Below, in pieces: positions 1 to 58,673 of a stretch of DNA of 58,673 nt. The DNA is from a virus: positions 1 through 58,673 of IMG/VR virus record IMGVR_UViG_3300030329_002153; one strand, given 5' to 3'. The stretch's first letter is position 1. Each line of letters begins with the position of its first letter. The notes beneath the pieces were generated by a model, which ran no database searches, was not told the origin of the DNA, and saw only the letters and a program-made list of their open reading frames with translations. A program made the position numbers and the translations under genes.

Positions 1-85
1 ACGGTGGTCCGGGTTGGTGGCCGCCACAGCCGCCCGTCAAGCCACCGGGGCAGCGTCCGCCCGTCAAGCCACCGGGGCAGCGTCC
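1..85. repeat. Terminal direct repeat, left copy (circular assembly overlap)
   Basis: Bases 1-85 are identical to 58589-58673. A gene reads in frame through the overlap, so the simplest reading is one circular molecule with an assembler overlap rather than a biological terminal repeat. It could still be a collapsed tandem array, because most of it is the 27-bp repeat. Confidence 0.9.
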
Positions 86-1643
86 GCCCGTCAAGCCACC
101 GGGGCAGCGTCCACCCGTCAAGCCACCGGGACAGCGTCCACCCGTCAAGCCACCGGGACGGCCCGGTGGTGGACCAAGCTACGCTCCCGACTGGGTCGAT
201 CTAAGCCCCGGCCAGCCCAAGCTGATGGTGATGGTCGATTGGATAAATGATATTACGGGTGAGCGTAAACAGGTCACTTCCGGATATGGCCCCCCGGTGG
301 GAAGCGAAGGTTGGCGGCCCTTTAGACAGGGCGGCGGCCAGCAGCCTATAGACCCCGGCGGCATTCCGTCTGACGATGGCCAGCAGGTGGGCCGCCCGCC
401 GGTAGGCGGGGTGATTCCGCCGCCGCCGCCGGGTGGCTGGGATAAATTCCCAGAACATTGGGGCCAACCGCCACGACTGCAAGATAGGGGTCCGCAAGTT
501 AAGTTGCCCGGAAACTACGGGTGGGGTCAGGGTTCCATAATAGGCTGGATCCAGAGGAAGATGGAAGAGGACGCCCGAGTCGATCGCGGCCAGCAGCCTA
601 TAGACCCCGGCGGTGGCCAAGATGGTTGGTGGGGGCCTTCTGCTCCCGGCCGCCGCGACCGGGTATGGCATCCGGGCGGCAAACCCGTTTGGTGGCCAGC
701 AGCAGCAGGCACCAGCGGCCAGCAGCCTATAGACCCCGGCGGCATTCCGTCTGACGATCCGCCGGACGGAAAGTATTTCATCTCGTCCCGGCCCGGAGGA
801 CAGATCCCCGGTTACGAGTTCAGGCAGGGGCCACAAGGGGAGGGGTTCTACTGGGTTGGCAACCAGCAGCGCGGCGGCGGCGTCCCCCTTCCCGGCCAAG
901 GCGGCAGGCTTCCGGGTGGTGGCGCGCCCGGTGGCGCACCAGACCCCATCTGGGGTGGTCCGGGTCCAGCACCAGACTGGCGCGATACGCCCGACGTTAA
1001 ACCTAGGCAAGCTGGAAAGGGGAAGAATCGACCGCCGTGGGCCAAAGACCCCAAGATGAGCAACCCGCTCAACAGCACCAACTACCGGCAGCCAAACACC
1101 ACGCAGGGGTGGGCCACTTGGTGGAAGGAGCATTACTCATGGGGAGCCAATAAATCTGTCACCCACGCCAAGAATACAATCCTTGGCAAAGACCCCGGTG
1201 ACGGTCGTGGTCGACGTGGGGGGCTTGTGCTTTGGGGAGAAGAAAAGCTCGCGCGAAGGATATACGAGGAAGAAAAGCGAGAATACGTCGCTCGTATAGG
1301 TGGTGACTCAGACACTGCGGCGTATGCAAGGCAATCTAGAAACCTGTACCAGAGGGCGTTGGGTCTAATCCACATGGGTCTTTTCTCAGCCGAGGGACAC
1401 CCTGATTACAACATGGGTTCCGAAAAGAGAGCAATGGAAAAGAAAAGGGCGAAGCGCAAACGGATACGAGATCGCGACGAAGCAAATCAAAGAGCGATAG
1501 ACGAGGCATCAAAGGCACTGACAGAGCAGGCAAAAAAGAGAAGGGAAGAAGAGAACAGGCAGAGAGAGAAACATGGACTTCCTCCGATTCCGTGGGAACC
1601 CGTTCCCAGCTTTAGACCTCCGGGCGCAGTAGGAGCTAGATAA
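1..1643 (+). CDS. Proline-rich repeat virion protein, C-terminal part (gene continues from 56689 across the circular join)
   Basis: This is the 3' part of a gene that starts at 56689 and is split by the ends of the linear record; joined it gives about 1180 residues. The frame is open from base 3 and begins with tandem nine-residue PPVKPPGQR-type units, then low-complexity Gly/Pro/Gln sequence with three copies of the peptide GQQPIDPGG. The last 200 or so residues are different: charged and lysine/arginine-rich (many KRE clusters), probably helical. The first ATG inside the record (225) is internal, not the start. The stop overlaps the next ATG (TAATG). Position between tail genes and internal virion proteins suggests a structural or host-contact role; I recognise no enzymatic domain. 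Function is inference only. Confidence 0.75.
   Translation, partial: GGPGWWPPQPPVKPPGQRPPVKPPGQRPPVKPPGQRPPVKPPGQRPPVKPPGRPGGGPSYAPDWVDLSPGQPKLMVMVDWINDITGERKQVTSGYGPPVGSEGWRPFRQGGGQQPIDPGGIPSDDGQQVGRPPVGGVIPPPPPGGWDKFPEHWGQPPRLQDRGPQVKLPGNYGWGQGSIIGWIQRKMEEDARVDRGQQPIDPGGGQDGWWGPSAPGRRDRVWHPGGKPVWWPAAAGTSGQQPIDPGGIPSDDPPDGKYFISSRPGGQIPGYEFRQGPQGEGFYWVGNQQRGGGVPLPGQGGRLPGGGAPGGAPDPIWGGPGPAPDWRDTPDVKPRQAGKGKNRPPWAKDPKMSNPLNSTNYRQPNTTQGWATWWKEHYSWGANKSVTHAKNTILGKDPGDGRGRRGGLVLWGEEKLARRIYEEEKREYVARIGGDSDTAAYARQSRNLYQRALGLIHMGLFSAEGHPDYNMGSEKRAMEKKRAKRKRIRDRDEANQRAIDEASKALTEQAKKRREEENRQREKHGLPPIPWEPVPSFRPPGAVGAR
30..161 (+). repeat. 27-bp tandem repeat encoding PPVKPPGQR
   Basis: Four full units (30-56, 57-83, 84-110, 111-137) and a partial fifth, identical or differing at third positions (ccg/cca, ggg/gga). 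The same array begins before the join at about 58540. Because the record's ends fall inside it, the true copy number is uncertain. Confidence 0.9.
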
Positions 1644-2920
1644 TGGCACATACATTACCTCCCCAGCCACCCGTAGATCCAAGGGCACAGTGGCACGAAG
1701 CCGCGAAGCAAAGAAAGGCTGCCGTGTACCAGAGGCGTGACCGGAGAAGACAGCAGCAGCAGCAGCAAAGACCGGCACCAGCAGGGAACCCCAACGCAAA
1801 ATACTCGGCTGGCGACAAGCTCCCCGGTGGGTGGAGATGGAAAGGCGACTGGATCGTAGACGACAGGGGCAATGTTGTCGGCAGAAGCGGTGAGATTAGT
1901 GTGCCGGGCTGGTTTCAAGACCAGCAACAACAGCAGCAGGGCGGTGGTCAGCAGCAGGAAGATAGAGATTGGAGAAGGGGGACGCTGCCCTCTCAACAAT
2001 GGGGAGGGCCGATAGATCAGATTCCGGACGACCCCCACTTTGACGTTCCTAATGCTGGCAGTGGCGACGACTGGGGGTTCGGTGACCAGCCCGGAGTTAG
2101 TCCGGGTCCGTGGATACCACCAGACCATCCGGCGATGAAGCCACCGAAGCCTGACCCCGGACAAAACCCGGATTTCCCTGACGACATAGACCCCGGATTT
2201 CCGGGTCCGTGGGATCCAGATGCTCAGGCACCAGACGATCCTCACTTTGTTGACGAACCAAATGTCCGCGACCCCGGATTTCCGGGTGTGATCAGGCCGG
2301 ACCCCGGCATCGGCGCGCCACCCGACGACCCGTGGGGAGGTGGCGGCTGGCCGGGGAATGACCATTTCCCTCAACCTTGGCCTGATGATTTGCCTAAGCC
2401 TCAACCTTGGCCTGATGATTTTCCTCAGCCTCAGCCTCAGCCTCAGCCGGGGCCAATTGGCCAGCCGGGACCAATTGGCCCGCCGGGTGCGCAAGGCCCG
2501 CCGGGTGCGCCGGGTGCGCCGGGTGCGCCGGGTGGAGGTGCCGGGGACATTGTCACTGGCATCAACCCGATTATTGGTGTGAACCCGATCAACGAGTTCA
2601 ACCCAATCAACGAGTTCAACCCAATATTCAACCCGATAATCAACATTCCAATCGGTGGCGGTGGATTCCAGCCTCAACCTATGCCACCAACTGTGATACA
2701 ATTGCCGGGACAACCGGCTCCTCCCCAAGCACCGATGCGTCCCCAGCAACAGAAAGCGGCTGCACCACAGTGGCTAACGCCCGGAGTGGTCAGCAGTTCT
2801 GGTGCTAAGACGGGCGGTCTGGCCCAGTCTCTGGGCGGGGGTGGCACTGGCGGCGGAAGAAACATGTTTGCAAGTGGCAGGAAGCCGCAATCACAATTCA
2901 GCTACGGTGTTAGGAGATAG
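1643..2920 (+). CDS. Proline/glutamine-rich virion protein with collagen-like segment
   Basis: A 425-residue low-complexity protein whose ATG overlaps the stop of the upstream proline-rich gene. The first third is Gln-rich. The middle has many D-P-G-F/W repeats, then QPQPQP. Around residues 268-300 there is a true Gly-X-Y run (GPPGAPGAPGAPG), followed by a short repeat built on NPINEF. The C-terminus is Gln/Pro/Gly-rich. Collagen-like triplets in phage proteins usually form trimeric stalks in fibres or appendages, so a surface or tail-appendage role is plausible. No catalytic motif is visible. It shares its composition and QP-repeat DNA with the preceding gene, suggesting common ancestry or recombination between them. 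Confidence 0.8.
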   Translation: MAHTLPPQPPVDPRAQWHEAAKQRKAAVYQRRDRRRQQQQQQRPAPAGNPNAKYSAGDKLPGGWRWKGDWIVDDRGNVVGRSGEISVPGWFQDQQQQQQGGGQQQEDRDWRRGTLPSQQWGGPIDQIPDDPHFDVPNAGSGDDWGFGDQPGVSPGPWIPPDHPAMKPPKPDPGQNPDFPDDIDPGFPGPWDPDAQAPDDPHFVDEPNVRDPGFPGVIRPDPGIGAPPDDPWGGGGWPGNDHFPQPWPDDLPKPQPWPDDFPQPQPQPQPGPIGQPGPIGPPGAQGPPGAPGAPGAPGGGAGDIVTGINPIIGVNPINEFNPINEFNPIFNPIINIPIGGGGFQPQPMPPTVIQLPGQPAPPQAPMRPQQQKAAAPQWLTPGVVSSSGAKTGGLAQSLGGGGTGGGRNMFASGRKPQSQFSYGVRR

Positions 2921-2922
2921 TA

Positions 2923-4143
2923 ATGGGTGTTGAGCGAACAGGTGGCTTGGGCGGTTACCGTGACGTTATCTACGGAGACCCCAACCGTCATGAGATCGCG
3001 CGGCAACTGTTCCAAGGCAGGCCAGCCGGTGCTGAGCATGGGGCTGGATCAGGCATTGGCAAACCTCCCCGAAGGCAGTTCCAGTCAATGATTGGAATGC
3101 CACAGCACAACCGGGCACTGTGGAGAGAGTCCACGACCGGCACCTACGAGATGCCGATGGACCTGATGTACGGCAGCTTGTCGTATAAAGGCAGACCTTC
3201 GTTTCCCGGTGCTATGCAAAATCGTTTTGACCAATCGTCCCGGCGTGGCGGTGGCGGTGGCTTCCCCGGCATGCCGGGCATGCCCGGCGGTGGCGGCGGG
3301 AGGGGCAAGATCAGAACCCCCGGCGGGGCTGAGTTCTACGGCAACGAAATGATCGACGTAATGTTCGATGATTTCCGGATCAAGAGGCAGATGGATCCGG
3401 TGATGGCCGACTTGTTCAAAACCCAGATGGATTACGAGGTCTCAAAGCTGAAGTTTGGGTCCGACGAAAGGATCAACGAGGCGAACATTGCCGCCGCACT
3501 GGAGCGGGCAGAGCTTGAGGCCAGCCTTTCAAGGGAGAAGATGGCCCTTGAGAAGGAACTGGCTGGTGCCCGCAACGAGTTAGAGCGATATAACATTGAG
3601 CAGCAGATGGCCCGTCTGGAGTTTCAGGCAGGCGAGCAGAGAGTGTTGCAGCAGAAGCAGCATGAAGCTGACATGGCACAGCTTACTCTCCGTGAGTCTG
3701 GAGAGACTGAGCGGGCCAGACTTCCGTTCGAATACAAGAGGGAAAGAGCAGAGATGTTCATGCCCCTTATCGAGCGGCTCCTTGGCGGCGGCATGGGCGG
3801 TGGCTGGGGTGGCGGGATGCCCCGAGAGGTTGGCCCAAACATTGCCGACAACACCCCGTCATTCGAGGGTGTCCTTCGCCGTGGTGTGAACGACATTGTT
3901 GGCAACACCATGGCCAACAGGGATGCTGCAATGTTGGGTGCAACAGCCAGCCAGACTGGACCCGAGGGTGGTGTTGGTGGCGGAACCACCGCCAACTACC
4001 TTGGTCCGTTGGCCCAGCACAGTGCTATCTCTGGAGCAACCGGCGGAATCAACGAATTGTTGCAGAACCTGTTGCAGCACAACCTTGGCCAGCGTCAAGC
4101 TAATGCCCAAACCATTGGTGCCCTCGCACCGTACCTGACGTAG
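2923..4143 (+). CDS. Internal virion protein with central coiled coil
   Basis: A 406-residue protein preceded by an AGGAG ribosome site. Residues about 105-135 are a Gly/Pro/Met-rich linker. Residues about 150-285 are strongly charged (ELEASLSREKMALEKELA and similar) and should form a long coiled coil. After a second glycine-rich linker the C-terminal 100 residues are Ala/Gly/Asn-rich. It sits directly before two larger putative internal proteins, in the position where short-tailed phages encode proteins ejected with the DNA. Family not recognised; the ejection role is inferred from context and composition. Confidence 0.75.
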   Translation: MGVERTGGLGGYRDVIYGDPNRHEIARQLFQGRPAGAEHGAGSGIGKPPRRQFQSMIGMPQHNRALWRESTTGTYEMPMDLMYGSLSYKGRPSFPGAMQNRFDQSSRRGGGGGFPGMPGMPGGGGGRGKIRTPGGAEFYGNEMIDVMFDDFRIKRQMDPVMADLFKTQMDYEVSKLKFGSDERINEANIAAALERAELEASLSREKMALEKELAGARNELERYNIEQQMARLEFQAGEQRVLQQKQHEADMAQLTLRESGETERARLPFEYKRERAEMFMPLIERLLGGGMGGGWGGGMPREVGPNIADNTPSFEGVLRRGVNDIVGNTMANRDAAMLGATASQTGPEGGVGGGTTANYLGPLAQHSAISGATGGINELLQNLLQHNLGQRQANAQTIGALAPYLT

Positions 4144-4152
4144 GAGATACTG

Positions 4153-5910
4153 ATGGCACTCGCACCTAGCGGGCAGATGGCCGACGACCCGGAACTTCTC
4201 AAGCGTCTTCTAGAGAAGAATCTTGAGCGTCGCCGTGAAGCTCTACAGAATGGCGATACCGCAGAAGCCATGCGGATCATGGAGGAATCTGAGCAGCTAC
4301 ACCGCAGGCTTATGGCTATTGCTGATCCGGCGATGCGAGGCGGGGAAGGCTACGATCCGGAGCCGAAGCCAACAGAGGATGTGCAAAGCACTACCGCAGC
4401 ACCAGACTTGGCTGTTGAGGGAGAAAGAACAGGTCTGGCTCCTGACGACCCTAGGGTCAGGCGGGCTGAGCAGAGGGATGTGTCCCGGCAGCTTGGTCAG
4501 GGTGATGCCGAGCAGATCATGGCCAAGAGCGAGGCGGCTCGCCAGCAGCAATTGCGTTCCCCCACCGCAGCACACGGTGGCAGTGCCAACATGAATGCTA
4601 AGTTTGGACCCGGATCACCTCTGGGTGCCACGCCTGATGACCTCCCGTGGGATCGTCCGACACAGACAGACCCGGATGCTGACCCGGTCGGCATTGTTCC
4701 GGGCGACAGGCCGATCCGCATGCCGGGACGCCTTGAGCGTCGTGATCCCGGCCAAGGAATCTGGACCGGTGACATCAGTCGTCCAGACATGGACAAGCGG
4801 GTTCAAGAAGCAATGGACGGGCGTGGGTACTACGCCGACAAAATCAAAACGGGGATGAGTGAGGCTGAAGTCCGGGCTGTCATCGAACGTGGTGATATTG
4901 CCCAGCGGCAAAGGACTCGCGGTTCTCGCGCCAGCCTCAAAGAGGACCACGCCCTCGCCGCAAGGGCTAGAGCGCAGGGGCTTGGACTTGAGCCACCAGA
5001 ACTATATGAAACCACACAAGAGGGTGGGGGCAAAGTCACGAGGGGCAGCCGTGCCCACCTAACCCAAGCCCGTCGCCAAGAGCAGCAGCAGCGAGCATTC
5101 CTCCGTGCCAATCAGGGCAGGGGCGGGCTTCGCGGATCCCTGACAGGGGACGAGGGGGGCGATTCCGGGTTCGACCCAGTGCTGTACCAGAACCTTCTCA
5201 GGCAAGACCCGAGGGCAGCGGCTACCTACAGGTCAACCACCGCAAGAAACAGACAATTAGCTAAGCAAGCAGGAATAGACAGCCGAAGAGCAGATGCGGC
5301 ACAACGAACGAGTAACAGGCAAGTCGACATTGCACAACAGCGACTAAATTTGGAACAAAGAGATGCACAAAAAACGGAAACAGAACTACAAGAACAGAAG
5401 AATGACCCCGCAGTAGTGGCGACAAAAACGACGGGCCGGTTCGATGCTTACAAGAGTACAGAACAATACCCAGATCGCTGGCAGACATCAGTCGAAGAAG
5501 ATGACACGCTTGCTCCCAATGCCGGTGTGTCTACCGTAGGTCCGGAGCAGAAAGAACACTGGAAGCGTGTCGCTGCCATGAAGAACGCCGACACGGACAC
5601 AGAAACCGGGAAGTGGGACAAGCAAGCCTACTTGCAACTGAAGCACGTCTTTGACACCGGGTCATTCAAAACTCGGTATCAAGACAACGGGGCAGAGCAA
5701 TACGCCGACTGGATTCAGAAAAACCGGGAAGAATATGGCCTTCCGGGCTGGATGACTAGATCGCATATCATCATGGCCTATGGCCACTTCGGGACAAAGT
5801 CGGACGTGTACAAGAAGGAGTTGTTCAAGGAGCAGGACACAGGAATTATGCCCGGCACTTGGTTCGACAGAACATCTAGCCCTGAAGACTGGGACTTTCA
5901 CTTTAAGTAG
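4153..5910 (+). CDS. Putative internal virion (ejection) protein
   Basis: A 585-residue hydrophilic protein starting ten bases after the previous stop with a GGAG site. The N-terminal 60 residues are a predicted charged helix (LLKRLLEKNLERRRE). The centre contains two copies of a TRGSRA motif about 45 residues apart with Arg/Gln-rich surroundings. Residues about 345-420 are a Gln/Arg/Lys-rich coiled coil. The last 170 residues look globular, with aromatic residues (WQTSVEE, YADWIQKN, SHIIMAYGHFG). The second half uses more A-ending and AGA/AGG codons than its neighbours. The gene lies between the coiled-coil protein and the largest protein of the genome. I do not recognise a named family. Confidence 0.75.
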   Translation: MALAPSGQMADDPELLKRLLEKNLERRREALQNGDTAEAMRIMEESEQLHRRLMAIADPAMRGGEGYDPEPKPTEDVQSTTAAPDLAVEGERTGLAPDDPRVRRAEQRDVSRQLGQGDAEQIMAKSEAARQQQLRSPTAAHGGSANMNAKFGPGSPLGATPDDLPWDRPTQTDPDADPVGIVPGDRPIRMPGRLERRDPGQGIWTGDISRPDMDKRVQEAMDGRGYYADKIKTGMSEAEVRAVIERGDIAQRQRTRGSRASLKEDHALAARARAQGLGLEPPELYETTQEGGGKVTRGSRAHLTQARRQEQQQRAFLRANQGRGGLRGSLTGDEGGDSGFDPVLYQNLLRQDPRAAATYRSTTARNRQLAKQAGIDSRRADAAQRTSNRQVDIAQQRLNLEQRDAQKTETELQEQKNDPAVVATKTTGRFDAYKSTEQYPDRWQTSVEEDDTLAPNAGVSTVGPEQKEHWKRVAAMKNADTDTETGKWDKQAYLQLKHVFDTGSFKTRYQDNGAEQYADWIQKNREEYGLPGWMTRSHIIMAYGHFGTKSDVYKKELFKEQDTGIMPGTWFDRTSSPEDWDFHFK

Positions 5911-5919
5911 GAGTCCCTG

Positions 5920-8900
5920 ATGTCACGGCTAAACGCACTGCTCCGCATGATGCGGAAGCAGGAAGAGGAGCGGCGCAGGCGGGAAGAGGAGGAGGCACTC
6001 CTCATAGGGATGACCCCAGAGGAGGAGGCCGCAGAGCGGTCCACTCTAGAGCATGCTGCCGACCTTCCCCTCAACGCCCTCGGTCTGGTCGGTGGTGTAC
6101 TGGACACGCCCGGATCGTGGGTCAGGAACCTCCTCTCTGGACGCAACCCCTTCAGGGGAACATTCGACTTCGACAGAAGAACAACTGGCGAAGAAATGTT
6201 GGAGGCGTGGGGTGCTGGCGAAGACCCCGGCTTCGCTGCGGGGTTCACTGCCGAGGTGCTACTTGATCCGCTGACGTATGTCGGACCCGGAATCTTAAGC
6301 AAGATCATGAAGGGTGCTGGCTTGGCTGGCAAGGGTTTGCGGGGCGTCACTAAGACAGCCGCCAGAAAATCAAAGCACTTGTCCAAGCTGGCTGAGGCGG
6401 CAGAGGCTGCCGGAAAACGGGCAGACCATTTAGACACCCTCTCTGACACAGACAGATACCTCACCGAACTGGGGGATCAAGCCAGAGGACTCAACGACGT
6501 TGATGGCAGCAGCGGGCTGTTCAAAAAGCGTCAGTCCATGGATGTGGTTACCCCGAAAGACATGGTCACGTTTGCTGACGAACCAGCAGAAGCTGCGGAA
6601 AGGCTGTTCCGTGCAGCCGAGGGGAGGGGGATTGAGGTTGGGTCTGATGACTTCATGAAGATGATGAACGAACCCATTGGTGCCTACCACATGGGTGTTC
6701 CTTTCTCTGGTGCTGGTTTGAAAGTTCCGTTCACCAGCATGAAGCCCCGGCACCTACCAAGAATGGAGGCGAGGCTCCCCGGAGGGGCGGCGTTGTCTCC
6801 ACTTATGGACGCGCTTGGCCACGGCATCGCCTACTCAGGCCCAGTCAGGTTCCTGTCCGAGAAGTTCTCTCCCTCAGCCGGTGGGTTTGGGACAGAGTTG
6901 TTCCAGCGAGAGGCTGGACCCGCCCTGCAAGATGCGGGTGAGGAGGCGGAAAGAAGAGCCAACGAGTTTTTCACTCGGGCGGCACAGGAGATTGGCTCTA
7001 CCAGAGCAATGGACATGGCCAATGTGGCTGAGACAACAGCTAGGGGGAAGGCGTTTCTGCAAAACCTGCCTAGGCTGCAACAATCCGCCTTGGCCGTGCT
7101 AGACCCCAGCGTCCAGCGTCACATACTAGAGCTTGGCGAAGAGGGTGCTGACATCTTGGGTAATATCTCTAGGTTGGACCCTGCCGACCTGAGAAAAATA
7201 CGCAATGTTCGTGATTTAGGGATGGCGGAAGTCGATGCCATCCATCGGAGGGCTGAGCAGCTTGGTGCTAAAGCCCACCTGCTGGACGAATCCCCGCTGC
7301 TTCACCGGGTTCCACAGAATACCGGTGCCGGTCCAAGGGTGTCTCCCACTGCCGTTGATCCAAACGTGGGAATATTCGGAGAGCAGGGGTACTGGCCCAG
7401 ATATGGTACGGGACTTCAGCGTGGCCGGGCAGCAGAAACCGGTGGTGCCATACTTGATGTAGAAGATCCAAGTGCTGTGTTTGGCAGGCGTGCTGAGTTG
7501 AAGGGTGTCAGTGGCGGCGAGGCAACTATCCAAGCCATCCTGAGAGACCCGGAAGTGGACGCTTTACGCAAGGCGATCCGAAGGATAAAGGCTCCGGGCA
7601 TCAGTCGCTTCATACCGAGCAATCCGTTCTACGGTGCCGGAAGGATGACGACGAAAACAAACTTGCAGAATTACCAGAGACAACTCAAGGATCTCATTTA
7701 TAAAAAATACGGGGTGACGACGGACGCCTCCCCTGTCACCAAGACGCGCACCAGATTTCGCCTGCCCGGAGCGGAGGCCGGAAGACAAACTATCACCACC
7801 ACGAACGTGGGGAGTGTGCTTCCAGCCAGAGTACCGGCTGTCGGCGGTGGCATTGCGGGTATCCCAAGAAAGTCTCAGCGAGGATTCTTTCACAACTCTG
7901 CCGAGGCAATGGGGCGTGCGGCTGACGAGGGAGAAGATGTGTTCGCAACCGTCAGAGACCAGACGGACGCCTTCTCTCACTGGGTTGAGAACATTACAGA
8001 CGAGCAGGTGAAGAAGGGAGTGTTCGGTAACGCGCCCATTGTCGATATGAAGAAGAGGGTTCTCGCGGGCATCGACTCCAACAGTGCTAAAGAAGTGTCT
8101 ATGGGTATGGTTGGGCGTCACGCCAAGTCCGACCTGCCGTTGTCGAGTGAGTTCCTCACCGCAGAGAAGGCGTTGAAGAAGATTGGTGTGGATCTGGGTG
8201 AGGCCGACGCAGACAACTTTGTCCGTGAGTTCATGGGGGAGGCGACGGCAAAGCAGATTCGTCAAACCCTGACTGATGCAGGGCAGGAGGCGAGTAGCAG
8301 GAACATTGTCGATTACTTCGCCAAGAACTTCCGTGTTGATGGGAGTTTTGCCGAAGAGCTTGGCCGAGTGAAGAATGCGTACACCACTGGCAAGGGCATG
8401 GAGTCCGTCCTGAACTTCGTGGACGGGTACATGAACATGTTCAAGGCCAATGTCACTGGCCCTCATGCGATGTACCAGTCTCGAAACCTCGTGTCTGGAC
8501 AGATAGAGAACGCAGTAGCTGGGATGTGGAGCAAGCGAAGCACTGGGCTTGTGCTTGGAATTATCCGGGGTGGCAAGGCTACTGGTGTTGAGACAATCCC
8601 CGTCGTCAAGGCGGAACTCAAGCGGCGGGGAATGGATATCAACTCAGAGAACGGGTTGAGGGTATTTGAGGAGATTGTCGAGCGGCATGGCGTGCCTCCA
8701 GACATGCACGTCATGCGTGATGTGGTTGGTCAGGCTGATTCTGGAAGGGCTGTCGACCGGCTCGACCCGTCAAGAGGTCTGTTTGGGTCTCGCAAGTTCA
8801 ATGTTCTTGAGAATGTTCCGCTTGTCGGTGGCCGGTGGTACGGTGTCGAGGGGCCAACGCTGCTTCACGCAGTTGGCAGGAAGCTGGGCAACTGGAGGTC

Positions 8901-10335
8901 TCGGTTCTTCCGAGACGATGGCACAGTGCCAGCGTTCAACCCCCTCGGGACGACACATGTGGCTGGGGCGTCACCTCTCAGGAAGCTGACTCCTGAAGAA
9001 TTGGCGGATAGGAACTTCCAGCGCAGCAGGTATCCCGGTGCTGGTGGTCCAGTTCGTGGGCCACGGGGCACACTCAGCAAGCTGGGTGCAAAAATTCGGG
9101 ACGCTATTCCGGGGTTCCGCGAAGCGACCTCAGAGTCCACATGGTCACCGGTTGTTGCCGGTCAGGAACTAGCCGACTTCACGGAGACATTGAACCGAGT
9201 GTCTCCGTTTGCTGAACTCTTGTGGAGAGGTGTTGATCCTGCTGAGGCGGCGAGAATTGTAAAGGGTGTTCAGGTTGACTATTCAAACAGGGCGTTCACC
9301 CGGTTTGAAACTGATGTCATGCAGAGGATCTTCCCGTTCTACAAGTTCACCCGCAAAAAGGGGGAGTGGGTTGCCAAGACGCTGGCCGAGCAGCCGGGCG
9401 GAAGGCTGGGCCAAGCTATCCGGGGGGCACGTCTTAATCGGGTAGAGGGCTACGTTCCTGAGCATGTGGCCGAGACGGCAAGCATCCCCTTGGGTGGACC
9501 GTTCGCCCCAGAGGAGGCGGGTCCGGGTGAGCGTCAGACGCACCGCTACCTGACCAGCCTCGGGTTCATGTTCGAAGACCCCATCCAAATGCTCTCCTCA
9601 TCTCCTTCTGAGATGGGTCGCGAACTGCTGTCTCGGGCCAACCCCCTGTTGAAGTACCCGCTTGAGGAGATTACAGGACAAACATTCTTCCAGAAGGGGC
9701 CACAGGGAGTGGGTGGCAGGCCACTGTCTGACCTAACCCCGATCCTTCCGGGGATACTGGCAAACCTTGGGGGCATTCCGACAGGCGACCAGCCGATTGG
9801 TGGTCCGGGTGGACTGACTGGACGAGAGGTTCGGAAGAAACTTGCCGAAACCTACAGGACAGCCGGGTTCGATGACGCTGAACACCTCCTCATGAACACA
9901 CCCCTTGCCCGGTGGGTGTCGGAGCTACGTCAGGCCACGTCTAATATTCCCCCCGCATTGGAGGGAGATACAAGCAGGCTACTGAGCTACCTCACTCGCA
10001 CAGCGACCGGCATGAGGCCCACCGACATCGAGGGATGGCAGCGTGAGATGGTCCGTCGCCAGAATCTTGAGCAGGCGATGCGAGGTTTGGGTGGTGTGGA
10101 AGAGTTCCAGAAGCTATACTACCCCAAGGCAGCTTTCGCGGGCATGCCTGAAGAAGAAGCTGCGGAGAAGCTGGCACTGCAAGACTTGCACGCCAGCCTT
10201 TCCAAGGCAGCAAGGGCGAGGTCGAAAGCACGGCTGGGTGATCTGGCCAAGAGACAGGAACGAGAGAAGGAATTGCAGGAACTGCTGGAGTATCTTCGGG
10301 CGTCCCGCTCGTACCAGCTTCAAGGACTCGAATGA
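5920..10335 (+). CDS. Very large internal virion protein
   Basis: At 1471 residues this is the largest gene. The N-terminus is a charged helix (EEERRRREEEEALL). Near residue 115 is a hydrophobic-flanked motif, LLDPLTYVGPG, that resembles motifs in two other large proteins of this genome. Later regions carry two signatures I associate with very large phage and mobile-element proteins: NMFKANVTGPHAMYQSRNLV near residue 840 and a FPFYKFTRKKGEW segment near residue 1140. Both follow the pattern of membrane-active or ejected proteins, but no enzymatic site is evident. It is the last big gene of the virion module and is followed by one small gene and a terminator. The role as ejected core protein is inferred from size, position and these motifs. 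Confidence 0.75.
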   Translation: MSRLNALLRMMRKQEEERRRREEEEALLIGMTPEEEAAERSTLEHAADLPLNALGLVGGVLDTPGSWVRNLLSGRNPFRGTFDFDRRTTGEEMLEAWGAGEDPGFAAGFTAEVLLDPLTYVGPGILSKIMKGAGLAGKGLRGVTKTAARKSKHLSKLAEAAEAAGKRADHLDTLSDTDRYLTELGDQARGLNDVDGSSGLFKKRQSMDVVTPKDMVTFADEPAEAAERLFRAAEGRGIEVGSDDFMKMMNEPIGAYHMGVPFSGAGLKVPFTSMKPRHLPRMEARLPGGAALSPLMDALGHGIAYSGPVRFLSEKFSPSAGGFGTELFQREAGPALQDAGEEAERRANEFFTRAAQEIGSTRAMDMANVAETTARGKAFLQNLPRLQQSALAVLDPSVQRHILELGEEGADILGNISRLDPADLRKIRNVRDLGMAEVDAIHRRAEQLGAKAHLLDESPLLHRVPQNTGAGPRVSPTAVDPNVGIFGEQGYWPRYGTGLQRGRAAETGGAILDVEDPSAVFGRRAELKGVSGGEATIQAILRDPEVDALRKAIRRIKAPGISRFIPSNPFYGAGRMTTKTNLQNYQRQLKDLIYKKYGVTTDASPVTKTRTRFRLPGAEAGRQTITTTNVGSVLPARVPAVGGGIAGIPRKSQRGFFHNSAEAMGRAADEGEDVFATVRDQTDAFSHWVENITDEQVKKGVFGNAPIVDMKKRVLAGIDSNSAKEVSMGMVGRHAKSDLPLSSEFLTAEKALKKIGVDLGEADADNFVREFMGEATAKQIRQTLTDAGQEASSRNIVDYFAKNFRVDGSFAEELGRVKNAYTTGKGMESVLNFVDGYMNMFKANVTGPHAMYQSRNLVSGQIENAVAGMWSKRSTGLVLGIIRGGKATGVETIPVVKAELKRRGMDINSENGLRVFEEIVERHGVPPDMHVMRDVVGQADSGRAVDRLDPSRGLFGSRKFNVLENVPLVGGRWYGVEGPTLLHAVGRKLGNWRSRFFRDDGTVPAFNPLGTTHVAGASPLRKLTPEELADRNFQRSRYPGAGGPVRGPRGTLSKLGAKIRDAIPGFREATSESTWSPVVAGQELADFTETLNRVSPFAELLWRGVDPAEAARIVKGVQVDYSNRAFTRFETDVMQRIFPFYKFTRKKGEWVAKTLAEQPGGRLGQAIRGARLNRVEGYVPEHVAETASIPLGGPFAPEEAGPGERQTHRYLTSLGFMFEDPIQMLSSSPSEMGRELLSRANPLLKYPLEEITGQTFFQKGPQGVGGRPLSDLTPILPGILANLGGIPTGDQPIGGPGGLTGREVRKKLAETYRTAGFDDAEHLLMNTPLARWVSELRQATSNIPPALEGDTSRLLSYLTRTATGMRPTDIEGWQREMVRRQNLEQAMRGLGGVEEFQKLYYPKAAFAGMPEEEAAEKLALQDLHASLSKAARARSKARLGDLAKRQEREKELQELLEYLRASRSYQLQGLE

Positions 10336-10348
10336 AACGAGGTGATCC

Positions 10349-10477
10349 ATGCCTAACCCGAATCCCAAGACCGGCGGAACCAAGACTCCCATCGCTGAGC
10401 CGAAGCCGAACTTCCCGTCCGGTGCGGTGAAGAATGTTGAAGGCAGTGCCGACACGGGCAAAGCCGTCAAGAAGTAG
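10349..10477 (+). CDS. Small basic/proline-rich protein at end of virion operon
   Basis: A 42-residue reading frame (MPNPNPKTGGTKTPIAEPKP...) with a good GAGGTGAT ribosome site, 13 bases after the 1471-residue gene. It is rich in Pro, Lys and Gly with no hydrophobic core, so probably unstructured. It is the last gene before a strong terminator. Function unknown; the tight spacing and ribosome site argue that it is translated. Confidence 0.6.
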   Translation: MPNPNPKTGGTKTPIAEPKPNFPSGAVKNVEGSADTGKAVKK

Positions 10478-10499
10478 AGGCCGCCCCACCGGCTTCCAG

Positions 10500-10534
10500 C
10501 CTGCCATTTCTCCACGGGAATGGCAGGTTTTTTT
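10500..10534 (+). terminator. Rho-independent terminator of the virion operon
   Basis: Nine-base-pair stem CCTGCCATT/AATGGCAGG with a ten-base loop, followed directly by seven T. It closes the long plus-strand virion transcript before the regulatory genes. Confidence 0.9.
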
Positions 10535-10562
10535 CCCCACCACCAGTAACGTAAGCGTGCCA

Positions 10563-10745
10563 ATGTCTTCAGAAGTAATGAACCAGATCCACACGGTCAA
10601 GGAAGTGGCGGGCATCCTAGGTGTAACGGACAGCTACATAAGAAGGCTGTGCCTTGAGAATAAGCTGGGCACCCGGAAGGGTAGAGACCGTTTGCTCACC
10701 AACGACGATATCCAGCAGCTTCGGAAAATACTTCCGAACGCCTAG
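10563..10745 (+). CDS. MerR/excisionase-like helix-turn-helix protein
   Basis: About 60 residues with a compact DNA-binding helix-turn-helix of the HTH_17/excisionase type: IHTVKEVAGILGVTDSYIRR, then a basic wing-like segment (GTRKGRDRLLTNDDI). A second ATG at 10578 (MNQIHTVK) is an equally possible start; neither has a strong ribosome site. It ends just upstream of the csrA promoter, which holds two identical ten-base palindromes, so it is a natural candidate for the regulator of that promoter. It could alternatively be an excisionase partner of the serine recombinase. The family call is fairly safe; the target is inference. Confidence 0.75.
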   Translation: MSSEVMNQIHTVKEVAGILGVTDSYIRRLCLENKLGTRKGRDRLLTNDDIQQLRKILPNA

Positions 10746-10755
10746 CTTTTTCTGC

Positions 10756-10784
10756 TTGACACCTTTCACGCATGCGTCTATAGT
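10756..10784 (+). promoter_or_regulatory. Near-consensus sigma70 promoter for csrA operon
   Basis: TTGACA, a 17-base spacer, then TATAGT. Transcription should begin near 10791, leaving a leader of about 34 bases before csrA. This is the best promoter in the window and probably drives the plus-strand early genes. Confidence 0.8.
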
Positions 10785-10809
10785 TGCGTCCCACACAGAA
10801 CGCATGCGT
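10768..10809. promoter_or_regulatory. Paired operator-like palindromes ACGCATGCGT
   Basis: Two exact copies of ACGCATGCGT, at 10768-10777 inside the promoter spacer and at 10800-10809 in the leader, centred 32 bp apart (about three helical turns, same face). The placement is typical of repressor operators. The second copy, just before the csrA ribosome site, could also act in RNA. Confidence 0.65.
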
Positions 10810-10824
10810 GAGAGGAGAGAATGG

Positions 10825-11007
10825 ATGCTGGTTCTTGCAAGGCGTGAAGAGGAGCGAGTTCGTATAGGCGACGGGATCTGGGTCACCGTGCTGGAGATCC
10901 GAGAGAACTGTGTGCGTCTGGGGTTCGACGCCCCTCCCGCCATCCCCGTCCTGAGAGAAGAGATCGTTGAGGAGGGCGACCATGCCGAAGCTGTACGAGT
11001 TGGCTGA
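10825..11007 (+). CDS. csrA: CsrA-family RNA-binding translational regulator
   Basis: Sixty residues, the normal CsrA length, beginning MLVLARREEERVRIGDG and continuing with the family's VTVLEI, VRLGFDAP and PVLREEI blocks. Leu4, Arg6/Arg7 and Arg44, important for binding GGA-containing RNA in known CsrA proteins, are present. Known CsrA dimers bind GGA motifs, usually in hairpin loops over ribosome sites, and change translation or RNA stability. The start is the ATG preceded by GAGGAGAG; upstream in-frame codons run into the promoter. That ribosome site and the start region (ATGGATG) each contain GGA, so autoregulation is possible. The end overlaps the Gp157 gene by 26 bases. Family assignment is strong; targets are unknown. 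Confidence 0.93.
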   Translation: MLVLARREEERVRIGDGIWVTVLEIRENCVRLGFDAPPAIPVLREEIVEEGDHAEAVRVG

Positions 11008-11479
11008 GGAGTTCGACGAGATATACCGGGAGATTTCTGAAGCTAATCCAGACGAGGACTTCTCGGACGACCTCAAGGAAAGGCTACGCAAGGCAGAGGG
11101 CAACTTCGAAGACAAGCTGATCTCTTGCGTGAAGGTACTGAAGACCCTCAACGCCGAGGCAGATGTGTGTCGCAGTGAGGCCGACCGGCTGACCAAACGC
11201 GCACGCTCGTTCGCACGCAACGCAGACTCCCTGAAGGAATACGTCAAGGAGTGCATGCTTTCTTCTGGAATGTTGCGTGTAAAGTCCTCGCTGTTCAACA
11301 TCTCAATTGCTGACAACCCACCGGCTGTGGATGTGTTCGACATTGACAACATCCCAGAGGAGTTTACGGTGGCTGTCCCAAGGAAGGTGTCCAAGGCTGA
11401 CATCAAGCTGGCTATTGAGCGGGGCGAGGAAGTTCCGGGGGCCACGCTGGTTCGTTCACAAGGTGTAAGGATCAGATAA
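10982..11479 (+). CDS. Gp157-family phage protein
   Basis: A 165-residue protein matching the 'Siphovirus Gp157' pattern: an N-terminal helical region with a charged coiled coil (AEADVCRSEADRLTKRARSF), then LKEYVKECMLSSGM, a beta segment LFNISIADNPPAVDV, then IPEEFTV, and a C-terminal KADIKLAIERGEEVPGA block. The family is common beside recombination genes in phages, and one member has been linked to phage resistance; no reaction is established. A GAGGAGGG site precedes the ATG, which lies inside csrA, so the two are translationally coupled. The next gene overlaps its stop (TAATG). Confidence 0.88.
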   Translation: MPKLYELAEEFDEIYREISEANPDEDFSDDLKERLRKAEGNFEDKLISCVKVLKTLNAEADVCRSEADRLTKRARSFARNADSLKEYVKECMLSSGMLRVKSSLFNISIADNPPAVDVFDIDNIPEEFTVAVPRKVSKADIKLAIERGEEVPGATLVRSQGVRIR

Positions 11480-12174
11480 TGGCGAAGAAGAAGCAGGCGA
11501 CAGAGCTTATCAAGGCAACATTGAAGAAGTATGACCTTGATCTGGAAACAGCATGCTGGGATTGCCACGGACAGTGGGTCATCCTTCACAAGGCATGCCA
11601 GATCATCGCCATCAAGGCGGGCATCGAGTGGCACCAACCTGAGATTATCCACAGTGATCCGGAAAAGAAGACAGTTGTCCTCTTAGTCCGTGGCTCGATG
11701 CCCGCCGATGACACAGTGAGGGAGGAGTGGTCCTTCGGAGAAGCCTCCCCTTACAACAATAAGAATAGCTACCCGTATGCCATGGCAGAAAAGAGAGGAA
11801 AAGATCGGGTCATCCTTTCATTGGCCGGTCTTCATGGGTATGTTTATTCCGACATTGAGGCCGACGACTTCAAGGAGTCTAAGCCTGTGGCAGAGCCTGA
11901 GCCTGCGGCAGAGGAGGAGTCGTCTCCAAAGAAGAGGGATTACGTCAAGGAGTTGAACACACAGCTTCAGCGTGCAGGGTGTACCAACCCAGAGGACGCC
12001 GGGATGGTATGCACTTGGATCTGGGAAGGGGTGTCCATCACCGTTGACGAGGCGCGTGGCAACTATGAAACAGCACGCACGACTGTCCGGATGTTGCAGG
12101 AAAAGATAAACAACGGGGTTCCGTTGAACAGAGTGTTGGATGAAGCGAGAAACTTTCACCAGAATAAAGGTTGA
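11479..12174 (+). CDS. Conserved phage recombination-region protein
   Basis: 231 residues. The conserved-looking core is EEWSFGEAS followed by NNKNSYPYAMAEKRGKDRVI and LHGYVYSDIEADDF, a block I have seen in phage proteins encoded next to single-strand annealing or recombination genes. An acidic Glu/Pro linker (about residues 137-153) leads to a C-terminal helical domain. I cannot assign a reaction; a role with ssDNA or recombination intermediates is inferred from its neighbours (Gp157, SSB elsewhere, RusA downstream). Translationally coupled to the Gp157 gene by a one-base overlap. Confidence 0.7.
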   Translation: MAKKKQATELIKATLKKYDLDLETACWDCHGQWVILHKACQIIAIKAGIEWHQPEIIHSDPEKKTVVLLVRGSMPADDTVREEWSFGEASPYNNKNSYPYAMAEKRGKDRVILSLAGLHGYVYSDIEADDFKESKPVAEPEPAAEEESSPKKRDYVKELNTQLQRAGCTNPEDAGMVCTWIWEGVSITVDEARGNYETARTTVRMLQEKINNGVPLNRVLDEARNFHQNKG

Positions 12175-12179
12175 ATCTG

Positions 12180-12479
12180 ATGGGTAAGTGGAGCGACGAC
12201 AGGCGACAGGCACACTCCGAGGCGATGCGCAAGGCGTGGATCACCAGAAGGAGGAACCGCCAGACCACCAAGACAAAGGCCCAAACGACGACTCGGGCCA
12301 TGAACAGGATTGAAGCGGCGTCGACATTCGTCCGCACTTGCGGAGGGATTGAGACTGCGAAGAAAGTTCTGCGTGCTTTTGAGCAGCTTGGCGGGACCGC
12401 CGGGGCGCGAAAGAGTATCGCTCTTGTTGACACACTGAATAGCAAGGACGGCACCACGAATGGAAATCACTCAGGTTGA
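12180..12479 (+). CDS. Small basic protein of unknown function
   Basis: 99 residues from the ATG; a TTG nine bases earlier is also in frame. The N-terminal 40 residues are very basic with SDDRRQAHSEAMRKAW, a pattern resembling short NUMOD-like nucleic-acid-binding helices. The rest is Ala/Thr-rich and helical (ETAKKVLRAFEQLG). The end overlaps the ParB-like gene by 20 bases. DNA or RNA binding is likely from charge; nothing more specific is supported. Confidence 0.65.
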   Translation: MGKWSDDRRQAHSEAMRKAWITRRRNRQTTKTKAQTTTRAMNRIEAASTFVRTCGGIETAKKVLRAFEQLGGTAGARKSIALVDTLNSKDGTTNGNHSG

Positions 12480-13353
12480 TCCGCACTCACTGAAGAACCA
12501 CCCGACAAACATTGAAATCTATGGTGACGTTGCCGACGACGACTTTGTTGACTCGTGCCGCAACGGAATCCTTGAGCCAATCATAGCCACCTCCGACGAT
12601 GTCATCGTCAGTGGTCACCGCCGGGTTCAGGCCAGCCGTATTCTTCAACACAAGGCTGTCCCTGTTCTTTACCGGGAAGACCTTGTCGACCCTCTGGATA
12701 TTGAGGAGGCTCTCCTGCTTGCAAACAAGCAGCGAGAGAAGACGAACGAGCAGAAGACTCGTGAGTACCGGCGACTCCTCGACATCGAGAAGCAGCGTGC
12801 TGCCATCAGGCAGAAGTCTGGAACCCCCGCCCCAGAGGGGGACAAAGGTCGGGCGGATGAACGGGCGGCAGCTTCGGCTGGTATGAACGTCAAGACTGCA
12901 CGCAAGGCATCCAAGGTTATGGATGTCATTGAAGCAGCGGAAGAGAGTGGTGACTCAGACGCAGCCAAGAAGCTATCCGACACCCTGAACAAGAATGTTG
13001 CCAAGGCGCACCGGGAAGCCACAAAGAAAGACACTCCGAAGCCAGACGGGGTGGGCATCCCCGCTTCCTTGGACCCAACATTCGATTCGTTACCTGTGTT
13101 CCAGTCACTGGTTACCAAGGTTGGCAACCTCAAGTCTGAGATTGCAAACCTGTCTGACTGCGAGGGCGGGGAGAGGATCCACCTCCCAGAGGTGGACATC
13201 TACCTGAACGACGTGGCATCGCACCTGAAGGCTGCACGACCGCACACCGTCTGCCCCTACTGTGGTGGCAATGGATGTGCTGAGTGTGACGAGCTTGGCT
13301 GGGTACACCAGAACAGGTACGACGGGTTCCCGAAGGAGATCAAGGGTGCGTGA
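12460..13353 (+). CDS. ParB/Srx-fold protein with C-terminal zinc motif
   Basis: 297 residues. The N-terminal ~90 residues have the ParB-like nuclease/NTP-binding layout: HPTNIEIYG, ILEPIIAT, then the hallmark VSGHRRVQASRIL (about residues 50-62) and VPVLYRED. Residues about 85-190 are helical with a putative HTH-like SAGMNVKTARKASKV. Near residues 263-274 is CPYCGGNGCAEC, a DnaJ-type zinc-binding motif. Known relatives include partition proteins, DNA nucleases and phage transcription or replication factors. There is no visible ParA partner or parS array, so plasmid-style partition is unlikely. A role in DNA replication or regulation is inferred. Confidence 0.82.
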   Translation: MEITQVDPHSLKNHPTNIEIYGDVADDDFVDSCRNGILEPIIATSDDVIVSGHRRVQASRILQHKAVPVLYREDLVDPLDIEEALLLANKQREKTNEQKTREYRRLLDIEKQRAAIRQKSGTPAPEGDKGRADERAAASAGMNVKTARKASKVMDVIEAAEESGDSDAAKKLSDTLNKNVAKAHREATKKDTPKPDGVGIPASLDPTFDSLPVFQSLVTKVGNLKSEIANLSDCEGGERIHLPEVDIYLNDVASHLKAARPHTVCPYCGGNGCAECDELGWVHQNRYDGFPKEIKGA

Positions 13354-13403
13354 CCCGATGTGGTAAACTGGTGTTGAGCAGGACCACAAAAGGGAGGCGT
13401 ATC

Positions 13404-13586
13404 GTGGAAAGGATTCCAAACTGCCCTGAGTGCAGGGACCATCCTCTACTGGAGGAGTTGAAGAAAGACCCAACCACCGGAAAGTTCTGGTTCTTCGTGA
13501 GATGTCAGGCGTGTACACGCACAACAGTTGGACACAACATGCAAGAGGCAATCAACACTTGGATGGAGATGTGTAGAAAGGGGTAG
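13404..13586 (+). CDS. Lar-like zinc-ribbon protein
   Basis: 60 residues from the GTG preceded by GGGAGG; an upstream GTG at 13350 overlaps the ParB-like gene and has no ribosome site. Sequence begins ERIPNCPECRDHPLLEE, with a second CQAC pair and an end QEAINTWMEM. This CPxC...CxxC...AIxxW arrangement is that of the Lar (restriction alleviation) zinc-ribbon family. Lar itself modulates type I restriction in E. coli; many phage members have no proven role. Family resemblance is moderate, and anti-restriction activity is only a possibility. Confidence 0.65.
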   Translation: MERIPNCPECRDHPLLEELKKDPTTGKFWFFVRCQACTRTTVGHNMQEAINTWMEMCRKG

Positions 13587-13587
13587 A

Positions 13588-15285
13588 GTGGCTGCAACAC
13601 TGCGGGACTATCAGTTGCAGGCCAAGCAGGACTCGATGTCGAGGTTCTCGAATGGGGTTCGAAGCGGCCTGATCGTTATGCCAACAGGAACAGGGAAGAC
13701 AGAGACCTTCCTTTCCATTGCACACAACTGGCCACAAGGACACGTCCTTGTTCTGGCTCACAGAGAGGAGTTGATCTGGCAACCGTGGCGACGGTGGAAG
13801 AAGAACACCGGAGAGTACGGCGACATCGAGATGGCTGAGTACCGCCGACCAAGGCTCAGTCTTTCCAACATAACATTCGCCTCAAAGGACACGCTGTACC
13901 GGGACCGCAGGTTGAGGGGTGCGTTCCCTGACCCGAAGAAGGTGGGGCTTATCATCATAGATGAGGCCCACCATGCCGTCCGGTCGAACAAGACTTACCA
14001 GAAGATACTGGATTACTTCGACCACCCAGACCTGTGTGTGCTGGGGGTGACTGCCACCCCTGACCGGGCAGACGAGAAGGCTCTCGGTCAAACATTCGAC
14101 GAGGTGCTATTCGATTACCCGCTACTGGATCCCAACGGTGGACCCAGTGCCATCAGTGATGGGTGGTTGTGCCCCATCCGGCAGCAGTATGTCACCGTCG
14201 AGGAGCTAAACTTCGACAGCATCTCCTGCCGGGGTGGTGACTTCGTGGACGCTGCCCTTGAGAGAGAGTTGGTGCGAGAACGGATTCTCCACCGGCTCAC
14301 CTCCCCCACCATACAGATGTCTGATGGGCAGACACTTGTCTTCTCGGCTGGGGTGAAGCAGGCCAGTCGGATGACGGAGATATTCAACCGGTACAAGCCA
14401 GCCAGTTCTTACTGTCTGGTCAGCCGGGTTGACAAGGACGACAAGCACGACGCAGTCATCCTGTCTCACGACAAGCAGGACAGACGCCGGATGCTGGACA
14501 ACTTCAGCAAGGGGGCGTTTCAGTTTGCAGTGAATGTTGGATGCTTGACCGAGGGGTTCGACTCACCTGCCGTTCGCACCCTGTCCATGGGAAGGATGAC
14601 AAGGAGCCGCAGCCTGTACGCACAGATGGCAGGGCGTGGCACAAGAGTCCTTCCCAATGTTATTGAGGGTGATGGCTGGAGGTTCGACACACCAGACGAG
14701 AGGAAGGCGGCTATCAAAGATAGTGATAAGCCCTACGTCACGATATTAGATTTCGTGGGGAACTCTCGGCACTCGCTTGTGTCTGCTGCTGACATACTGG
14801 GTGGCAGTTACGACGATGACGTTGTCGACAGGGCCAAGAGCAACGCCAAGTCTAAGGATGAGCGGGACGAAGTGGATGTGGCCGAGGAACTTCGCAAGGC
14901 AGCGGAGGAGGTTCGGGTCGAGAAGGAGAAGCGAGCAAGGATACGGGCGACCGCCAAGGTGAAGACTCGTACTGTCGATGTCTTCGGTGCCATCGGTGTT
15001 GTCTCCACACGGGAGCCGGGCTGGCACAAGGGAAGGCAGCCAACCACCAAGCAGCGTCAGGCACTGGAGAAGTTCAAGGTCGAGCCGCACGTCGTGGAGT
15101 CGATGTCTTTTCATCAGGCCAGCCAAGCACTGGACTCCCTCATCGACAGGTCTCGTCGTGGCCTTGCCACCTATAAGCAGTGCAAGCTGTTGAAGAAACA
15201 TAATGTTGGAACCAAAGACCTGACATTCAAGAAGGCGTCGTACCTCATCGGTCGTCTGGCTCGCAACAACTGGAGGCACCTGTGA
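13588..15285 (+). CDS. Superfamily 2 DEAH-box helicase
   Basis: 565 residues from the GTG with an AAGGGG site. Motifs in order: Q-like LRDYQ, Walker A PTGTGKT (about 33-38), IDEAHH (about 124), VTATP, a C-terminal RecA domain with VGCLTEGFDSPAV, and motif VI QMAGRGTR (about 345). A charged coiled segment (KSKDERDEVDVAEELRKAAEEV) precedes a C-terminal module with KQRQALEKF and ATYKQCKLLKKHNV, a helical tail found on other phage helicases. Such enzymes unwind DNA branches during replication or recombination. It is the only clear helicase here and is followed with a four-base overlap by a small DnaB-N-like protein. Confidence 0.92.
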   Translation: MAATLRDYQLQAKQDSMSRFSNGVRSGLIVMPTGTGKTETFLSIAHNWPQGHVLVLAHREELIWQPWRRWKKNTGEYGDIEMAEYRRPRLSLSNITFASKDTLYRDRRLRGAFPDPKKVGLIIIDEAHHAVRSNKTYQKILDYFDHPDLCVLGVTATPDRADEKALGQTFDEVLFDYPLLDPNGGPSAISDGWLCPIRQQYVTVEELNFDSISCRGGDFVDAALERELVRERILHRLTSPTIQMSDGQTLVFSAGVKQASRMTEIFNRYKPASSYCLVSRVDKDDKHDAVILSHDKQDRRRMLDNFSKGAFQFAVNVGCLTEGFDSPAVRTLSMGRMTRSRSLYAQMAGRGTRVLPNVIEGDGWRFDTPDERKAAIKDSDKPYVTILDFVGNSRHSLVSAADILGGSYDDDVVDRAKSNAKSKDERDEVDVAEELRKAAEEVRVEKEKRARIRATAKVKTRTVDVFGAIGVVSTREPGWHKGRQPTTKQRQALEKFKVEPHVVESMSFHQASQALDSLIDRSRRGLATYKQCKLLKKHNVGTKDLTFKKASYLIGRLARNNWRHL

Positions 15286-15674
15286 GGTGCAGCACAAACT
15301 CATTTGTGACACCGCAGTATGAACTTCAGTTGATTGCCGTGGGTATGCTGCTGGCCAAGCCTTCGCTGCTGGATTCCGTAGCACCAGAGGACTTCGCGGA
15401 CAGCGAGTTGAATGCTTTGGTTGGAATGCTGAAGGTGCTGGACAACGGGGAGAGGAAGGGTGAGCTTCGCAGTTGGCTCAACAACAAGGGGTGTAAGTAT
15501 GACGGCAACGCAGTCGAGACAGTGCTGGACAGGGTGAAGCTCGATGGGAAGTACGGCAAGGCTTTGCATTTCATCACCCGTATGTCTGAACTGGCAGAGG
15601 ATGGCAGCGAGAAAGGGAAGAGGGAATTTGTCAGAGCGTTAGTCAATGCCAAGCAACTGCTTGGTTTTGAATAG
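15282..15674 (+). CDS. Small protein resembling a DnaB N-terminal domain
   Basis: 130 residues from a GTG that overlaps the helicase stop (GTGA). Residues 12-60 (YELQLIAVGMLLAKPSLLD followed by DFADSELNALVGML) follow the helical pattern of the DnaB N-terminal / primase-binding domain, but no helicase domain follows. If real, it could be a stand-alone adaptor linking the phage helicase to host primase or helicase. The similarity is judged by eye and weak; otherwise it is an unknown helical protein. Confidence 0.6.
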   Translation: MRCSTNSFVTPQYELQLIAVGMLLAKPSLLDSVAPEDFADSELNALVGMLKVLDNGERKGELRSWLNNKGCKYDGNAVETVLDRVKLDGKYGKALHFITRMSELAEDGSEKGKREFVRALVNAKQLLGFE

Positions 15675-15848
15675 CCCAGCACTGTGCCGCTGGGTTACAA
15701 TCTATTCTGATTGTGTGGCACGGCCCCCGTCTGGAGCGTGGGACTGGCGATGGACACTGAAGCCTCGCTGGGAAATACCATCCCTCCAGACGTGGACGTG
15801 AGGTCTTTGATGCAGCGTCGGTAAACAATTGCGGCGGGGGTAGGGGTA
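15675..15848 (+). other. Non-coding gap with three stem-loops
   Basis: No convincing gene. Three inverted repeats: CCCAGC/GCTGGG (15675-15694), ACAATC/GATTGT (15697-15714), and GTCTGGAG/CTCCAGAC enclosing 47 bases (15729-15791). A small structured RNA or transcript-processing element is possible; there is no T-run, so termination is not supported. Confidence 0.4.
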
Positions 15849-15995
15849 ATGGAAAAAGACTGGGAGCAAGAAGCAAAAGAGATTATCGAGCCGTACTCGG
15901 ATGGGGTCGGGGAGGCTGTGATCCACCCAGAGATTCAGGAAAGAATCGAGAGATGCCTAAGAAATTGCCAGCAAGGGAAGAGTTCACAATCGTAA
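15849..15995 (+). CDS. Small acidic protein upstream of RusA
   Basis: 48 residues (MEKDWEQEAKEIIEPYSDG...), mostly acidic helix, with a G-rich ribosome site GGGGGTAGGGG. It overlaps the RusA gene start by 43 bases in another frame, a common phage arrangement. Function unknown. Support is the ribosome site, good codon structure and the gap it fills. Confidence 0.5.
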   Translation: MEKDWEQEAKEIIEPYSDGVGEAVIHPEIQERIERCLRNCQQGKSSQS

Positions 15996-16354
15996 TGACT
16001 CTTCCGGACAAGAGTTTGTCACCAAACTCTCGGAGTCACTGGGCTGTGAAGTCTCGACACAAGGCTGCCCACCGAAACGAGGCAGCGGTACTGACACGTC
16101 AGGCTCTGGTGGATGTGGGTCTAGGAGTGGACTGGTCCACCGTCTTGGTCAAGCCCTACTTCTTCTACCCCACGAAGAGGAAGAGGGACAGGGACAACTG
16201 TTCTGCAATGTTGAAGGCAGCAAGGGACGGCATAGCCGATGCACTCCGAGAGTGGGGCATCATCGAGGATGACGACTGCTTCATCCCGATGCCGTCGTCC
16301 ATCTCGGTGGATCGCGAACGTCCTCGTGTGGAGATTGTTATCTCCAACCAGTAA
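15953..16354 (+). CDS. rusA: RusA-family Holliday junction resolvase
   Basis: 133 residues with the RusA signature: SPNSRSHWAVKSRHKAA near the N-terminus, then KRKRDRDNCSAMLKAARDGI and GIIEDDDCF. The D-x-D-N and E/D-D-D acidic residues coordinate the metal that cuts four-way junctions in known RusA dimers. In this phage it would resolve recombination intermediates or trim branched DNA before packaging. It is the last plus-strand gene before the reversed repressor. Confidence 0.92.
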   Translation: MPKKLPAREEFTIVMTLPDKSLSPNSRSHWAVKSRHKAAHRNEAAVLTRQALVDVGLGVDWSTVLVKPYFFYPTKRKRDRDNCSAMLKAARDGIADALREWGIIEDDDCFIPMPSSISVDRERPRVEIVISNQ

Positions 16355-16359
16355 GTTTT

Positions 16360-16599
16360 TTAACTGGTCGGCCTATTCACGTTTGCGTGTTCGAGTCCAA
16401 GCAGCCAGTCCGTACTAACCCCCAGAGGGATAGCCAGACGGGCCAGTGCCCAAGCGTAGATGTCATACCGACCGCTTTCCCAATGGGAAACATTGGACTG
16501 ATAGGTGTTCGCTCTGTCTGCTAGTTCTCTCTGAGTCCAGCCCTTGCTGATGCGTGCTTCCCGCAGGCGTTGGCCGATTTCCTTGGCCGACGCAGTCAT
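16360..16599 (-). CDS. XRE-family (Cro/CI-type) repressor
   Basis: 79 residues with a classic helix-turn-helix: IGQRLREARISKGWTQRELA, then TYQSNVSHWESGR. It has no C-terminal dimerisation or cleavage domain, so it resembles Cro or a short repressor. It is the only minus-strand gene inside the plus-strand early region and is divergent from the membrane-protein/protease group. The intervening 126 bases hold a TATAAAT box and an inverted repeat, ACATT-GTG-AATGT, a likely operator. It could govern a lysogenic or timing switch. Confidence 0.88.
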   Translation of the reverse strand: MTASAKEIGQRLREARISKGWTQRELADRANTYQSNVSHWESGRYDIYAWALARLAIPLGVSTDWLLGLEHANVNRPTS

Positions 16600-16625
16600 G
16601 CTATTGACCGCCGCTCTTATTTATA

Positions 16626-16665
16626 ACATTGTGAATGTAGGGGGTGGCATCCATGCCAGCCCCCT
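16626..16665. promoter_or_regulatory. Operator-like repeat and hairpin between repressor and downstream genes
   Basis: ACATT-GTG-AATGT (16626-16638) lies beside TATAAAT on the minus strand, 27 bases upstream of the repressor ATG, where autoregulation would act. Next to it (16639-16665) is a GC-rich hairpin, GGGGGTGGCAT/ATGCCA(G)CCCCC with one bulge. No T-run follows on either strand. No clear -35 was found. Confidence 0.45.
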
Positions 16666-16725
16666 AGGAACCAGCAGGCATCCTGCCCGCATCACCCGAT
16701 AACATTTTACGAGAAGGGGACGCCG

Positions 16726-16929
16726 ATGGACATTCGATTTCCAGAGTCTCACCCAATTTGGTCCATACTCAGAACGGTCATCCTTATTCTGGGCCTTACT
16801 GGACTGCTCTACCTGAACGCCAACAACTTCGATGCGACTGAGTTGACAACAATCATTGAGATGATTGTGCTTGCTGGCGGGTTCGAAGCAGCCAAGAAAG
16901 TTCTCGCCAAAAAAGACAGTGGAGGTTGA
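16726..16929 (+). CDS. Small membrane protein (holin candidate)
   Basis: 67 residues with one sure transmembrane helix (WSILRTVILILGLTGLLYL, about 12-30) and a second weaker hydrophobic stretch (IIEMIVLAGGF, about 43-53), ending in a basic tail (AAKKVLAKKD). Size and shape fit a two-helix holin, but many phage membrane peptides look alike. Strong GAGAAGGGG ribosome site. It is followed 31 bases later by an exported protease, so a role at the host envelope is reasonable. Confidence 0.7.
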   Translation: MDIRFPESHPIWSILRTVILILGLTGLLYLNANNFDATELTTIIEMIVLAGGFEAAKKVLAKKDSGG

Positions 16930-16960
16930 CACCACGCACGGGCGCGTTACCATACACACC

Positions 16961-17884
16961 ATGGTTATGGTAAGGATGAATACCCTTGCGGTAATTCTGA
17001 TGGCCTGCTTGCAGGTCAGTGCGGCAGAACCCCTGACCTCCAGCCGGGAAAGACTGGCGAGTGTGGAGGTCGGCGGGTGTTCTGGTACTATCATCTCAGT
17101 GAATGGTAAGCGTGCGTTCGGGTTGTCGGTTGCACACTGTGCCAAGGTTGGTGACAAGGTTAGGCTGACATTCGCTGACGGCAGCACTGGTGGTGGGAAG
17201 TGGGTCATGGCAGATCAGGCGAGGGATCTCAGCCTGTTCGAGTGTAAGAGTAGCGACATCCTAGGACACACCCCGTTAGGGGTGAGGTCAACAGCGGTCA
17301 CCGCACTGGGTCGGCACGGCAGAAAAAGAATTGAATACTCCGCTGAAGAAGAGGTGACGGATGTCAGTAGCGGGAAGAAGATACGCCGCTCTGAGTACCT
17401 GATGAGTGATGGTGTTCTGAAGAACGGTGACTCGGGCGGCGGTGTGTTTGCACTTGGTAAGTTGTGTGGTGTGATCTCCCATGGGCACGACGACGACAAG
17501 ATGTATGCGTGTCGTGAGTCAGACCTGAAGGTGTTCATTCTCTCAGGTGAGAGGCAGCTTGGTCTGGACCTAAGTCCAGAGGGTTGGGGGGACAAAGATA
17601 GAACAAGAGAAATCCTTGCCTTGAAGAACAGGGTGAAGGAACTTGAGGATGCACTGGCCGACATCCGTTCCCAACTGGCGGATGTCGGGAAGGCTGGTCC
17701 TGTTGGTCCCGCTGGTCCCGCCGGGCCAACAGGACCAGCAGGCAGGGATGGCAAGGATGCCACGGTGGATATGTCTGCTGTGGTGAACCGGATAAAAGAA
17801 TTGGAGTCGTGGCAGGATAACTTCCGAGCCACTGTCCGCATCAGGCTAAGGCCGAAGGAGTTACAAGATGGCGTCGAGCGTTGA
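16961..17884 (+). CDS. Secreted trypsin-like serine protease with collagen-like stalk
   Basis: 307 residues. An N-terminal signal peptide (hydrophobic NTLAVILMACLQVSA, cut near AEP) leads to a compact chymotrypsin-fold domain. The triad is visible: His59 in SVAHC, Asp89 in ARDLSL, Ser158 in NGDSGGG; Cys40 and Cys60 could form the usual disulphide. A coiled coil (about 217-242) is followed by Gly-X-Y triplets (GPVGPAGPAGPTGPAGRDG, about 246-264) and a second helical segment, so the protein is probably trimeric with a stalk. Export implies action in the periplasm, cell surface or outside. Ribosome site is weak; ATGs at 16967 and 16976 are alternatives. Very unusual for a phage. Confidence 0.88.
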   Translation: MVMVRMNTLAVILMACLQVSAAEPLTSSRERLASVEVGGCSGTIISVNGKRAFGLSVAHCAKVGDKVRLTFADGSTGGGKWVMADQARDLSLFECKSSDILGHTPLGVRSTAVTALGRHGRKRIEYSAEEEVTDVSSGKKIRRSEYLMSDGVLKNGDSGGGVFALGKLCGVISHGHDDDKMYACRESDLKVFILSGERQLGLDLSPEGWGDKDRTREILALKNRVKELEDALADIRSQLADVGKAGPVGPAGPAGPTGPAGRDGKDATVDMSAVVNRIKELESWQDNFRATVRIRLRPKELQDGVER

Positions 17885-18077
17885 CCTTCAAGCGTTGTTG
17901 GAAGCATCCACTGGCGAGCGTATCGGACGGCAGTCTGACGCACAGCAGACAACATTGGTGTTGATCGACCGGGTCTTCACCAAAACATTGTCCGAGCCTG
18001 ACGTGATGGAGGCTGCCGCTGCACGGCAACTCCTCATGCGTGAAGCTCCCATCGGCAGCAGCAGCCCCGGTAGCTAG
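17868..18077 (+). CDS. Small helical protein, unknown
   Basis: 69 residues, start overlapping the protease end by 17 bases, with AAGGAG before the ATG. Acidic and Ala-rich; no membrane segment or motif recognised. It forms a run of short overlapping genes (with the next two) after the protease. Confidence 0.6.
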   Translation: MASSVDLQALLEASTGERIGRQSDAQQTTLVLIDRVFTKTLSEPDVMEAAAARQLLMREAPIGSSSPGS

Positions 18078-18310
18078 TGTCAGTTGAACTGACCAGTTCG
18101 GAGCAGCGAGGTGAGGCGGCCCGCCTTCTCTCGCTTGATGAGCATGGACTCGAAGTCGAGTCCGTAGCCATGGCCCTGCGCCTGTTCGAGCAACAGGAAA
18201 GGGCCATGGCTAAGCAGGTGGAGATAGATCGTGAGTCAACCACACAACTGCGAGACATTGGCAGCAGAAACCTCTCACCAGAGGAACGTCTGGAAAGCCT
18301 TGATGTCTAA
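18077..18310 (+). CDS. Small acidic helical protein, unknown
   Basis: 77 residues from a GTG overlapping the previous stop (TAGTG). Sequence such as EVESVAMALRLFEQQERAMAKQ suggests an amphipathic helix or coiled coil; the end (LSPEERLESLD) is also helical. No family recognised. Confidence 0.55.
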   Translation: MSVELTSSEQRGEAARLLSLDEHGLEVESVAMALRLFEQQERAMAKQVEIDRESTTQLRDIGSRNLSPEERLESLDV

Positions 18311-18689
18311 TGTGTGGGCGCACGATGTCATGGAGAGGATGAGACTGCGCCGAAAGGTGGAGGCAAGGCACATGGGGTTAGGTGACATTGATGTTGGGAC
18401 ATTCCCCTCCCATCCACCCAATGTTGTAATCAACGAAGGGAATGGGGCAAGCAAGTTGCTGTCCGGATTGCTTCTGGCTGCCGCCGGGGGTGGTGGGGCA
18501 CTGGGCTTGGCATCATTTTTGTCACCGGCAGTGTCAAGTCCGACACCTGTTGTCGCACCGGATGACAAACCTGTAAGTGCCGATGACAAATCTGTCATCC
18601 CCAGTGAGTTCATCTATGACATCGAGATCATGAGCGTGGACGGAGGGTTGAAAGTCGATGCCACCAGAGTGGACGGAACTGACCAGTGA
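18303..18689 (+). CDS. Single-span membrane protein, unknown
   Basis: 128 residues from the ATG at 18303 (preceded by GGAAAG); longer in-frame starts overlap the upstream gene heavily. A basic N-terminus (MRLRRKVEARH) is followed by one hydrophobic segment, LLSGLLLAAAGGGGALGLAS (about 59-78), then an acidic C-terminal domain. This could be a spanin-like or lysis-accessory protein, given the neighbouring holin-like gene and protease, but there is no direct evidence. Confidence 0.6.
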   Translation: MSNVWAHDVMERMRLRRKVEARHMGLGDIDVGTFPSHPPNVVINEGNGASKLLSGLLLAAAGGGGALGLASFLSPAVSSPTPVVAPDDKPVSADDKSVIPSEFIYDIEIMSVDGGLKVDATRVDGTDQ

Positions 18690-19080
18690 GGACGGGTTCC
18701 TCTACTGCTACAAGTGCGAGGTGCTTCGGGTTGTTGACGGCGACACCGTTGATATCAACCTGAACCTTGGATGCAATGTTGTGTTCAAGGTTAGGACGAG
18801 ACTCATCGGGATCGACGCGCCCGAAATGCGGGGCGACGAGAAGGAGAAGGGCAAAGACGCACGCGACCACTTGGTCAAGCTGTGTTGCCGGTACTCCCTG
18901 AACCTCCGGAAGGAGGGGAAGTTCTCTGGCAATGCCAAGATGTACGTCAGAACCCACAAGGACAAGCAAGGATCCTTCGGCAGATACCTTGTTGAGCTTG
19001 TGGGTCTGGACTCTTATGACAATATTGTAGTCATCAACCAGAAGATGGTTGAGGACGGGCACGCTGTGTCTTCCTTATGA
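18658..19080 (+). CDS. Staphylococcal-nuclease-like thermonuclease
   Basis: 140 residues with the SNase-family blocks: VLRVVDGDTVDINL (metal-binding Asp residues), RTRLIGIDAPE (catalytic Arg and following Asp/Pro/Glu), GKDARDHL, and GSFGRYLVEL (second Arg). Calcium-dependent members cut DNA and RNA to nucleotides. No signal peptide is seen, so it should act in the cytoplasm, for example on host DNA. It overlaps the membrane-protein gene by 32 bases and its end overlaps the convergent minus-strand gene by 47 bases. Confidence 0.9.
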   Translation: MPPEWTELTSEDGFLYCYKCEVLRVVDGDTVDINLNLGCNVVFKVRTRLIGIDAPEMRGDEKEKGKDARDHLVKLCCRYSLNLRKEGKFSGNAKMYVRTHKDKQGSFGRYLVELVGLDSYDNIVVINQKMVEDGHAVSSL

Positions 19081-19441
19081 TGTCGGGCAGGGCGTCAGAG
19101 TAGACAGCGTACCCTTTCCGCTTCAGGTGCTTGGCGACCAGTCGCTCAAGGTGCAAGGCATCTTCGCTTGAGTATCCCACCAGCCTGCTGCTCATCCAGA
19201 TCGGGCTGATCCGTATGCCAAACTCTCGCACCAAGAAGGACGACGTGTCCTTCCCGTTCGTGAGCTTACCCTTGTGCTGGAGCCACCGCTCCTCTGGATC
19301 TATCCCGGTGACACCAACATAGAACGCACCCGACTTCTTTCTGACGTGCTTGTTCTTTCGAATGAACTTTGCAATTGCGGTTTTGTTTTTCTTGACTGCC
19401 TCCCAGTCAAGGCGAATGGCATACGCTTGGTACTCACTCAT
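19034..19441 (-). CDS. GIY-YIG-like nuclease domain protein
   Basis: 135 residues from the ATG preceded by GGAGGTGA. The central stretch AFYVGVTGIDPEERWLQH followed by a Gly/Lys/Asn-rich segment and VREFG matches the GIY-YIG layout (Tyr-Val-Gly, then Arg and His on the next helix). EDALHLERLVAKHLKRKGY near the end supplies a Glu at a plausible metal-ligand position. If correct it would nick DNA; stand-alone phage versions can be homing or host-degrading nucleases. It is last in the minus-strand operon and convergent with the thermonuclease. Confidence 0.65.
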   Translation of the reverse strand: MSEYQAYAIRLDWEAVKKNKTAIAKFIRKNKHVRKKSGAFYVGVTGIDPEERWLQHKGKLTNGKDTSSFLVREFGIRISPIWMSSRLVGYSSEDALHLERLVAKHLKRKGYAVYSDALPDIIRKTQRARPQPSSG

Positions 19442-19634
19442 CGTCACCTCCGAACAGGAACTCAGTGATAGCTTCTGTAACCTCAGACACCTTCGCATTC
19501 TTGACCGTTAAGTTGCGGCCTATATTTCCGATCACCACCTTGCCGCCTTTTCCCAGAAGCCTAATAGTTACCCGAACACTTCCTTGGTTGTCGTCGTGCC
19601 GCTTTGGCTTGCCGCCTCTCTCAAACAGTGCCAT
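19434..19634 (-). CDS. Small basic beta-rich protein, unknown
   Basis: 66 residues with alternating hydrophobic strands (SVRVTIRLLGKGGKVVIGNI) and a short C-terminal helix. Overlaps the GIY-YIG-like gene by eight bases. No family recognised. Confidence 0.55.
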   Translation of the reverse strand: MALFERGGKPKRHDDNQGSVRVTIRLLGKGGKVVIGNIGRNLTVKNAKVSEVTEAITEFLFGGDDE

Positions 19635-19645
19635 GTCTGTACCTT

Positions 19646-19981
19646 TCAGTTGAGTTCGTAACCACCGTTGCCCATCCTATCCTTCAGGTAGGGCTTTAGT
19701 TCTTGCAGCAGGTCGGCCAGCAACTCGCTGGGCTGTTGGCCTATGGCCTCTGCGTCCTCCTCTTCGTCCTCCCTAGATGCGGTGATGATTCTGTAGTCAG
19801 CAGACGCAATGCTGTAACGAGACAGCCAAAGCGAGAGCAGCGAAGACTCTCGCGTGATGATGTCGGAGTTGATTGGCAGATTAGCCAGAAGCATCCGGAG
19901 CCTCTCCGCTGACTTCGCTACCCCCTCGATGGCCTTGGCCATCCTCTCCTCCGTCTCCTTCTTCAGTTCTTCTCTGGTCAT
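19646..19981 (-). CDS. Helical protein, unknown
   Basis: 111 residues, strongly charged helix at the N-terminus (EELKKETEERMAKAIEGVAKSAERL) and a leucine-rich C-terminal helix (LLADLLQELKPYL). AAAGGAAC ribosome site. Its start lies 101 bases inside the upstream gene, an unusually long overlap; one of the two reading ends may be wrong. Function unknown. Confidence 0.6.
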   Translation of the reverse strand: MTREELKKETEERMAKAIEGVAKSAERLRMLLANLPINSDIITRESSLLSLWLSRYSIASADYRIITASREDEEEDAEAIGQQPSELLADLLQELKPYLKDRMGNGGYELN

Positions 19982-20276
19982 GCTTGTTCCTTTCTGGATC
20001 TAATATTGCAATCAACTCGTATATCCCGTTGAAGGATACATGAGTGTGATCGGTTTCGTATTCACTGGCTTGATGTACCCACAGCCCTTCCGCTACCCCA
20101 TCTCTTGGGGTGAACCATTCGATTACAACATTGCCAGTGCCATCAGCACACAGTTCGACACTTGCTCCCATCGGTCTCGACCTGTCCTTCGGTGGACCTT
20201 GGCATAGCCTGACCTCATAGTCTTCGATCAGGTTACACAACTCCACCAGACTTAACCCGCTCCCTGAGTTTGTCAT
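19881..20276 (-). CDS. Unknown protein with long 3' overlap
   Basis: 131 residues from the ATG at 20276, inside the end of the recombinase gene. Residues about 1-95 look like a real domain (SLVELCNLIEDYEVRLC, then strand-rich ASVELCADGTGNVVIEWF and HTHVSFNGIYELIAIL). The last 35 residues are Gly/Glu/Arg-rich low complexity and overlap the next gene by 101 bases, consistent with a stop-free but non-functional tail or a frameshift. No family recognised. Confidence 0.55.
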   Translation of the reverse strand: MTNSGSGLSLVELCNLIEDYEVRLCQGPPKDRSRPMGASVELCADGTGNVVIEWFTPRDGVAEGLWVHQASEYETDHTHVSFNGIYELIAILDPERNKHDQRRTEEGDGGEDGQGHRGGSEVSGEAPDASG

Positions 20277-21012
20277 CTTTCTTCCATGCCTTGTATGCTC
20301 GGGCACAGCGTTGGTCCTTCCATGGACGAGACCACCGTACCCTTCGCTTGGTAATCTTCCCTTCAGTAACGAACTTGTCTTCGACAGCGTCACTGATTTC
20401 CACCCACGTCTTGCCATGCTTGTCTCTCATATCGACAATCCACAGCATCATCTTCACCATTTCCACATCAGGTATCAGGTTCTTGTCCTTGCCACTGCCG
20501 TGAGTCCAGCCGAGTGGAGCATTGCAAGAATACTTCTTCCCTGATTTCTTCAGGACATCCAGCGCAGCCTTGGTCCTCTCTGACTTGACCCGTGATTCCC
20601 ACCGTGCCATCGCCGCCATGATGGTCACGAACAACTCACCGTTTGGTGACTTCACATCAACATTGATGTCAAGGAAGTGGGCGTTGATTCCTCGCTTCTC
20701 CCATAGGGACCATGTGTTGAGGAAGTCTCTCGTGTCCCTGAAGCCACGGTCTAGCCTGACGAACAGGACGTGGTCGCCCGGCTCAAGTGCGGTGTTCAGT
20801 GCCGCACCTTCTGGCCTCTGGAGCAGAGGCTTCTTGAATGCCGACACCCCTTCTTCCCTGAAGAATCCACCACGTTCGAGATCCTCATAGTCAATCTTGG
20901 TTCTGATGTATTCGAAGTACCGGTCGAGAGTCTTAGCCTGTCCCGATAAGGACAGACCAGACTCTGCCTGTTCTTCCGACGACACCCTGATGTAGCCGTA
21001 GGCTTTAGGCAC
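20233..21012 (-). CDS. Serine recombinase (resolvase/invertase type)
   Basis: 259 residues from a GTG with AGGGGAG upstream. The catalytic domain shows GYIRVSSEEQ with the nucleophilic serine, LSGQAKTLDRYF, VLFVRLDRGFRDTRDF (active-site Arg/Asp cluster), NGELFVTIMAAMARWES and the ERTKAALD hinge helix. A short C-terminal region starting with the PLGW-type segment resembles the beginning of the large-serine-recombinase domain but stops after about 90 residues. It is smaller than typical serine integrases (450 or more residues). It could integrate, invert or resolve DNA; no att site was recognised nearby. Confidence 0.9.
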   Translation of the reverse strand: MPKAYGYIRVSSEEQAESGLSLSGQAKTLDRYFEYIRTKIDYEDLERGGFFREEGVSAFKKPLLQRPEGAALNTALEPGDHVLFVRLDRGFRDTRDFLNTWSLWEKRGINAHFLDINVDVKSPNGELFVTIMAAMARWESRVKSERTKAALDVLKKSGKKYSCNAPLGWTHGSGKDKNLIPDVEMVKMMLWIVDMRDKHGKTWVEISDAVEDKFVTEGKITKRRVRWSRPWKDQRCARAYKAWKKDDKLRERVKSGGVV

Positions 21013-21108
21013 TGGGCTTCTCCCCTAATGCAAGGCTTGACCATGGCATGTTCCCCTCTCTCAGTTTGCAGTAGACATCTATCAGTACAGTCACCACCTC
21101 GCTACCCA

Positions 21109-21543
21109 TTACATTGCTCCCAACAGTTTCGTTGCCACAGCTTGTCGGTAATGTTGGTCTAATCCTCCGGGGTCTCCGACATTACTAACCCAGAGGTGTT
21201 CAGCAAGTCGTCCAATCTTGCACGATGTGCCATCCCACCACCGTTCACCACACCAACAGGTGATGCTACCTCCCACATGGTCACCCAGTAAGGCAGCCCA
21301 GCTGCCAGACCAGAGTTGTGTGGTACACCCCGGCGTTTCACTGTATGGACCAGAGTATTGTCTGGATGGCTGGCTGGTGTGTTCGGAACGGTAGTTCCCA
21401 TACACAAGGTGTGCCGCCAGTTGCAGCCAGCAACCTTGGCGTTCCGGAAGGAACAGGTTCTCATCCCTGATCCACCTCTCCGTGTCCTCACCACCCTCGA
21501 ATACCATGCCGCAGACGGGGCACCAGCATGTTCTACTTTCCAT
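21109..21543 (-). CDS. Zinc-binding protein, paralogue of the 23751-24200 product
   Basis: 144 residues. Starts with CWCPVCGMVF (zinc knuckle), then WLQLAAHLVYG (possible His ligand), a central insertion rich in Ser/Tyr/Trp, then TCWCGERWW and a C-terminal block IGRLAEHLWV ... GLDQHYRQAVATKLLGAM. The order WCPxCG, LAxH, CxCG, IGRxxxHL, QHxRxxxATxxL matches the product of 23751-24200, so these are diverged paralogues. No known family identified; zinc and nucleic-acid binding are inferred. Starts within the previous small gene (11-base overlap). Confidence 0.7.
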   Translation of the reverse strand: MESRTCWCPVCGMVFEGGEDTERWIRDENLFLPERQGCWLQLAAHLVYGNYRSEHTSQPSRQYSGPYSETPGCTTQLWSGSWAALLGDHVGGSITCWCGERWWDGTSCKIGRLAEHLWVSNVGDPGGLDQHYRQAVATKLLGAM

Positions 21544-21853
21544 TGCTCTTCCACTCCTCTGACAAGAGGCAGTACACCCAAGAACCCAACACTAGTAACG
21601 TAAGCGTTCCGTAGTTTAGCTCGCCAATATCCATTGTCAATCTCCATGAGGAGTTGGTTGTAAGAATCCGCGCCATGGTTGGTCGGGTAGAACTTGCGGT
21701 TAGTTCCGGAGGACCACAGTCAAGATGAACTGTGGGGTGGCTTGCTGAACCACCCACCCTGCGGCACTCATGGCTTACCGGCCCCTTGGCTACAACATTA
21801 CTGCCAATGACAACAGTTGCTTCGCCATGTCGAACGGGGCAGTCCGTAGCCAC
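21533..21853 (-). CDS. Small membrane-anchored protein (start uncertain)
   Basis: From the GTG that overlaps the upstream stop (TAGTG) it is 106 residues. A much shorter 33-residue version from the ATG at 21634 has the better ribosome site (GGAG, seven bases). Both share the C-terminal membrane span YGTLTLLVLGSWVYCLL and a short charged tail. If only the short form is made, 21635-21852 is an untranslated gap. DNA in the span region has a 21/23 match near 10536-10558. Function unknown. Confidence 0.5.
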   Translation of the reverse strand: MATDCPVRHGEATVVIGSNVVAKGPVSHECRRVGGSASHPTVHLDCGPPELTASSTRPTMARILTTNSSWRLTMDIGELNYGTLTLLVLGSWVYCLLSEEWKSNGK

Positions 21854-22611
21854 TAGAAGGACCGCAGCAGTTCAGCCGTCAACTCCTTCCGCTCCCTAAC
21901 CTTGGCACCGTGCCGAAGGTTCGAACCGGGAGACACGTTCATCACCCTTCGGTTTGTAACTCGAATGTTGTTGGAAACCAGACGGTCAGCCATCAACGTG
22001 GGGTCGTTGTATTGACTACGCTCTTCGTTCAAGTCGTGGTCTTTGTCCCGTCTCCACGTCAGCTTTCCGTCAGCTTTTCTGGCAACTGCTTCGTAGATAA
22101 AACAGCCCCAAGACTTGTTATAGTTATCGCATGTGGCATCACTGTGAACGAACCCAATGACCTCACCTTCCTCTGGAATCCAGAGGTCGTCTGGCTCAAC
22201 GTCCCACTCCTCGATGATTGAGAGGTTCCCACATCCACAGCAAGCCACCCGGTGCCCATCCCTTCCATGGGTCGGGGTTGCCATCCACTGGGTGTAATCG
22301 TTCTGTGTATGTTTCATACCGAACTCCCAGTCCTCCACATGTTCAGGGAAATGTTGCTTCCGTCCCTCAAGAGGGACCAGTGCAACTGCGACGTTCACAG
22401 CGTAAACCGTGGCACGTCTCCCGGTGTTGTCGGTGTTGATAGGCGATCCAATCAGATCCTTGCCCGACTTCTCGACCCCCTTGCCCCTCATTCCCAACGC
22501 ATTGCAGTATGGGCACTGCTTCCACATCCAGAACCCTTGCTGGCCCCACCGATCACACAGATCGTTCTCAGCAAATGGTGCTTCACGGTTTCCGAGTTTC
22601 CAATTAGTCAT
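21853..22611 (-). CDS. Unknown protein with two cysteine pairs
   Basis: 252 residues. An N-terminal CPYCNA motif and a central CCGCGNLSI probably bind zinc; acidic WDVEPDDLWIPEEGEVIGF lies between predicted strands and the C-terminus is basic and helical. The start ATG has GAGGA and shares the leader GAGGATTTTGCGATG with the gene starting at 27941. No family recognised; it lies in the minus-strand accessory operon with two other zinc-motif proteins. Confidence 0.7.
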   Translation of the reverse strand: MTNWKLGNREAPFAENDLCDRWGQQGFWMWKQCPYCNALGMRGKGVEKSGKDLIGSPINTDNTGRRATVYAVNVAVALVPLEGRKQHFPEHVEDWEFGMKHTQNDYTQWMATPTHGRDGHRVACCGCGNLSIIEEWDVEPDDLWIPEEGEVIGFVHSDATCDNYNKSWGCFIYEAVARKADGKLTWRRDKDHDLNEERSQYNDPTLMADRLVSNNIRVTNRRVMNVSPGSNLRHGAKVRERKELTAELLRSF

Positions 22612-22625
22612 CGCAAAATCCTCGC

Positions 22626-22692
22626 TTGAAAAAAAACCTGATGGGATTCCCCTACTGGGTTGCTTCCGGTAAACCTACAGCAACCCAGTAGG
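22626..22692 (-). terminator. Possible terminator/attenuator before the 22611 gene
   Basis: A perfect 13-bp inverted repeat (22651-22663 with 22680-22692), then on the minus strand GGGAATCCC and eight T about 15 bases further on. It overlaps the end of the upstream gene and precedes the next ribosome site, so partial termination is plausible. The spacing before the T-run is longer than in a textbook terminator. Confidence 0.45.
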
Positions 22693-23326
22693 AGAACCCG
22701 AAGCTAACAGATCGTCGCAGAAATGAGTTGAACCTGCCGTCCCCGATAGCATGCTCATGGAGTGCGGCGTGGTACTCCTCTTCGAGCTTGCATCTCTTGA
22801 CGATACCTTGGATCGTCTCGGACACCGGCAGTTCACTGATAGACTTCAGTTCTCCGGACACAATCTTCTCGTAAAGTTCCCTTCCTAGAAGGGGGATGCC
22901 GTCAGACATCCTGTCAACCATGTCGTGCAGCTTGCCGCCATCGTCATCCTCACCACCAACCAAGTTCCAGAGGCTGGCATATGCCATGCTGGTTTTCATT
23001 GACCAAGTCAACACGAACCGCAAGGCATCTTCGAAGGTGTACTGAGGAACAGGGTAACCCTCCGCTTCGTAGTCTGCTTCGATGGGGCGACGGACGAACT
23101 CGTCTGTTGCCAAGTCCACATCACATCCGAACCGAGTGAAGTCTCGGAGGAATGTTTCTTGCAACTGCCAGAAGTCTCCCTCTGGGAGGTAGCCAAGGGC
23201 ACCGACCCAGTCATGGAGTGCCTTCTGATATCTGTCTTCGAAGTCTAGGAACTGTAACGCTGCCTCAGCAGCACGCTTCTGTAGCACCGTGGTGCTTGGT
23301 TTCCACTTGTCAGCTTTGTACTTCAT
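22652..23326 (-). CDS. Helical protein, unknown
   Basis: 224 residues, acidic and aromatic-rich, mostly helical by pattern (ALQFLDFEDRYQKALHDWVG, FEDALRFVLTWSMKTSMAY). No membrane helix, no metal site and no family recognised. Start overlaps the upstream gene by 17 bases. Context: middle of the minus-strand accessory operon. Confidence 0.65.
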   Translation of the reverse strand: MKYKADKWKPSTTVLQKRAAEAALQFLDFEDRYQKALHDWVGALGYLPEGDFWQLQETFLRDFTRFGCDVDLATDEFVRRPIEADYEAEGYPVPQYTFEDALRFVLTWSMKTSMAYASLWNLVGGEDDDGGKLHDMVDRMSDGIPLLGRELYEKIVSGELKSISELPVSETIQGIVKRCKLEEEYHAALHEHAIGDGRFNSFLRRSVSFGFSYWVAVGLPEATQ

Positions 23327-23564
23327 CCTTCACCTCCTCACTGCAAACAAAACATTGGGCTGGACTGGTCACTTGGACCACACGAAATCCAAGTGCCACA
23401 ATGTCGGACAGATCCACTCTGGTCAGACACTTCCTCCCGGTCAGCCTGACGAAACGCTTAGCGTTCTCACACACTGGGTAGATTCTCTCCACCCCGTATA
23501 TCTCTCGAACTTTGAACAGAACTTTCTTTGGTGTGTCAAAGGAAAGTTGTTTCACATCGTCCAT
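23310..23564 (-). CDS. Small cysteine-containing protein, unknown
   Basis: 84 residues from the ATG with GGAGG. Contains VCENAKRFVRLTGRKC and a C-terminal CFVC pair, so a metal site is possible. Basic centre and strand-rich end (DIVALGFRVVQVT). Overlaps both neighbours by 13-17 bases, typical of a tight operon. No family recognised. Confidence 0.6.
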   Translation of the reverse strand: MDDVKQLSFDTPKKVLFKVREIYGVERIYPVCENAKRFVRLTGRKCLTRVDLSDIVALGFRVVQVTSPAQCFVCSEEVKDEVQS

Positions 23565-23749
23565 TGTCTTGATCCTCCACAAGCCTTGCGAAATTTGTGA
23601 ACGTCGAAGTTTGGGTTGGTGGCATGGAATGCCCACTCCAAACGCTCGACTAATTCTGTCCCGAGATCCTCCGGTGAACGGAAGTCCAAGATGTCCTTCC
23701 GCAACCCTCTGATGACACCGGCAATCAACTCGAACTCTTTCTTTCCCAT
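23552..23749 (-). CDS. Short conserved phage protein
   Basis: 65 residues: MGKKEFELIAGVIRGLR, a variable linker, then ERLEWAFHATNPNFDVHKF and RKACG. This pattern (short helix, acidic middle, NPxFDxxxFxxACG end) is widespread among small uncharacterised phage proteins. Good GGAGATG ribosome site. Function unknown. Confidence 0.7.
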   Translation of the reverse strand: MGKKEFELIAGVIRGLRKDILDFRSPEDLGTELVERLEWAFHATNPNFDVHKFRKACGGSRQWTM

Positions 23750-23750
23750 G

Positions 23751-24200
23751 CTACATCTCCGATAAAATGTTAGTTGCAAGTCCACGTCTCAGGTGCTGAC
23801 CAAGGTCAGCTTGGGAAGCCAAGTGCCTCCCGATTCCACCAGCCGAACCCTTCTTTCCACAGAAACATTTCATGTTGGCAACCGTCAAACCATATTGCGT
23901 ATCGTTCCAAACTGATCCTTCCATGTTGTGTTTTTCCACCATGTGGACAGCAAGATTCTTCCAAGTCTTGCAGACAGCACCGCACAGCGGGCACCAAGGT
24001 GCCTTGGGTTTCTTCTTCGGCACTCCTTCCTTTGTGATAACAGGGTAATGCTCTTCGACGTACCGCTTCAGCTTGGCAATGTAGGATCGAAACGATCCCC
24101 TTGCATTCCGTCTGGTGATCCGAGTCTCTGACTCAGCCAGTCGCTTGAGAACTGCAAGCAACTCTGCTTCCAGTGAAGGCTTAGCCTTACGCTTAGCCAT
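23751..24200 (-). CDS. Zinc-binding protein, paralogue of the 21109-21543 product
   Basis: 149 residues. A basic N-terminal region (about 1-65) is followed by WCPLCGAVC, a C2H2-like continuation NLAVHMVEKHN, then MKCFCGKKG and a C-terminal IGRHLASQADLGQHLRRGLATNIL. The CPxC...HxxxxH and CxCG...H...H elements could bind two zinc ions. The cysteine/histidine order matches the protein at 21109-21543. Its ATG overlaps the stop of a 24-codon cysteine-rich gene (TAATG). DNA or RNA binding is likely, not shown. Confidence 0.75.
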   Translation of the reverse strand: MAKRKAKPSLEAELLAVLKRLAESETRITRRNARGSFRSYIAKLKRYVEEHYPVITKEGVPKKKPKAPWCPLCGAVCKTWKNLAVHMVEKHNMEGSVWNDTQYGLTVANMKCFCGKKGSAGGIGRHLASQADLGQHLRRGLATNILSEM

Positions 24201-24274
24201 TACTTGTCCTCCCCTTTCTCATCGTCTTCTGGGAAACACTCCTCGCAGTAGCAGATTGGCAGGCCACAACCCAT
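24200..24274 (-). CDS. 24-residue cysteine-rich peptide
   Basis: Sequence begins MGCGLPICYCEECFPEDDEK: four closely spaced cysteines and an acidic tail. It has a strong GGAGGAAAGATAG ribosome site, starts directly after the VWA-protein stop (TAGATG) and its TAA overlaps the next ATG (TAATG). Both junctions argue that it is really translated. Metal binding is likely; it may be a mini-zinc ribbon or an adaptor for the neighbouring VWA/MoxR pair. Easily missed because of its size. Confidence 0.6.
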   Translation of the reverse strand: MGCGLPICYCEECFPEDDEKGEDK

Positions 24275-25675
24275 CTATCTTTCCTCCAACACAACAGTCT
24301 TTGCCCAGTCGGGCACTCGGTACTTCCTGCCTGACTCAGTCAGACACACCACCATCTCGGCATCAATCTCTTGGCTAGGCCAAGGAGTGTAACCGTCAGT
24401 GATAACAATCACTGCATCGGGTGGGTTCCTGTCATCCATGACATCTTCAACGATCCGTCCCATGTCGGTGCCACGACCACCTGCCAGAACAACCTGTTCT
24501 GGACGGAACACTTTGTCACACTCAGCCTTGCAGACATCTCCGGTGACAACAGTCACCCCTTCAGGGATGTCGTTCACCACTTCGCCAACCACTCCCAGTG
24601 CTTGACCAAGTTCCTTGGTTGACATAGAGGCAGAGGTGTCAACGATCACCGTAACCAACGGGGTTGGTTCGATGTAGGCTGGCAGTCTCATGCCAGTCGG
24701 CTGCCGGTGGTTGGGCTTAGCCCAAGTGTAATCACCGTAGCCACGCTTGGTGTTCACTGCATATCGGCAAGCAGCAGTCAGTTCATCCAGAGGATTCACT
24801 TTAGGCTGGATGATTTCTTCGGCATGCCGAGCAAGGTTGCCAGCAACATCACCAACATTCTTCTCGTCATGTTCCTTGATGTCCCTAGCGACTTGTCGCT
24901 CAACCATATCCCGTTCGTTCTCAGACAGCCCCGGCTCTTCCTCGCTGGGTGGTCCTTGTTCCCAAGGACGTTCCTTTCCATCGGCTGCCGATCCACCGAA
25001 CGGTGGCTTGGGTCCGGTGTATTCCTCATCACCACTCCCACTGCCACCACCTTGTGGTTCACCCTCACCCTCTTCTGAGGGTTCACCCTCTGCCTCACCA
25101 CCTTGCGGCTCAGACTCACCCTCTTCTGAGGGTCCGTCACCACTCTGCGGTTCACCCTCACCCCCTTGAGGGTCACCACCCTGCGGTTCACCCTGCGGTG
25201 GTGGTTCCTCTTCCCCTTGTTCCTCAAGGGCACGGTAGTATTCGATGGCTGTCATGTTGGAGTCAGCATCGAACCCGTACTTCTCGGGAAGGTAACAACC
25301 TTCCGGCAATGTTACCTTGAGAACCTTGGTTCTCTGGTTGGGATCAGGTCGGGACTTCGTCTGCCGTAGGGTCTGGTTGATAACCAAGTCCGTTGCAATG
25401 TTCCACAAGTGGAACTGTTTATCCGAAGGCTGCTCACCAAGGAACATCTTCACCACTTCGTGGTGACGCAACAGGTAGTGCATCACCTCATGAAGCAGCA
25501 CAGCAGCACACTCTTCGAGTGTCCACTGTCCCAGTACGACAGGGTCGTAGTAAATCCTGCCGTACTGGTCGACACACATCGTCTCGATTCCCGGTCTTTC
25601 AAGGACCGGCATCGTCATCGTCAGCTTGCTGAGGTACGGCATCAAGCGGTGTGCTTTGTACCGGACTTCAGTCAT
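24275..25675 (-). CDS. VWA-like / HExxH metallopeptidase-like protein (MoxR partner)
   Basis: 466 residues. The N-terminal half has a zincin-like site HEVMHYLLRHH (about 62-72) in the arrangement of the VWA-like metallopeptidase family (DUF2201/COG3864). A long acidic, repetitive Gly/Pro/Glu/Gln linker (about 170-260) follows. The C-terminal VWA-like domain (about 341-466) has the metal-dependent adhesion site residues DTSAS (346-350), GGRGTDMG and ITDG. Such proteins are encoded next to MoxR ATPases, as here. The ATPase probably remodels or loads targets held by the VWA domain. Start chosen at the ATG with GGTGA; an upstream in-frame extension overlaps the MoxR gene and looks non-coding. Confidence 0.85.
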   Translation of the reverse strand: MTEVRYKAHRLMPYLSKLTMTMPVLERPGIETMCVDQYGRIYYDPVVLGQWTLEECAAVLLHEVMHYLLRHHEVVKMFLGEQPSDKQFHLWNIATDLVINQTLRQTKSRPDPNQRTKVLKVTLPEGCYLPEKYGFDADSNMTAIEYYRALEEQGEEEPPPQGEPQGGDPQGGEGEPQSGDGPSEEGESEPQGGEAEGEPSEEGEGEPQGGGSGSGDEEYTGPKPPFGGSAADGKERPWEQGPPSEEEPGLSENERDMVERQVARDIKEHDEKNVGDVAGNLARHAEEIIQPKVNPLDELTAACRYAVNTKRGYGDYTWAKPNHRQPTGMRLPAYIEPTPLVTVIVDTSASMSTKELGQALGVVGEVVNDIPEGVTVVTGDVCKAECDKVFRPEQVVLAGGRGTDMGRIVEDVMDDRNPPDAVIVITDGYTPWPSQEIDAEMVVCLTESGRKYRVPDWAKTVVLEER

Positions 25676-25749
25676 GGTGTAGTCACCGGTTTGTGTTTTC
25701 AACACAGTATTGTCCTCACTTCGTTGTTGGTTGGTGTCCAGCCAAGTGA

Positions 25750-26967
25750 TTACTTGGCACCGTTTTCCTCTTCGAGACAACGACCGAACAGGTTCCACAC
25801 ATCGTGTGTCAACTGCTCATCAGCAGACCACTTCCCGTCCTTGACTTCGTCGATACGGAACAGGGGACCAGCACAAGACAAGGACACTTCCTTGTCGTGT
25901 GATGCTGCTGCCGACAGAATGCTGCAAGCAGCATCCCATCGTGGCCTGTTCTTGTCTGCAAGAACCCTTGCAGTCACAGCACCAAGCATGGCTTGGACCT
26001 GATCAGCACGACCGGGGTGGTCGTAGTCTGCTTGGCGACCAGCCTTGGCTGCCGACATGAACTCAAGCAACATTGCTTCAGGGTCGGGCAGATCCAACTG
26101 GTCAAGGTACTCGAAGAATTCGAGAGCATAGGTTTTCCCGACAAGACCTTCGCAAAGCTCTCGCTTCAGCGATTCGTCACCGGGATACGCTGCTTCAGCA
26201 GCAGCAGCAGCTTCGACATACATGGTCCAAGTCCTCATGCTTGGCCATGGTCCAGACAGTTGAGACCGAGACAACTTACCGTTGTCATCCTTCGGCATCT
26301 CGAAAGCCTCTGGCTTACGCTTCCTGAAGGCAGCCACTTGGCTGCCGATCAGAGGAAGGTTGGTTCGCCAGCTTGCTGGCAACTTGGTGAACTCGGGATT
26401 GGGAAACTCCAATCCGTTGAGCAAGCCTTGCTCCCAAGTCTGCCATGGAGTGGACCACTTGTGGTGGTACATCCTGTTTGCCATCGGTGCTTCCAACGGT
26501 ACACCGTTGGCAGCGGACTCGACTGGGTTGCCAGCAGCAACCAAGATGGTGTCATCAGGGAGTTTCATGTCCCCAATTTTCCGTTCGGTCAAGACCGACA
26601 GCAGTGCCGCTTGCACTGCCCTAGGGCAGGAACCAAGCTCGTCGTTGAACAGAAGCGTAGGCTTCTCGGCAGCGTCAACAGCGTACTTCGGCGGAACAAT
26701 TGAGACGAACACCTTCGTCTCTTCCCGGCCATCAGGGTACACCGTCACTGTCTCGGCGGTTTCAGGGAAACCCTTGATTTCTGCCGGGTCGTTCTGGGTT
26801 CCCAACAGTTGATAACAACTGTAACCAATTGCCTTGGCAAACGCCTCAATTACACGAGACTTGCCAGCACCGGGGTCAGCAATCCCATAAGGGATCACAC
26901 CACCAGTGGGCGACCCGATCTGGGTCTGTGCCATCAAGAAAAATGCAGCATTGTCGTGACGAACCAT
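25750..26967 (-). CDS. MoxR-family AAA+ ATPase
   Basis: 405 residues. Walker A GIADPGAGKS (about 28-37), Walker B PTLLFNDEL (about 103-111) followed by the MoxR-type PRAVQAALLSVLTERKI, and sensor I VAAGNP (about 143-148). The AGxP/EAPMANRM segment contains the expected arginine. A lid and a roughly 180-residue helical C-terminal region complete it. MoxR ATPases act as hexameric chaperones for VWA-domain partners; the partner is the next gene in the operon. Start at the ATG with GGAG nine bases upstream; the TTG earlier in frame is inside that leader. Role in the infected cell is unknown. Confidence 0.92.
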   Translation of the reverse strand: MVRHDNAAFFLMAQTQIGSPTGGVIPYGIADPGAGKSRVIEAFAKAIGYSCYQLLGTQNDPAEIKGFPETAETVTVYPDGREETKVFVSIVPPKYAVDAAEKPTLLFNDELGSCPRAVQAALLSVLTERKIGDMKLPDDTILVAAGNPVESAANGVPLEAPMANRMYHHKWSTPWQTWEQGLLNGLEFPNPEFTKLPASWRTNLPLIGSQVAAFRKRKPEAFEMPKDDNGKLSRSQLSGPWPSMRTWTMYVEAAAAAEAAYPGDESLKRELCEGLVGKTYALEFFEYLDQLDLPDPEAMLLEFMSAAKAGRQADYDHPGRADQVQAMLGAVTARVLADKNRPRWDAACSILSAAASHDKEVSLSCAGPLFRIDEVKDGKWSADEQLTHDVWNLFGRCLEEENGAK

Positions 26968-27020
26968 GGTAGCAAACTCCAAAATCGAAACTCGAAACAG
27001 GTAACACTCCCTCCCCTCAC

Positions 27021-27053
27021 CTCAAGGGGGGTCGTAAGACTCCCCCCCCTTGA
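27021..27053 (-). repeat. Hairpin with conserved 11-base loop, copy 1
   Basis: Stem CTCAAGGGGGG/CCCCCCTTGAG with loop TCGTAAGACTC (plus strand), in the leader of the MoxR gene. The same loop and a closely related stem occur at 28287-28327. Not followed by a T-run on the minus strand, so processing or translational control fits better than termination. Confidence 0.7.
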
Positions 27054-27074
27054 GGATGAGGTGAGGTAGTGGTC

Positions 27075-27941
27075 TCACATCTCGGCCAACAGTGCCGTAG
27101 CAGCAGTGGCCTCCGCTTGCTTGGCAGCACTTTCCAGTGCCGTAAGCGTCTCACCGAGTAGCGTTTCATAACGCTTCACCTTCTGTCGAAGGGCAACAGA
27201 CTCAGCTTTGCGGTTGGTCAAGGCACGTTTGCCTTGTCCATCGGACACAGCATCAGTGATGCGGTCCACTTCAACACTCACTTCGTGAGTCAGAGCATCT
27301 CTGACAGCACGGACAGCATCTTCGTCGAACTCGTATTCGAGTTGGTAAACACAGACACCTTCGCCAACAGACTCGAACTTGTCGGCAATGTCTCTCCACA
27401 TCTCCACCCTATGGGGTGGAATACTGTAGATCCCACCAGTGGGACGGAGACTGACACCGTCACAGACTGTGGTGGCAATGCTCTTCAGAGCAGCACCGAC
27501 AGCATGCTGTGGCAGCATCCGTTTGTATGCCACAAAGTGTTCGGCAATCATTGCCCTGTCCACTGGGTGGACTTCGTTGCCATCCATGTCCCTTGCAGGG
27601 ACTATTGCAAGTCCGGTGAGGACACCGTTGGACTTGGTACATCTCGCTGTGAACAGCGGTTCGTACTCGTTGATGGCATCATTCCGTTTGACCAGTGCCA
27701 CTTCGAATCCGTTCTTCGAACGGTCGGTGTGAGGCTGGACAATGTAGTCCCGTTCGGAGTCCCCCCGAAGGAAGATACAGTATGCTGCCAAGGCAGCATT
27801 CAAGGCAGAATCGTCCGTCCTATTCTTGGGAACGTGGGACTTCAGTCCCTCCCCAATAGCCTCTATGAGGCTGTCCCTGTCCACCTCTGAACAGGACCAG
27901 TAGGTGACTCGACCAACAGCGTTGGTAGTGTGAACATTCAT
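27075..27941 (-). CDS. Unknown protein upstream of MoxR
   Basis: 288 residues from the ATG with GGAGGATTTTGCG. Mixed alpha/beta first 190 residues (FLRGDSERDYIVQPH, FEVALVKRNDAINEY, GGIYSIPPHRVEMWRDIA) followed by a long C-terminal coiled coil (about 215-285, SVALRQKVKRYETLLGETL). It immediately precedes the MoxR-VWA pair in the same direction, with only the conserved-loop hairpin between, so it may be a third member of that system. No family assigned with confidence. Confidence 0.75.
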   Translation of the reverse strand: MNVHTTNAVGRVTYWSCSEVDRDSLIEAIGEGLKSHVPKNRTDDSALNAALAAYCIFLRGDSERDYIVQPHTDRSKNGFEVALVKRNDAINEYEPLFTARCTKSNGVLTGLAIVPARDMDGNEVHPVDRAMIAEHFVAYKRMLPQHAVGAALKSIATTVCDGVSLRPTGGIYSIPPHRVEMWRDIADKFESVGEGVCVYQLEYEFDEDAVRAVRDALTHEVSVEVDRITDAVSDGQGKRALTNRKAESVALRQKVKRYETLLGETLTALESAAKQAEATAATALLAEM

Positions 27942-27983
27942 CGCAAAATCCTCCACTTGGTTGTGACCACCATGGTGGTCTGA

Positions 27984-28250
27984 TTAGAAGTCGATCTCGG
28001 CATCGTGGTCGTGAGCAAGCTGAACAATTGGCACCCCGGTTTGCTTGGCGAAGTCCTCCATTGCCGTGGACTTGCAATGTCCGGGGTCCGCAGGGGGCAA
28101 GGCAAGGACCACGATGAATTCGTCAGCATTCAAGTCGACAACGTCGACAAGATCCTCACCGATGTTGCTCGGCTGATCCACCGGATCAGTAAGAGGCAAC
28201 AGCAGTTGCCGTTCGGGGAATGAGAGTCGCAGTTGTTTGGTGGCTGGCAT
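27984..28250 (-). CDS. Small acidic protein, unknown
   Basis: 88 residues from the ATG with GGAGG. Acidic and strand-rich (EDLVDVVDLNADEFIVVLAL), ending VPIVQLAHDHDAEIDF with several His/Asp that could bind metal. It follows a promoter and the second conserved-loop hairpin and heads the MoxR transcription group. Longer in-frame extension upstream runs through the hairpin and promoter and is probably not translated. Confidence 0.6.
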   Translation of the reverse strand: MPATKQLRLSFPERQLLLPLTDPVDQPSNIGEDLVDVVDLNADEFIVVLALPPADPGHCKSTAMEDFAKQTGVPIVQLAHDHDAEIDF

Positions 28251-28286
28251 CGTCGCTGTCCTCCGGTTCGGTGTTGTTGTGTCCCC

Positions 28287-28327
28287 CCTCACCTCAAGGG
28301 GTCGTAAGACTCCCCCTTGAGGTGAGG
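28287..28327 (-). repeat. Hairpin with conserved 11-base loop, copy 2
   Basis: Perfect 15-bp stem (CCTCACCTCAAGGGG and complement) closing loop TCGTAAGACTC, located between promoter and the 28250 gene. Same loop as at 27021-27053. Confidence 0.75.
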
Positions 28328-28401
28328 TGGGCCACCACATCCAATTCTCTGGCTGTCTCCCCCCGGTCTCATGGTCCATGAGACTGATGCGAGGGGGCAG
28401 G

Positions 28402-28430
28402 ATCGTAACGTGTGCGTTTCTGGCTGTCAA
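28402..28430 (-). promoter_or_regulatory. Sigma70-like promoter for MoxR-group genes
   Basis: On the minus strand TTGACA, a 17-base spacer, then TACGAT. It would start a transcript near 28395 with a leader of about 145 bases containing the conserved-loop hairpin before the ATG at 28250. Confidence 0.6.
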
Positions 28431-28492
28431 GCCACTTGCCTCTTGTATGTACGGATTTTCCACTAGGTTGGCCCCATCGTGGCACCAAGGTG

Positions 28493-28586
28493 CCATAGGG
28501 CACGGAGTGGTGGGATGCATTACATTGGCGCACTTACCAGTCTAGACTGGTGGCATTCCAATACCACGATACTCCATGCCCTATGG
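28493..28586. other. Nested inverted-repeat structure downstream of the 28600 gene
   Basis: Outer arms CCATAGGGCA-GGAGT (28493-28508) and ACTCC-TGCCCTATGG (28571-28586) pair with one mismatch. Inside are a GTGG/CCAC pair and a perfect 16-bp palindrome ACCAGTCTAGACTGGT (28536-28551). No coding capacity. It could be a 3'-end stabiliser, processing site or protein-binding site; there is no T-run. Confidence 0.55.
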
Positions 28587-28599
28587 TCTTGGTTCTCGC

Positions 28600-28857
28600 C
28601 TACCAGACGAAGTCCTTCGTCTTGGCTTGCTCACTGTTGTCCCAAGCCTTGACAAGCCCCTCACTGACCTCACTAAGGTCAGCGTCAGACATTGCCACCA
28701 TAGGTGGCTCAGTGTCGGATCTCTGGCCGACTGGAAGCTCCATCACTGCCCTGATTTCAGGGCTTAGCGTGGTCCACACCTCTGGTGTGAGTTCGGCGCA
28801 TTCCTCCCCATGGAGGAAGTTCCTACGGTCTTCGATGGTCAAGAAACGTGGCATCAT
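28600..28857 (-). CDS. Small acidic protein, unknown
   Basis: 85 residues from the first of two adjacent ATGs with GGAG seven bases upstream. Helical and acidic (TIEDRRNFLHGEECAEL, MSDADLSEVSEGLVKAW). No motif recognised. Followed by the nested inverted-repeat structure. Confidence 0.6.
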   Translation of the reverse strand: MMPRFLTIEDRRNFLHGEECAELTPEVWTTLSPEIRAVMELPVGQRSDTEPPMVAMSDADLSEVSEGLVKAWDNSEQAKTKDFVW

Positions 28858-28983
28858 AGCAATTCTCCGTAAATGTGGACCTAGGTCCAAGGTGTGAAAC
28901 CCCTCACACCCTCAGCAAGCTGAGGATGCGGGAGGGATCACACCCACCCTGCCAGAGGCAGGGCAAGTGCTTCCCAGTCAGCG

Positions 28984-29673
28984 TTAGCTGACAAGTCCCA
29001 TCTTCTGCATTTGCTCAGCAACAAGCTGAGCCGCTTCGAGCCGATCCCACATCCGTTTCTGAGCCGCTTCCCCAGAGGGGACGGTCACGGCTCCACAAGT
29101 GGAGTGTTCGTAGTCTCCGTTCTTGCCGACACGGATCTCTGTAGAGATCGGTGCATCCGAACACAGTTCAGCAGTAAGCTGCTGAACCAAGAACACATAC
29201 TCAGCAGGGTCGAGCCGCTTGAGTATCCGATCCACCGTTTCACCAGCTTTGCTGGTTGCCCGCTTCTCACCCTTCAGGGTGTGCTTGACTCGACCCCGGT
29301 CAGTGACCTCCCAGCCAGACACCGGAACAGCAGCTTTCTGCTGTCGCGGGGTCTTCACGGCATGAGCTTCGTACCATTCTCGGAACATTCGAGCCGTGAC
29401 CCCACTTGTGGGGTCGTCGGCCAAAGCCTCAGCAGCTTCGACAGAAGCATTGGGTGGGATCGCCACCACCTTGGGTGGTTCCGGCGTAGGTGCCGGTGCC
29501 GGTGCCGGTTTCGGTTTCGGGGTTTCGGTTTTCTCTACCACTTTAGTGGTCCTCCGATTGGGTTTGGTCGTCCTTCGACGACGGGTCTGACTGACCGGCT
29601 TGGCCGGTGCTGGGGTGACGGTCTCTGGAAGAGACACGAAGTCCTCGGTGGTCGCACTGAAATTCAGCAGCAT
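28984..29673 (-). CDS. Lys/Pro-rich linker protein with C-terminal globular domain, unknown
   Basis: 229 residues, AAGGAG ribosome site. Residues about 25-75 are a basic then Pro/Ala/Lys linker (RRRRTTKPNRRTTKVVEK, PKPKPAPAPAPTPEPP). The C-terminal ~140 residues look globular (MFREWYEAHAVKT, GWEVTDRGRVKHTLKGEKRA, a Cys-containing STCGAVTVPSG). It is the first gene after the hairpin region. Its DNA contains many perfect short inverted repeats. No family recognised. Confidence 0.65.
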   Translation of the reverse strand: MLLNFSATTEDFVSLPETVTPAPAKPVSQTRRRRTTKPNRRTTKVVEKTETPKPKPAPAPAPTPEPPKVVAIPPNASVEAAEALADDPTSGVTARMFREWYEAHAVKTPRQQKAAVPVSGWEVTDRGRVKHTLKGEKRATSKAGETVDRILKRLDPAEYVFLVQQLTAELCSDAPISTEIRVGKNGDYEHSTCGAVTVPSGEAAQKRMWDRLEAAQLVAEQMQKMGLVS

Positions 29674-29742
29674 AGCAAAGCTCCTTCGGCACAAGGCCAG
29701 TTGGTGAAGCCGACTCGGATCGAATCGGCAAAAATCCTCATT

Positions 29743-29834
29743 TCTCTCTTCTTCTCTCTTTTTTCTTTCCCTTTTAAATGACGAGGAGCGAAGCGACGAG
29801 GAAGAGGGAAAGAAAAAAGAGAGAAGAAGAGAGA
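29743..29834. repeat. Long perfect inverted repeat (29-bp arms)
   Basis: Arms are all-pyrimidine and all-purine and exactly complementary; four more pairs (one G-T) extend into the loop. The loop, read on the plus strand, contains GAGGAGCGAAGCGACGAGG. It would form a very stable cruciform or RNA hairpin. Confidence 0.95.
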
Positions 29835-29836
29835 TA

Positions 29837-29868
29837 TAGAACCCTCCCCACTAGTGGGGAGGGTTCTA
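29837..29868. repeat. Perfect 32-bp palindrome
   Basis: TAGAACCCTCCCCACT and its exact complement, centred on ACTAGT with no spacer, only three bases after the long inverted repeat. Such loop-less palindromes are unstable in most bacteria and imply function or recent origin. Confidence 0.95.
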
Positions 29869-30522
29869 CACCCACTCCCCTTTAGGGGAGTGAGGGCAAA
29901 TCCTCCAACCCCGCGCAAGGACTCCGTCCGGTGGGCGGTTGGCAAGGCGGGCAGGTCAGGACTTGGCGTGTACCCAAGCACGCGCGACCCAAGAATCACC
30001 GGATTTTCTCTCATAGATTACAAAGTAATCTAAAAAATCGACAATGTTGGGAAAATAGTTGCCGAAGGGGGGTCGCGTACGCAGCGCGAAGTCCGGCGGG
30101 CGCGCGTACATGTACATGTACATGTACACATGTAGGCGTAGGCGAGAGCCGCAGCAGCGAGGCAGCGAGACCATCGACCAATCTTTGAACTTGCTAGCAA
30201 GTTCACATTCACTCAGCTTGCTGAGTGGGGAGGCGAGGTCAAGCCAAAGTTCTGGTAGCAAGCTACCAGCCAGCAGGAGAAACCGGCGTCTCCTAACGGG
30301 AGACGAACCCCAGACAATGCTTACCGTTCGGTAAGCATTGTTGCAAACCCGTGCCATACAACCACTTGTGGTTGTCTGGCACCCCCGGCCCGGCCCCCTT
30401 CGGCGGCCCCTATAGGTATATCTAACGCTCGTGGAATTTTTCACCAAAACCAATACACGCATGAGAACGCTACCTACAGCGTCTGGCGTATTTTTTTGAG
30501 CAAATACCCCGTGTACCACGAG

Positions 30523-30559
30523 AAAACCCCCCACAAGCCGAATATGGGCCTGTGAGGGG
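30523..30559 (-). terminator. Rho-independent terminator of the SSB operon
   Basis: On the minus strand a 13-bp stem with two G-U pairs and a seven-base loop, followed by TTTTC, about 28 bases after the stop of the 42-residue membrane peptide. It ends the 33194-to-30588 unit. Confidence 0.7.
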
Positions 30560-30587
30560 TATCGTAGTCTGTCCAGCAGCGATTTAG

Positions 30588-30716
30588 TTACTTTCGCCTG
30601 CTGAGAGCCAGAACAACGGTACTGAAAATGACAACACCGGCAGCGACAAGGCCAAGTTCTCGGACAAGTTCGAGAGCTTTGGGGTCAATGTGGTGTGCGA
30701 CCTGAACAAGGTTCAT
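30588..30716 (-). CDS. 42-residue membrane peptide
   Basis: MNLVQVAHHIDPKALELVRE followed by one membrane span (LGLVAAGVVIFSTVVLAL) and a basic end SRRK. Excellent GGAGGTGGAG ribosome site. Orientation by charge would place the short Arg/Lys tail in the cytoplasm. Last gene before the terminator. Could be a lysis, superinfection-exclusion or membrane-anchor peptide; no direct evidence. Confidence 0.6.
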   Translation of the reverse strand: MNLVQVAHHIDPKALELVRELGLVAAGVVIFSTVVLALSRRK

Positions 30717-30796
30717 AACTCCACCTCCATGTGTGAGTGAGACACCTTATTGTCCCGCAAGTGGGCCGGGAAGGCTATGTCACCCCCACATATCGC

Positions 30797-30877
30797 TCAC
30801 TTGACCCAGACATCCCCCAAGCAGGAGACAACGGCGGCAATGGCGCAGAGCGCAAATACGAAGACGATGATGTCCAT
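30797..30877 (-). CDS. 26-residue membrane peptide
   Basis: MDIIVFVFALCAIAAVVSCL plus GDVWVK: essentially one transmembrane helix. AGGTGAG ribosome site five bases after the upstream gene's stop. Paired with the 42-residue membrane peptide further on. Function unknown. Confidence 0.55.
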   Translation of the reverse strand: MDIIVFVFALCAIAAVVSCLGDVWVK

Positions 30878-30881
30878 TTTC

Positions 30882-32180
30882 TCACCTAATGTTGGATGAA
30901 AAGTGTCCGGAGTACCCTTCAGCCTTTGACCAGAGGTAGGCTTCGGCTGCGCGTTTATTTGCGACGTATCCTTTGGCAAAGTGCCAAGAATCGGTTCCGG
31001 AAAGGCTTGGGAGGACTCTAACCCGGACACCGGAGAACTCGTCGGTGTTTTTTATGACGAGTTGTTTTGCCCGGTGGTAGTGTCCGAGGTGGAATTCCCT
31101 CCAGCGTGAGTTTGCCCAGAGTTCTGGGACTTCTGCGGCCATGATGGCTGGCAGGTCGCGGTGTTGTTCTTCGTTACCGTGTGTGAAGCCGATAAGGTTG
31201 ACGCCGTAGTGTCGGTACTTGCGTGGTCTTGGATCGTTGTCGACGGTCACGTCGTCTTGTTTGCGGAACCACGCAGCGAGGAAGCGTGTCATATACCACG
31301 AGGTGGACGTGTCGTGGTTGCCGGGCACCCAGAGGAGTTCCACGGGTGCGACATCCAGACACCGTTCCACGGCGTGAACGATGGCCATGGTTCCGGCTTC
31401 GAACACTTGGGCAAACGGTCGATCTGTGTCGACGGGGGTTCCCTTCGTGGTGGTTCCCCGCCAGTTGTCGACCTGAAAGAAGTCGTTCCCGATGGGAAAC
31501 AAAATCCGCTCTACATCCCAGTTGTTGGTCTTGGAGAGGAGGTCGTCGACAGCGTTCAGGAATACTTTTTCTGCAACATTGGTGTCAAACTTCTCGGCTT
31601 GCCAGCAGAGCTTGCCGAAGTGGGCATCGAAGACGGAGACCTCCAGCATGTGGGGGTCTGCCTTGGAGTCGCGTTGCTTGGGCTTGGCTGCGCGTGCGGG
31701 GGTTCTTTTGAACAGTGACTCCAGCCCATCAGTGATGTGCTTGGGTGCCCGCCGTCTCAGCCAGAGCTTGACCTGCCAGAGGGTGGTCGTGGTTATCGCG
31801 CCGTCGATCTTGGAGGCAGACTCCCACGAGTTCAGAACCTGACGCTCGATCTCCCAGATCGTCGTGTCAATGTTCCCGTACTCCAGTGCCTCGTCTGGAG
31901 TTTTGATTCTGGACGAGATCGAAGTGATTGTCGCGGTGTCGTTGTTGGTCGCGTGTTCGAACCGTTCGTCGTCACTCTTTGTGAGATCCGGCTTCGGGAC
32001 AACACCATCGTTGTCTCGGGCCACAGATTGAATTTTGTTTTTGACAGAGTTGTAGGACCGGCCAAGATGCTCGCATATCTGTGGCGCAGAATGCCCGTCG
32101 GCGCGCATGTCCAGCAGTGTTTGAACTTCTCGTTCGGACCAAGGCTTCTTAGCCGTTGACCTCCGGGGCCTCTCTTCCAT
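30882..32180 (-). CDS. HTH-containing calcineurin-like metallophosphoesterase
   Basis: 432 residues from the ATG with GGAGG. The N-terminal ~55 residues are a SANT/HTH-like helix-turn-helix (WSEREVQTLLDMRADGHSAP, then GRSYNSVKNKIQ). The catalytic domain carries the metallophosphoesterase motifs in order: SVFDAHFGK (D-x-H), GNDFFQVDN (GD/N), VPGNHDT, GFTHGN and LGHYHRAK (GHxH). These ligate two metals. Similar phage proteins are suspected DNA nucleases of SbcD type. With an attached DNA-binding domain a nuclease role is likely, and it lies next to a hairpin-rich region that an SbcD-like enzyme could process. Substrate is not shown. Confidence 0.88.
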   Translation of the reverse strand: MEERPRRSTAKKPWSEREVQTLLDMRADGHSAPQICEHLGRSYNSVKNKIQSVARDNDGVVPKPDLTKSDDERFEHATNNDTATITSISSRIKTPDEALEYGNIDTTIWEIERQVLNSWESASKIDGAITTTTLWQVKLWLRRRAPKHITDGLESLFKRTPARAAKPKQRDSKADPHMLEVSVFDAHFGKLCWQAEKFDTNVAEKVFLNAVDDLLSKTNNWDVERILFPIGNDFFQVDNWRGTTTKGTPVDTDRPFAQVFEAGTMAIVHAVERCLDVAPVELLWVPGNHDTSTSWYMTRFLAAWFRKQDDVTVDNDPRPRKYRHYGVNLIGFTHGNEEQHRDLPAIMAAEVPELWANSRWREFHLGHYHRAKQLVIKNTDEFSGVRVRVLPSLSGTDSWHFAKGYVANKRAAEAYLWSKAEGYSGHFSSNIR

Positions 32181-32472
32181 GAATTGCCTCCGCTTGTCTG
32201 TACAACACCAGCGCAATCACAGCGTAGTTGGCCAGATCCAGAAGGCTGTCTTCAACGGACTCGTTGGCCAGTTGCCGCTTCTTGGCAAATGTTTTCAGTC
32301 TGCTCATCTTGTCATTAGCCCTGACGATGGCTCCAAGCCATGCCGGGATTCCAAACTCTTCGCTTGCTCTTACGTTTGCAAAGGGGTCTTCATCGGTTCC
32401 GTAGTCTAGGTTTTTCTTGTCGTGCAGTTCAGCCATCTCTTTGAGGGCTGTGTGGAATGTTTGATCTGTCAC
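32149..32472 (-). CDS. Nmad1/MazG-like phage protein
   Basis: 107 residues from a GTG (VTDQTFHTAL...) with GAGAGGAAG upstream. The pattern HDKKNLDYGTDEDPFANVR, then DKMSRLKTF and NESVEDSLLDLANYAVIAL, matches the DUF1599 (nucleotide-modification-associated domain 1) family, related to MazG-like all-alpha NTP pyrophosphatases. The Glu/Asp positions could bind Mg-nucleotide. Known members occur in phages with nucleotide metabolism or base modification. Overlaps the phosphoesterase gene by 32 bases. Confidence 0.8.
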   Translation of the reverse strand: MTDQTFHTALKEMAELHDKKNLDYGTDEDPFANVRASEEFGIPAWLGAIVRANDKMSRLKTFAKKRQLANESVEDSLLDLANYAVIALVLYRQAEAIHGREAPEVNG

Positions 32473-32660
32473 CGTCTTCCTCTCGGTTTGGTCATTTCTC
32501 GGACTGGGTCCACTGACGCCGGGACAGACCATGGGGTGGGTCCGACCTCTCGGGACCACCGCTCCTCTGTCCACTCCTCGCGGATCTCGGCGCAGATTCT
32601 GCGTATCTCTTCCGGCGTGGGGGAATACCCATGGGGGCCGTTTGGTCGATCCTTCGACAT
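32469..32660 (-). CDS. Small conserved-type phage protein
   Basis: 63 residues with TPEEIRRICAEIREEWTEER in the middle and a Pro/Trp-containing end (PTPWSVPASVDP). This EEIRxxCxxIRxxW pattern is common in small phage proteins of unknown role. Four-base overlap with the next gene (GTGA). Function unknown. Confidence 0.65.
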   Translation of the reverse strand: MSKDRPNGPHGYSPTPEEIRRICAEIREEWTEERWSREVGPTPWSVPASVDPVREMTKPRGRR

Positions 32661-32825
32661 GACGAACCTTGGCCCCCTTGTGGCACAAAGGAAGGACACC
32701 TGCCTGACTACAGGAAGGGAGCGAGGGCATGGCTTCCTGTGGCGGGACCAGAACAGGCGGGTTCTATCCCGCTTGCCGTCGCAGGTTTTTTGTTGTCCGG
32801 AAACCTGCCAAAACCGGTGCAAGAG
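32661..32825. other. Structured intergenic gap
   Basis: No gene seen. Inverted repeats ACAGGAAG/CTTCCTGT (32710-32740) and GCAGGTTT/AAACCTGC (32781-32808). A GCGGG-TTCTAT-CCCGC stem resembles a tRNA T-arm but no tRNA can be folded. Possibly a leader structure between ssb and the downstream genes. Confidence 0.4.
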
Positions 32826-33194
32826 TTAGAACGGGACTTCCTCGTCATTGAACCCGGAAAGTTGCTGCTGGTCCATAGCAGGCTCACTGTCAGGAGCTTC
32901 GTCCTCGACAGTGATTCTCTGGACCGTGCAGTTGATGAAGATCCTGTCTTCCCACTTCCTGCCGTCCAGACTTCCGTCGACACGAACCTTCTGCCCCTCC
33001 TTGACCATCACGTCGTACTCCTCGGCCTGACGACCGAGCTTCTGCACGATGACCGGTTGCATTGTCGGCTGTCCCCGCCAGTCCTTGATCTCTTGCTCAA
33101 GCACAATCTCCAGCAGGGGCGTGTCCTTGGCACCGACAGCCCTCAAGGTTTTCTTGCTCACAGTGCCGGTTAGTGTTACGTTGTTGATGTCCAT
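32826..33194 (-). CDS. ssb: Single-stranded DNA-binding protein
   Basis: 122 residues. OB-fold pattern starting MDINNVTLTGTVSKK with core strands (LLEIVLEQEI, QPVIVQKLG, KVRVDGSLDGRKW, FINCTVQRIT), a disordered linker, and the acidic tail NDEEVPF typical of bacterial SSB tails that recruit replication and recombination enzymes. It would coat phage ssDNA and may engage host repair proteins. Start at the ATG with GGAGAAGGG. First gene of its unit, under the promoter at 33251-33279. Confidence 0.92.
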   Translation of the reverse strand: MDINNVTLTGTVSKKTLRAVGAKDTPLLEIVLEQEIKDWRGQPTMQPVIVQKLGRQAEEYDVMVKEGQKVRVDGSLDGRKWEDRIFINCTVQRITVEDEAPDSEPAMDQQQLSGFNDEEVPF

Positions 33195-33250
33195 GCCCTT
33201 CTCCATATCTTTCGTTGCGCCCGGAACCACCTCCGGGCCTTTGGGCTAAG

Positions 33251-33279
33251 ACTATATAGTAACGCAAGAGTGAATGCAA
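33251..33279 (-). promoter_or_regulatory. Sigma70-like promoter for the ssb operon
   Basis: On the minus strand TTGCAT, a 17-base spacer, then TATAGT. The -10 sits in the palindrome ACTATATAGT, so a plus-strand -10 is also present, though no good plus-strand -35 is seen for the divergent virion module. Confidence 0.7.
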
Positions 33280-33289
33280 GGGGCAGGGT

Positions 33290-35779
33290 GTGGCTAATCC
33301 CTATCGTGATATCGTTACTGGTGATTACCACACCCCGAGGTATGTCACGCGAGGTGAGGGGCAGCCGCAATTTTCCAAGGTGGCTGACCGGGAAGCGTTC
33401 CGTTACGACAGGACGCGAGACGCAATTCACGGTGTCGACTTTTCTGGTGTGGCGAGGGATATGGGTCTGGGGAGCGAGCAGGCCGCCAAAGACTGGTTCC
33501 AAAGTCTGGGGGTCCAGCAGCGTCAGAAAGTCAGGGAATCGTGGCCTCTTTTCAAAACGGAAAAGTATGGCCTCATGCCGTTCCAGATTGTTGATAAGGA
33601 GGACTTGAGAGATCCGGGCAGGAGGACGGACAGGGGCGGTGACCCAACTCTGTATGAAATGTTTCGTGGAGAACTGGTTGACCCTGTCCTCGACATGCTC
33701 AACATCAACGAGAAGGAAAGGCACACAGATCCATTCCATGGCGGCGAACCAAGGCCGACGATGTTTCGCGCCGCAGACAAGTTGAACAGAGACTTGGGCC
33801 AGATGCTTGGCACAGAGAAAGGCACAGCCACGGGTGGGCTGGGGACTCTGGCCGAAGACTACGAAGAGAATGTTGCAAAGCCGTTTCGTAGAGACTTGCC
33901 CGGAACTTACGTTCCGATGTATGCGCAGGGTCTCGGGATCTGGAGTCCAGAAGAGGCGTCTGCCTATAGGGACAGGGTGACCAACAGGCCGAACCTCGCT
34001 GAGTCGATTGGCTACGACCCGCTGAACCTGTTCGAGGTTGGTGCCCTGACGAAGCTGGTTCAGGGCGGGCGGATGGCTAGAGGCGCAGGGTCTCTGGAGG
34101 ATATCGCCAAGTTCCGAAACCTCCACACCCCTGCAAGGGATACTCTGTTCAACCGAATGACTGGAGAGTTCGATCCCGGCAGGAGGCAGGCCATGGGCGG
34201 GATGGCTGCTGGTGCTGCCGCTCTTGCCGGTCTGAAGGGCGCGACGATGGCTGGACCCGAGGCAGCCAAGGTGGCTTCCACGGTGGCGCATGTCTCCGGT
34301 GTTGATCCGACCGGACCCAGTGTAGTTCTGGAGGGTCTTCTGAAGCACGGCTCTGATAAAGGTCGAGCCGTACTCTTGGACTCGATAGGTGATGCTGCTC
34401 GCCAGTCTGGCAAGGGCGGTGATCCTATTGAGTGGGTTCACAGACCCAACCTAGACAAGGCAAACAGAAGACGACAAGGACAGCAGACAACGCGATACGA
34501 GTCCTTGGGAGACCTTCTCAAGGCGGAGAAAAGAAAAGTAACGTCGGGGGATCTGAAACACCTAGACCACACAGATAAAGATGTGCAGCATGCCGTCGCG
34601 CAAGAATGGGGAAAAAAATACCCCCACCTTGCCAAAAAGTTCAACGAGGGAACACTCGATATTGGCAGGTACGCCGAAGAGCAGGAAAACTTGAGCAAGT
34701 TCTGGAATAAACTGTACAAATACCATGCTCGTGGTCGAGGTGCCGCAAAGGGGCTGAGTTTCACCGAGTATGCAAACTTGCCTCGCACTAGAAAGAGAAT
34801 TGCCAAAGTAGAAGAAGCAAACAAATATTACCTACAACACACCCCAGAAGGGTCCATGGATGAAATGATGAAGTCTGGACGAGCCGAGGGGGCATCAGAT
34901 GTCTATGGCGATGACCCACTCTCTTACCATGCCCAAAGTGCAGGCATGGACGAAGACGTGCGAGATATTATGTGGGAGATGGACCCAGACGAAATAGAAC
35001 CGGGATCGCACTGGTTCGGTGCCGACGAGGCCATGGACGATCTAAAGAGCGACATGATGTACGCCATGGATGACACCGAAATTTGGGGCGACAAGTCCAA
35101 ATACCTAGGCTCCTTGGCTCACGAGGGGAAACGTCAATACATACCAGAGGTTGAGCAGGGGTTGCGGCAGGCACTTGGCGTGGAAACCCCTGCCGGGCAG
35201 CATGCGGCCCAGACTCTTGACGATTTCCTTTTGCACTCAATTCACGAAATGGAGAGATCGAAAGCCGCATCGCATCCGTGGCCAATAACAAGAACTGATA
35301 AGCACGGACTGCATGAGTTATACGGAGACGAGGCGATAAGGTATCTCCAGAAGCAGAGGATGGCTGTCAAAAAGAACGGAATATTCGCTGCTGATGAAGG
35401 TGTGCTACACGAGTGGGCCGATAACGACTTTGTTGGGTATATGGATGCCAAGTGGGTTAGCGCAAGTTCGCCCGGACCAAACAGAACAATCGGAACTATT
35501 CCAGACAGGGAGAGGTACTTACAGGAACTCACAGACCACGGAAGGCCGAGATCCGACGCAGGAACGAGATATTCTGAGTCTGGCCAGCAACCGTTCAGGC
35601 TTCCGTTCGACAAGACCCTGTCGGTGGGTCCGTCGCAAGCACCCAAGAGGCGGGTCAGTTTGCAGGAGTCCCTCAAGAGGGCCGGGGCACCACCATCAGA
35701 GGTGGAGGCCGCAGGTGGAGCATTCGATGCGGTCGATCCGCCCCTTATCAAAATGTTGAAAAGGCATAGAAGGAAATGA
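33290..35779 (+). CDS. Large putative internal/ejected virion protein
   Basis: 829 residues from a GTG with AAGGGG. First gene of the virion module. The N-terminal ~240 residues are hydrophilic; around residue 241 is YDPLNLFEVGALTKLV, resembling motifs in the 1471- and 501-residue proteins. Residues about 300-325 are Ala/Gly-rich and weakly hydrophobic. Residues about 385-780 are charged and aromatic-rich and use more A-ending, AGA and ACA codons than the flanks, as if a module had been inserted. I recognise no catalytic motif. Role as a DNA-associated or ejected protein is inferred. Confidence 0.75.
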   Translation: MANPYRDIVTGDYHTPRYVTRGEGQPQFSKVADREAFRYDRTRDAIHGVDFSGVARDMGLGSEQAAKDWFQSLGVQQRQKVRESWPLFKTEKYGLMPFQIVDKEDLRDPGRRTDRGGDPTLYEMFRGELVDPVLDMLNINEKERHTDPFHGGEPRPTMFRAADKLNRDLGQMLGTEKGTATGGLGTLAEDYEENVAKPFRRDLPGTYVPMYAQGLGIWSPEEASAYRDRVTNRPNLAESIGYDPLNLFEVGALTKLVQGGRMARGAGSLEDIAKFRNLHTPARDTLFNRMTGEFDPGRRQAMGGMAAGAAALAGLKGATMAGPEAAKVASTVAHVSGVDPTGPSVVLEGLLKHGSDKGRAVLLDSIGDAARQSGKGGDPIEWVHRPNLDKANRRRQGQQTTRYESLGDLLKAEKRKVTSGDLKHLDHTDKDVQHAVAQEWGKKYPHLAKKFNEGTLDIGRYAEEQENLSKFWNKLYKYHARGRGAAKGLSFTEYANLPRTRKRIAKVEEANKYYLQHTPEGSMDEMMKSGRAEGASDVYGDDPLSYHAQSAGMDEDVRDIMWEMDPDEIEPGSHWFGADEAMDDLKSDMMYAMDDTEIWGDKSKYLGSLAHEGKRQYIPEVEQGLRQALGVETPAGQHAAQTLDDFLLHSIHEMERSKAASHPWPITRTDKHGLHELYGDEAIRYLQKQRMAVKKNGIFAADEGVLHEWADNDFVGYMDAKWVSASSPGPNRTIGTIPDRERYLQELTDHGRPRSDAGTRYSESGQQPFRLPFDKTLSVGPSQAPKRRVSLQESLKRAGAPPSEVEAAGGAFDAVDPPLIKMLKRHRRK

Positions 35780-35991
35780 TGGAACCCGGAAACTGGATCG
35801 CCGTTATTGCCATCACTATTAGTGTTGTCGGAGCCGCCGCTGGGTGGATGTTCCGCATGGCCAGAGGCATGACGAAGCTGGAGGCACTCGTCCACCGTGT
35901 GGAAAAATGTGAGAAAGCGGTTGAAAAAAGTTCAGCAAAACTAGAGGATCATGCTGTGAGGCTGGTGAAGCTGGAAACAACCAGCGTGTGA
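35776..35991 (+). CDS. Membrane-anchored coiled-coil protein
   Basis: 71 residues, overlapping the previous stop (ATGA); a second ATG three bases later fits AGGA spacing equally well. An N-terminal membrane span (NWIAVIAITISVVGAAAGWM) is followed by a coiled coil with heptads (KLEALVHRVEKCEKAVEK ... KLEDHAVRLVKLE). Shape resembles small phage lysis or membrane-anchor proteins, but it lies beside capsid genes. Function unknown. Confidence 0.7.
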   Translation: MMEPGNWIAVIAITISVVGAAAGWMFRMARGMTKLEALVHRVEKCEKAVEKSSAKLEDHAVRLVKLETTSV

Positions 35992-36026
35992 CACCATAGC
36001 ATCAGGCACCAAGAGGAGACGAGGGA

Positions 36027-37142
36027 ATGTCAACAGACGCACCGATGCCAGATAACGGTCAGGAAATTCAGCAGCCGCAGATCAACACCGAGGCTCCACC
36101 GCCTCCCGTGTCGTTCGAGGCGGCGGCCACGCAGCAGCCAGCCCCGCCGACCGCAGCGGCTGGGGTTCGCGAGGCTTTCGCCGCTCGCGGGTACGATGTT
36201 CAGAACTTCCAAGACGACCAGCAGTTCATCGAGACGATTGAGTCTGGCCTGTCGCAGTTGACCGACCTGCCTCAGTTGCAGCAGCTTGCCGAGTACGGGA
36301 GAAAGTATCTCAGTGAGCAGTCCCAAGGGGAGCCTGTCTCTGAGCCGCCTCCGGAATCCTACACGGATGTCAATCAGGCTCCTGCTGGCAACTGGCAACC
36401 TCCAGAGTTTGACCCAGCTTGGGACAATCTGCTCACCCTCGACGCAGCGTCTGGCCAGTACATTCCAGTCAACGAACATGTGAACCCGGCTGTTGCCCAG
36501 AAGGCCAATGAGTACAAGGACTGGATGAGGGATCAGGGCCAGCAGTTCTGGAAGAACCCATACGAGTTCATGCAGAATGGACTCCAAGGTTGGATTGAAA
36601 ACACGATTGATAGTCGTGTGTCTCAGATCGAAGACCGAAGAAAATATTCAGAAGAGGTCGATCAGTTCTTGAACCAGAACGCAGCTTCGTTGTACCATCT
36701 TGACGAGCAAGGCAATATTGTGCATGATCCTGTGACAGGGGAAGAGTCCCTGACACCACAGGGCCAAGCCCTAAAGAATTATGCTGAGCAGGCTCGTTCA
36801 TCAGGCATGAGAGACCCAAGAGCAATCCAGCAGTATGCGGTCGGAATGCTTGAGCGAGACAGCCTACTACAACACAATGTTCAGTTGCAGCAGTACCAAC
36901 AGCAACAGCAACAGCAACAATACGAGACGCAGCAGCCCATGACCCCCGAGCAGGTCAATCAACAGCAGAAGGAGTCGTTTGTCTCCAGAGCGTTGCCGCA
37001 GGGTTCAGGGTATGCTCCAAACTACGACGCGACGGTCGCATCCGCTGCGGAAGCGGGAATTCCTCAGAACGGTGAATCGTCATTTTTTGACATGGCCGTT
37101 CCGGAAATGATGAACATGGGGATCATGCCCCAGACTGGCTAG
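36027..37142 (+). CDS. Putative capsid scaffolding protein
   Basis: 371 residues, encoded 16 bases before the major capsid gene. It is acidic and Gln/Pro-rich, with disordered N-terminus (PQINTEAPPPPVSF), a helical region (FIETIESGLSQLTDLPQLQQ), a central helix-rich part (DWMRDQGQQFWKNPYEF) and a polyGln C-terminal stretch (about 285-305). Composition, position and size fit a scaffold that is lost after procapsid assembly. No protease is seen nearby. Confidence 0.75.
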   Translation: MSTDAPMPDNGQEIQQPQINTEAPPPPVSFEAAATQQPAPPTAAAGVREAFAARGYDVQNFQDDQQFIETIESGLSQLTDLPQLQQLAEYGRKYLSEQSQGEPVSEPPPESYTDVNQAPAGNWQPPEFDPAWDNLLTLDAASGQYIPVNEHVNPAVAQKANEYKDWMRDQGQQFWKNPYEFMQNGLQGWIENTIDSRVSQIEDRRKYSEEVDQFLNQNAASLYHLDEQGNIVHDPVTGEESLTPQGQALKNYAEQARSSGMRDPRAIQQYAVGMLERDSLLQHNVQLQQYQQQQQQQQYETQQPMTPEQVNQQQKESFVSRALPQGSGYAPNYDATVASAAEAGIPQNGESSFFDMAVPEMMNMGIMPQTG

Positions 37143-37158
37143 TTAGGGAGAACACCAG

Positions 37159-38274
37159 ATGGCCAACGAATGGATCGGCGTAATCCACAGCACTGCGCCC
37201 AAGTATCTCAGTGGAGCCGCCGACAACACGATCCGGAAACGTCTAATCCTGTCGCTTCTTCAGAAGCGCGGGCGTATTCGTTTCAATGAGAATTCCTACG
37301 AATGCAACTGGGATGTTGAATTCGCAGAGCAGCCCGTCGAGGCTTACGGCGACGGCGGTTCTCTGAACTTCAGTCGCTACGACTTGTACCGTCAGTTGAA
37401 GATCGACTGGCGTGGGTACAAGGCGACCGACCTGATGACCGAGAAAGAGCGTTTGATGAATGATGGCAATCTCGCCATCGTCAAGCGGTATGACAAGATC
37501 ATGCCGAAGCTCATGCGGTCCCTCAACAACAAGTTCTGCGGTGAACTCTTTGTTGATGGCTACGCCTCTGGCAACGAGAACCGGCTGCATGGACTGGAGT
37601 CGTTCCTTGGCGAACTCACCAGTCCGGCTATTGCCAACGCCGACCGGGTTGTTCGCCCGAGTGACACCTATGGTGGCAAGTCAACTGTCCTCGGAAACGA
37701 TGGCGGAACTTGGTCCAACACCTCTGGCATCACCCAGCCGAACTCGACACTGTCGAAGGATTGGCCGGATGGCAACGGTACTCCCGAGTACGATTACCTG
37801 TCACCGAAGCTGGTGAACTGGGGATCGAACGGCTGGGGCACGGGCAGTGAGAACTGGGTCGACAACTGCGAGCGGGTCTTCCGCCAGTCGACCATCTGGC
37901 TGACCCACACGGGTGGCACAGACAGCAAGCCTGACCTGTACCTCTGTGCTGGCGACCTGTACTACGACTACCTCAACAAGCAGTCGTCGAAGCAGCGGAT
38001 CGTCATTCCTCACAAGGAAGCCGAGGATCTGGGCTTCAGCGATACGCTGAACCAAGAAGGCGTGATGATCGCCTCTGATTTTGATGTCCCCGCCGGGACG
38101 GCTTACGGGATCAATGTTGAACAGATGGAGCTTGCTTCTCTGGACAGCGTCCTGTTCGCAAGCCGTGGCCCCGAGTACGACATCAAGACAGACGCTTGGT
38201 TGTTCATGGTTGGTTTCTTCGGAAACGCCCGATACAACCCGAAATACTTCGCCAAGATCAAGAACTTCGAATAA
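37159..38274 (+). CDS. Major capsid protein
   Basis: 371 residues. Begins MANEWIGVIHSTAPKYLSG, with an N-terminal arm followed by a strand-rich domain (GRIRFNENSYECNWDVEF, LNFSRYDLYRQLKIDWRG), an acidic long helix region (DLMTEKERLMNDGNLAIVKR) and a C-terminal domain (ASRGPEYDIKTDAWLFMVGF). Length, composition and place between scaffold and decoration genes match an HK97-fold major capsid protein. No propeptide is obvious. Its codon use is more regular (C/G-ending) than in neighbours, as expected for the most abundant product. Confidence 0.85.
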   Translation: MANEWIGVIHSTAPKYLSGAADNTIRKRLILSLLQKRGRIRFNENSYECNWDVEFAEQPVEAYGDGGSLNFSRYDLYRQLKIDWRGYKATDLMTEKERLMNDGNLAIVKRYDKIMPKLMRSLNNKFCGELFVDGYASGNENRLHGLESFLGELTSPAIANADRVVRPSDTYGGKSTVLGNDGGTWSNTSGITQPNSTLSKDWPDGNGTPEYDYLSPKLVNWGSNGWGTGSENWVDNCERVFRQSTIWLTHTGGTDSKPDLYLCAGDLYYDYLNKQSSKQRIVIPHKEAEDLGFSDTLNQEGVMIASDFDVPAGTAYGINVEQMELASLDSVLFASRGPEYDIKTDAWLFMVGFFGNARYNPKYFAKIKNFE

Positions 38275-38295
38275 AGCGACAGGGAGAAAGAAACG

Positions 38296-38874
38296 ATGGC
38301 TGAGAATTCTGTAGCACCTGTTGCCCGTGGGAAGACATTCTTCGACGGCGGCACGGTTGACACATCAGGTGGAAAGCACCTTGAAGGCACGGTTCATGTG
38401 TTCCCGAACACTGACCCGGATGACACGACGAATCGCCGCGACGGTGGTAATGTCACCTGTATCCTCGTTCGCAACTCACACTCAGCAGCACTTCTGCCGG
38501 GTATCGTTGTGAAGTGGAAGACCGACGCCACCTCCGGTTCGGAACTTGTCGAAGGCCGCGAAGTTGTTGGTGGAGACATTGGCCTCAAGGCCCGCGCCGC
38601 TGGTGTGGTTGATGACCACCTTCCGGCAGCCGGTGTTCCGGTTGGCGACCTGTTCTGGCTTGTTGTCAAAGGCCAGTGCAAGTGTACTGTCGATGGTGCA
38701 GTTGCGGCTGGTGCCATTGTCTTGTCTGCCGCTGCTGACGGTCACGTCAAGTCTCAAACGAGTCTGTCAAACCTTGAGCAGTTGTACGCCATTGGTATCA
38801 ATGGTGGTCACTCAACGATCTCCGACAACGGGACTGGTGTCATCAACGTCAACATCCTGACGAATGGTGTCTGA
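38296..38874 (+). CDS. Capsid decoration-type protein
   Basis: 192 residues, beta-rich with Gly/Ala/Val (GNVTCILVRNSHSAALLPG, DLFWLVVKGQCKCTVDGAVA, AGAIVLSAAADGHVKS), 21 bases after the capsid gene and followed by a strong terminator. The pattern resembles small head-decoration or DUF2190-like proteins that bind outside the capsid lattice. Family not certain. Confidence 0.7.
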   Translation: MAENSVAPVARGKTFFDGGTVDTSGGKHLEGTVHVFPNTDPDDTTNRRDGGNVTCILVRNSHSAALLPGIVVKWKTDATSGSELVEGREVVGGDIGLKARAAGVVDDHLPAAGVPVGDLFWLVVKGQCKCTVDGAVAAGAIVLSAAADGHVKSQTSLSNLEQLYAIGINGGHSTISDNGTGVINVNILTNGV

Positions 38875-38901
38875 CCATCAGTCTGTGAAGCGGAACCATA
38901 A

Positions 38902-38940
38902 GGGCCGCCGTTCCGAGTGATCGGGCGGCGGCCCTTTTTT
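38902..38940 (+). terminator. Rho-independent terminator after capsid/decoration genes
   Basis: Nine-base GGGCCGCCG stem with CGGCGGCCC, 15-base loop, then TTTTTT. It lowers read-through from the capsid genes into the terminase and portal genes, so capsid protein can be made in excess. Confidence 0.9.
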
Positions 38941-38952
38941 CGGGAACATTCC

Positions 38953-40458
38953 ATGTCTTTGTTTGACATGCTCTCTGCCCCAACAGAGTACACCTTGGGT
39001 GCGCTGAGTGGGGACATTGGAGAACGAAGGACCGGGGAGGATGTCACCGGGGACATCACCTCTGGCATTCTTCTAGAGATCCTTGCCGATCCGCTCAACC
39101 TTGTCGGTGCAGGCATTGGTGCTGGCGGGGCAATTGCTTCGAAGGTTCTCCGCAGGCTCGACAAGTTCAACGACTGGAACAGGGCAACGGAGCGTATTCA
39201 CCAAGCTGAGTCCATTGGTAGACGCCTTATGGACGAAGAAGTCCTTGCAAGGCAGATGGAGGGGATTGGCGGCGACATATTCCGCGAGGCAACCCCCGGT
39301 ACTACCAGAAAGCGAAGCCTCCTAGATGTCCTCCTTGGCGACGTTAGGGGCATGGATGTTGAGCGGGGCGTCATGCACCACGGCACAGCGAAGCCCTTCG
39401 AAGAGTTGGACGAGTTTGGCGATCCCATATGGAAAATGGAGGAGGCGACATCGCGGGGGCTGTCGAGGTCTGGCGTAGAGGGAATGGAGTCATCTCGCGG
39501 ACCCGGATTCTACAACACTGTCACGGAGAAAGAGGCGCGTGGATACTCCCGTCGTCTCAGGCCAGAGAGGGAGTCATTCACTCCGGAAGAAAAGACCTCG
39601 CTCGCGGATTCAATCAAGGGTCTGGAAAAAGAGTTCGTGGATTCACATGCCGAGAAGTACAAGTTCGTCGATCCTGACGACTTTGACGAAGACCCAAGGG
39701 ACTTGCTAAGTACACCGGAATCCAAAATCAGGATAGGGCTGGAAGATTTCCTTGAACGAGACAAACGGGCCGGACTTGAGAAAGCACTAGACGGGCTTGA
39801 AGACCTTGAAAATGCATACGTCGACCACCACGGTTGGCACCCAGAAGGGTTGGAAGATGCCGTCGAAGGACTAGAACACGGAGATCGTATAGCACCAGCT
39901 TTGAGGGAGACCCTAGAAGATTCCTTAAAAGCCAGAACTCCTGAAGAAGGGTTTGATCCCACGGTCTACAAGTCTCGAATCCGGACTGATAGGCCGCTTG
40001 ATGTCCGAGAAGGCAAGAAAATCTCCCAAGATGAGGCGGCTAGGATTTACAAAAGGATTGGCAAGGAGCCGCCCGTGGGAGAAGTTCCCGCCAGAGATGT
40101 CGACTTGGCACTTCAGCGGCACCAAACAGAAACTGGCGAAAAAATACACGAGGTTCTCCAGAGCCTTGATTACGACTCCCTCATCCACACCAAAGAGCAG
40201 GGCAGCGACATCTCCGACATAATGACGTGGGATCCTGACAAGATGCTCACCGGCATCCGCCGCAGGTACAGGCCGACTCTCAGGGTGAGGCGTGAGGAAG
40301 ACACGCTCAGAGATGTGTTGGCTACATACCTAGAGGCTGGACAAGGACTGGACAAGACTGACGCAGCCCGCGCGGTTGGCGGCATGCTGCTTGGCGGTGG
40401 CGGCATGGGTGGCATCAGGGCGATGCTGGGTGCCCGTGATGAGGAGGAGGAGATTTGA
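38953..40458 (+). CDS. Virion-module protein with ADP-ribosyltransferase-like domain
   Basis: 501 residues from the ATG after the terminator. Near residue 45 is ILADPLNLVGAGIGAGG, a motif like those of the other large virion proteins. Residues about 138-200 read MHHGTAKPFEEL ... RGPGFYNTVTEKEARGYS. The His-Gly-Thr start, Gly-Phe-Tyr centre and following Ala/Tyr helix match the H-Y-x layout of PARP-like ADP-ribosyltransferases found in phage polyvalent proteins. The region after it is charged and repetitive. If packaged and ejected, it could modify host proteins early in infection. The catalytic Glu position is not clear; the domain call is by eye. Confidence 0.65.
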   Translation: MSLFDMLSAPTEYTLGALSGDIGERRTGEDVTGDITSGILLEILADPLNLVGAGIGAGGAIASKVLRRLDKFNDWNRATERIHQAESIGRRLMDEEVLARQMEGIGGDIFREATPGTTRKRSLLDVLLGDVRGMDVERGVMHHGTAKPFEELDEFGDPIWKMEEATSRGLSRSGVEGMESSRGPGFYNTVTEKEARGYSRRLRPERESFTPEEKTSLADSIKGLEKEFVDSHAEKYKFVDPDDFDEDPRDLLSTPESKIRIGLEDFLERDKRAGLEKALDGLEDLENAYVDHHGWHPEGLEDAVEGLEHGDRIAPALRETLEDSLKARTPEEGFDPTVYKSRIRTDRPLDVREGKKISQDEAARIYKRIGKEPPVGEVPARDVDLALQRHQTETGEKIHEVLQSLDYDSLIHTKEQGSDISDIMTWDPDKMLTGIRRRYRPTLRVRREEDTLRDVLATYLEAGQGLDKTDAARAVGGMLLGGGGMGGIRAMLGARDEEEEI

Positions 40459-41030
40459 GTACCGTGTTTCTTGAAGGGAAGATGTGCCAGACGTGCGGAG
40501 TGGTGAAGGAGGTCACCGAGTTCCGCAAAGACGACATTCATTGCAAGGAATGCAGGAAAGAAAAGGACCGAGAAAAGAGGCTGTCCAAGAAGGAGAAGGA
40601 CAAACGCACGGCGTTTGCAACATTGGTCTCAGGGATTCGCGGGAACCGCATTGAGGTTCCCCACACCTCTGAGGTTGCTGCCGAGATGATGCGTCTTTAT
40701 GGGGGGTTGAGCCAGTTTTGTACGGAGTGGAAGCAGGATATCGACGCCATGCGCGTGGAGCGTCCCGGTTCCAAGTCTGTAATTGACTCAAAGATGGCCA
40801 TTGTCAAGCTGATCGTAGAGTCCACCAATCAGCGAGACAGTGCGCCAGACTTGGCGGGAATGACCGACGATGAGCTTGAGAGTGAGTTGACTGGAATTAT
40901 CGCATTATTCCTTTCGAAGAACCCCAAGCTCATCAAGGATATGATCGAAGAACCAGAGGCACCGAATGCCGGAAGCAAGCGAAGAGCTAAGAAACAGGAT
41001 AGCCCTAGTAACGGCGGAAAAAAGCCGTAG
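40455..41030 (+). CDS. Zinc-finger protein, putative small terminase
   Basis: 191 residues from a TTG with an excellent GGAGGAGGAG site, overlapping the previous stop (TTGA); ATG at 40482 is the alternative. An N-terminal CQTCG ... CKECRKEK zinc knuckle followed by a Lys-rich helix resembles HNH/endonuclease-VII-type zinc modules but lacks an obvious HNH. The rest is helical with an acidic, then Lys-rich C-terminus. It lies directly before terL (65-base overlap), the usual place for the small terminase, which recognises DNA for packaging. That role is inferred from position. Confidence 0.6.
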   Translation: MSTVFLEGKMCQTCGVVKEVTEFRKDDIHCKECRKEKDREKRLSKKEKDKRTAFATLVSGIRGNRIEVPHTSEVAAEMMRLYGGLSQFCTEWKQDIDAMRVERPGSKSVIDSKMAIVKLIVESTNQRDSAPDLAGMTDDELESELTGIIALFLSKNPKLIKDMIEEPEAPNAGSKRRAKKQDSPSNGGKKP

Positions 41031-42678
41031 GCAATCCGAGGCACTGCGTCTGTACAGGCCGATGCCAAAGCAGGCGACGTTTCACGGGTCTCTTGCGTCC
41101 GAGAGGATCATCCGTGGCGGAAACCGATCCGGCAAAAGTATGTCGGCGTTTGCTGAGACAGCTTCCGCAGCCACTGGGATAACCATTGCCGGGCCTGATG
41201 GCAACATAATCCCGTACAAGTACCCCAAGGGCAGGCCGCTGCTGATCTGGGTGATTGGGTACGACCAGAGACACATCGGTGGAACCATCCACAGAATGTT
41301 GTTTCAGGAAGGTTCGTTCCAGATCATCAAGGATGAGAAGACAGATGAGTGGCGGGCATGGCGTCCATGGGAGGAATATGACGCCGCATACGAGGAAAAG
41401 ACAAAAAATGCCCCGCCGCTTGTTCCGTCACGGATGATCCGTCAGGATCAGTGGGCGTGGGAGAACAAGGCAGAGCGAGTGTTCTCTGTGTGCAGGCTGG
41501 TCAACGGAACAGAGATCCACGCCTTCTCCTCCAAGGCTGAACCGAAGCAGGGTGATCCTGTTGATCTGATTCACATCGACGAAGATATTGAATACTCCAA
41601 GCACGTCTCTGAGTGGCAGGCACGGCTGTCTGACAGGAAGGGGCGGTTGATCTGGTCTGTGTGGCCGCATAGCAGGAACGACGCACTAATCCGCATGTCT
41701 GAGCGGGCCGAGGACCAGAAGCACGACGAAGAGCCGGATGTACATGAGATTGTGCTGCGGTTTTCAGACAACCCATTCATCGACAAGAAAGAAAAAGACA
41801 AGCGGATTGAGGCTTGGTCGAAGATTGGGCCAGAGGAGGTCCGTGCGCGTGACAAGGGGGAGTTTGTAACGGACACGTTCTTGGTGTACCCTAACTTCAC
41901 CATGGATGTTCATGGGGTTCCCGGCAGAACTCCGGAGGAAGACGACGGGATAGGCAAGGTCATCCGGGCTAATGGCAACCAGCCACCCAATGACTGGACG
42001 AGATTCCTTGTCCTTGACCCCGGACATGTGGTGTGTGCGATCCTATTTGCCGCCATTCCCCCGCCCAACCCGTCCAACAGGAGCAAAACAGATACTATCG
42101 TCGTGTACGATGAGTTATACTTACGTCGTCTGGATGCAGACGAGGTGGCCAAGAGTGTTCTGCAAAAGGTGTCAGGCAAGAGCTTTGAGGCGTTTCTGAT
42201 CGACAATCGGGCGGGTCGACAGACCCCCATGGGTTTCAACAAGACCGTTCGCCAGCAATACTCTGACGCATTTGAAAGATACGGGATTCGCTCACGTCAA
42301 TCTGGGAGCAACTTCATTCCGGGCAGCGACAACATTCCTGCTGGAATCGGGCTGGTCAGGGAGTGGCTTACAATACGAAACAACGGCACCGCAAAGCTGC
42401 GTGTTGTCCGAGACAGGACGCCGAACCTCCAGAAGGAGTTCTTGCTTTACAAAAAGAGGGTGACACGGGACGCAATTTCTGACGACCCGGTTCCCAAAAA
42501 CGACCACCTTATGGATACTTTGAGGTATTTAGCGTCCTACAGCCCTGAGTATGTTCCTCCTCGTGGCGCACCCACCACGATGAGTCCTGCGATGAGGCAC
42601 TTCAGGGAATGGAAGAAAGCGGGCGAAGGCAAGGAGGAGGAGGAGTTTTTTGCCATGGGTCCGGGTACTGCCAACTAA
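40966..42678 (+). CDS. terL: Terminase large subunit
   Basis: 570 residues. ATPase domain: Walker A GGNRSGKS (51-58), then a second block ending in Walker B VDLIHIDED. Nuclease domain: VLDPGHVV (first Asp), FLIDNRAGRQ (second Asp) and NDHLMDTLRYL (third Asp), the RNase-H-like set of TerL nucleases. It drives DNA packaging into the procapsid through the portal and cuts concatemers. The start overlaps the zinc-finger gene by 65 bases. Full length for the family. Confidence 0.93.
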   Translation: MPEASEELRNRIALVTAEKSRRQSEALRLYRPMPKQATFHGSLASERIIRGGNRSGKSMSAFAETASAATGITIAGPDGNIIPYKYPKGRPLLIWVIGYDQRHIGGTIHRMLFQEGSFQIIKDEKTDEWRAWRPWEEYDAAYEEKTKNAPPLVPSRMIRQDQWAWENKAERVFSVCRLVNGTEIHAFSSKAEPKQGDPVDLIHIDEDIEYSKHVSEWQARLSDRKGRLIWSVWPHSRNDALIRMSERAEDQKHDEEPDVHEIVLRFSDNPFIDKKEKDKRIEAWSKIGPEEVRARDKGEFVTDTFLVYPNFTMDVHGVPGRTPEEDDGIGKVIRANGNQPPNDWTRFLVLDPGHVVCAILFAAIPPPNPSNRSKTDTIVVYDELYLRRLDADEVAKSVLQKVSGKSFEAFLIDNRAGRQTPMGFNKTVRQQYSDAFERYGIRSRQSGSNFIPGSDNIPAGIGLVREWLTIRNNGTAKLRVVRDRTPNLQKEFLLYKKRVTRDAISDDPVPKNDHLMDTLRYLASYSPEYVPPRGAPTTMSPAMRHFREWKKAGEGKEEEEFFAMGPGTAN

Positions 42679-42691
42679 GAGGAGACTGACG

Positions 42692-43177
42692 ATGACTAAG
42701 AAGATGCCTGTTTTGCCTTTGGGTTCGACTGTTCTGTGGTATCCGCACGGGGATATTTCTCAGGAGCCGCATGCTGCAATTGTCACCGAGATCATGGAAA
42801 AGCATGTGTATGTTCTGTATCGGTTCCCCAAGGGTGGCGGCATGCCTCGCAGGGAAACCAATGTGCATCACATCACTGACCAAGAGCTTGTCGACAACCA
42901 GAATGTTGCTGTCAGGTACGGGGCTTGGGACACCATCGAGAATGGAGAAAATCGCAGGGTTTCCGCAGCCAAGGCAGCGGCAGCGGTTCACGAACGGCGG
43001 GCGGAAGAAGAGGCAGAGAGAGAGGCGTCTGAAAAGAAGATGAACCCCAAAGAGAGAATCTTGATCTTGTCGGAGCGGGGCTATGCTCCCGACCAGATTG
43101 CAGACACAATCAAGGGCGGATACACGGAAGAAACCGTGGCGGCTATCATCCGTGACTCCTCAATGCAAAAGGCGTGA
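42692..43177 (+). CDS. Small protein between terL and portal, unknown
   Basis: 161 residues from the ATG with GAGGAG. N-terminal beta-rich SH3-like pattern (LGSTVLWYPHGDISQEPHAA, HVYVLYRFPKGG), an Ala/Glu-rich coiled coil (about 92-122) and a C-terminal HTH-like segment (RILILSERGYAPDQIADTIK). Might assist packaging or bind DNA. No family recognised. Confidence 0.65.
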   Translation: MTKKMPVLPLGSTVLWYPHGDISQEPHAAIVTEIMEKHVYVLYRFPKGGGMPRRETNVHHITDQELVDNQNVAVRYGAWDTIENGENRRVSAAKAAAAVHERRAEEEAEREASEKKMNPKERILILSERGYAPDQIADTIKGGYTEETVAAIIRDSSMQKA

Positions 43178-43180
43178 TAA

Positions 43181-45955
43181 ATGCCACCCTTTGAGAACCA
43201 GCCGACTCCGACAAGCCCAGACGACGGGACATTGCGCCCCATCGTTACTGGGTGGCTGTCCAAGATTGACTTGGCCATTCAACACAAAAAGCCATTCTCG
43301 GACATTTCAGAGCAGTGCATGGCGTTCTTCTCTGGGGCCACCGGCTTCATGTGGGAGCCAAAGTTCAAGAAGAAGTATTTGAACACCAACACGACTCCCC
43401 GTTTTCGCATGACAATGGCGAAGGCATTTGAACTCGTGGCGTTGTTCGGCCCACTTCTTTACTGGAGGAACCCACAGAGGACCGTGAAGCCACGGGTTCA
43501 GATTGACATTTCTCCTGAGCTTTTCGGCCCGCCGAATATGCAGGAGATTATGCAGCAGTGGCAGCAGTTGCAGCAGCAAATGCAGCAGTTGCAGCAGCAG
43601 TCCCAGCAGTTGCAGCAACAGATGCAGCAGCCTCAGCAGCAGCAGCAGCCTCAGAACGGGCAACCTGTACAGCAGCAAGACCCAGCCGCTATGCAGCAGC
43701 AGCAGCAGCAGCAGCAGCAGGCGCAGCAGGTTCAGCAGCAAATGCAGCAGTTGCAACAGCAGATGCAGCAGTTGCATCCGCAAGTTCAGCAGGTTCAGCA
43801 AGCGCAGCAAGTTTATCAGCAGGCTGTTGTCGAGCAGAGGACACGGAAGTCTCAGGATGGTGCTAGGTGCAACCTTGTTGAGAAGTGGCTGAACTACACC
43901 CCCAACGAGCAGCCCGGTGGAGGCTTGGCTAGGCATGCAGAGCTTGCCATCACCGAGGCTCTCGTCAAGGGGCGTGGCGTTCTTTGGACAGAGCCGTATG
44001 AGTTTCCCGGTTCAGATATCCGTTTGACTGGAAACTTCTACGACACGGTAGACAACTTGCTGATTGACCCTGACGCAGAGAGTCTGGATGACGCTCGCTG
44101 GATTGCCAAGCGGGTTGTTCAGCCGGTCTGGCAGGTGGAAAAAGAATATGGATTGAAAAAGGGAACTCTTGAGCGTTCTGGCAACATGGAAAGTGCCAAC
44201 TCTCAAGGTGAAACCAAGGGCGACGACATGGGCAACTTCAAGCGTGCCCAAGGAAAGTCGTTTGACCTGATGGTTCATTGGAAGATTTGGAGCCGTGGTG
44301 GTGTTGGCTCCCGGCTGACTGGGGTTTCGACCCCACTCAAGGATGCTTTTGACGACACGGTTGGTGATTTCGCCTACCTGTGTGTTGCTTCAAGTGTTCC
44401 GTTCCCCTTGAATGCTCCTCCTGAGAAGTTCAAGAAGGCTTCTGACAAAGAAGTCAAAGAAATGTTCGCTTGGCCGGTGCCTTATTGGAAGGACAATAGG
44501 TGGCCCTGTGTTCTTCTGGACTTCTATCCGAAGCCTAGGTCTGTCTGGCCAATCGCCCCGCTTGCTCCGGGCCTTGGCGAACTAGTGTTTATGAACGTCA
44601 TCATATCCCACTTGGCGAACCGCATTTGGTCGTCGAGCAGGGACTTTATCGCTGTGCTGAAGTCTGCGGAGGAAGAGGTCCGCAAGCAGATCAAGAACGG
44701 AGAGGATCTGGCACTCATATCCTTGAACGAAGTACACAGGGATATTCGTCAGGTCGTCCAGTTCTTGCAGCAGCCCCAGACAAACTTCGACGCTTGGAGA
44801 ATTCTTGAGCAGATCACCCATGTGTTTGAGCGTCGTACCGGGCTGACAGAACTCATGGCTGGCCTGACCACCACTCAGTCTCGATCTGCTGAAGACATTG
44901 CTACCAAAAAAGAGCAGATGAACATTCGTCCGGACCACATGTCCTCAAAGGTCGAGAAGTGGATGGCCGAGTGTGCGAAGATGGAAAAGTTCTGTTGTCG
45001 CTGGTTCATTGAGTCCAAGGATGTCGAGCCTCTGGTTGGAAAAACTGGTGGCTACCTGTGGCAGCAGCTAATTACCAGCCAAGACCCAGAGGTGGTTGTC
45101 AGGGAGATGGACGCCACAGTGGAGGCGGGGTCCGCACGGAAACCGAACAAGGCCAGAGACACACAGAACATTCAGCAGGCGATGCAGATCCTCTTCCCAG
45201 AGCTTTCCAAGCATGCGGATGTCACCACCGACACCGCTCCGCTCAACAAGTTCCTGTCGCTGTGGGCCGACACAGTGGAACTGGACATCGACGGAATGCT
45301 CACTGATAACCGGCTGCCAATGCAGTTTCAGCCATGGTTCCAGCAGCAGCAGCAACAGCAAATGCAGCAGCAGCAGCAGGCCCAGATGCAGGCCCAGCAG
45401 CAGCAGCAACAAATGCAGCAGCAGCAAATGCAGATGGAACAGCAGAAAATGCAGATGGACATGCAGACTGGGCAGCAGAAGATGCAGGTCGATCAGCAGA
45501 AGATGCAGATGGACATGTTCGCTGGCCAGCAGAAAATGCAGGGCGAGGCTATCAAACAGCAGGCTATGCAGCAGAAAGCCCAGCTTGAGCTTGTCAAGCA
45601 GCAGCAGGAGATGGAGGCTGACGCAGCCCGCATGCAGCAAGAGATTCAAGCTCAGGGTCTTGAGGCCGTCTTGGCTCAACGTCAGGGGCAAATGGATATG
45701 GCCAAGGCTCAGCTTGACATCGCTGCAAAGCAGATGGACATTCAGGCCAAGAGAGATCAGGGCCAGAGTGAGCAGGCGAGCAAGGTTAGCGAGATGGTCC
45801 TTGGTCGTGCGATGTCTGCCGAGGAGAACAGGCGAGCGGAAGAGACGCACATTGCCGACATGTTCCGCGACGAGCAAAAGCACCAGCAGGGGATTCGCCA
45901 CGAGCAAGACAAGGCGCAGCAACAGGCAAACAAAGCAAGAAGGAGTCCGGAATAA
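43181..45955 (+). CDS. Portal protein with glutamine-rich insertions
   Basis: 924 residues, far longer than most portals. The portal core is recognisable from conserved-looking blocks: ISEQCMAFFSGATGFMWEPK at the N-terminus, VDNLLIDPDAESLDDARWIA, WGxV-like QPVWQVEKEYG, and FERRTGLTELMAGLTTTQSR. Two low-complexity segments are added: residues about 123-215, almost pure Gln with Met/Pro, and a Gln/Met-rich C-terminal coiled coil (about 718-900). The dodecameric portal is the DNA entry/exit channel and binds TerL and the tail. The polyGln parts are encoded mostly by CAG runs and may be disordered. Confidence 0.88.
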   Translation: MPPFENQPTPTSPDDGTLRPIVTGWLSKIDLAIQHKKPFSDISEQCMAFFSGATGFMWEPKFKKKYLNTNTTPRFRMTMAKAFELVALFGPLLYWRNPQRTVKPRVQIDISPELFGPPNMQEIMQQWQQLQQQMQQLQQQSQQLQQQMQQPQQQQQPQNGQPVQQQDPAAMQQQQQQQQQAQQVQQQMQQLQQQMQQLHPQVQQVQQAQQVYQQAVVEQRTRKSQDGARCNLVEKWLNYTPNEQPGGGLARHAELAITEALVKGRGVLWTEPYEFPGSDIRLTGNFYDTVDNLLIDPDAESLDDARWIAKRVVQPVWQVEKEYGLKKGTLERSGNMESANSQGETKGDDMGNFKRAQGKSFDLMVHWKIWSRGGVGSRLTGVSTPLKDAFDDTVGDFAYLCVASSVPFPLNAPPEKFKKASDKEVKEMFAWPVPYWKDNRWPCVLLDFYPKPRSVWPIAPLAPGLGELVFMNVIISHLANRIWSSSRDFIAVLKSAEEEVRKQIKNGEDLALISLNEVHRDIRQVVQFLQQPQTNFDAWRILEQITHVFERRTGLTELMAGLTTTQSRSAEDIATKKEQMNIRPDHMSSKVEKWMAECAKMEKFCCRWFIESKDVEPLVGKTGGYLWQQLITSQDPEVVVREMDATVEAGSARKPNKARDTQNIQQAMQILFPELSKHADVTTDTAPLNKFLSLWADTVELDIDGMLTDNRLPMQFQPWFQQQQQQQMQQQQQAQMQAQQQQQQMQQQQMQMEQQKMQMDMQTGQQKMQVDQQKMQMDMFAGQQKMQGEAIKQQAMQQKAQLELVKQQQEMEADAARMQQEIQAQGLEAVLAQRQGQMDMAKAQLDIAAKQMDIQAKRDQGQSEQASKVSEMVLGRAMSAEENRRAEETHIADMFRDEQKHQQGIRHEQDKAQQQANKARRSPE

Positions 45956-46107
45956 TGCCGGAACTTGACGGAAAACACTACTCGTATGACGCCAAAGGCA
46001 GGGCAGAGTACGAGAGGGACAAGAAGAAGAAGAAAAAAGGTGGACGCAAGAAAAAGCGGAAGAAGCCGAACACTCTTCGAAGTTCTATAATGGGCGGTGG
46101 ATACTAA
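45955..46107 (+). CDS. 50-residue lysine-rich protein
   Basis: Starts MPELDGKHYSYDAKGRAEYE and continues with a Lys/Arg-rich run (RDKKKKKKGGRKKKRKKPN), ending IMGGGY. Start overlaps the portal stop (TAATG) and its stop overlaps the next ATG (TAATG). Short proteins with a G-K-x-Y/F-x-Y-x-x-K-G opening occur beside portals in other phages. It probably binds DNA or an acidic partner. Confidence 0.65.
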   Translation: MPELDGKHYSYDAKGRAEYERDKKKKKKGGRKKKRKKPNTLRSSIMGGGY

Positions 46108-46649
46108 TGGCTGAAGAATACCAAACGGTTAGTAGCGACCCTATCATTCAGGGTTTTTACGAGCATTGCAGGGATGAGGGAAACAGCCATCGCATGGCAG
46201 AGATGCTGGCGTTCCAGCAGGCACCGAGGTGCAACACGGATCGTGAGTTCTTTGAGGGCGTTGGAACTCTGGCCAAGCAGTTTGAGGGTGATGAGAAGGT
46301 TCTGGACCAGATCACCAGAAACTCCATGAAGCATGGGCACAAGCCGAACGCAAACGACATGTACGTCTCTGCGCTCGCCAAGTTCCCCGGAGACCCCAAG
46401 GCGTTTGTCCCGGCAAGCGGTGGCAGGGGCCATGTGCAGGAAGTTTGCGAGCAAAGAGGCTGGGCCTGCTCTGGCTCGGTGAACGTCAAATCCAGAGAAG
46501 CTGAGTCGGCACCCAAGAAGGTGGCTCTCGGAGAGGACATCGTTCGTTCAAAAATTAGACAGATGGTCCGGAACAACCCAGACAATGCACGGAAGTCCTA
46601 CAGGGAACTCCGTGAATCCGTTATCGACAAACACGGACCAAAGAAATAA
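46107..46649 (+). CDS. Head-module protein, unknown
   Basis: 180 residues. N-terminal helical region (GFYEHCRDEGNSHRMAEMLA), central KVLDQITRNSMKHGH, and a C-terminal basic helical part (KIRQMVRNNPDNARKSYREL). Coupled to the gene before it by TAATG. Not recognised; position suggests a minor head or connector-associated protein. Confidence 0.65.
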   Translation: MAEEYQTVSSDPIIQGFYEHCRDEGNSHRMAEMLAFQQAPRCNTDREFFEGVGTLAKQFEGDEKVLDQITRNSMKHGHKPNANDMYVSALAKFPGDPKAFVPASGGRGHVQEVCEQRGWACSGSVNVKSREAESAPKKVALGEDIVRSKIRQMVRNNPDNARKSYRELRESVIDKHGPKK

Positions 46650-46659
46650 GGGGTCAGAG

Positions 46660-46986
46660 ATGTCTCTAGCCAGTGTAAAAGACATGGCAAACTACGAGGT
46701 GAAATACGCCTCCATTAGCGGGAGCGGTACGTTTGCTGCCGTGGCTGCCGTGACCGGTAAAAAAATCAATGTCATCTCCTATGTCCTTGGGGGAAGTGCC
46801 ACGGCGACAGCAATATTCAAGAGTGCGACAACCGCTATTTCCGGTGCCATTCCCATTGCTGCCACCTTTGCCGTCTCCGCTTCATGGAATCCGGATGGGT
46901 GGATGGAGACCGCAGCGGGAGAGGCGTTGAACATCACCATTTCTACCGGAAATGGTGTCGGGCACCTTTCGTACATAGAGGTGTAG
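46660..46986 (+). CDS. Small beta-rich virion protein
   Basis: 108 residues from the ATG with GGGTCAGAG. Pattern VAAVTGKKINVISYVLGGSA ... AISGAIPIAATF ... PDGWMETAAGEALNITIS matches a widespread small phage structural domain (beta-sandwich with the DGWxETAxGExLNxxxS signature) found in head or fibre regions of many tailed phages. Exact position in the virion unknown. Confidence 0.75.
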   Translation: MSLASVKDMANYEVKYASISGSGTFAAVAAVTGKKINVISYVLGGSATATAIFKSATTAISGAIPIAATFAVSASWNPDGWMETAAGEALNITISTGNGVGHLSYIEV

Positions 46987-46987
46987 C

Positions 46988-48148
46988 ATGCCGTCGACTC
47001 CGATCACAACATTCAACGACGTTGTTGACCACCTCCTCGATCACATGGGCGGGGTCGAGGAGGGTCGCAACGTCAAGATGGCCAGACGTTCGGTCATGTC
47101 CGCTTATCGCGGGCTTCCGTCCGTGTACAACTGGTCCTATTACTACAAGCGTGGTCGGATCAACACCGTGGCCGCATACTCCACCGGAACTGTGACATAC
47201 GACCATACTGGTGGAACGTATGAGAAGCAGTTGACCTTGTCTGGTGGGACATGGCCAAGCTGGGCCGGTCGTGGCATGGTCACAATCAGCAGCATCGACT
47301 ATCAGGTTGCCAGCAGGAAGAGCGACACGGTTCTCACGTTGAAGACAAGTTCCAATCCGGGCGAGGACGTTGCCGCTGGAACCTCGTATTCCATCGGGCA
47401 AGACACATACGTCCTGCCGGTGGATTTCCAGTCTGCGGACGAGTTCAGGAATGCTAGCCAGAACTGGGATTTCCCTGAATATGTGAGTCCGGGCGAGTGG
47501 ATGGAGCTTCACAGGAGCAACGAGTCGTCTAACCAGCCTCGTGCGTACACAATTCTGGCCGATCCAGACTACGTCGGTGCCATGGCGGTCAGCTTTCACC
47601 CTGCCCCATCCAGTGCAGACTCCATTGATTTCATGTACCAGAGGGTTCCTTCCCCGGTCAGGACAATGGAATATAAGACTGGTCAGGTGGTTGGTCAGGC
47701 TGGCGGCACGACGGTAACTGGAACGGACACAAAGTTCACTTCAAAGATGGTTGGGTCTGTGCTGCGATTTGGCACCGTGAAGAACCTTCCGGACGGAGTG
47801 GAGGGGCTTTACCCGTATGAAGAAGAGAGAATTATCACATCGGTAGAGTCTGATACGTCTTTGACGGTGGATGCTGTTCTCTCGTCGGCCCACTCTCAGG
47901 TAAAATACAGAATATCTGACATCATCGACATAGAACCCGGAGCAATGCTGGAGGCATTTCTGTCATACTGCGAACTCAGGATGTCTATTTTGATGAAAGA
48001 TTCTGACACGGGGGAAAAGCAGGACTTGTACGCCGGGGCACTTCGCCTTGCCATGCAGGCTGATTCCCGAAACTACGGAAGCGGAAAGACTCAGGGTGGA
48101 TCAGGTGTCTCTCACCTCCGAGACAACGCCACCATAACCATTACATGA
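46988..48148 (+). CDS. Head-tail adaptor / tail tube-like protein
   Basis: 386 residues, starting two bases after the previous stop. N-terminal helices (FNDVVDHLLDHMGGVEEGRN, RSVMSAYRGLP) precede a beta-rich middle (GTVTYDHTGG, LTLSGGTWPSWAGRG, TYVLPVDFQSADEF) and a C-terminal helix (MLEAFLSYCELRMSILM). The helical N-terminus plus the LPxDFxxxxEF segment resembles gp4/tail-tubular-A-like adaptors of short-tailed phages that extend the portal. Assignment is from pattern and position. Confidence 0.65.
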   Translation: MPSTPITTFNDVVDHLLDHMGGVEEGRNVKMARRSVMSAYRGLPSVYNWSYYYKRGRINTVAAYSTGTVTYDHTGGTYEKQLTLSGGTWPSWAGRGMVTISSIDYQVASRKSDTVLTLKTSSNPGEDVAAGTSYSIGQDTYVLPVDFQSADEFRNASQNWDFPEYVSPGEWMELHRSNESSNQPRAYTILADPDYVGAMAVSFHPAPSSADSIDFMYQRVPSPVRTMEYKTGQVVGQAGGTTVTGTDTKFTSKMVGSVLRFGTVKNLPDGVEGLYPYEEERIITSVESDTSLTVDAVLSSAHSQVKYRISDIIDIEPGAMLEAFLSYCELRMSILMKDSDTGEKQDLYAGALRLAMQADSRNYGSGKTQGGSGVSHLRDNATITIT

Positions 48149-48164
48149 ATCGGGAGATTTACTC

Positions 48165-48623
48165 ATGGCTCGTCGCTATGGAACGGAAGGCGAAACTACA
48201 GTCACTTCAGGCGCAAGTTCGGCAAAGTCTGTCATGGGCCTCGTGTCGGCAACGACGGTTCGCCCAAGGCTTTACGATCTGGTTATTGGCAGCGGTGATA
48301 GCCCCGCTGACAACGCCACGAAGTTTCAGATCAAGCGGTTCACTGCGGTGGGAACAGCCACCACGGTTACCCCGCAGGCTCTGGACCCGAACGATCCGGC
48401 TGCCTTGGCCAGTTGCCGGGATGCCTATACTGGTGAGCCAACCTATACGTCTGGTGCCATTCTCCATGCCATCAGCATGAACCAGCGCAACACGTTCCGT
48501 TGGGTTGCTGCTCCGGGCGGCGAGATTGTGTGCCCTGCAACGGCAAACAATGGTGTCGCCGTGTTTTCCTCTGGGTCGAGTGCCGCAATCGCGTATCAGG
48601 TGGTTATGTTCCATGAGGAATAG
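48165..48623 (+). CDS. Small beta-rich virion protein
   Basis: 152 residues. VRPRLYDLVIGSGDSPADNA, FQIKRFTAVGTATTVTPQAL and MNQRNTFRWVAAPGGEIV form a pattern seen in small uncharacterised virion proteins of many phages. Starts 16 bases after the adaptor. No enzymatic motif. Confidence 0.7.
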   Translation: MARRYGTEGETTVTSGASSAKSVMGLVSATTVRPRLYDLVIGSGDSPADNATKFQIKRFTAVGTATTVTPQALDPNDPAALASCRDAYTGEPTYTSGAILHAISMNQRNTFRWVAAPGGEIVCPATANNGVAVFSSGSSAAIAYQVVMFHEE

Positions 48624-48625
48624 GG

Positions 48626-48922
48626 ATGTCCGACAAAACTTGGACAGCCTCTAAGCCCAAGGGCCACATCACAATATCTGGCCCAGACGGGATTGTTGAG
48701 GCCGACACCCTCCAGTGTGTTCACTGCGGTGGGCACTGGAGGGTGGAGCCGGGCAGCGGAAAGATCCGTGGCTTTTGCACCAACTGCAATGGTCCCGTGT
48801 GTGGCCCGTCGTGCGCAGACTGCGTCCCCTTTGAAAAGCAGATAGAGATCATGGAAGGCACCCGTTCTCCCGGCGCGGTGTCTGTCAATGTTTCAAACAT
48901 CTGGACTCCGGGGAATAAGTAA
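48626..48922 (+). CDS. Small double-zinc-motif virion-region protein
   Basis: 98 residues with LQCVHCGGHW, GFCTNCNGPVCGPSCADCV: eight cysteines in CxxC-type pairs that likely bind two zinc ions. This compact cysteine pattern ending VPFEKQIE is recurrent in phage structural clusters. Its stop overlaps the next ATG (TAATG). Function unknown. Confidence 0.7.
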   Translation: MSDKTWTASKPKGHITISGPDGIVEADTLQCVHCGGHWRVEPGSGKIRGFCTNCNGPVCGPSCADCVPFEKQIEIMEGTRSPGAVSVNVSNIWTPGNK

Positions 48923-50067
48923 TGGCACTGACAACAGACTTGGTTGCCTATTACCCCTTGTCGGAAACGACTGGCAACAGAAACACTGTGGTGGGTTCTA
49001 GGAACCTAACACAGAGCGGGGGAGTAACCTACGAAACCGGCATCGTAGGCACGGCAGCTAAGTTTACGTTCGCGTCGTCCCAATATCTGAATCACGCAGA
49101 TCACAACGACTTGGATCTGTCCACAACATCTTCTGCGTCAGAGTGGACAATCTGTGGTTGGGCATACTGCGAGTCATTCCCAAACCTCCAGCAGATAATC
49201 GCCAAGGGTGATTCGTCTATGCCTGATGGCATCCAGATGGAGTATGGGCTTCAGATAGGCATATTCGGTGATGTTCTGGCTCAGGTGGATTACGGGAACG
49301 ACTACCGCGAAGCCAAGTGGGATGCCCAGATTGCCCCCGAGGAGTGGTTTTTTGTCGCGGCTGTTCTCAGAAAAACAGGGGAAGACTCAGGTCTGACCAT
49401 ATACGGTGGCAAGACAACAGATTCAGAACTGACAAAGAATACTACACGGTTCACCCCATCGGCAGCCGCAAACAACCAAGGCGTCCTGACGATTGGTAGC
49501 CTGTACGGCAACCAGAACTTTATGAATGGCCGCATTGATGAGGTGGGGCTATGGAAGAGGGCACTGACAGACGATGAGGTGGCCCAGTTGTTTAGCGGCG
49601 GGTCTGGTACAACCTACCCGTTCGGCAAAACGGCGGGGCAGGATATGGACTGGGTTTCCCCGCCAGCGATTGTTACCCGCCCGTCAATCCGCACGGTGCC
49701 TGCGGAGTATCCCCTGCCTCCTCTGGGGGATTTGTTGACAGGCGCAGGGGTCGGTGGAACCCCAACGGTCGATTCGTGGCGTTCCGAGACCGAAGTGCCA
49801 GTCCTGCCCCGTCCTCTTTACCACAATGTTTACGCAGAACCCATCATCAACAATCGGGAGATTGTCATCCCTCCAGTTGATGCTTGGTGGAGCAATGCAG
49901 AGATTCCTACTCCGAGCAGGCCGGGACACTTGGAGGCCATGGCTGTTCCCGCTGTTGGGACAACGGCAATCTCAGAGGTGAACGTGCCGGAAGCTGTTGC
50001 CCCGCCAGAGGAGTACACACCGGCCCGAACAGAAGATGTCGACGAATACAGGTCTAGAAATGCCTGA
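48922..50067 (+). CDS. LamG/concanavalin-like lectin tail protein
   Basis: 381 residues. Residues about 1-220 are a LamG-type jelly roll: AYYPLSETTGNRN, YVxxx-like FASSQYLNHADHNDL, EWTICGWAYCES, EEWFFVAAVLRK, and the closing signature GRIDEVGLWKRALTDDEVAQL. These domains commonly bind glycans. The remaining 160 residues are Pro-rich with three repeats of a PTVDSWRSETEVPVLPRP-like unit, probably an extended linker. Located among fibre genes, it is a candidate receptor-binding or carbohydrate-binding virion protein. Confidence 0.8.
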   Translation: MALTTDLVAYYPLSETTGNRNTVVGSRNLTQSGGVTYETGIVGTAAKFTFASSQYLNHADHNDLDLSTTSSASEWTICGWAYCESFPNLQQIIAKGDSSMPDGIQMEYGLQIGIFGDVLAQVDYGNDYREAKWDAQIAPEEWFFVAAVLRKTGEDSGLTIYGGKTTDSELTKNTTRFTPSAAANNQGVLTIGSLYGNQNFMNGRIDEVGLWKRALTDDEVAQLFSGGSGTTYPFGKTAGQDMDWVSPPAIVTRPSIRTVPAEYPLPPLGDLLTGAGVGGTPTVDSWRSETEVPVLPRPLYHNVYAEPIINNREIVIPPVDAWWSNAEIPTPSRPGHLEAMAVPAVGTTAISEVNVPEAVAPPEEYTPARTEDVDEYRSRNA

Positions 50068-50320
50068 CATTCCTGCATCAACATTACAGGTGAGAGAGTT
50101 TCCGGGCCTCGTGGCGGAAATCAACACGTTCAACCTACCGTCAGGCGCGTCCGACGATCAGGTGAACATTGTTCCGGACGATATAGGGAGGCTGAAAAGC
50201 AGGAACGGGTATGCGGTTGTGAGTTTTTCCGACGATTACACAGAGCTTGTCGGGTTTTTCTACATCGCTTATGAGGGCGGGTTGCTTGTCGATCACGACG
50301 GCAACTACGTTGTGGGATAA
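50060..50320 (+). CDS. Small tail protein, copy A (hub N-terminus-like)
   Basis: 86 residues: MPDIPASTLQVREFPGLVAE, NLPSGASDDQVNIVPDDIGR, LKSRNGYAVVSF, then a 27-residue extension. A 59-residue gene at 52481 encodes nearly the same first 57 residues. The DxxGLV...LPxGASxDQVN...GxLxxRxGY pattern is what I expect at the N-terminus of tail-hub proteins, which here lacks it (53397 gene). Overlaps the lectin gene by eight bases. Confidence 0.65.
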   Translation: MPDIPASTLQVREFPGLVAEINTFNLPSGASDDQVNIVPDDIGRLKSRNGYAVVSFSDDYTELVGFFYIAYEGGLLVDHDGNYVVG

Positions 50321-52476
50321 TGGCAAACAGGCAGATCAAAGACTTCACGGAAGACACAGCCCCGTCAGGGTCTGACTTCGTTTTGAAGCAGTCGTCTGGT
50401 GGTGGCATTGGGTCAACCAAAGCTGTCACTATAGACAACATTCTGGGGCTGGTGGCTGCTGGCGATATAACCCAAGTGAACATTACAGCCGGAACTGGCC
50501 TTTCCGGAACCCAGAACACCACCTCCGGTGCCCACACCCAGACTCTCGCCCTTAGCCATCTCGGAATCCAGAGCCTTTCCGACCCGAGTGCGGACAGAAT
50601 TCTGTTCTGGGACGACAGCGAGACGGCAGCCGGGTGGCTCACTGTTGGGTCAAACCTTTCTTTGTCTGGAACAACACTCACGGCAACCAACACAGACACG
50701 ACATATTCTGCTGGTAACGGCATCTCTCTGAGTTCAACGACTTTTGCTGTTGCCGCCGGGGCGGGGCTTGCGCAGGAGTCCGGGGGGCTTGCCCTCAGCC
50801 ATCTAGGCATCCAGAGCCTGAGTGACCCTGACGCAGACAGGATTTTGTTCTGGGATGATTCTGCGGGGGCAACTGCGTGGCTGACCGTGGGAAGCAACCT
50901 CAGTGTGTCGGGAACGACAATCACGGCCACCGACACGAACACCACATACTCTGCCGGGAACGGCATCGCTCTGGGCGGGACCACATTTACAGTTGCCGCT
51001 GGCACAGGACTCGCACAGGAGAGCGGCGGGTTGGCCCTGTCGCACCTAGGAATCCAGTCGCTGAGTGATCCTGATGCAGACAGAATTCTGTTCTGGGACG
51101 ACTCGGCTGGGGCGTCAGCGTGGCTGACCGTGGGAAGCAACCTGTCGGTCTCAGGAACCACAATTACGGCGACGGACACCAACACGACATATTCTGCCGG
51201 GAACGGAATCTCTCTAAGCACAACGACATTCTCTGTTGCTGCTGGGACAGGGCTTGCACAGGAGTCTGGTGGTTTGGCACTTAGCCACCTTGGCCTGCAA
51301 AGCCTTTCTGACCCCGACGCAGACAGGATTTTGTTTTGGGATGACAGCGAGGGGGCGTTCAAATGGCTGACGGTTGGTTCAAACCTGTCGATATCAGGGT
51401 CGACGATAACCGCTTCCGCAGGCGGGAGTGGGGACATAACCCGTGTGAACATTACGGCGGGGACCGGACTGACCGGAACGACAGACACAACGACTGGAGA
51501 TCACACCCAGACGCTGGCTCTTAGCCATCTGGGAATACAGAGCCTGTCAGATCCCGATGCAGATAGGATCATGTTTTGGGATGACTCGGCTGGAGCCGCA
51601 GCATGGCTTACCGCTGGCAGCAACCTTAGCATCTCAGGGACGAGTATCAGTGCTACCGACACCAACACTACTTATTCTGCTGGTAACGGCATCTCCCTTA
51701 GTTCTACTACTTTTTCTGTTAGTGCAGGATCTGGACTAGCGCAAGAAAGCGGCGGGCTGGCTCTGGATGACCCGATAAACCTCGATGAGTTGACAGAGTC
51801 AACTGACGCGACCGACGACAAGATTTTCCTCTGGGACGAGAGTGCGTCCGCATGGAAATATATGACGTTAGACAATCTTCAGGACGCCATCGACACCACT
51901 GGTGGTGGTGGTGGTGGAAGTGGTGATGTGGTGGCCGGAAGCACCTTCACCACCGCTGGCGTCATCATGGCCTGCGACGGTGACGATAAAACCATCGACG
52001 CGCCCAACGCCACCCTGACCACCAACGGTCAGGGGATGACCGTTAGTTCCGCTGTAGCCACTCCGTTTGAGGTGAATTCCAGCACACGCGACGGGAACTC
52101 CACATTTAAGTTTGTCACGGGTAGCGGTGACAGCGGGAGTGCCCAGAATAATCAGTCGTCAATTCAAATTGTTGCCCAGACATCCGCCAACGCTAACCTT
52201 TATCTTGGCGACACGGACGTTGCCACGCGAGGGGGGCTGACGTACAAGAACAACGGCGACTCGTTGCAGTTGAAAGCAGCCGGTGCAGCCGTACTGGAAC
52301 TCGATTCGAGCAAGGTGGTTGAGTTCAAGATTGCTGGTGACAGCAAGACTGTGAACCTCCAAAACAACGCGATGGATGACACCATGAGCGGGGCAGCGAC
52401 GGTGACAGTCAACGCCACGGAATGGCTGCAAATAAAAGTGAACGGAAACACCCGATACATTCCGGTGTGGAGCTAG
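50320..52476 (+). CDS. Tail fibre with five ~81-residue repeats
   Basis: 718 residues. N-terminus MANRQIKDFTEDTAPSGSDF is a typical virion-attachment start. Then five repeats of LALSHLGIQSLSDPDADRIL-FWDDS-...-WLTVGSNLSxSG-...-TTYSAGNGI-...-GLAQESGG. Such 'DRILFWDDS' repeats are known from fibres of marine and other environmental phages. A glycine linker (about 527-534) separates the repeats from a C-terminal domain (GVIMACDGDDKTIDAPN ... WLQIKVNGNTRYIPVW) that likely contacts the host. Trimeric fibre inferred. Confidence 0.88.
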   Translation: MANRQIKDFTEDTAPSGSDFVLKQSSGGGIGSTKAVTIDNILGLVAAGDITQVNITAGTGLSGTQNTTSGAHTQTLALSHLGIQSLSDPSADRILFWDDSETAAGWLTVGSNLSLSGTTLTATNTDTTYSAGNGISLSSTTFAVAAGAGLAQESGGLALSHLGIQSLSDPDADRILFWDDSAGATAWLTVGSNLSVSGTTITATDTNTTYSAGNGIALGGTTFTVAAGTGLAQESGGLALSHLGIQSLSDPDADRILFWDDSAGASAWLTVGSNLSVSGTTITATDTNTTYSAGNGISLSTTTFSVAAGTGLAQESGGLALSHLGLQSLSDPDADRILFWDDSEGAFKWLTVGSNLSISGSTITASAGGSGDITRVNITAGTGLTGTTDTTTGDHTQTLALSHLGIQSLSDPDADRIMFWDDSAGAAAWLTAGSNLSISGTSISATDTNTTYSAGNGISLSSTTFSVSAGSGLAQESGGLALDDPINLDELTESTDATDDKIFLWDESASAWKYMTLDNLQDAIDTTGGGGGGSGDVVAGSTFTTAGVIMACDGDDKTIDAPNATLTTNGQGMTVSSAVATPFEVNSSTRDGNSTFKFVTGSGDSGSAQNNQSSIQIVAQTSANANLYLGDTDVATRGGLTYKNNGDSLQLKAAGAAVLELDSSKVVEFKIAGDSKTVNLQNNAMDDTMSGAATVTVNATEWLQIKVNGNTRYIPVWS
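50545..51750 (+). repeat. Protein repeat in tail fibre gene (243-bp units)
   Basis: Units start at 50545, 50788, 51031, 51274 and 51514 (spacings 243, 243, 243, 240). The fourth unit's second half is replaced by a segment like the pre-repeat region (GDITRVNITAGTGLTGT). Protein identity is high while codons differ between units. Confidence 0.9.
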
Positions 52477-52480
52477 TAAA

Positions 52481-52660
52481 ATGCCAGACATTCCGGCTTC
52501 ATCGACATCCATACGGGACTTTATCGGTCTGGTTGCCGAAATTGACCAGTTTGATTTGCCGCAGGGGGCGTCCGACGATCAGGTAAACTGCATAAGTGAC
52601 GACATTGGAACCCTCAAGTCCCGACCGGGATACGCCGTCGTAAAGTTCGAGGGAGAATAA
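52481..52660 (+). CDS. Small tail protein, copy B
   Basis: 59 residues: MPDIPASSTSIRDFIGLVAE, DLPQGASDDQVNCISDDIGT, LKSRPGYAVVKFEGE. Clear paralogue of the 50060 gene without its C-terminal extension. It starts four bases after the fibre stop and ends two bases before the next gene. Confidence 0.7.
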   Translation: MPDIPASSTSIRDFIGLVAEIDQFDLPQGASDDQVNCISDDIGTLKSRPGYAVVKFEGE

Positions 52661-52661
52661 G

Positions 52662-52979
52662 ATGCTCGATATTGGTTTTATTGGACACGTTGCCGCAGGG
52701 GGGAGCTTGCCCTTGGCAATTCAGTGTCGTGACTCAGAGTTCAAGCCAGTCAGCCCCACAAGTGTTCCGCTCTATCGTGTTTATCCGGATGGGTTCGGGT
52801 CTTACGCTGCCAGTGGGTATCTCGGTGAATCCGACACGGGCGGAAAGGTGGGATTCCGGACAGGGTCGCTTCCTATATCCACGTCGACCTTCTCTGCTGG
52901 AGAGCTTTACACTATCCTGTTTGAGTACAGGGCTGCCGGTTCAGAGCGAAAAGCAATCGGAACATTCTTGGTGGACTGA
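52662..52979 (+). CDS. Small beta-rich tail protein, paralogue 1
   Basis: 105 residues. Pattern IGHVAAGGSLPLAIQCRDSE, YRVYPDGFGSYAASGYL, then a beta-rich end FSAGELYTILFEYRAAG. The next gene has the same layout, so the two are tandem paralogues. Resembles small baseplate-type beta-sandwich domains that carry fibres. Stop overlaps the next ATG (TGATG). Confidence 0.65.
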   Translation: MLDIGFIGHVAAGGSLPLAIQCRDSEFKPVSPTSVPLYRVYPDGFGSYAASGYLGESDTGGKVGFRTGSLPISTSTFSAGELYTILFEYRAAGSERKAIGTFLVD

Positions 52980-53395
52980 TGTACCTAGGCAGGTTTCAGA
53001 ATGGCGACTCGGTCCCCTTGAGGGTTCGTTGCGTGGACGCAAACCTTGATGCCATCAACCCAGACATTGCCCCGAACTATGTGGTGTACAGCGACACCTT
53101 TAGTGACGTTGCGACCTGCGCTGGTGTGCCACCGAAAGACAAAGACCGCCTGACTGGCCTGTTCGAAGACTCCTTATTTCTAGGGTCTCTAGACACTGGG
53201 TTTTACACAGTCCGATATAGCTGGATGGCAGAAGGACAAGAATTTGCGACACTCGACAACTTTGAGATCATTGGTGGCGGTGATGCCAGTGGTGCGTACA
53301 CCGCAATGCACTTCTATGGGCCGCCACATGCGGACTTCATTGTTGGGCAGTTAGACAGTGATACGGTGGACAAGCGGAGAAACCCAAAGGTCTGA
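52979..53395 (+). CDS. Small beta-rich tail protein, paralogue 2
   Basis: 138 residues: GRFQNGDSVPLRVRCVDANL, YVVYSDTFSDVATCAGVPP, LDTGFYTVRYSWMAEGQEF, then a ~40-residue C-terminal extension (MHFYGPPHADFIVGQLDSD). The first 100 residues align with the preceding gene product (G-x-S-V/L-PL, VYxDxF, G-x-Y). Probably a fibre-binding or hub-associated protein. Confidence 0.65.
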   Translation: MYLGRFQNGDSVPLRVRCVDANLDAINPDIAPNYVVYSDTFSDVATCAGVPPKDKDRLTGLFEDSLFLGSLDTGFYTVRYSWMAEGQEFATLDNFEIIGGGDASGAYTAMHFYGPPHADFIVGQLDSDTVDKRRNPKV

Positions 53396-53396
53396 T

Positions 53397-55733
53397 ATGG
53401 CACACGTCCCGGTTCCCTCATTTTCTGAATCAGCAGACGGCATGCTGTACATGGCTCGCGGCGACCAGCCGATGAGGCGGTGGGATGGACTGCTGGACGA
53501 CTTCGTGGATGCAGGGGTTCCCGCCCCAACGTCCAAGCCAAATGTGGCGTCTACTTCTGGGTCTGGCGATTTTGTGGGTGAATACTACTGCTATGTTCGT
53601 TTTCTAGACAGCCGTGGTCTGGTGAGCAACCTGTCTCCAATTTCAGACAAGCTCGATATGGACTCTCGGTCAGGGACAATAACGAACGTCAAATGGTATA
53701 AGGTGCCGGATTACTGGATTATGATCTATCCATATCCGAACTGGCCGGAAGGTCACATTGTGACCTCAGAGGGGCACGGACTTGTAGAGGGGGAGCGAAT
53801 CAAGATCAGCGGGGTTGTTGGAGACGCTGGCGCGAACGGCACATGGAAAATCACCCTTCTGGGCATGGGGGATCTGGACCCAGCGGACCACTTCAAAATC
53901 CTCGACTCAAGATCAACGGGTGATTATCGTGCCGGTGGAATGTGGAATGCCGGAAGCGGTGCCATTTTGTATTCCAACATTGAAGTCCCTACAGACAGCC
54001 GTGTCACAAAGCGTCAGATCCTTCGCAACAAGGATGGTAATGTAAACACGTTCTACATCGACATTGAAGACGAGACCCTTGAGGGGACGACATTCACGTC
54101 TGAGAAGGATGATGACGAACTAGGTGCAGCCGTACCTTTGCGGGCAGAAGACGGCACCGACTTGAACATTGCACGCCATGGTGAGCCGCCGGATTTCAAG
54201 TCTGTGGTGGTACACCACTACAGCCGGATGTTTGCCGGTGTCGACCTTGACTACTCCGAGGGGGCCGTGTCGGTCACCAAGGATAGCACTACCGTGACGG
54301 GTATCGGGACAATATGGACAGCATCCATGGCGGGGAGAAACTTCTACCCTCTCGGTGCCAATAACACCAAGGCGTATTCGATTAGCACGGTGGACACCGG
54401 GGCGCAGACACTCACTCTCTCTGAAGACTATGACGGTGACACTGAACCGTACATTGAGTACAGCATTAGGACGGAGATCGCTGAACGCTCTACGATTCAC
54501 TATAGCGAGCCAGACCTGTCGGAGTCTTGGGATAGAAACAAGAAGATGTTTCTTACTGAAGACCCCTTGGCTGGGCGGATGACGGGGCTTATGTCCCTCA
54601 ACGCCTCTCTGTACATTCTCTACCAGTACAGAATGTACCGGTTGTCGTATGTGGCCACCCCTGCCGCCGATGGGAAGATTTTCCTGAATGCTTGGAGGGG
54701 GTGTGTTAACCACAGGTGCTGGGTTTCAGCGGAAGGTTTCTCATATCTGCTGGACGAGAAGGGGGTCTACCGTTACGACGGCAACAGCATCGAGGATCTG
54801 TCCGACATGATCCAGCCGATGTTCACAGGACAGCACAAATGGGCCATCAACTGGCTCGACACTAGGTATTTCCACGCATCTCACAGCCCGCAGCACCACA
54901 CAATCAGGTGGTTTGTCTGCCTGCAAGGATTCAAGTACCCCTACCACGCCCTGTGCTACCACTACAAGCATGGGAGGTGGTGGATTGAGGAGTACAACTC
55001 CCCAATCTCCAGCAGCTACACGGGTGAAATGGACGGAAAGAGGCAGCCGTTCTGGGGAAGCACAGGAAGACGGGTTCTCGCAGCCGGTGCGGCACCCCTC
55101 GACGGTGTTGCCGCCTCCGTGGGCGGCTTGAACGGAACGTTCGACTCATCCACTCGGCTAAAGGCTTCTGATAACACCAAGATATTCCAGTCCAACGTCA
55201 TAGGCTGCCCGGTTGTTGTTACCTCTGGAAGGGGCAAGGGGCAGGTCAGGAAGATTGTCGGTGTTTCCCAGTCTTACCACCTCGTTGTGGATAGGCCATG
55301 GGTCATCAGGCCAGATAACACCAGCAAGTACCAGATTGGTGGATTCCTGTGGAAGTACAAGACTGGCCACATGCGGTGGATCATGGCTCCGGGGACCAAG
55401 TCTGTTCGTGGTGTCGAGCTAGTGTTTGAGCCAAACACTGAGGAGTCACAGCTAACTTTGCGAAAATACCAAGACTTCTCTAGCTCTGCTGAGATCAACG
55501 ACTTTGACAGAACGTCAGAGGAGGGCGACGGTGCCGCAACAACCTCTGGTTCGGCAGATGTGGACATCGACATGACGGAACCCACGGGATTTGTGGATCA
55601 AAACTTCGACAGTTACCAGACAATACGCAGCAAATCCAACAAGTTTGTACGCATTGAGCTTGAGGGGTGCCCAAACACCGAAACTCACAAGCTGTACGAG
55701 ATAACTATCCACGGGGTCGGTGACCAGAAATGA
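53397..55733 (+). CDS. Large tail hub / tail nozzle-like protein
   Basis: 778 residues from the ATG with AAAGG. Starts AHVPVPSFSESADGMLYMAR and RWDGLLDDFVDAGVPAPTS, then a long beta-rich body with GEYYCYVRFLDSRGLVSNLS, VTKDSTTVTGIGTIWTASMA, MSLNASLYILYQYRMYRLSY, VSAEGFSYLLDEKGVYRYDG and a C-terminal domain (HMRWIMAPGTKSVRGVELVF). The 'x-A-SLYILYxxRMYRLSY' and 'xGVYRYDG' blocks resemble the beta-propeller-like nozzle proteins of short-tailed phages. It probably forms the tail tip channel. Strong as a structural call, moderate as nozzle. Confidence 0.75.
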   Translation: MAHVPVPSFSESADGMLYMARGDQPMRRWDGLLDDFVDAGVPAPTSKPNVASTSGSGDFVGEYYCYVRFLDSRGLVSNLSPISDKLDMDSRSGTITNVKWYKVPDYWIMIYPYPNWPEGHIVTSEGHGLVEGERIKISGVVGDAGANGTWKITLLGMGDLDPADHFKILDSRSTGDYRAGGMWNAGSGAILYSNIEVPTDSRVTKRQILRNKDGNVNTFYIDIEDETLEGTTFTSEKDDDELGAAVPLRAEDGTDLNIARHGEPPDFKSVVVHHYSRMFAGVDLDYSEGAVSVTKDSTTVTGIGTIWTASMAGRNFYPLGANNTKAYSISTVDTGAQTLTLSEDYDGDTEPYIEYSIRTEIAERSTIHYSEPDLSESWDRNKKMFLTEDPLAGRMTGLMSLNASLYILYQYRMYRLSYVATPAADGKIFLNAWRGCVNHRCWVSAEGFSYLLDEKGVYRYDGNSIEDLSDMIQPMFTGQHKWAINWLDTRYFHASHSPQHHTIRWFVCLQGFKYPYHALCYHYKHGRWWIEEYNSPISSSYTGEMDGKRQPFWGSTGRRVLAAGAAPLDGVAASVGGLNGTFDSSTRLKASDNTKIFQSNVIGCPVVVTSGRGKGQVRKIVGVSQSYHLVVDRPWVIRPDNTSKYQIGGFLWKYKTGHMRWIMAPGTKSVRGVELVFEPNTEESQLTLRKYQDFSSSAEINDFDRTSEEGDGAATTSGSADVDIDMTEPTGFVDQNFDSYQTIRSKSNKFVRIELEGCPNTETHKLYEITIHGVGDQK

Positions 55734-56674
55734 CACTTCGTTCATTGCTTGGAACCGTGGCTAACAAGCTGCGGCAACGGGAGTGGGGCGCAAAGATTCG
55801 TGACGGCGGCGGCAAGATGGTCGACCCCGGCGTCAACGAGTTTGCGGAGGAGTTGTTTGTTGCCCTTACCTCGAACGCTCCCATTGAGCTACAAGGACCA
55901 TTGGTCCTGAAGAACCCAACTGACGGTCCAGCCATCCAGATCGTGAACACTGGAACGGTGAAGCACCACGGGATCATGATAAGTGACAGCGACGGAAGGC
56001 AGTCCAGTGTTGGCATTGGGACTGGATGCACAAACCTAGTTGCAGCCGAAATTGTCCCGCATCCGAGTGCGTTCATTGACCCTGAAGTGGCCCAGAAGAA
56101 GTGGTCTGCACTGGGGAAGGGGGGTGGCGACGTGTCTCTCTCTCCAAATACCACTGAAAACCCCAGCAATACACCCGCTGGTCCGGGTATTTCCTCAAAC
56201 ACTGGTCAGGGGACGGGCCTTGCCAGTGGTTTTGACGAGGGTTTTTCTGGCTCTGGAGTCCCGCTGAGAGTGGAGGGTGGAACCTTCGTGCCAATAGGGG
56301 GCTATGGTCAGATGCTGTCCAGCCTTCAGGAATCCTTCAGCACAGACACCACGTCCACCGATGGTGCCCATGCCGATGGTGCCGCATATCAACTGACATT
56401 GAACGGGACGCCGGTTTTTTGGATAAAAGACTTGAGTGAATGTACCGTGAGTCGTGGTACAATCACCTCGGTGGGGAGCGACAGTATATCTGTCACTTCT
56501 GCTGTGACCGAAAAGACTGTGTCTGTGGCAAAGCCAACGAAGCTGCGGGGTGCCACCGAATCGCCGTCGTATGAAGCGGGAGATGAAATATACTTCCGCT
56601 TTTCGTCTAATGGCACGGGGGTGTCCGGTTCGGACTACATTGATTTGAATGTTGACGCTAGGACGGCGTCGTAA
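55730..56674 (+). CDS. Tail-region protein, unknown
   Basis: 314 residues, start overlapping the hub stop (ATGA). Basic N-terminal helix (LRSLLGTVANKLRQREWGAK), strand-rich middle (PLVLKNPTDGPAIQIVNTGT), a Ser/Gly/Pro-rich linker (about 140-170), and a beta-rich C-terminus (VSRGTITSVGSDSISVTSAV). The C-terminal 115 residues resemble short domains at the tips of phage fibre proteins. Function uncertain. Confidence 0.65.
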   Translation: MTLRSLLGTVANKLRQREWGAKIRDGGGKMVDPGVNEFAEELFVALTSNAPIELQGPLVLKNPTDGPAIQIVNTGTVKHHGIMISDSDGRQSSVGIGTGCTNLVAAEIVPHPSAFIDPEVAQKKWSALGKGGGDVSLSPNTTENPSNTPAGPGISSNTGQGTGLASGFDEGFSGSGVPLRVEGGTFVPIGGYGQMLSSLQESFSTDTTSTDGAHADGAAYQLTLNGTPVFWIKDLSECTVSRGTITSVGSDSISVTSAVTEKTVSVAKPTKLRGATESPSYEAGDEIYFRFSSNGTGVSGSDYIDLNVDARTAS

Positions 56675-56688
56675 TCTGGAGAGCCAGA

Positions 56689-58673
56689 ATGGCTGTGAAC
56701 GAAGACTGGGCTGCACAGCAAGGGTACGTTCCTTTCACAGGCACCGGAAAGCCTGTTGGTGGCGTGAAGATTGGCGGCAAGTGGTTCTGGAAGCCTGAGA
56801 GGCAGGGGGGGACACACTACCAGCAAAAAATGTACGAGAAGTATGGGATGCCGGACACGGGGGCGGGGGCAGTTCCGGGGGCAGTAGATCCGGGCGCACA
56901 CCCGTCCCAGCGAGGGGCAATGCCCGACTGGACAAACCCCGTTACAGATCCGTTCAACCCACAACACCAGCCTCAGCCTCAGCCTCAGCCGGATGGTCAA
57001 GGGGGGTGGGGCGATACCATGATGGACTGGGTCGACCAAGCACAGCAGGGCATACAAGATTGGTGGAAAAGCGTGCTGCCTCCGCAGGGGGGTGGGATGC
57101 CGGGGGAGCAGGGCGCGGGCCAGTTCAGCGTCCCTCCTCAGCCACATCCCGACCAGCTACACAACACTGGTCTGAGGCCGGGCGTAGAGCTTCCACCACC
57201 AATGCCGCCGGGGGGCTACCAGAACCCTCCCACCCCGAACTACTTGGACCCCCTTGGCGGGGCAATGCAGCAACATCAGGGCATAGGGCTGCACCCCGGA
57301 CCCCCGTGGCAGGGAATGCCAATGAACCAAGGTGGGTACCAGCCCAACAACCCAAACATCCCACCCCCGACAGCCCCTCAGCAACCGGCACCTCCGCAAC
57401 ATCCGATAGGTGGTGCAGTTCCGCCGGGTGTGGCATCTACAGGACAGCAGCAGGGCACAGTTCCCTACCAAAACAGCGTTACGGACGGAACAAACCCGTT
57501 TGGTGGCCAGCAGCAGCAGGCACCATACATGCAACAGACCCAGCCGTTCCCACAGACCATGGCAATGGGCGGCGGGATGAAGCAACAGGCTGACGGAACC
57601 CAGACGGTTGGGGGCAGGATGACGCAACCATCCCCGCTGATGAGCATGCCGCCGGGGGGGCCACAAGGAAACGGACAGCCAGAGCAGCAAAAGCTCGGGT
57701 TTAATACTTACCAGCCCGGCATGGCTGTTCCTTTCGGTGGTCAAAACAGCGGCGGGTCGGGGGCCGCCGCTCCTCGCCCTTTTATGCAAACCGAAGACAG
57801 ACCGCCACAAAGCCGGGGACGAATACCTTCGGGCAGTGAGATCCCCGACCACCCAATGAACCCAAGGCCCGCCCGAGACCGCCTTGGCTGGGTGCCGGAA
57901 CATTGGGACATGGCTGGCAATCCGTTCAGCAACCCAGTCCAAGACTTGGCGTATATTGAGAACCCCTACTACGACAGCCATGGGTTTGGACCGCGAGCAT
58001 TCAACTCTGCTGGGTGGGGCTGGTTCAATGAGGCTCTTGATAAGTTCGGCATGACGGCACCGGGGGAAACCCCGTGGGATCAGGTGCGCGAGCGGGACAA
58101 CCTTCCCGGCCTCCGAGGGGACAAGGTTTGGGATCACTTCAAACCATACGATGGACCCACTCTGCCCCGGATGCCGTTTCTTCCATACTTCGACCAAGAA
58201 GCGTATGGGCGGGATCGGGAAAATTGGGCAATGATGGCCCGAGAGATGGGGTTCCAGCCCAGAATGGAGCGGGTTTGGTCCTCAGATGGTGCCCCCGGAT
58301 ATTCTGTCGGCTTCGGCCCTACGCCGCCAGAAAAATTCAGTTACAAAAACAAGGTGACTGGTTGGCATCACCAGCCTTCCAACCAGTTCTATGACGCCGG
58401 TCAGGATGTTCCTTGGGAGCAGTATCGCGTTCCAGTTCGACCAGACCGAGCAGATTACTGGTCGCGACCATCCCTCCCCCCCGGCTTCCCAGATTTTCCG
58501 GGCTTCCCCGGTTGGTGGCCGCCACAGCCAGAGCCACAGCCGCCCGTCAAGCCACCGGGGCAGCGTCCACCCGTCAAGCCACCCGGCTACGGTGGTCCGG
58601 GTTGGTGGCCGCCACAGCCGCCCGTCAAGCCACCGGGGCAGCGTCCGCCCGTCAAGCCACCGGGGCAGCGTCC
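56689..58673 (+). CDS. Proline-rich repeat virion protein, N-terminal part (continues at base 1 to 1643)
   Basis: The ATG has GGAG upstream and lies 15 bases after the previous gene. The frame stays open to the end of the record and continues in frame at base 3, giving about 1180 residues after removing the 85-base overlap. The start (NEDWAAQQGYVPFTGTGKPV) is followed by Pro/Gln/Gly/Met low complexity, a more structured segment around residues 380-580 rich in Trp/Tyr/Phe (RDRLGWVPEHWDMAGNPF, AREMGFQPRMERVWS), then PPVKPPGQR-type repeats at the join. Likely a flexible surface or internal virion protein. It shares a 35-base identical stretch with its own C-terminal half (57491-57525 and 680-714). 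Confidence 0.75.
   Translation, partial: MAVNEDWAAQQGYVPFTGTGKPVGGVKIGGKWFWKPERQGGTHYQQKMYEKYGMPDTGAGAVPGAVDPGAHPSQRGAMPDWTNPVTDPFNPQHQPQPQPQPDGQGGWGDTMMDWVDQAQQGIQDWWKSVLPPQGGGMPGEQGAGQFSVPPQPHPDQLHNTGLRPGVELPPPMPPGGYQNPPTPNYLDPLGGAMQQHQGIGLHPGPPWQGMPMNQGGYQPNNPNIPPPTAPQQPAPPQHPIGGAVPPGVASTGQQQGTVPYQNSVTDGTNPFGGQQQQAPYMQQTQPFPQTMAMGGGMKQQADGTQTVGGRMTQPSPLMSMPPGGPQGNGQPEQQKLGFNTYQPGMAVPFGGQNSGGSGAAAPRPFMQTEDRPPQSRGRIPSGSEIPDHPMNPRPARDRLGWVPEHWDMAGNPFSNPVQDLAYIENPYYDSHGFGPRAFNSAGWGWFNEALDKFGMTAPGETPWDQVRERDNLPGLRGDKVWDHFKPYDGPTLPRMPFLPYFDQEAYGRDRENWAMMAREMGFQPRMERVWSSDGAPGYSVGFGPTPPEKFSYKNKVTGWHHQPSNQFYDAGQDVPWEQYRVPVRPDRADYWSRPSLPPGFPDFPGFPGWWPPQPEPQPPVKPPGQRPPVKPPGYGGPGWWPPQPPVKPPGQRPPVKPPGQR
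58589..58673. repeat. Terminal direct repeat, right copy
   Basis: Identical to 1-85; marks the circular overlap of the assembly. Confidence 0.9.

Follow-up and report, generated by a model that had tools for sequence, protein, structure and literature searches.

CsrA homologues have been described in phages before. In 2020, csrA was reported in 30 out of 2,517 phages (PMC7366521), and in 2021 GenBank and IMG/VR were reported to include phage RsmA homologues, for which a counter-CRISPR role was proposed in Serratia (PMC8450108). More recently, knock-down of PTXU04_00028, the csrA homologue of phage PTXU04, was found to shrink plaques (CRISPRi-ART, 2025, PMC11879866), so that a phage CsrA can matter for growth. 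In E. coli, CsrA inhibits translation of its own mRNA, with a GGA located over the Shine-Dalgarno sequence, and one CsrA dimer is reported to bridge sites 10–63 nt apart (PMC7652899). A different type of control is found in phage T4, in which the Shine-Dalgarno sequences of I-TevI, soc and e are buried in RNA from upstream promoters, while that of I-TevI is free in RNA from a promoter inside the hairpin (PMC2988022).

The complete 58,673-base IMG/VR record analysed here (the window) encodes a single CsrA (protein MLVLARREEERVRIGDGIWVTVLEIRENCVRLGFDAPPAIPVLREEIVEEGDHAEAVRVG; Table 1). The original prediction concerned positions 10756–11007, i.e. the stretch that opens with the -35 box and closes with the csrA stop codon, and rightly remarked that csrA is known in some phages. 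Phage csrA as such has already been published, and the window adds a new member of this known kind, with an unusual control region. At least 274 csrA places were counted in IMG/VR by a single pattern, and 86 csrA loci were compared (mostly from IMG/VR, with five deposited phage records, two cellular MAGs and the window). Like the known phage CsrA/RsmA homologues (phrog_9500; Pseudomonas phage phi297, Vibrio crassostreae phages, Providencia phage PSTCR8lys), the window protein is a short CsrA with L4 and R44, encoded together with other small phage genes in a cluster, and an ANGGA motif is found at the gene start, as in most of these homologues. In contrast, its identity to aligned CsrA sequences, these homologues included, is 34–50%, the portal and terminase of the phage have no match among 50,697 INPHARED phage records, and a strong private promoter together with an inverted repeat over the Shine-Dalgarno sequence distinguishes the window from the 85 other loci. 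The csrA gene of PTXU04 has a tested role, albeit in another phage. The INPHARED entry for Acinetobacter "phage" MD-2021a (CAKLQH020000034.1) was dropped as phage evidence, as its csrA lies among the housekeeping genes alaS and thrA and the record is probably bacterial chromosome.

Table 1. Features of the csrA control region and the surrounding genes in the window
Feature	Coordinates	Strand	Evidence or remark
Terminator-like hairpin closing the upstream late/structural operon	10498..10529	+	14-pair stem, then T run
Small helix-turn-helix protein (HTH_17, MerR/excisionase-like), candidate regulator	10563..10745	+	PF12728 E 2.4e-6, 28.2 bits (cut-off 27)
Sigma70-type promoter TTGACA-17-TATAGT	10756..10784	+	11/12 consensus match
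Inverted repeat, left arm CCTTTCACGCATGCGT	10762..10777	+	Mostly promoter spacer; perfect palindrome 10768-10777
Inverted repeat, right arm ACGCATGCGTGAGAGG	10800..10815	+	Leader; perfect palindrome 10800-10809; most of csrA Shine-Dalgarno
Shine-Dalgarno GAGGAG, GGA at 10814-10816	10812..10817	+	Sequence
AATGGATG: GGA 10823-10825 with A two bases ahead (ANGGA), overlapping csrA start codon	10820..10827	+	Sequence
csrA	10825..11007	+	CsrA-family, 60 aa
Siphovirus Gp157 / Mu Gam-like end protection gene	10982..11479	+	PF05565 E 7.1e-41; phrog_253 E 4.9e-41
Operon gene, single-strand-annealing-like by position only	11479..12174	+	Counterparts in G030, G387, G389
ParB-like partition protein/nuclease	12460..13353	+	phrog_12047 E 1.4e-14
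DNA helicase	13636..15285	+	phrog_16 E 4e-60
RusA-like Holliday junction resolvase	15953..16354	+	phrog_34 E 5.4e-15

The prediction of a full-length CsrA with Leu4, Arg6/7 and Arg44 is borne out. The protein matches Pfam PF02599 (E 9.7e-20, 70.7 bits against a cut-off of 27, residues 1–50 of 60) and phrog_9500, "CsrA-like regulator" (E 1.6e-16), and it retains L4, R6, R7 and R44, with changes near the contact sites (A5 for T, L43 for H). L4 (strand 1) and R44 (strand 5) are RNA-contact residues of CsrA, the fold of which is an interlocked dimer of five-stranded chains; these two residues, as well as G33 and P37, are invariant in 27 aligned sequences, including five relatives. A monomer model (pLDDT 76.7, pTM 0.55) resolves three strands and a short helix, and its best PDB fold matches are all CsrA, RsmA or RsmE chains (TM ~0.6, best E 8.7e-5). 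Family membership is assigned by sequence, and the gene product is expected to bind RNA. The start codon is at 10825, 7 nt past AGGAG; an ATG at 10821 is out of frame. Phylogeny, which the original prediction had also called for, settles less: the binding residues are kept, but the end branch of the window CsrA is long (0.88, against a median of 0.16) and the tree (54 columns) is mostly without resolution, leaving its placement unsettled, and we therefore claim no origin for the gene. Matches in the Gemmataceae-MAG and Gemmatimonadetes-MAG phyla reach at most ~50% identity. The phage encodes no FliW antagonist, and no decoy RNA of the CsrB/RsmZ type was identified in it by Rfam match; the host may supply either.

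Single-sequence searches of IMG/VR with the window CsrA, and with the 772-aa protein at 33461, gave no relatives. The portal protein did identify relatives in IMG/VR (34–65% identity), and csrA is present in six of the nine that measure at least 46 kb (G030, G036, G387, G389, G394 and G407) and absent from G397, G403 and G410. As G030 and G387 are nearly identical at the locus, the csrA-bearing relatives count as five independent cases. Their CsrA proteins share 34–37% identity with that of the window. An HTH-type gene (HTH_17 or HTH_31) lies directly or one gene before csrA in five of the six, and in G036 and G407, as in the window, it is of HTH_17 type and directly precedes csrA. The genes after csrA encode annealing-like, Gp157-like, ParB-like, helicase and RusA proteins in varying sets; the neighbourhood in G394 is different. 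In G410, the HTH_17-like gene is immediately followed by the 124-aa gene found after csrA in G036 and G407, so that this relative has a csrA-less version of the same locus. Hence csrA is kept in the lineage at a fixed place, but is dispensable. Among the relatives of the Gp157 and helicase proteins, csrA was found in none of the 27 records searched, most of which are fragments.

Some substitutions in these relatives affect positions 6 and 7 of CsrA (V6 in G030, G387 and G389, S7 in G036, T7 in G407), and RNA binding may therefore be drifting in the lineage. Such changes, together with the long branch of the window CsrA and the lack of csrA in G410 between genes that flank it elsewhere, are what one would expect of a decaying passenger gene that no longer binds RNA. 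We consider this very improbable, however, since the frame is open, L4 and R44 are kept in all members, the gene has a strong promoter and its own Shine-Dalgarno sequence, and it has been retained in six of nine long relatives, with 34–37% identity at the protein level.

The long window portal protein (43181–45955) has a glutamine-rich C-terminal tail and more than 100 relatives in IMG/VR, which, given the lack of an INPHARED match, indicates an unsampled phage group. A search for a host with the portal profile gave weak, partial matches only (343 genomes of the Gemmataceae-MAG phylum and 200 of the Gemmatimonadetes-MAG phylum), and no host is therefore claimed. The window also encodes a serine recombinase (20233–21012, minus strand; PF00239, E 1.2e-25), and similar-looking small recombinases are found upstream of the HTH_17-type gene in G036, G407 and G410, hinting that the lineage may be temperate.

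The near-consensus sigma70 promoter claimed for csrA is the only site in the window with at least 11/12 matches (spacing 16–18, both strands), and no such site occurred in 10 first-order random copies of the window. Within 130 nt upstream of csrA, a promoter of at least 10/12 was found only in the window among the 86 loci compared. The HTH_17 gene lies directly upstream of this promoter, and transcription would start at about 10790–10793, as judged from the promoter position. Downstream, csrA is, as had been proposed, the first gene of an operon, one of DNA metabolism; the designation of this operon as early is our reading of its gene content (Gp157/Gam-like, ParB-like, helicase and RusA). The csrA 3' end and the Gp157/Gam-like gene overlap by 26 nt. 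No PHROG match and only a sub-threshold Pfam match were found for the product of the subsequent gene.

Overlooked in the original prediction was a near-perfect 16-nt inverted repeat that extends across the promoter spacer, the -10 box, the +1 position and the Shine-Dalgarno sequence. The arms are complementary at 15 of 16 positions, with 22 nt between them, and each contains ACGCATGCGT, a perfect 10-bp palindrome. The two copies are 32 bp apart (about three helical turns), and no further copies exist in the window, even when one mismatch is allowed. Inverted repeats of this quality were absent from 20 random copies of the window, and a few others occur in the window itself, mostly at about 28–30 kb. 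Among the 86 csrA loci, such a repeat over the Shine-Dalgarno sequence is present only in the window, which, in combination with the promoter, substantiates the earlier remark that the context is distinctive. It was looked for in the relatives and not found, and hence cannot be checked by conservation.

Several other repeats were observed in the window. The non-coding stretch 29740–30400 is crowded with strong, unrelated hairpins, including those with arms of 36 nt at 29740/29802 (94%), of 16 nt at 29837/29853 (a perfect pair), of 13 nt at 30314/30329 (100%) and of 15 nt at 30351/30368. It may serve as a replication origin or be rich in RNA. Three overlapping exact copies of the palindrome GTACATGTAC are found in tandem at 30106–30127, more than shuffles give, and an inverted repeat CCCCTCACCTCAAGGGG...CCCCTTGAGGTGAGG lies at 28283–28330 near a block of minus-strand genes.

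The pair of ACGCATGCGT palindromes around the -10 region is probably an operator for a phage repressor, for which the adjacent HTH_17 protein or a lysogeny repressor would be candidates. There is little short of an even chance that the repeat is nothing but such a DNA operator, with two repressor-dimer sites around the -10 box, and that the RNA hairpin is a functionless by-product. The arm cores are perfect 10-bp palindromes at the spacing given above, as expected for dimer binding, and they are the only two in the window. On the other hand, the pairing of the arms extends 6 nt past the palindrome cores (CCTTTC/GAGAGG, 5/6; chance 0.005 for one named direction) and ends on the csrA Shine-Dalgarno sequence.

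RNA folding predictions point to a second role of the repeat. The segment 10756–10830 is predicted to fold with -28.4 kcal/mol (z -3.55). In read-through RNA, the predicted mean unpaired probability of 10811–10817 is 0.19–0.26, and each of the positions 10808–10815 is unpaired at no more than 0.02. In RNA from 10790–10793 to 10870 the corresponding mean is 0.92–0.95, and in promoter-started RNA folded to 11007 it is 0.72; folding of the promoter-started leader is no better than that of shuffles. The Shine-Dalgarno sequence is thus predicted to be buried in read-through RNA and free in promoter-started RNA. This layout is shared with T4 I-TevI, as far as sequence and folding can tell, in that the promoter-started transcript does not include the left arm. 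The T4 hairpin delays I-TevI translation until late, whereas the window hairpin would block late read-through, since the upstream unit is a structural operon. Moreover, unlike those of I-TevI, the arms in the window are also palindromic, suggesting an operator as well.

The original prediction inferred autoregulation from two GGA motifs at the ribosome-binding site and start. Both named sequences do occur (GAGGAGAG and ATGGATG), and their GGAs lie at 10814 and 10823, but "two GGAs means autoregulation" was rejected as stated: at least two GGAs occur near the start of 14 of the 52 genes of this phage (27%), and the count shows no enrichment at viral csrA starts when Shine-Dalgarno strength is equal. 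With a spacing of 9 nt, the two motifs are also too close for the bridging reported for one dimer (10–63 nt); a third GGA at 10851 falls inside this range from either of them.

ANGGA is the CsrA recognition core, and in the window it sits over the start codon and not over the Shine-Dalgarno sequence. As 10 of the 52 genes (19%) have an ANGGA at their start, this is weak evidence by itself. A broader comparison of the region from -25 to +10 in non-redundant viral csrA genes and their neighbours lends the claim of autoregulation other support, as an ANGGA is present at 51 of 63 csrA starts (81%) against 115 of 435 neighbours (26%; p 9e-17). This comparison uses predicted start positions for the neighbours, its csrA genes are related by descent, and some of the loci, though few, could be bacterial. 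The excess persists when both sets are required to have GGA in the Shine-Dalgarno zone (49/57, 86%, vs 101/236, 43%; p 2e-9) or a strong Shine-Dalgarno sequence (21/24 vs 37/88; p 6e-5). When the data are split at 50% GC, it is retained in the lower part and borderline in the upper one. All seven members of the lineage, the window included, have an ANGGA at the csrA start. CsrA may therefore exert some repression on its own message, as the motif data suggest, and as the Gp157 gene starts inside csrA, such repression could also tune Gp157. To our knowledge, on a search of the literature on phage csrA, this excess has not been reported earlier.

The same enrichment, and the start of the next gene inside csrA, would suit a CsrA that acts mainly on phage messages, for example on its own operon and in a stage switch, rather than on the host. 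We think this rather unlikely; the gene starts of this phage are not enriched in ANGGA overall (10 of 52, against 26% of the genes around other viral csrA genes). Still somewhat less likely, in our estimation, is a role in counter-defence, by repression of host CRISPR-Cas or other defence messages. It is argued by analogy, from the proposal made for phage RsmA homologues in Serratia (PMC8450108) and the smaller plaques seen when the csrA homologue of a different phage was knocked down (PMC11879866).

We propose, with moderate confidence, that the locus encodes an operator-controlled, translation-insulated, early phage CsrA. The CsrA-family dimer would bind GGA-containing RNA and would be made first from the DNA-metabolism operon, whose transcription the best promoter of the phage would drive. 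Early in infection, it probably changes how host messages are translated or how stable they are, and may partly repress its own. A repressor bound at the two ACGCATGCGT sites flanking the -10 region probably controls the promoter. Transcripts from upstream are predicted to fold the Shine-Dalgarno sequence into a long stem and to yield no CsrA, while csrA would be translated from promoter-started transcripts, which lack the left arm; production of CsrA would hence be confined to periods in which the csrA promoter is active. The hairpin would in this way prevent unscheduled CsrA from structural-operon read-through. The most likely outcome would be a burst of CsrA as the DNA-metabolism programme begins, shut by the repressor and by CsrA's own binding. 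More tentatively, and in our judgement doubtful as a complete scheme, a single DNA element might control csrA twice, as promoter operator and as RNA hairpin on read-through messages, giving stage-limited CsrA, with binding of CsrA to the freed Shine-Dalgarno sequence closing a feedback loop.

Although csrA genes are common in phages, hardly any has been tested, and the ANGGA excess at their starts gives a quantitative indication that phage CsrA proteins bind the messages from which they are made. In the lineage of the window, csrA stays beside DNA-metabolism genes while the protein diverges, and the member that lacks csrA between the same neighbours provides a natural comparison.
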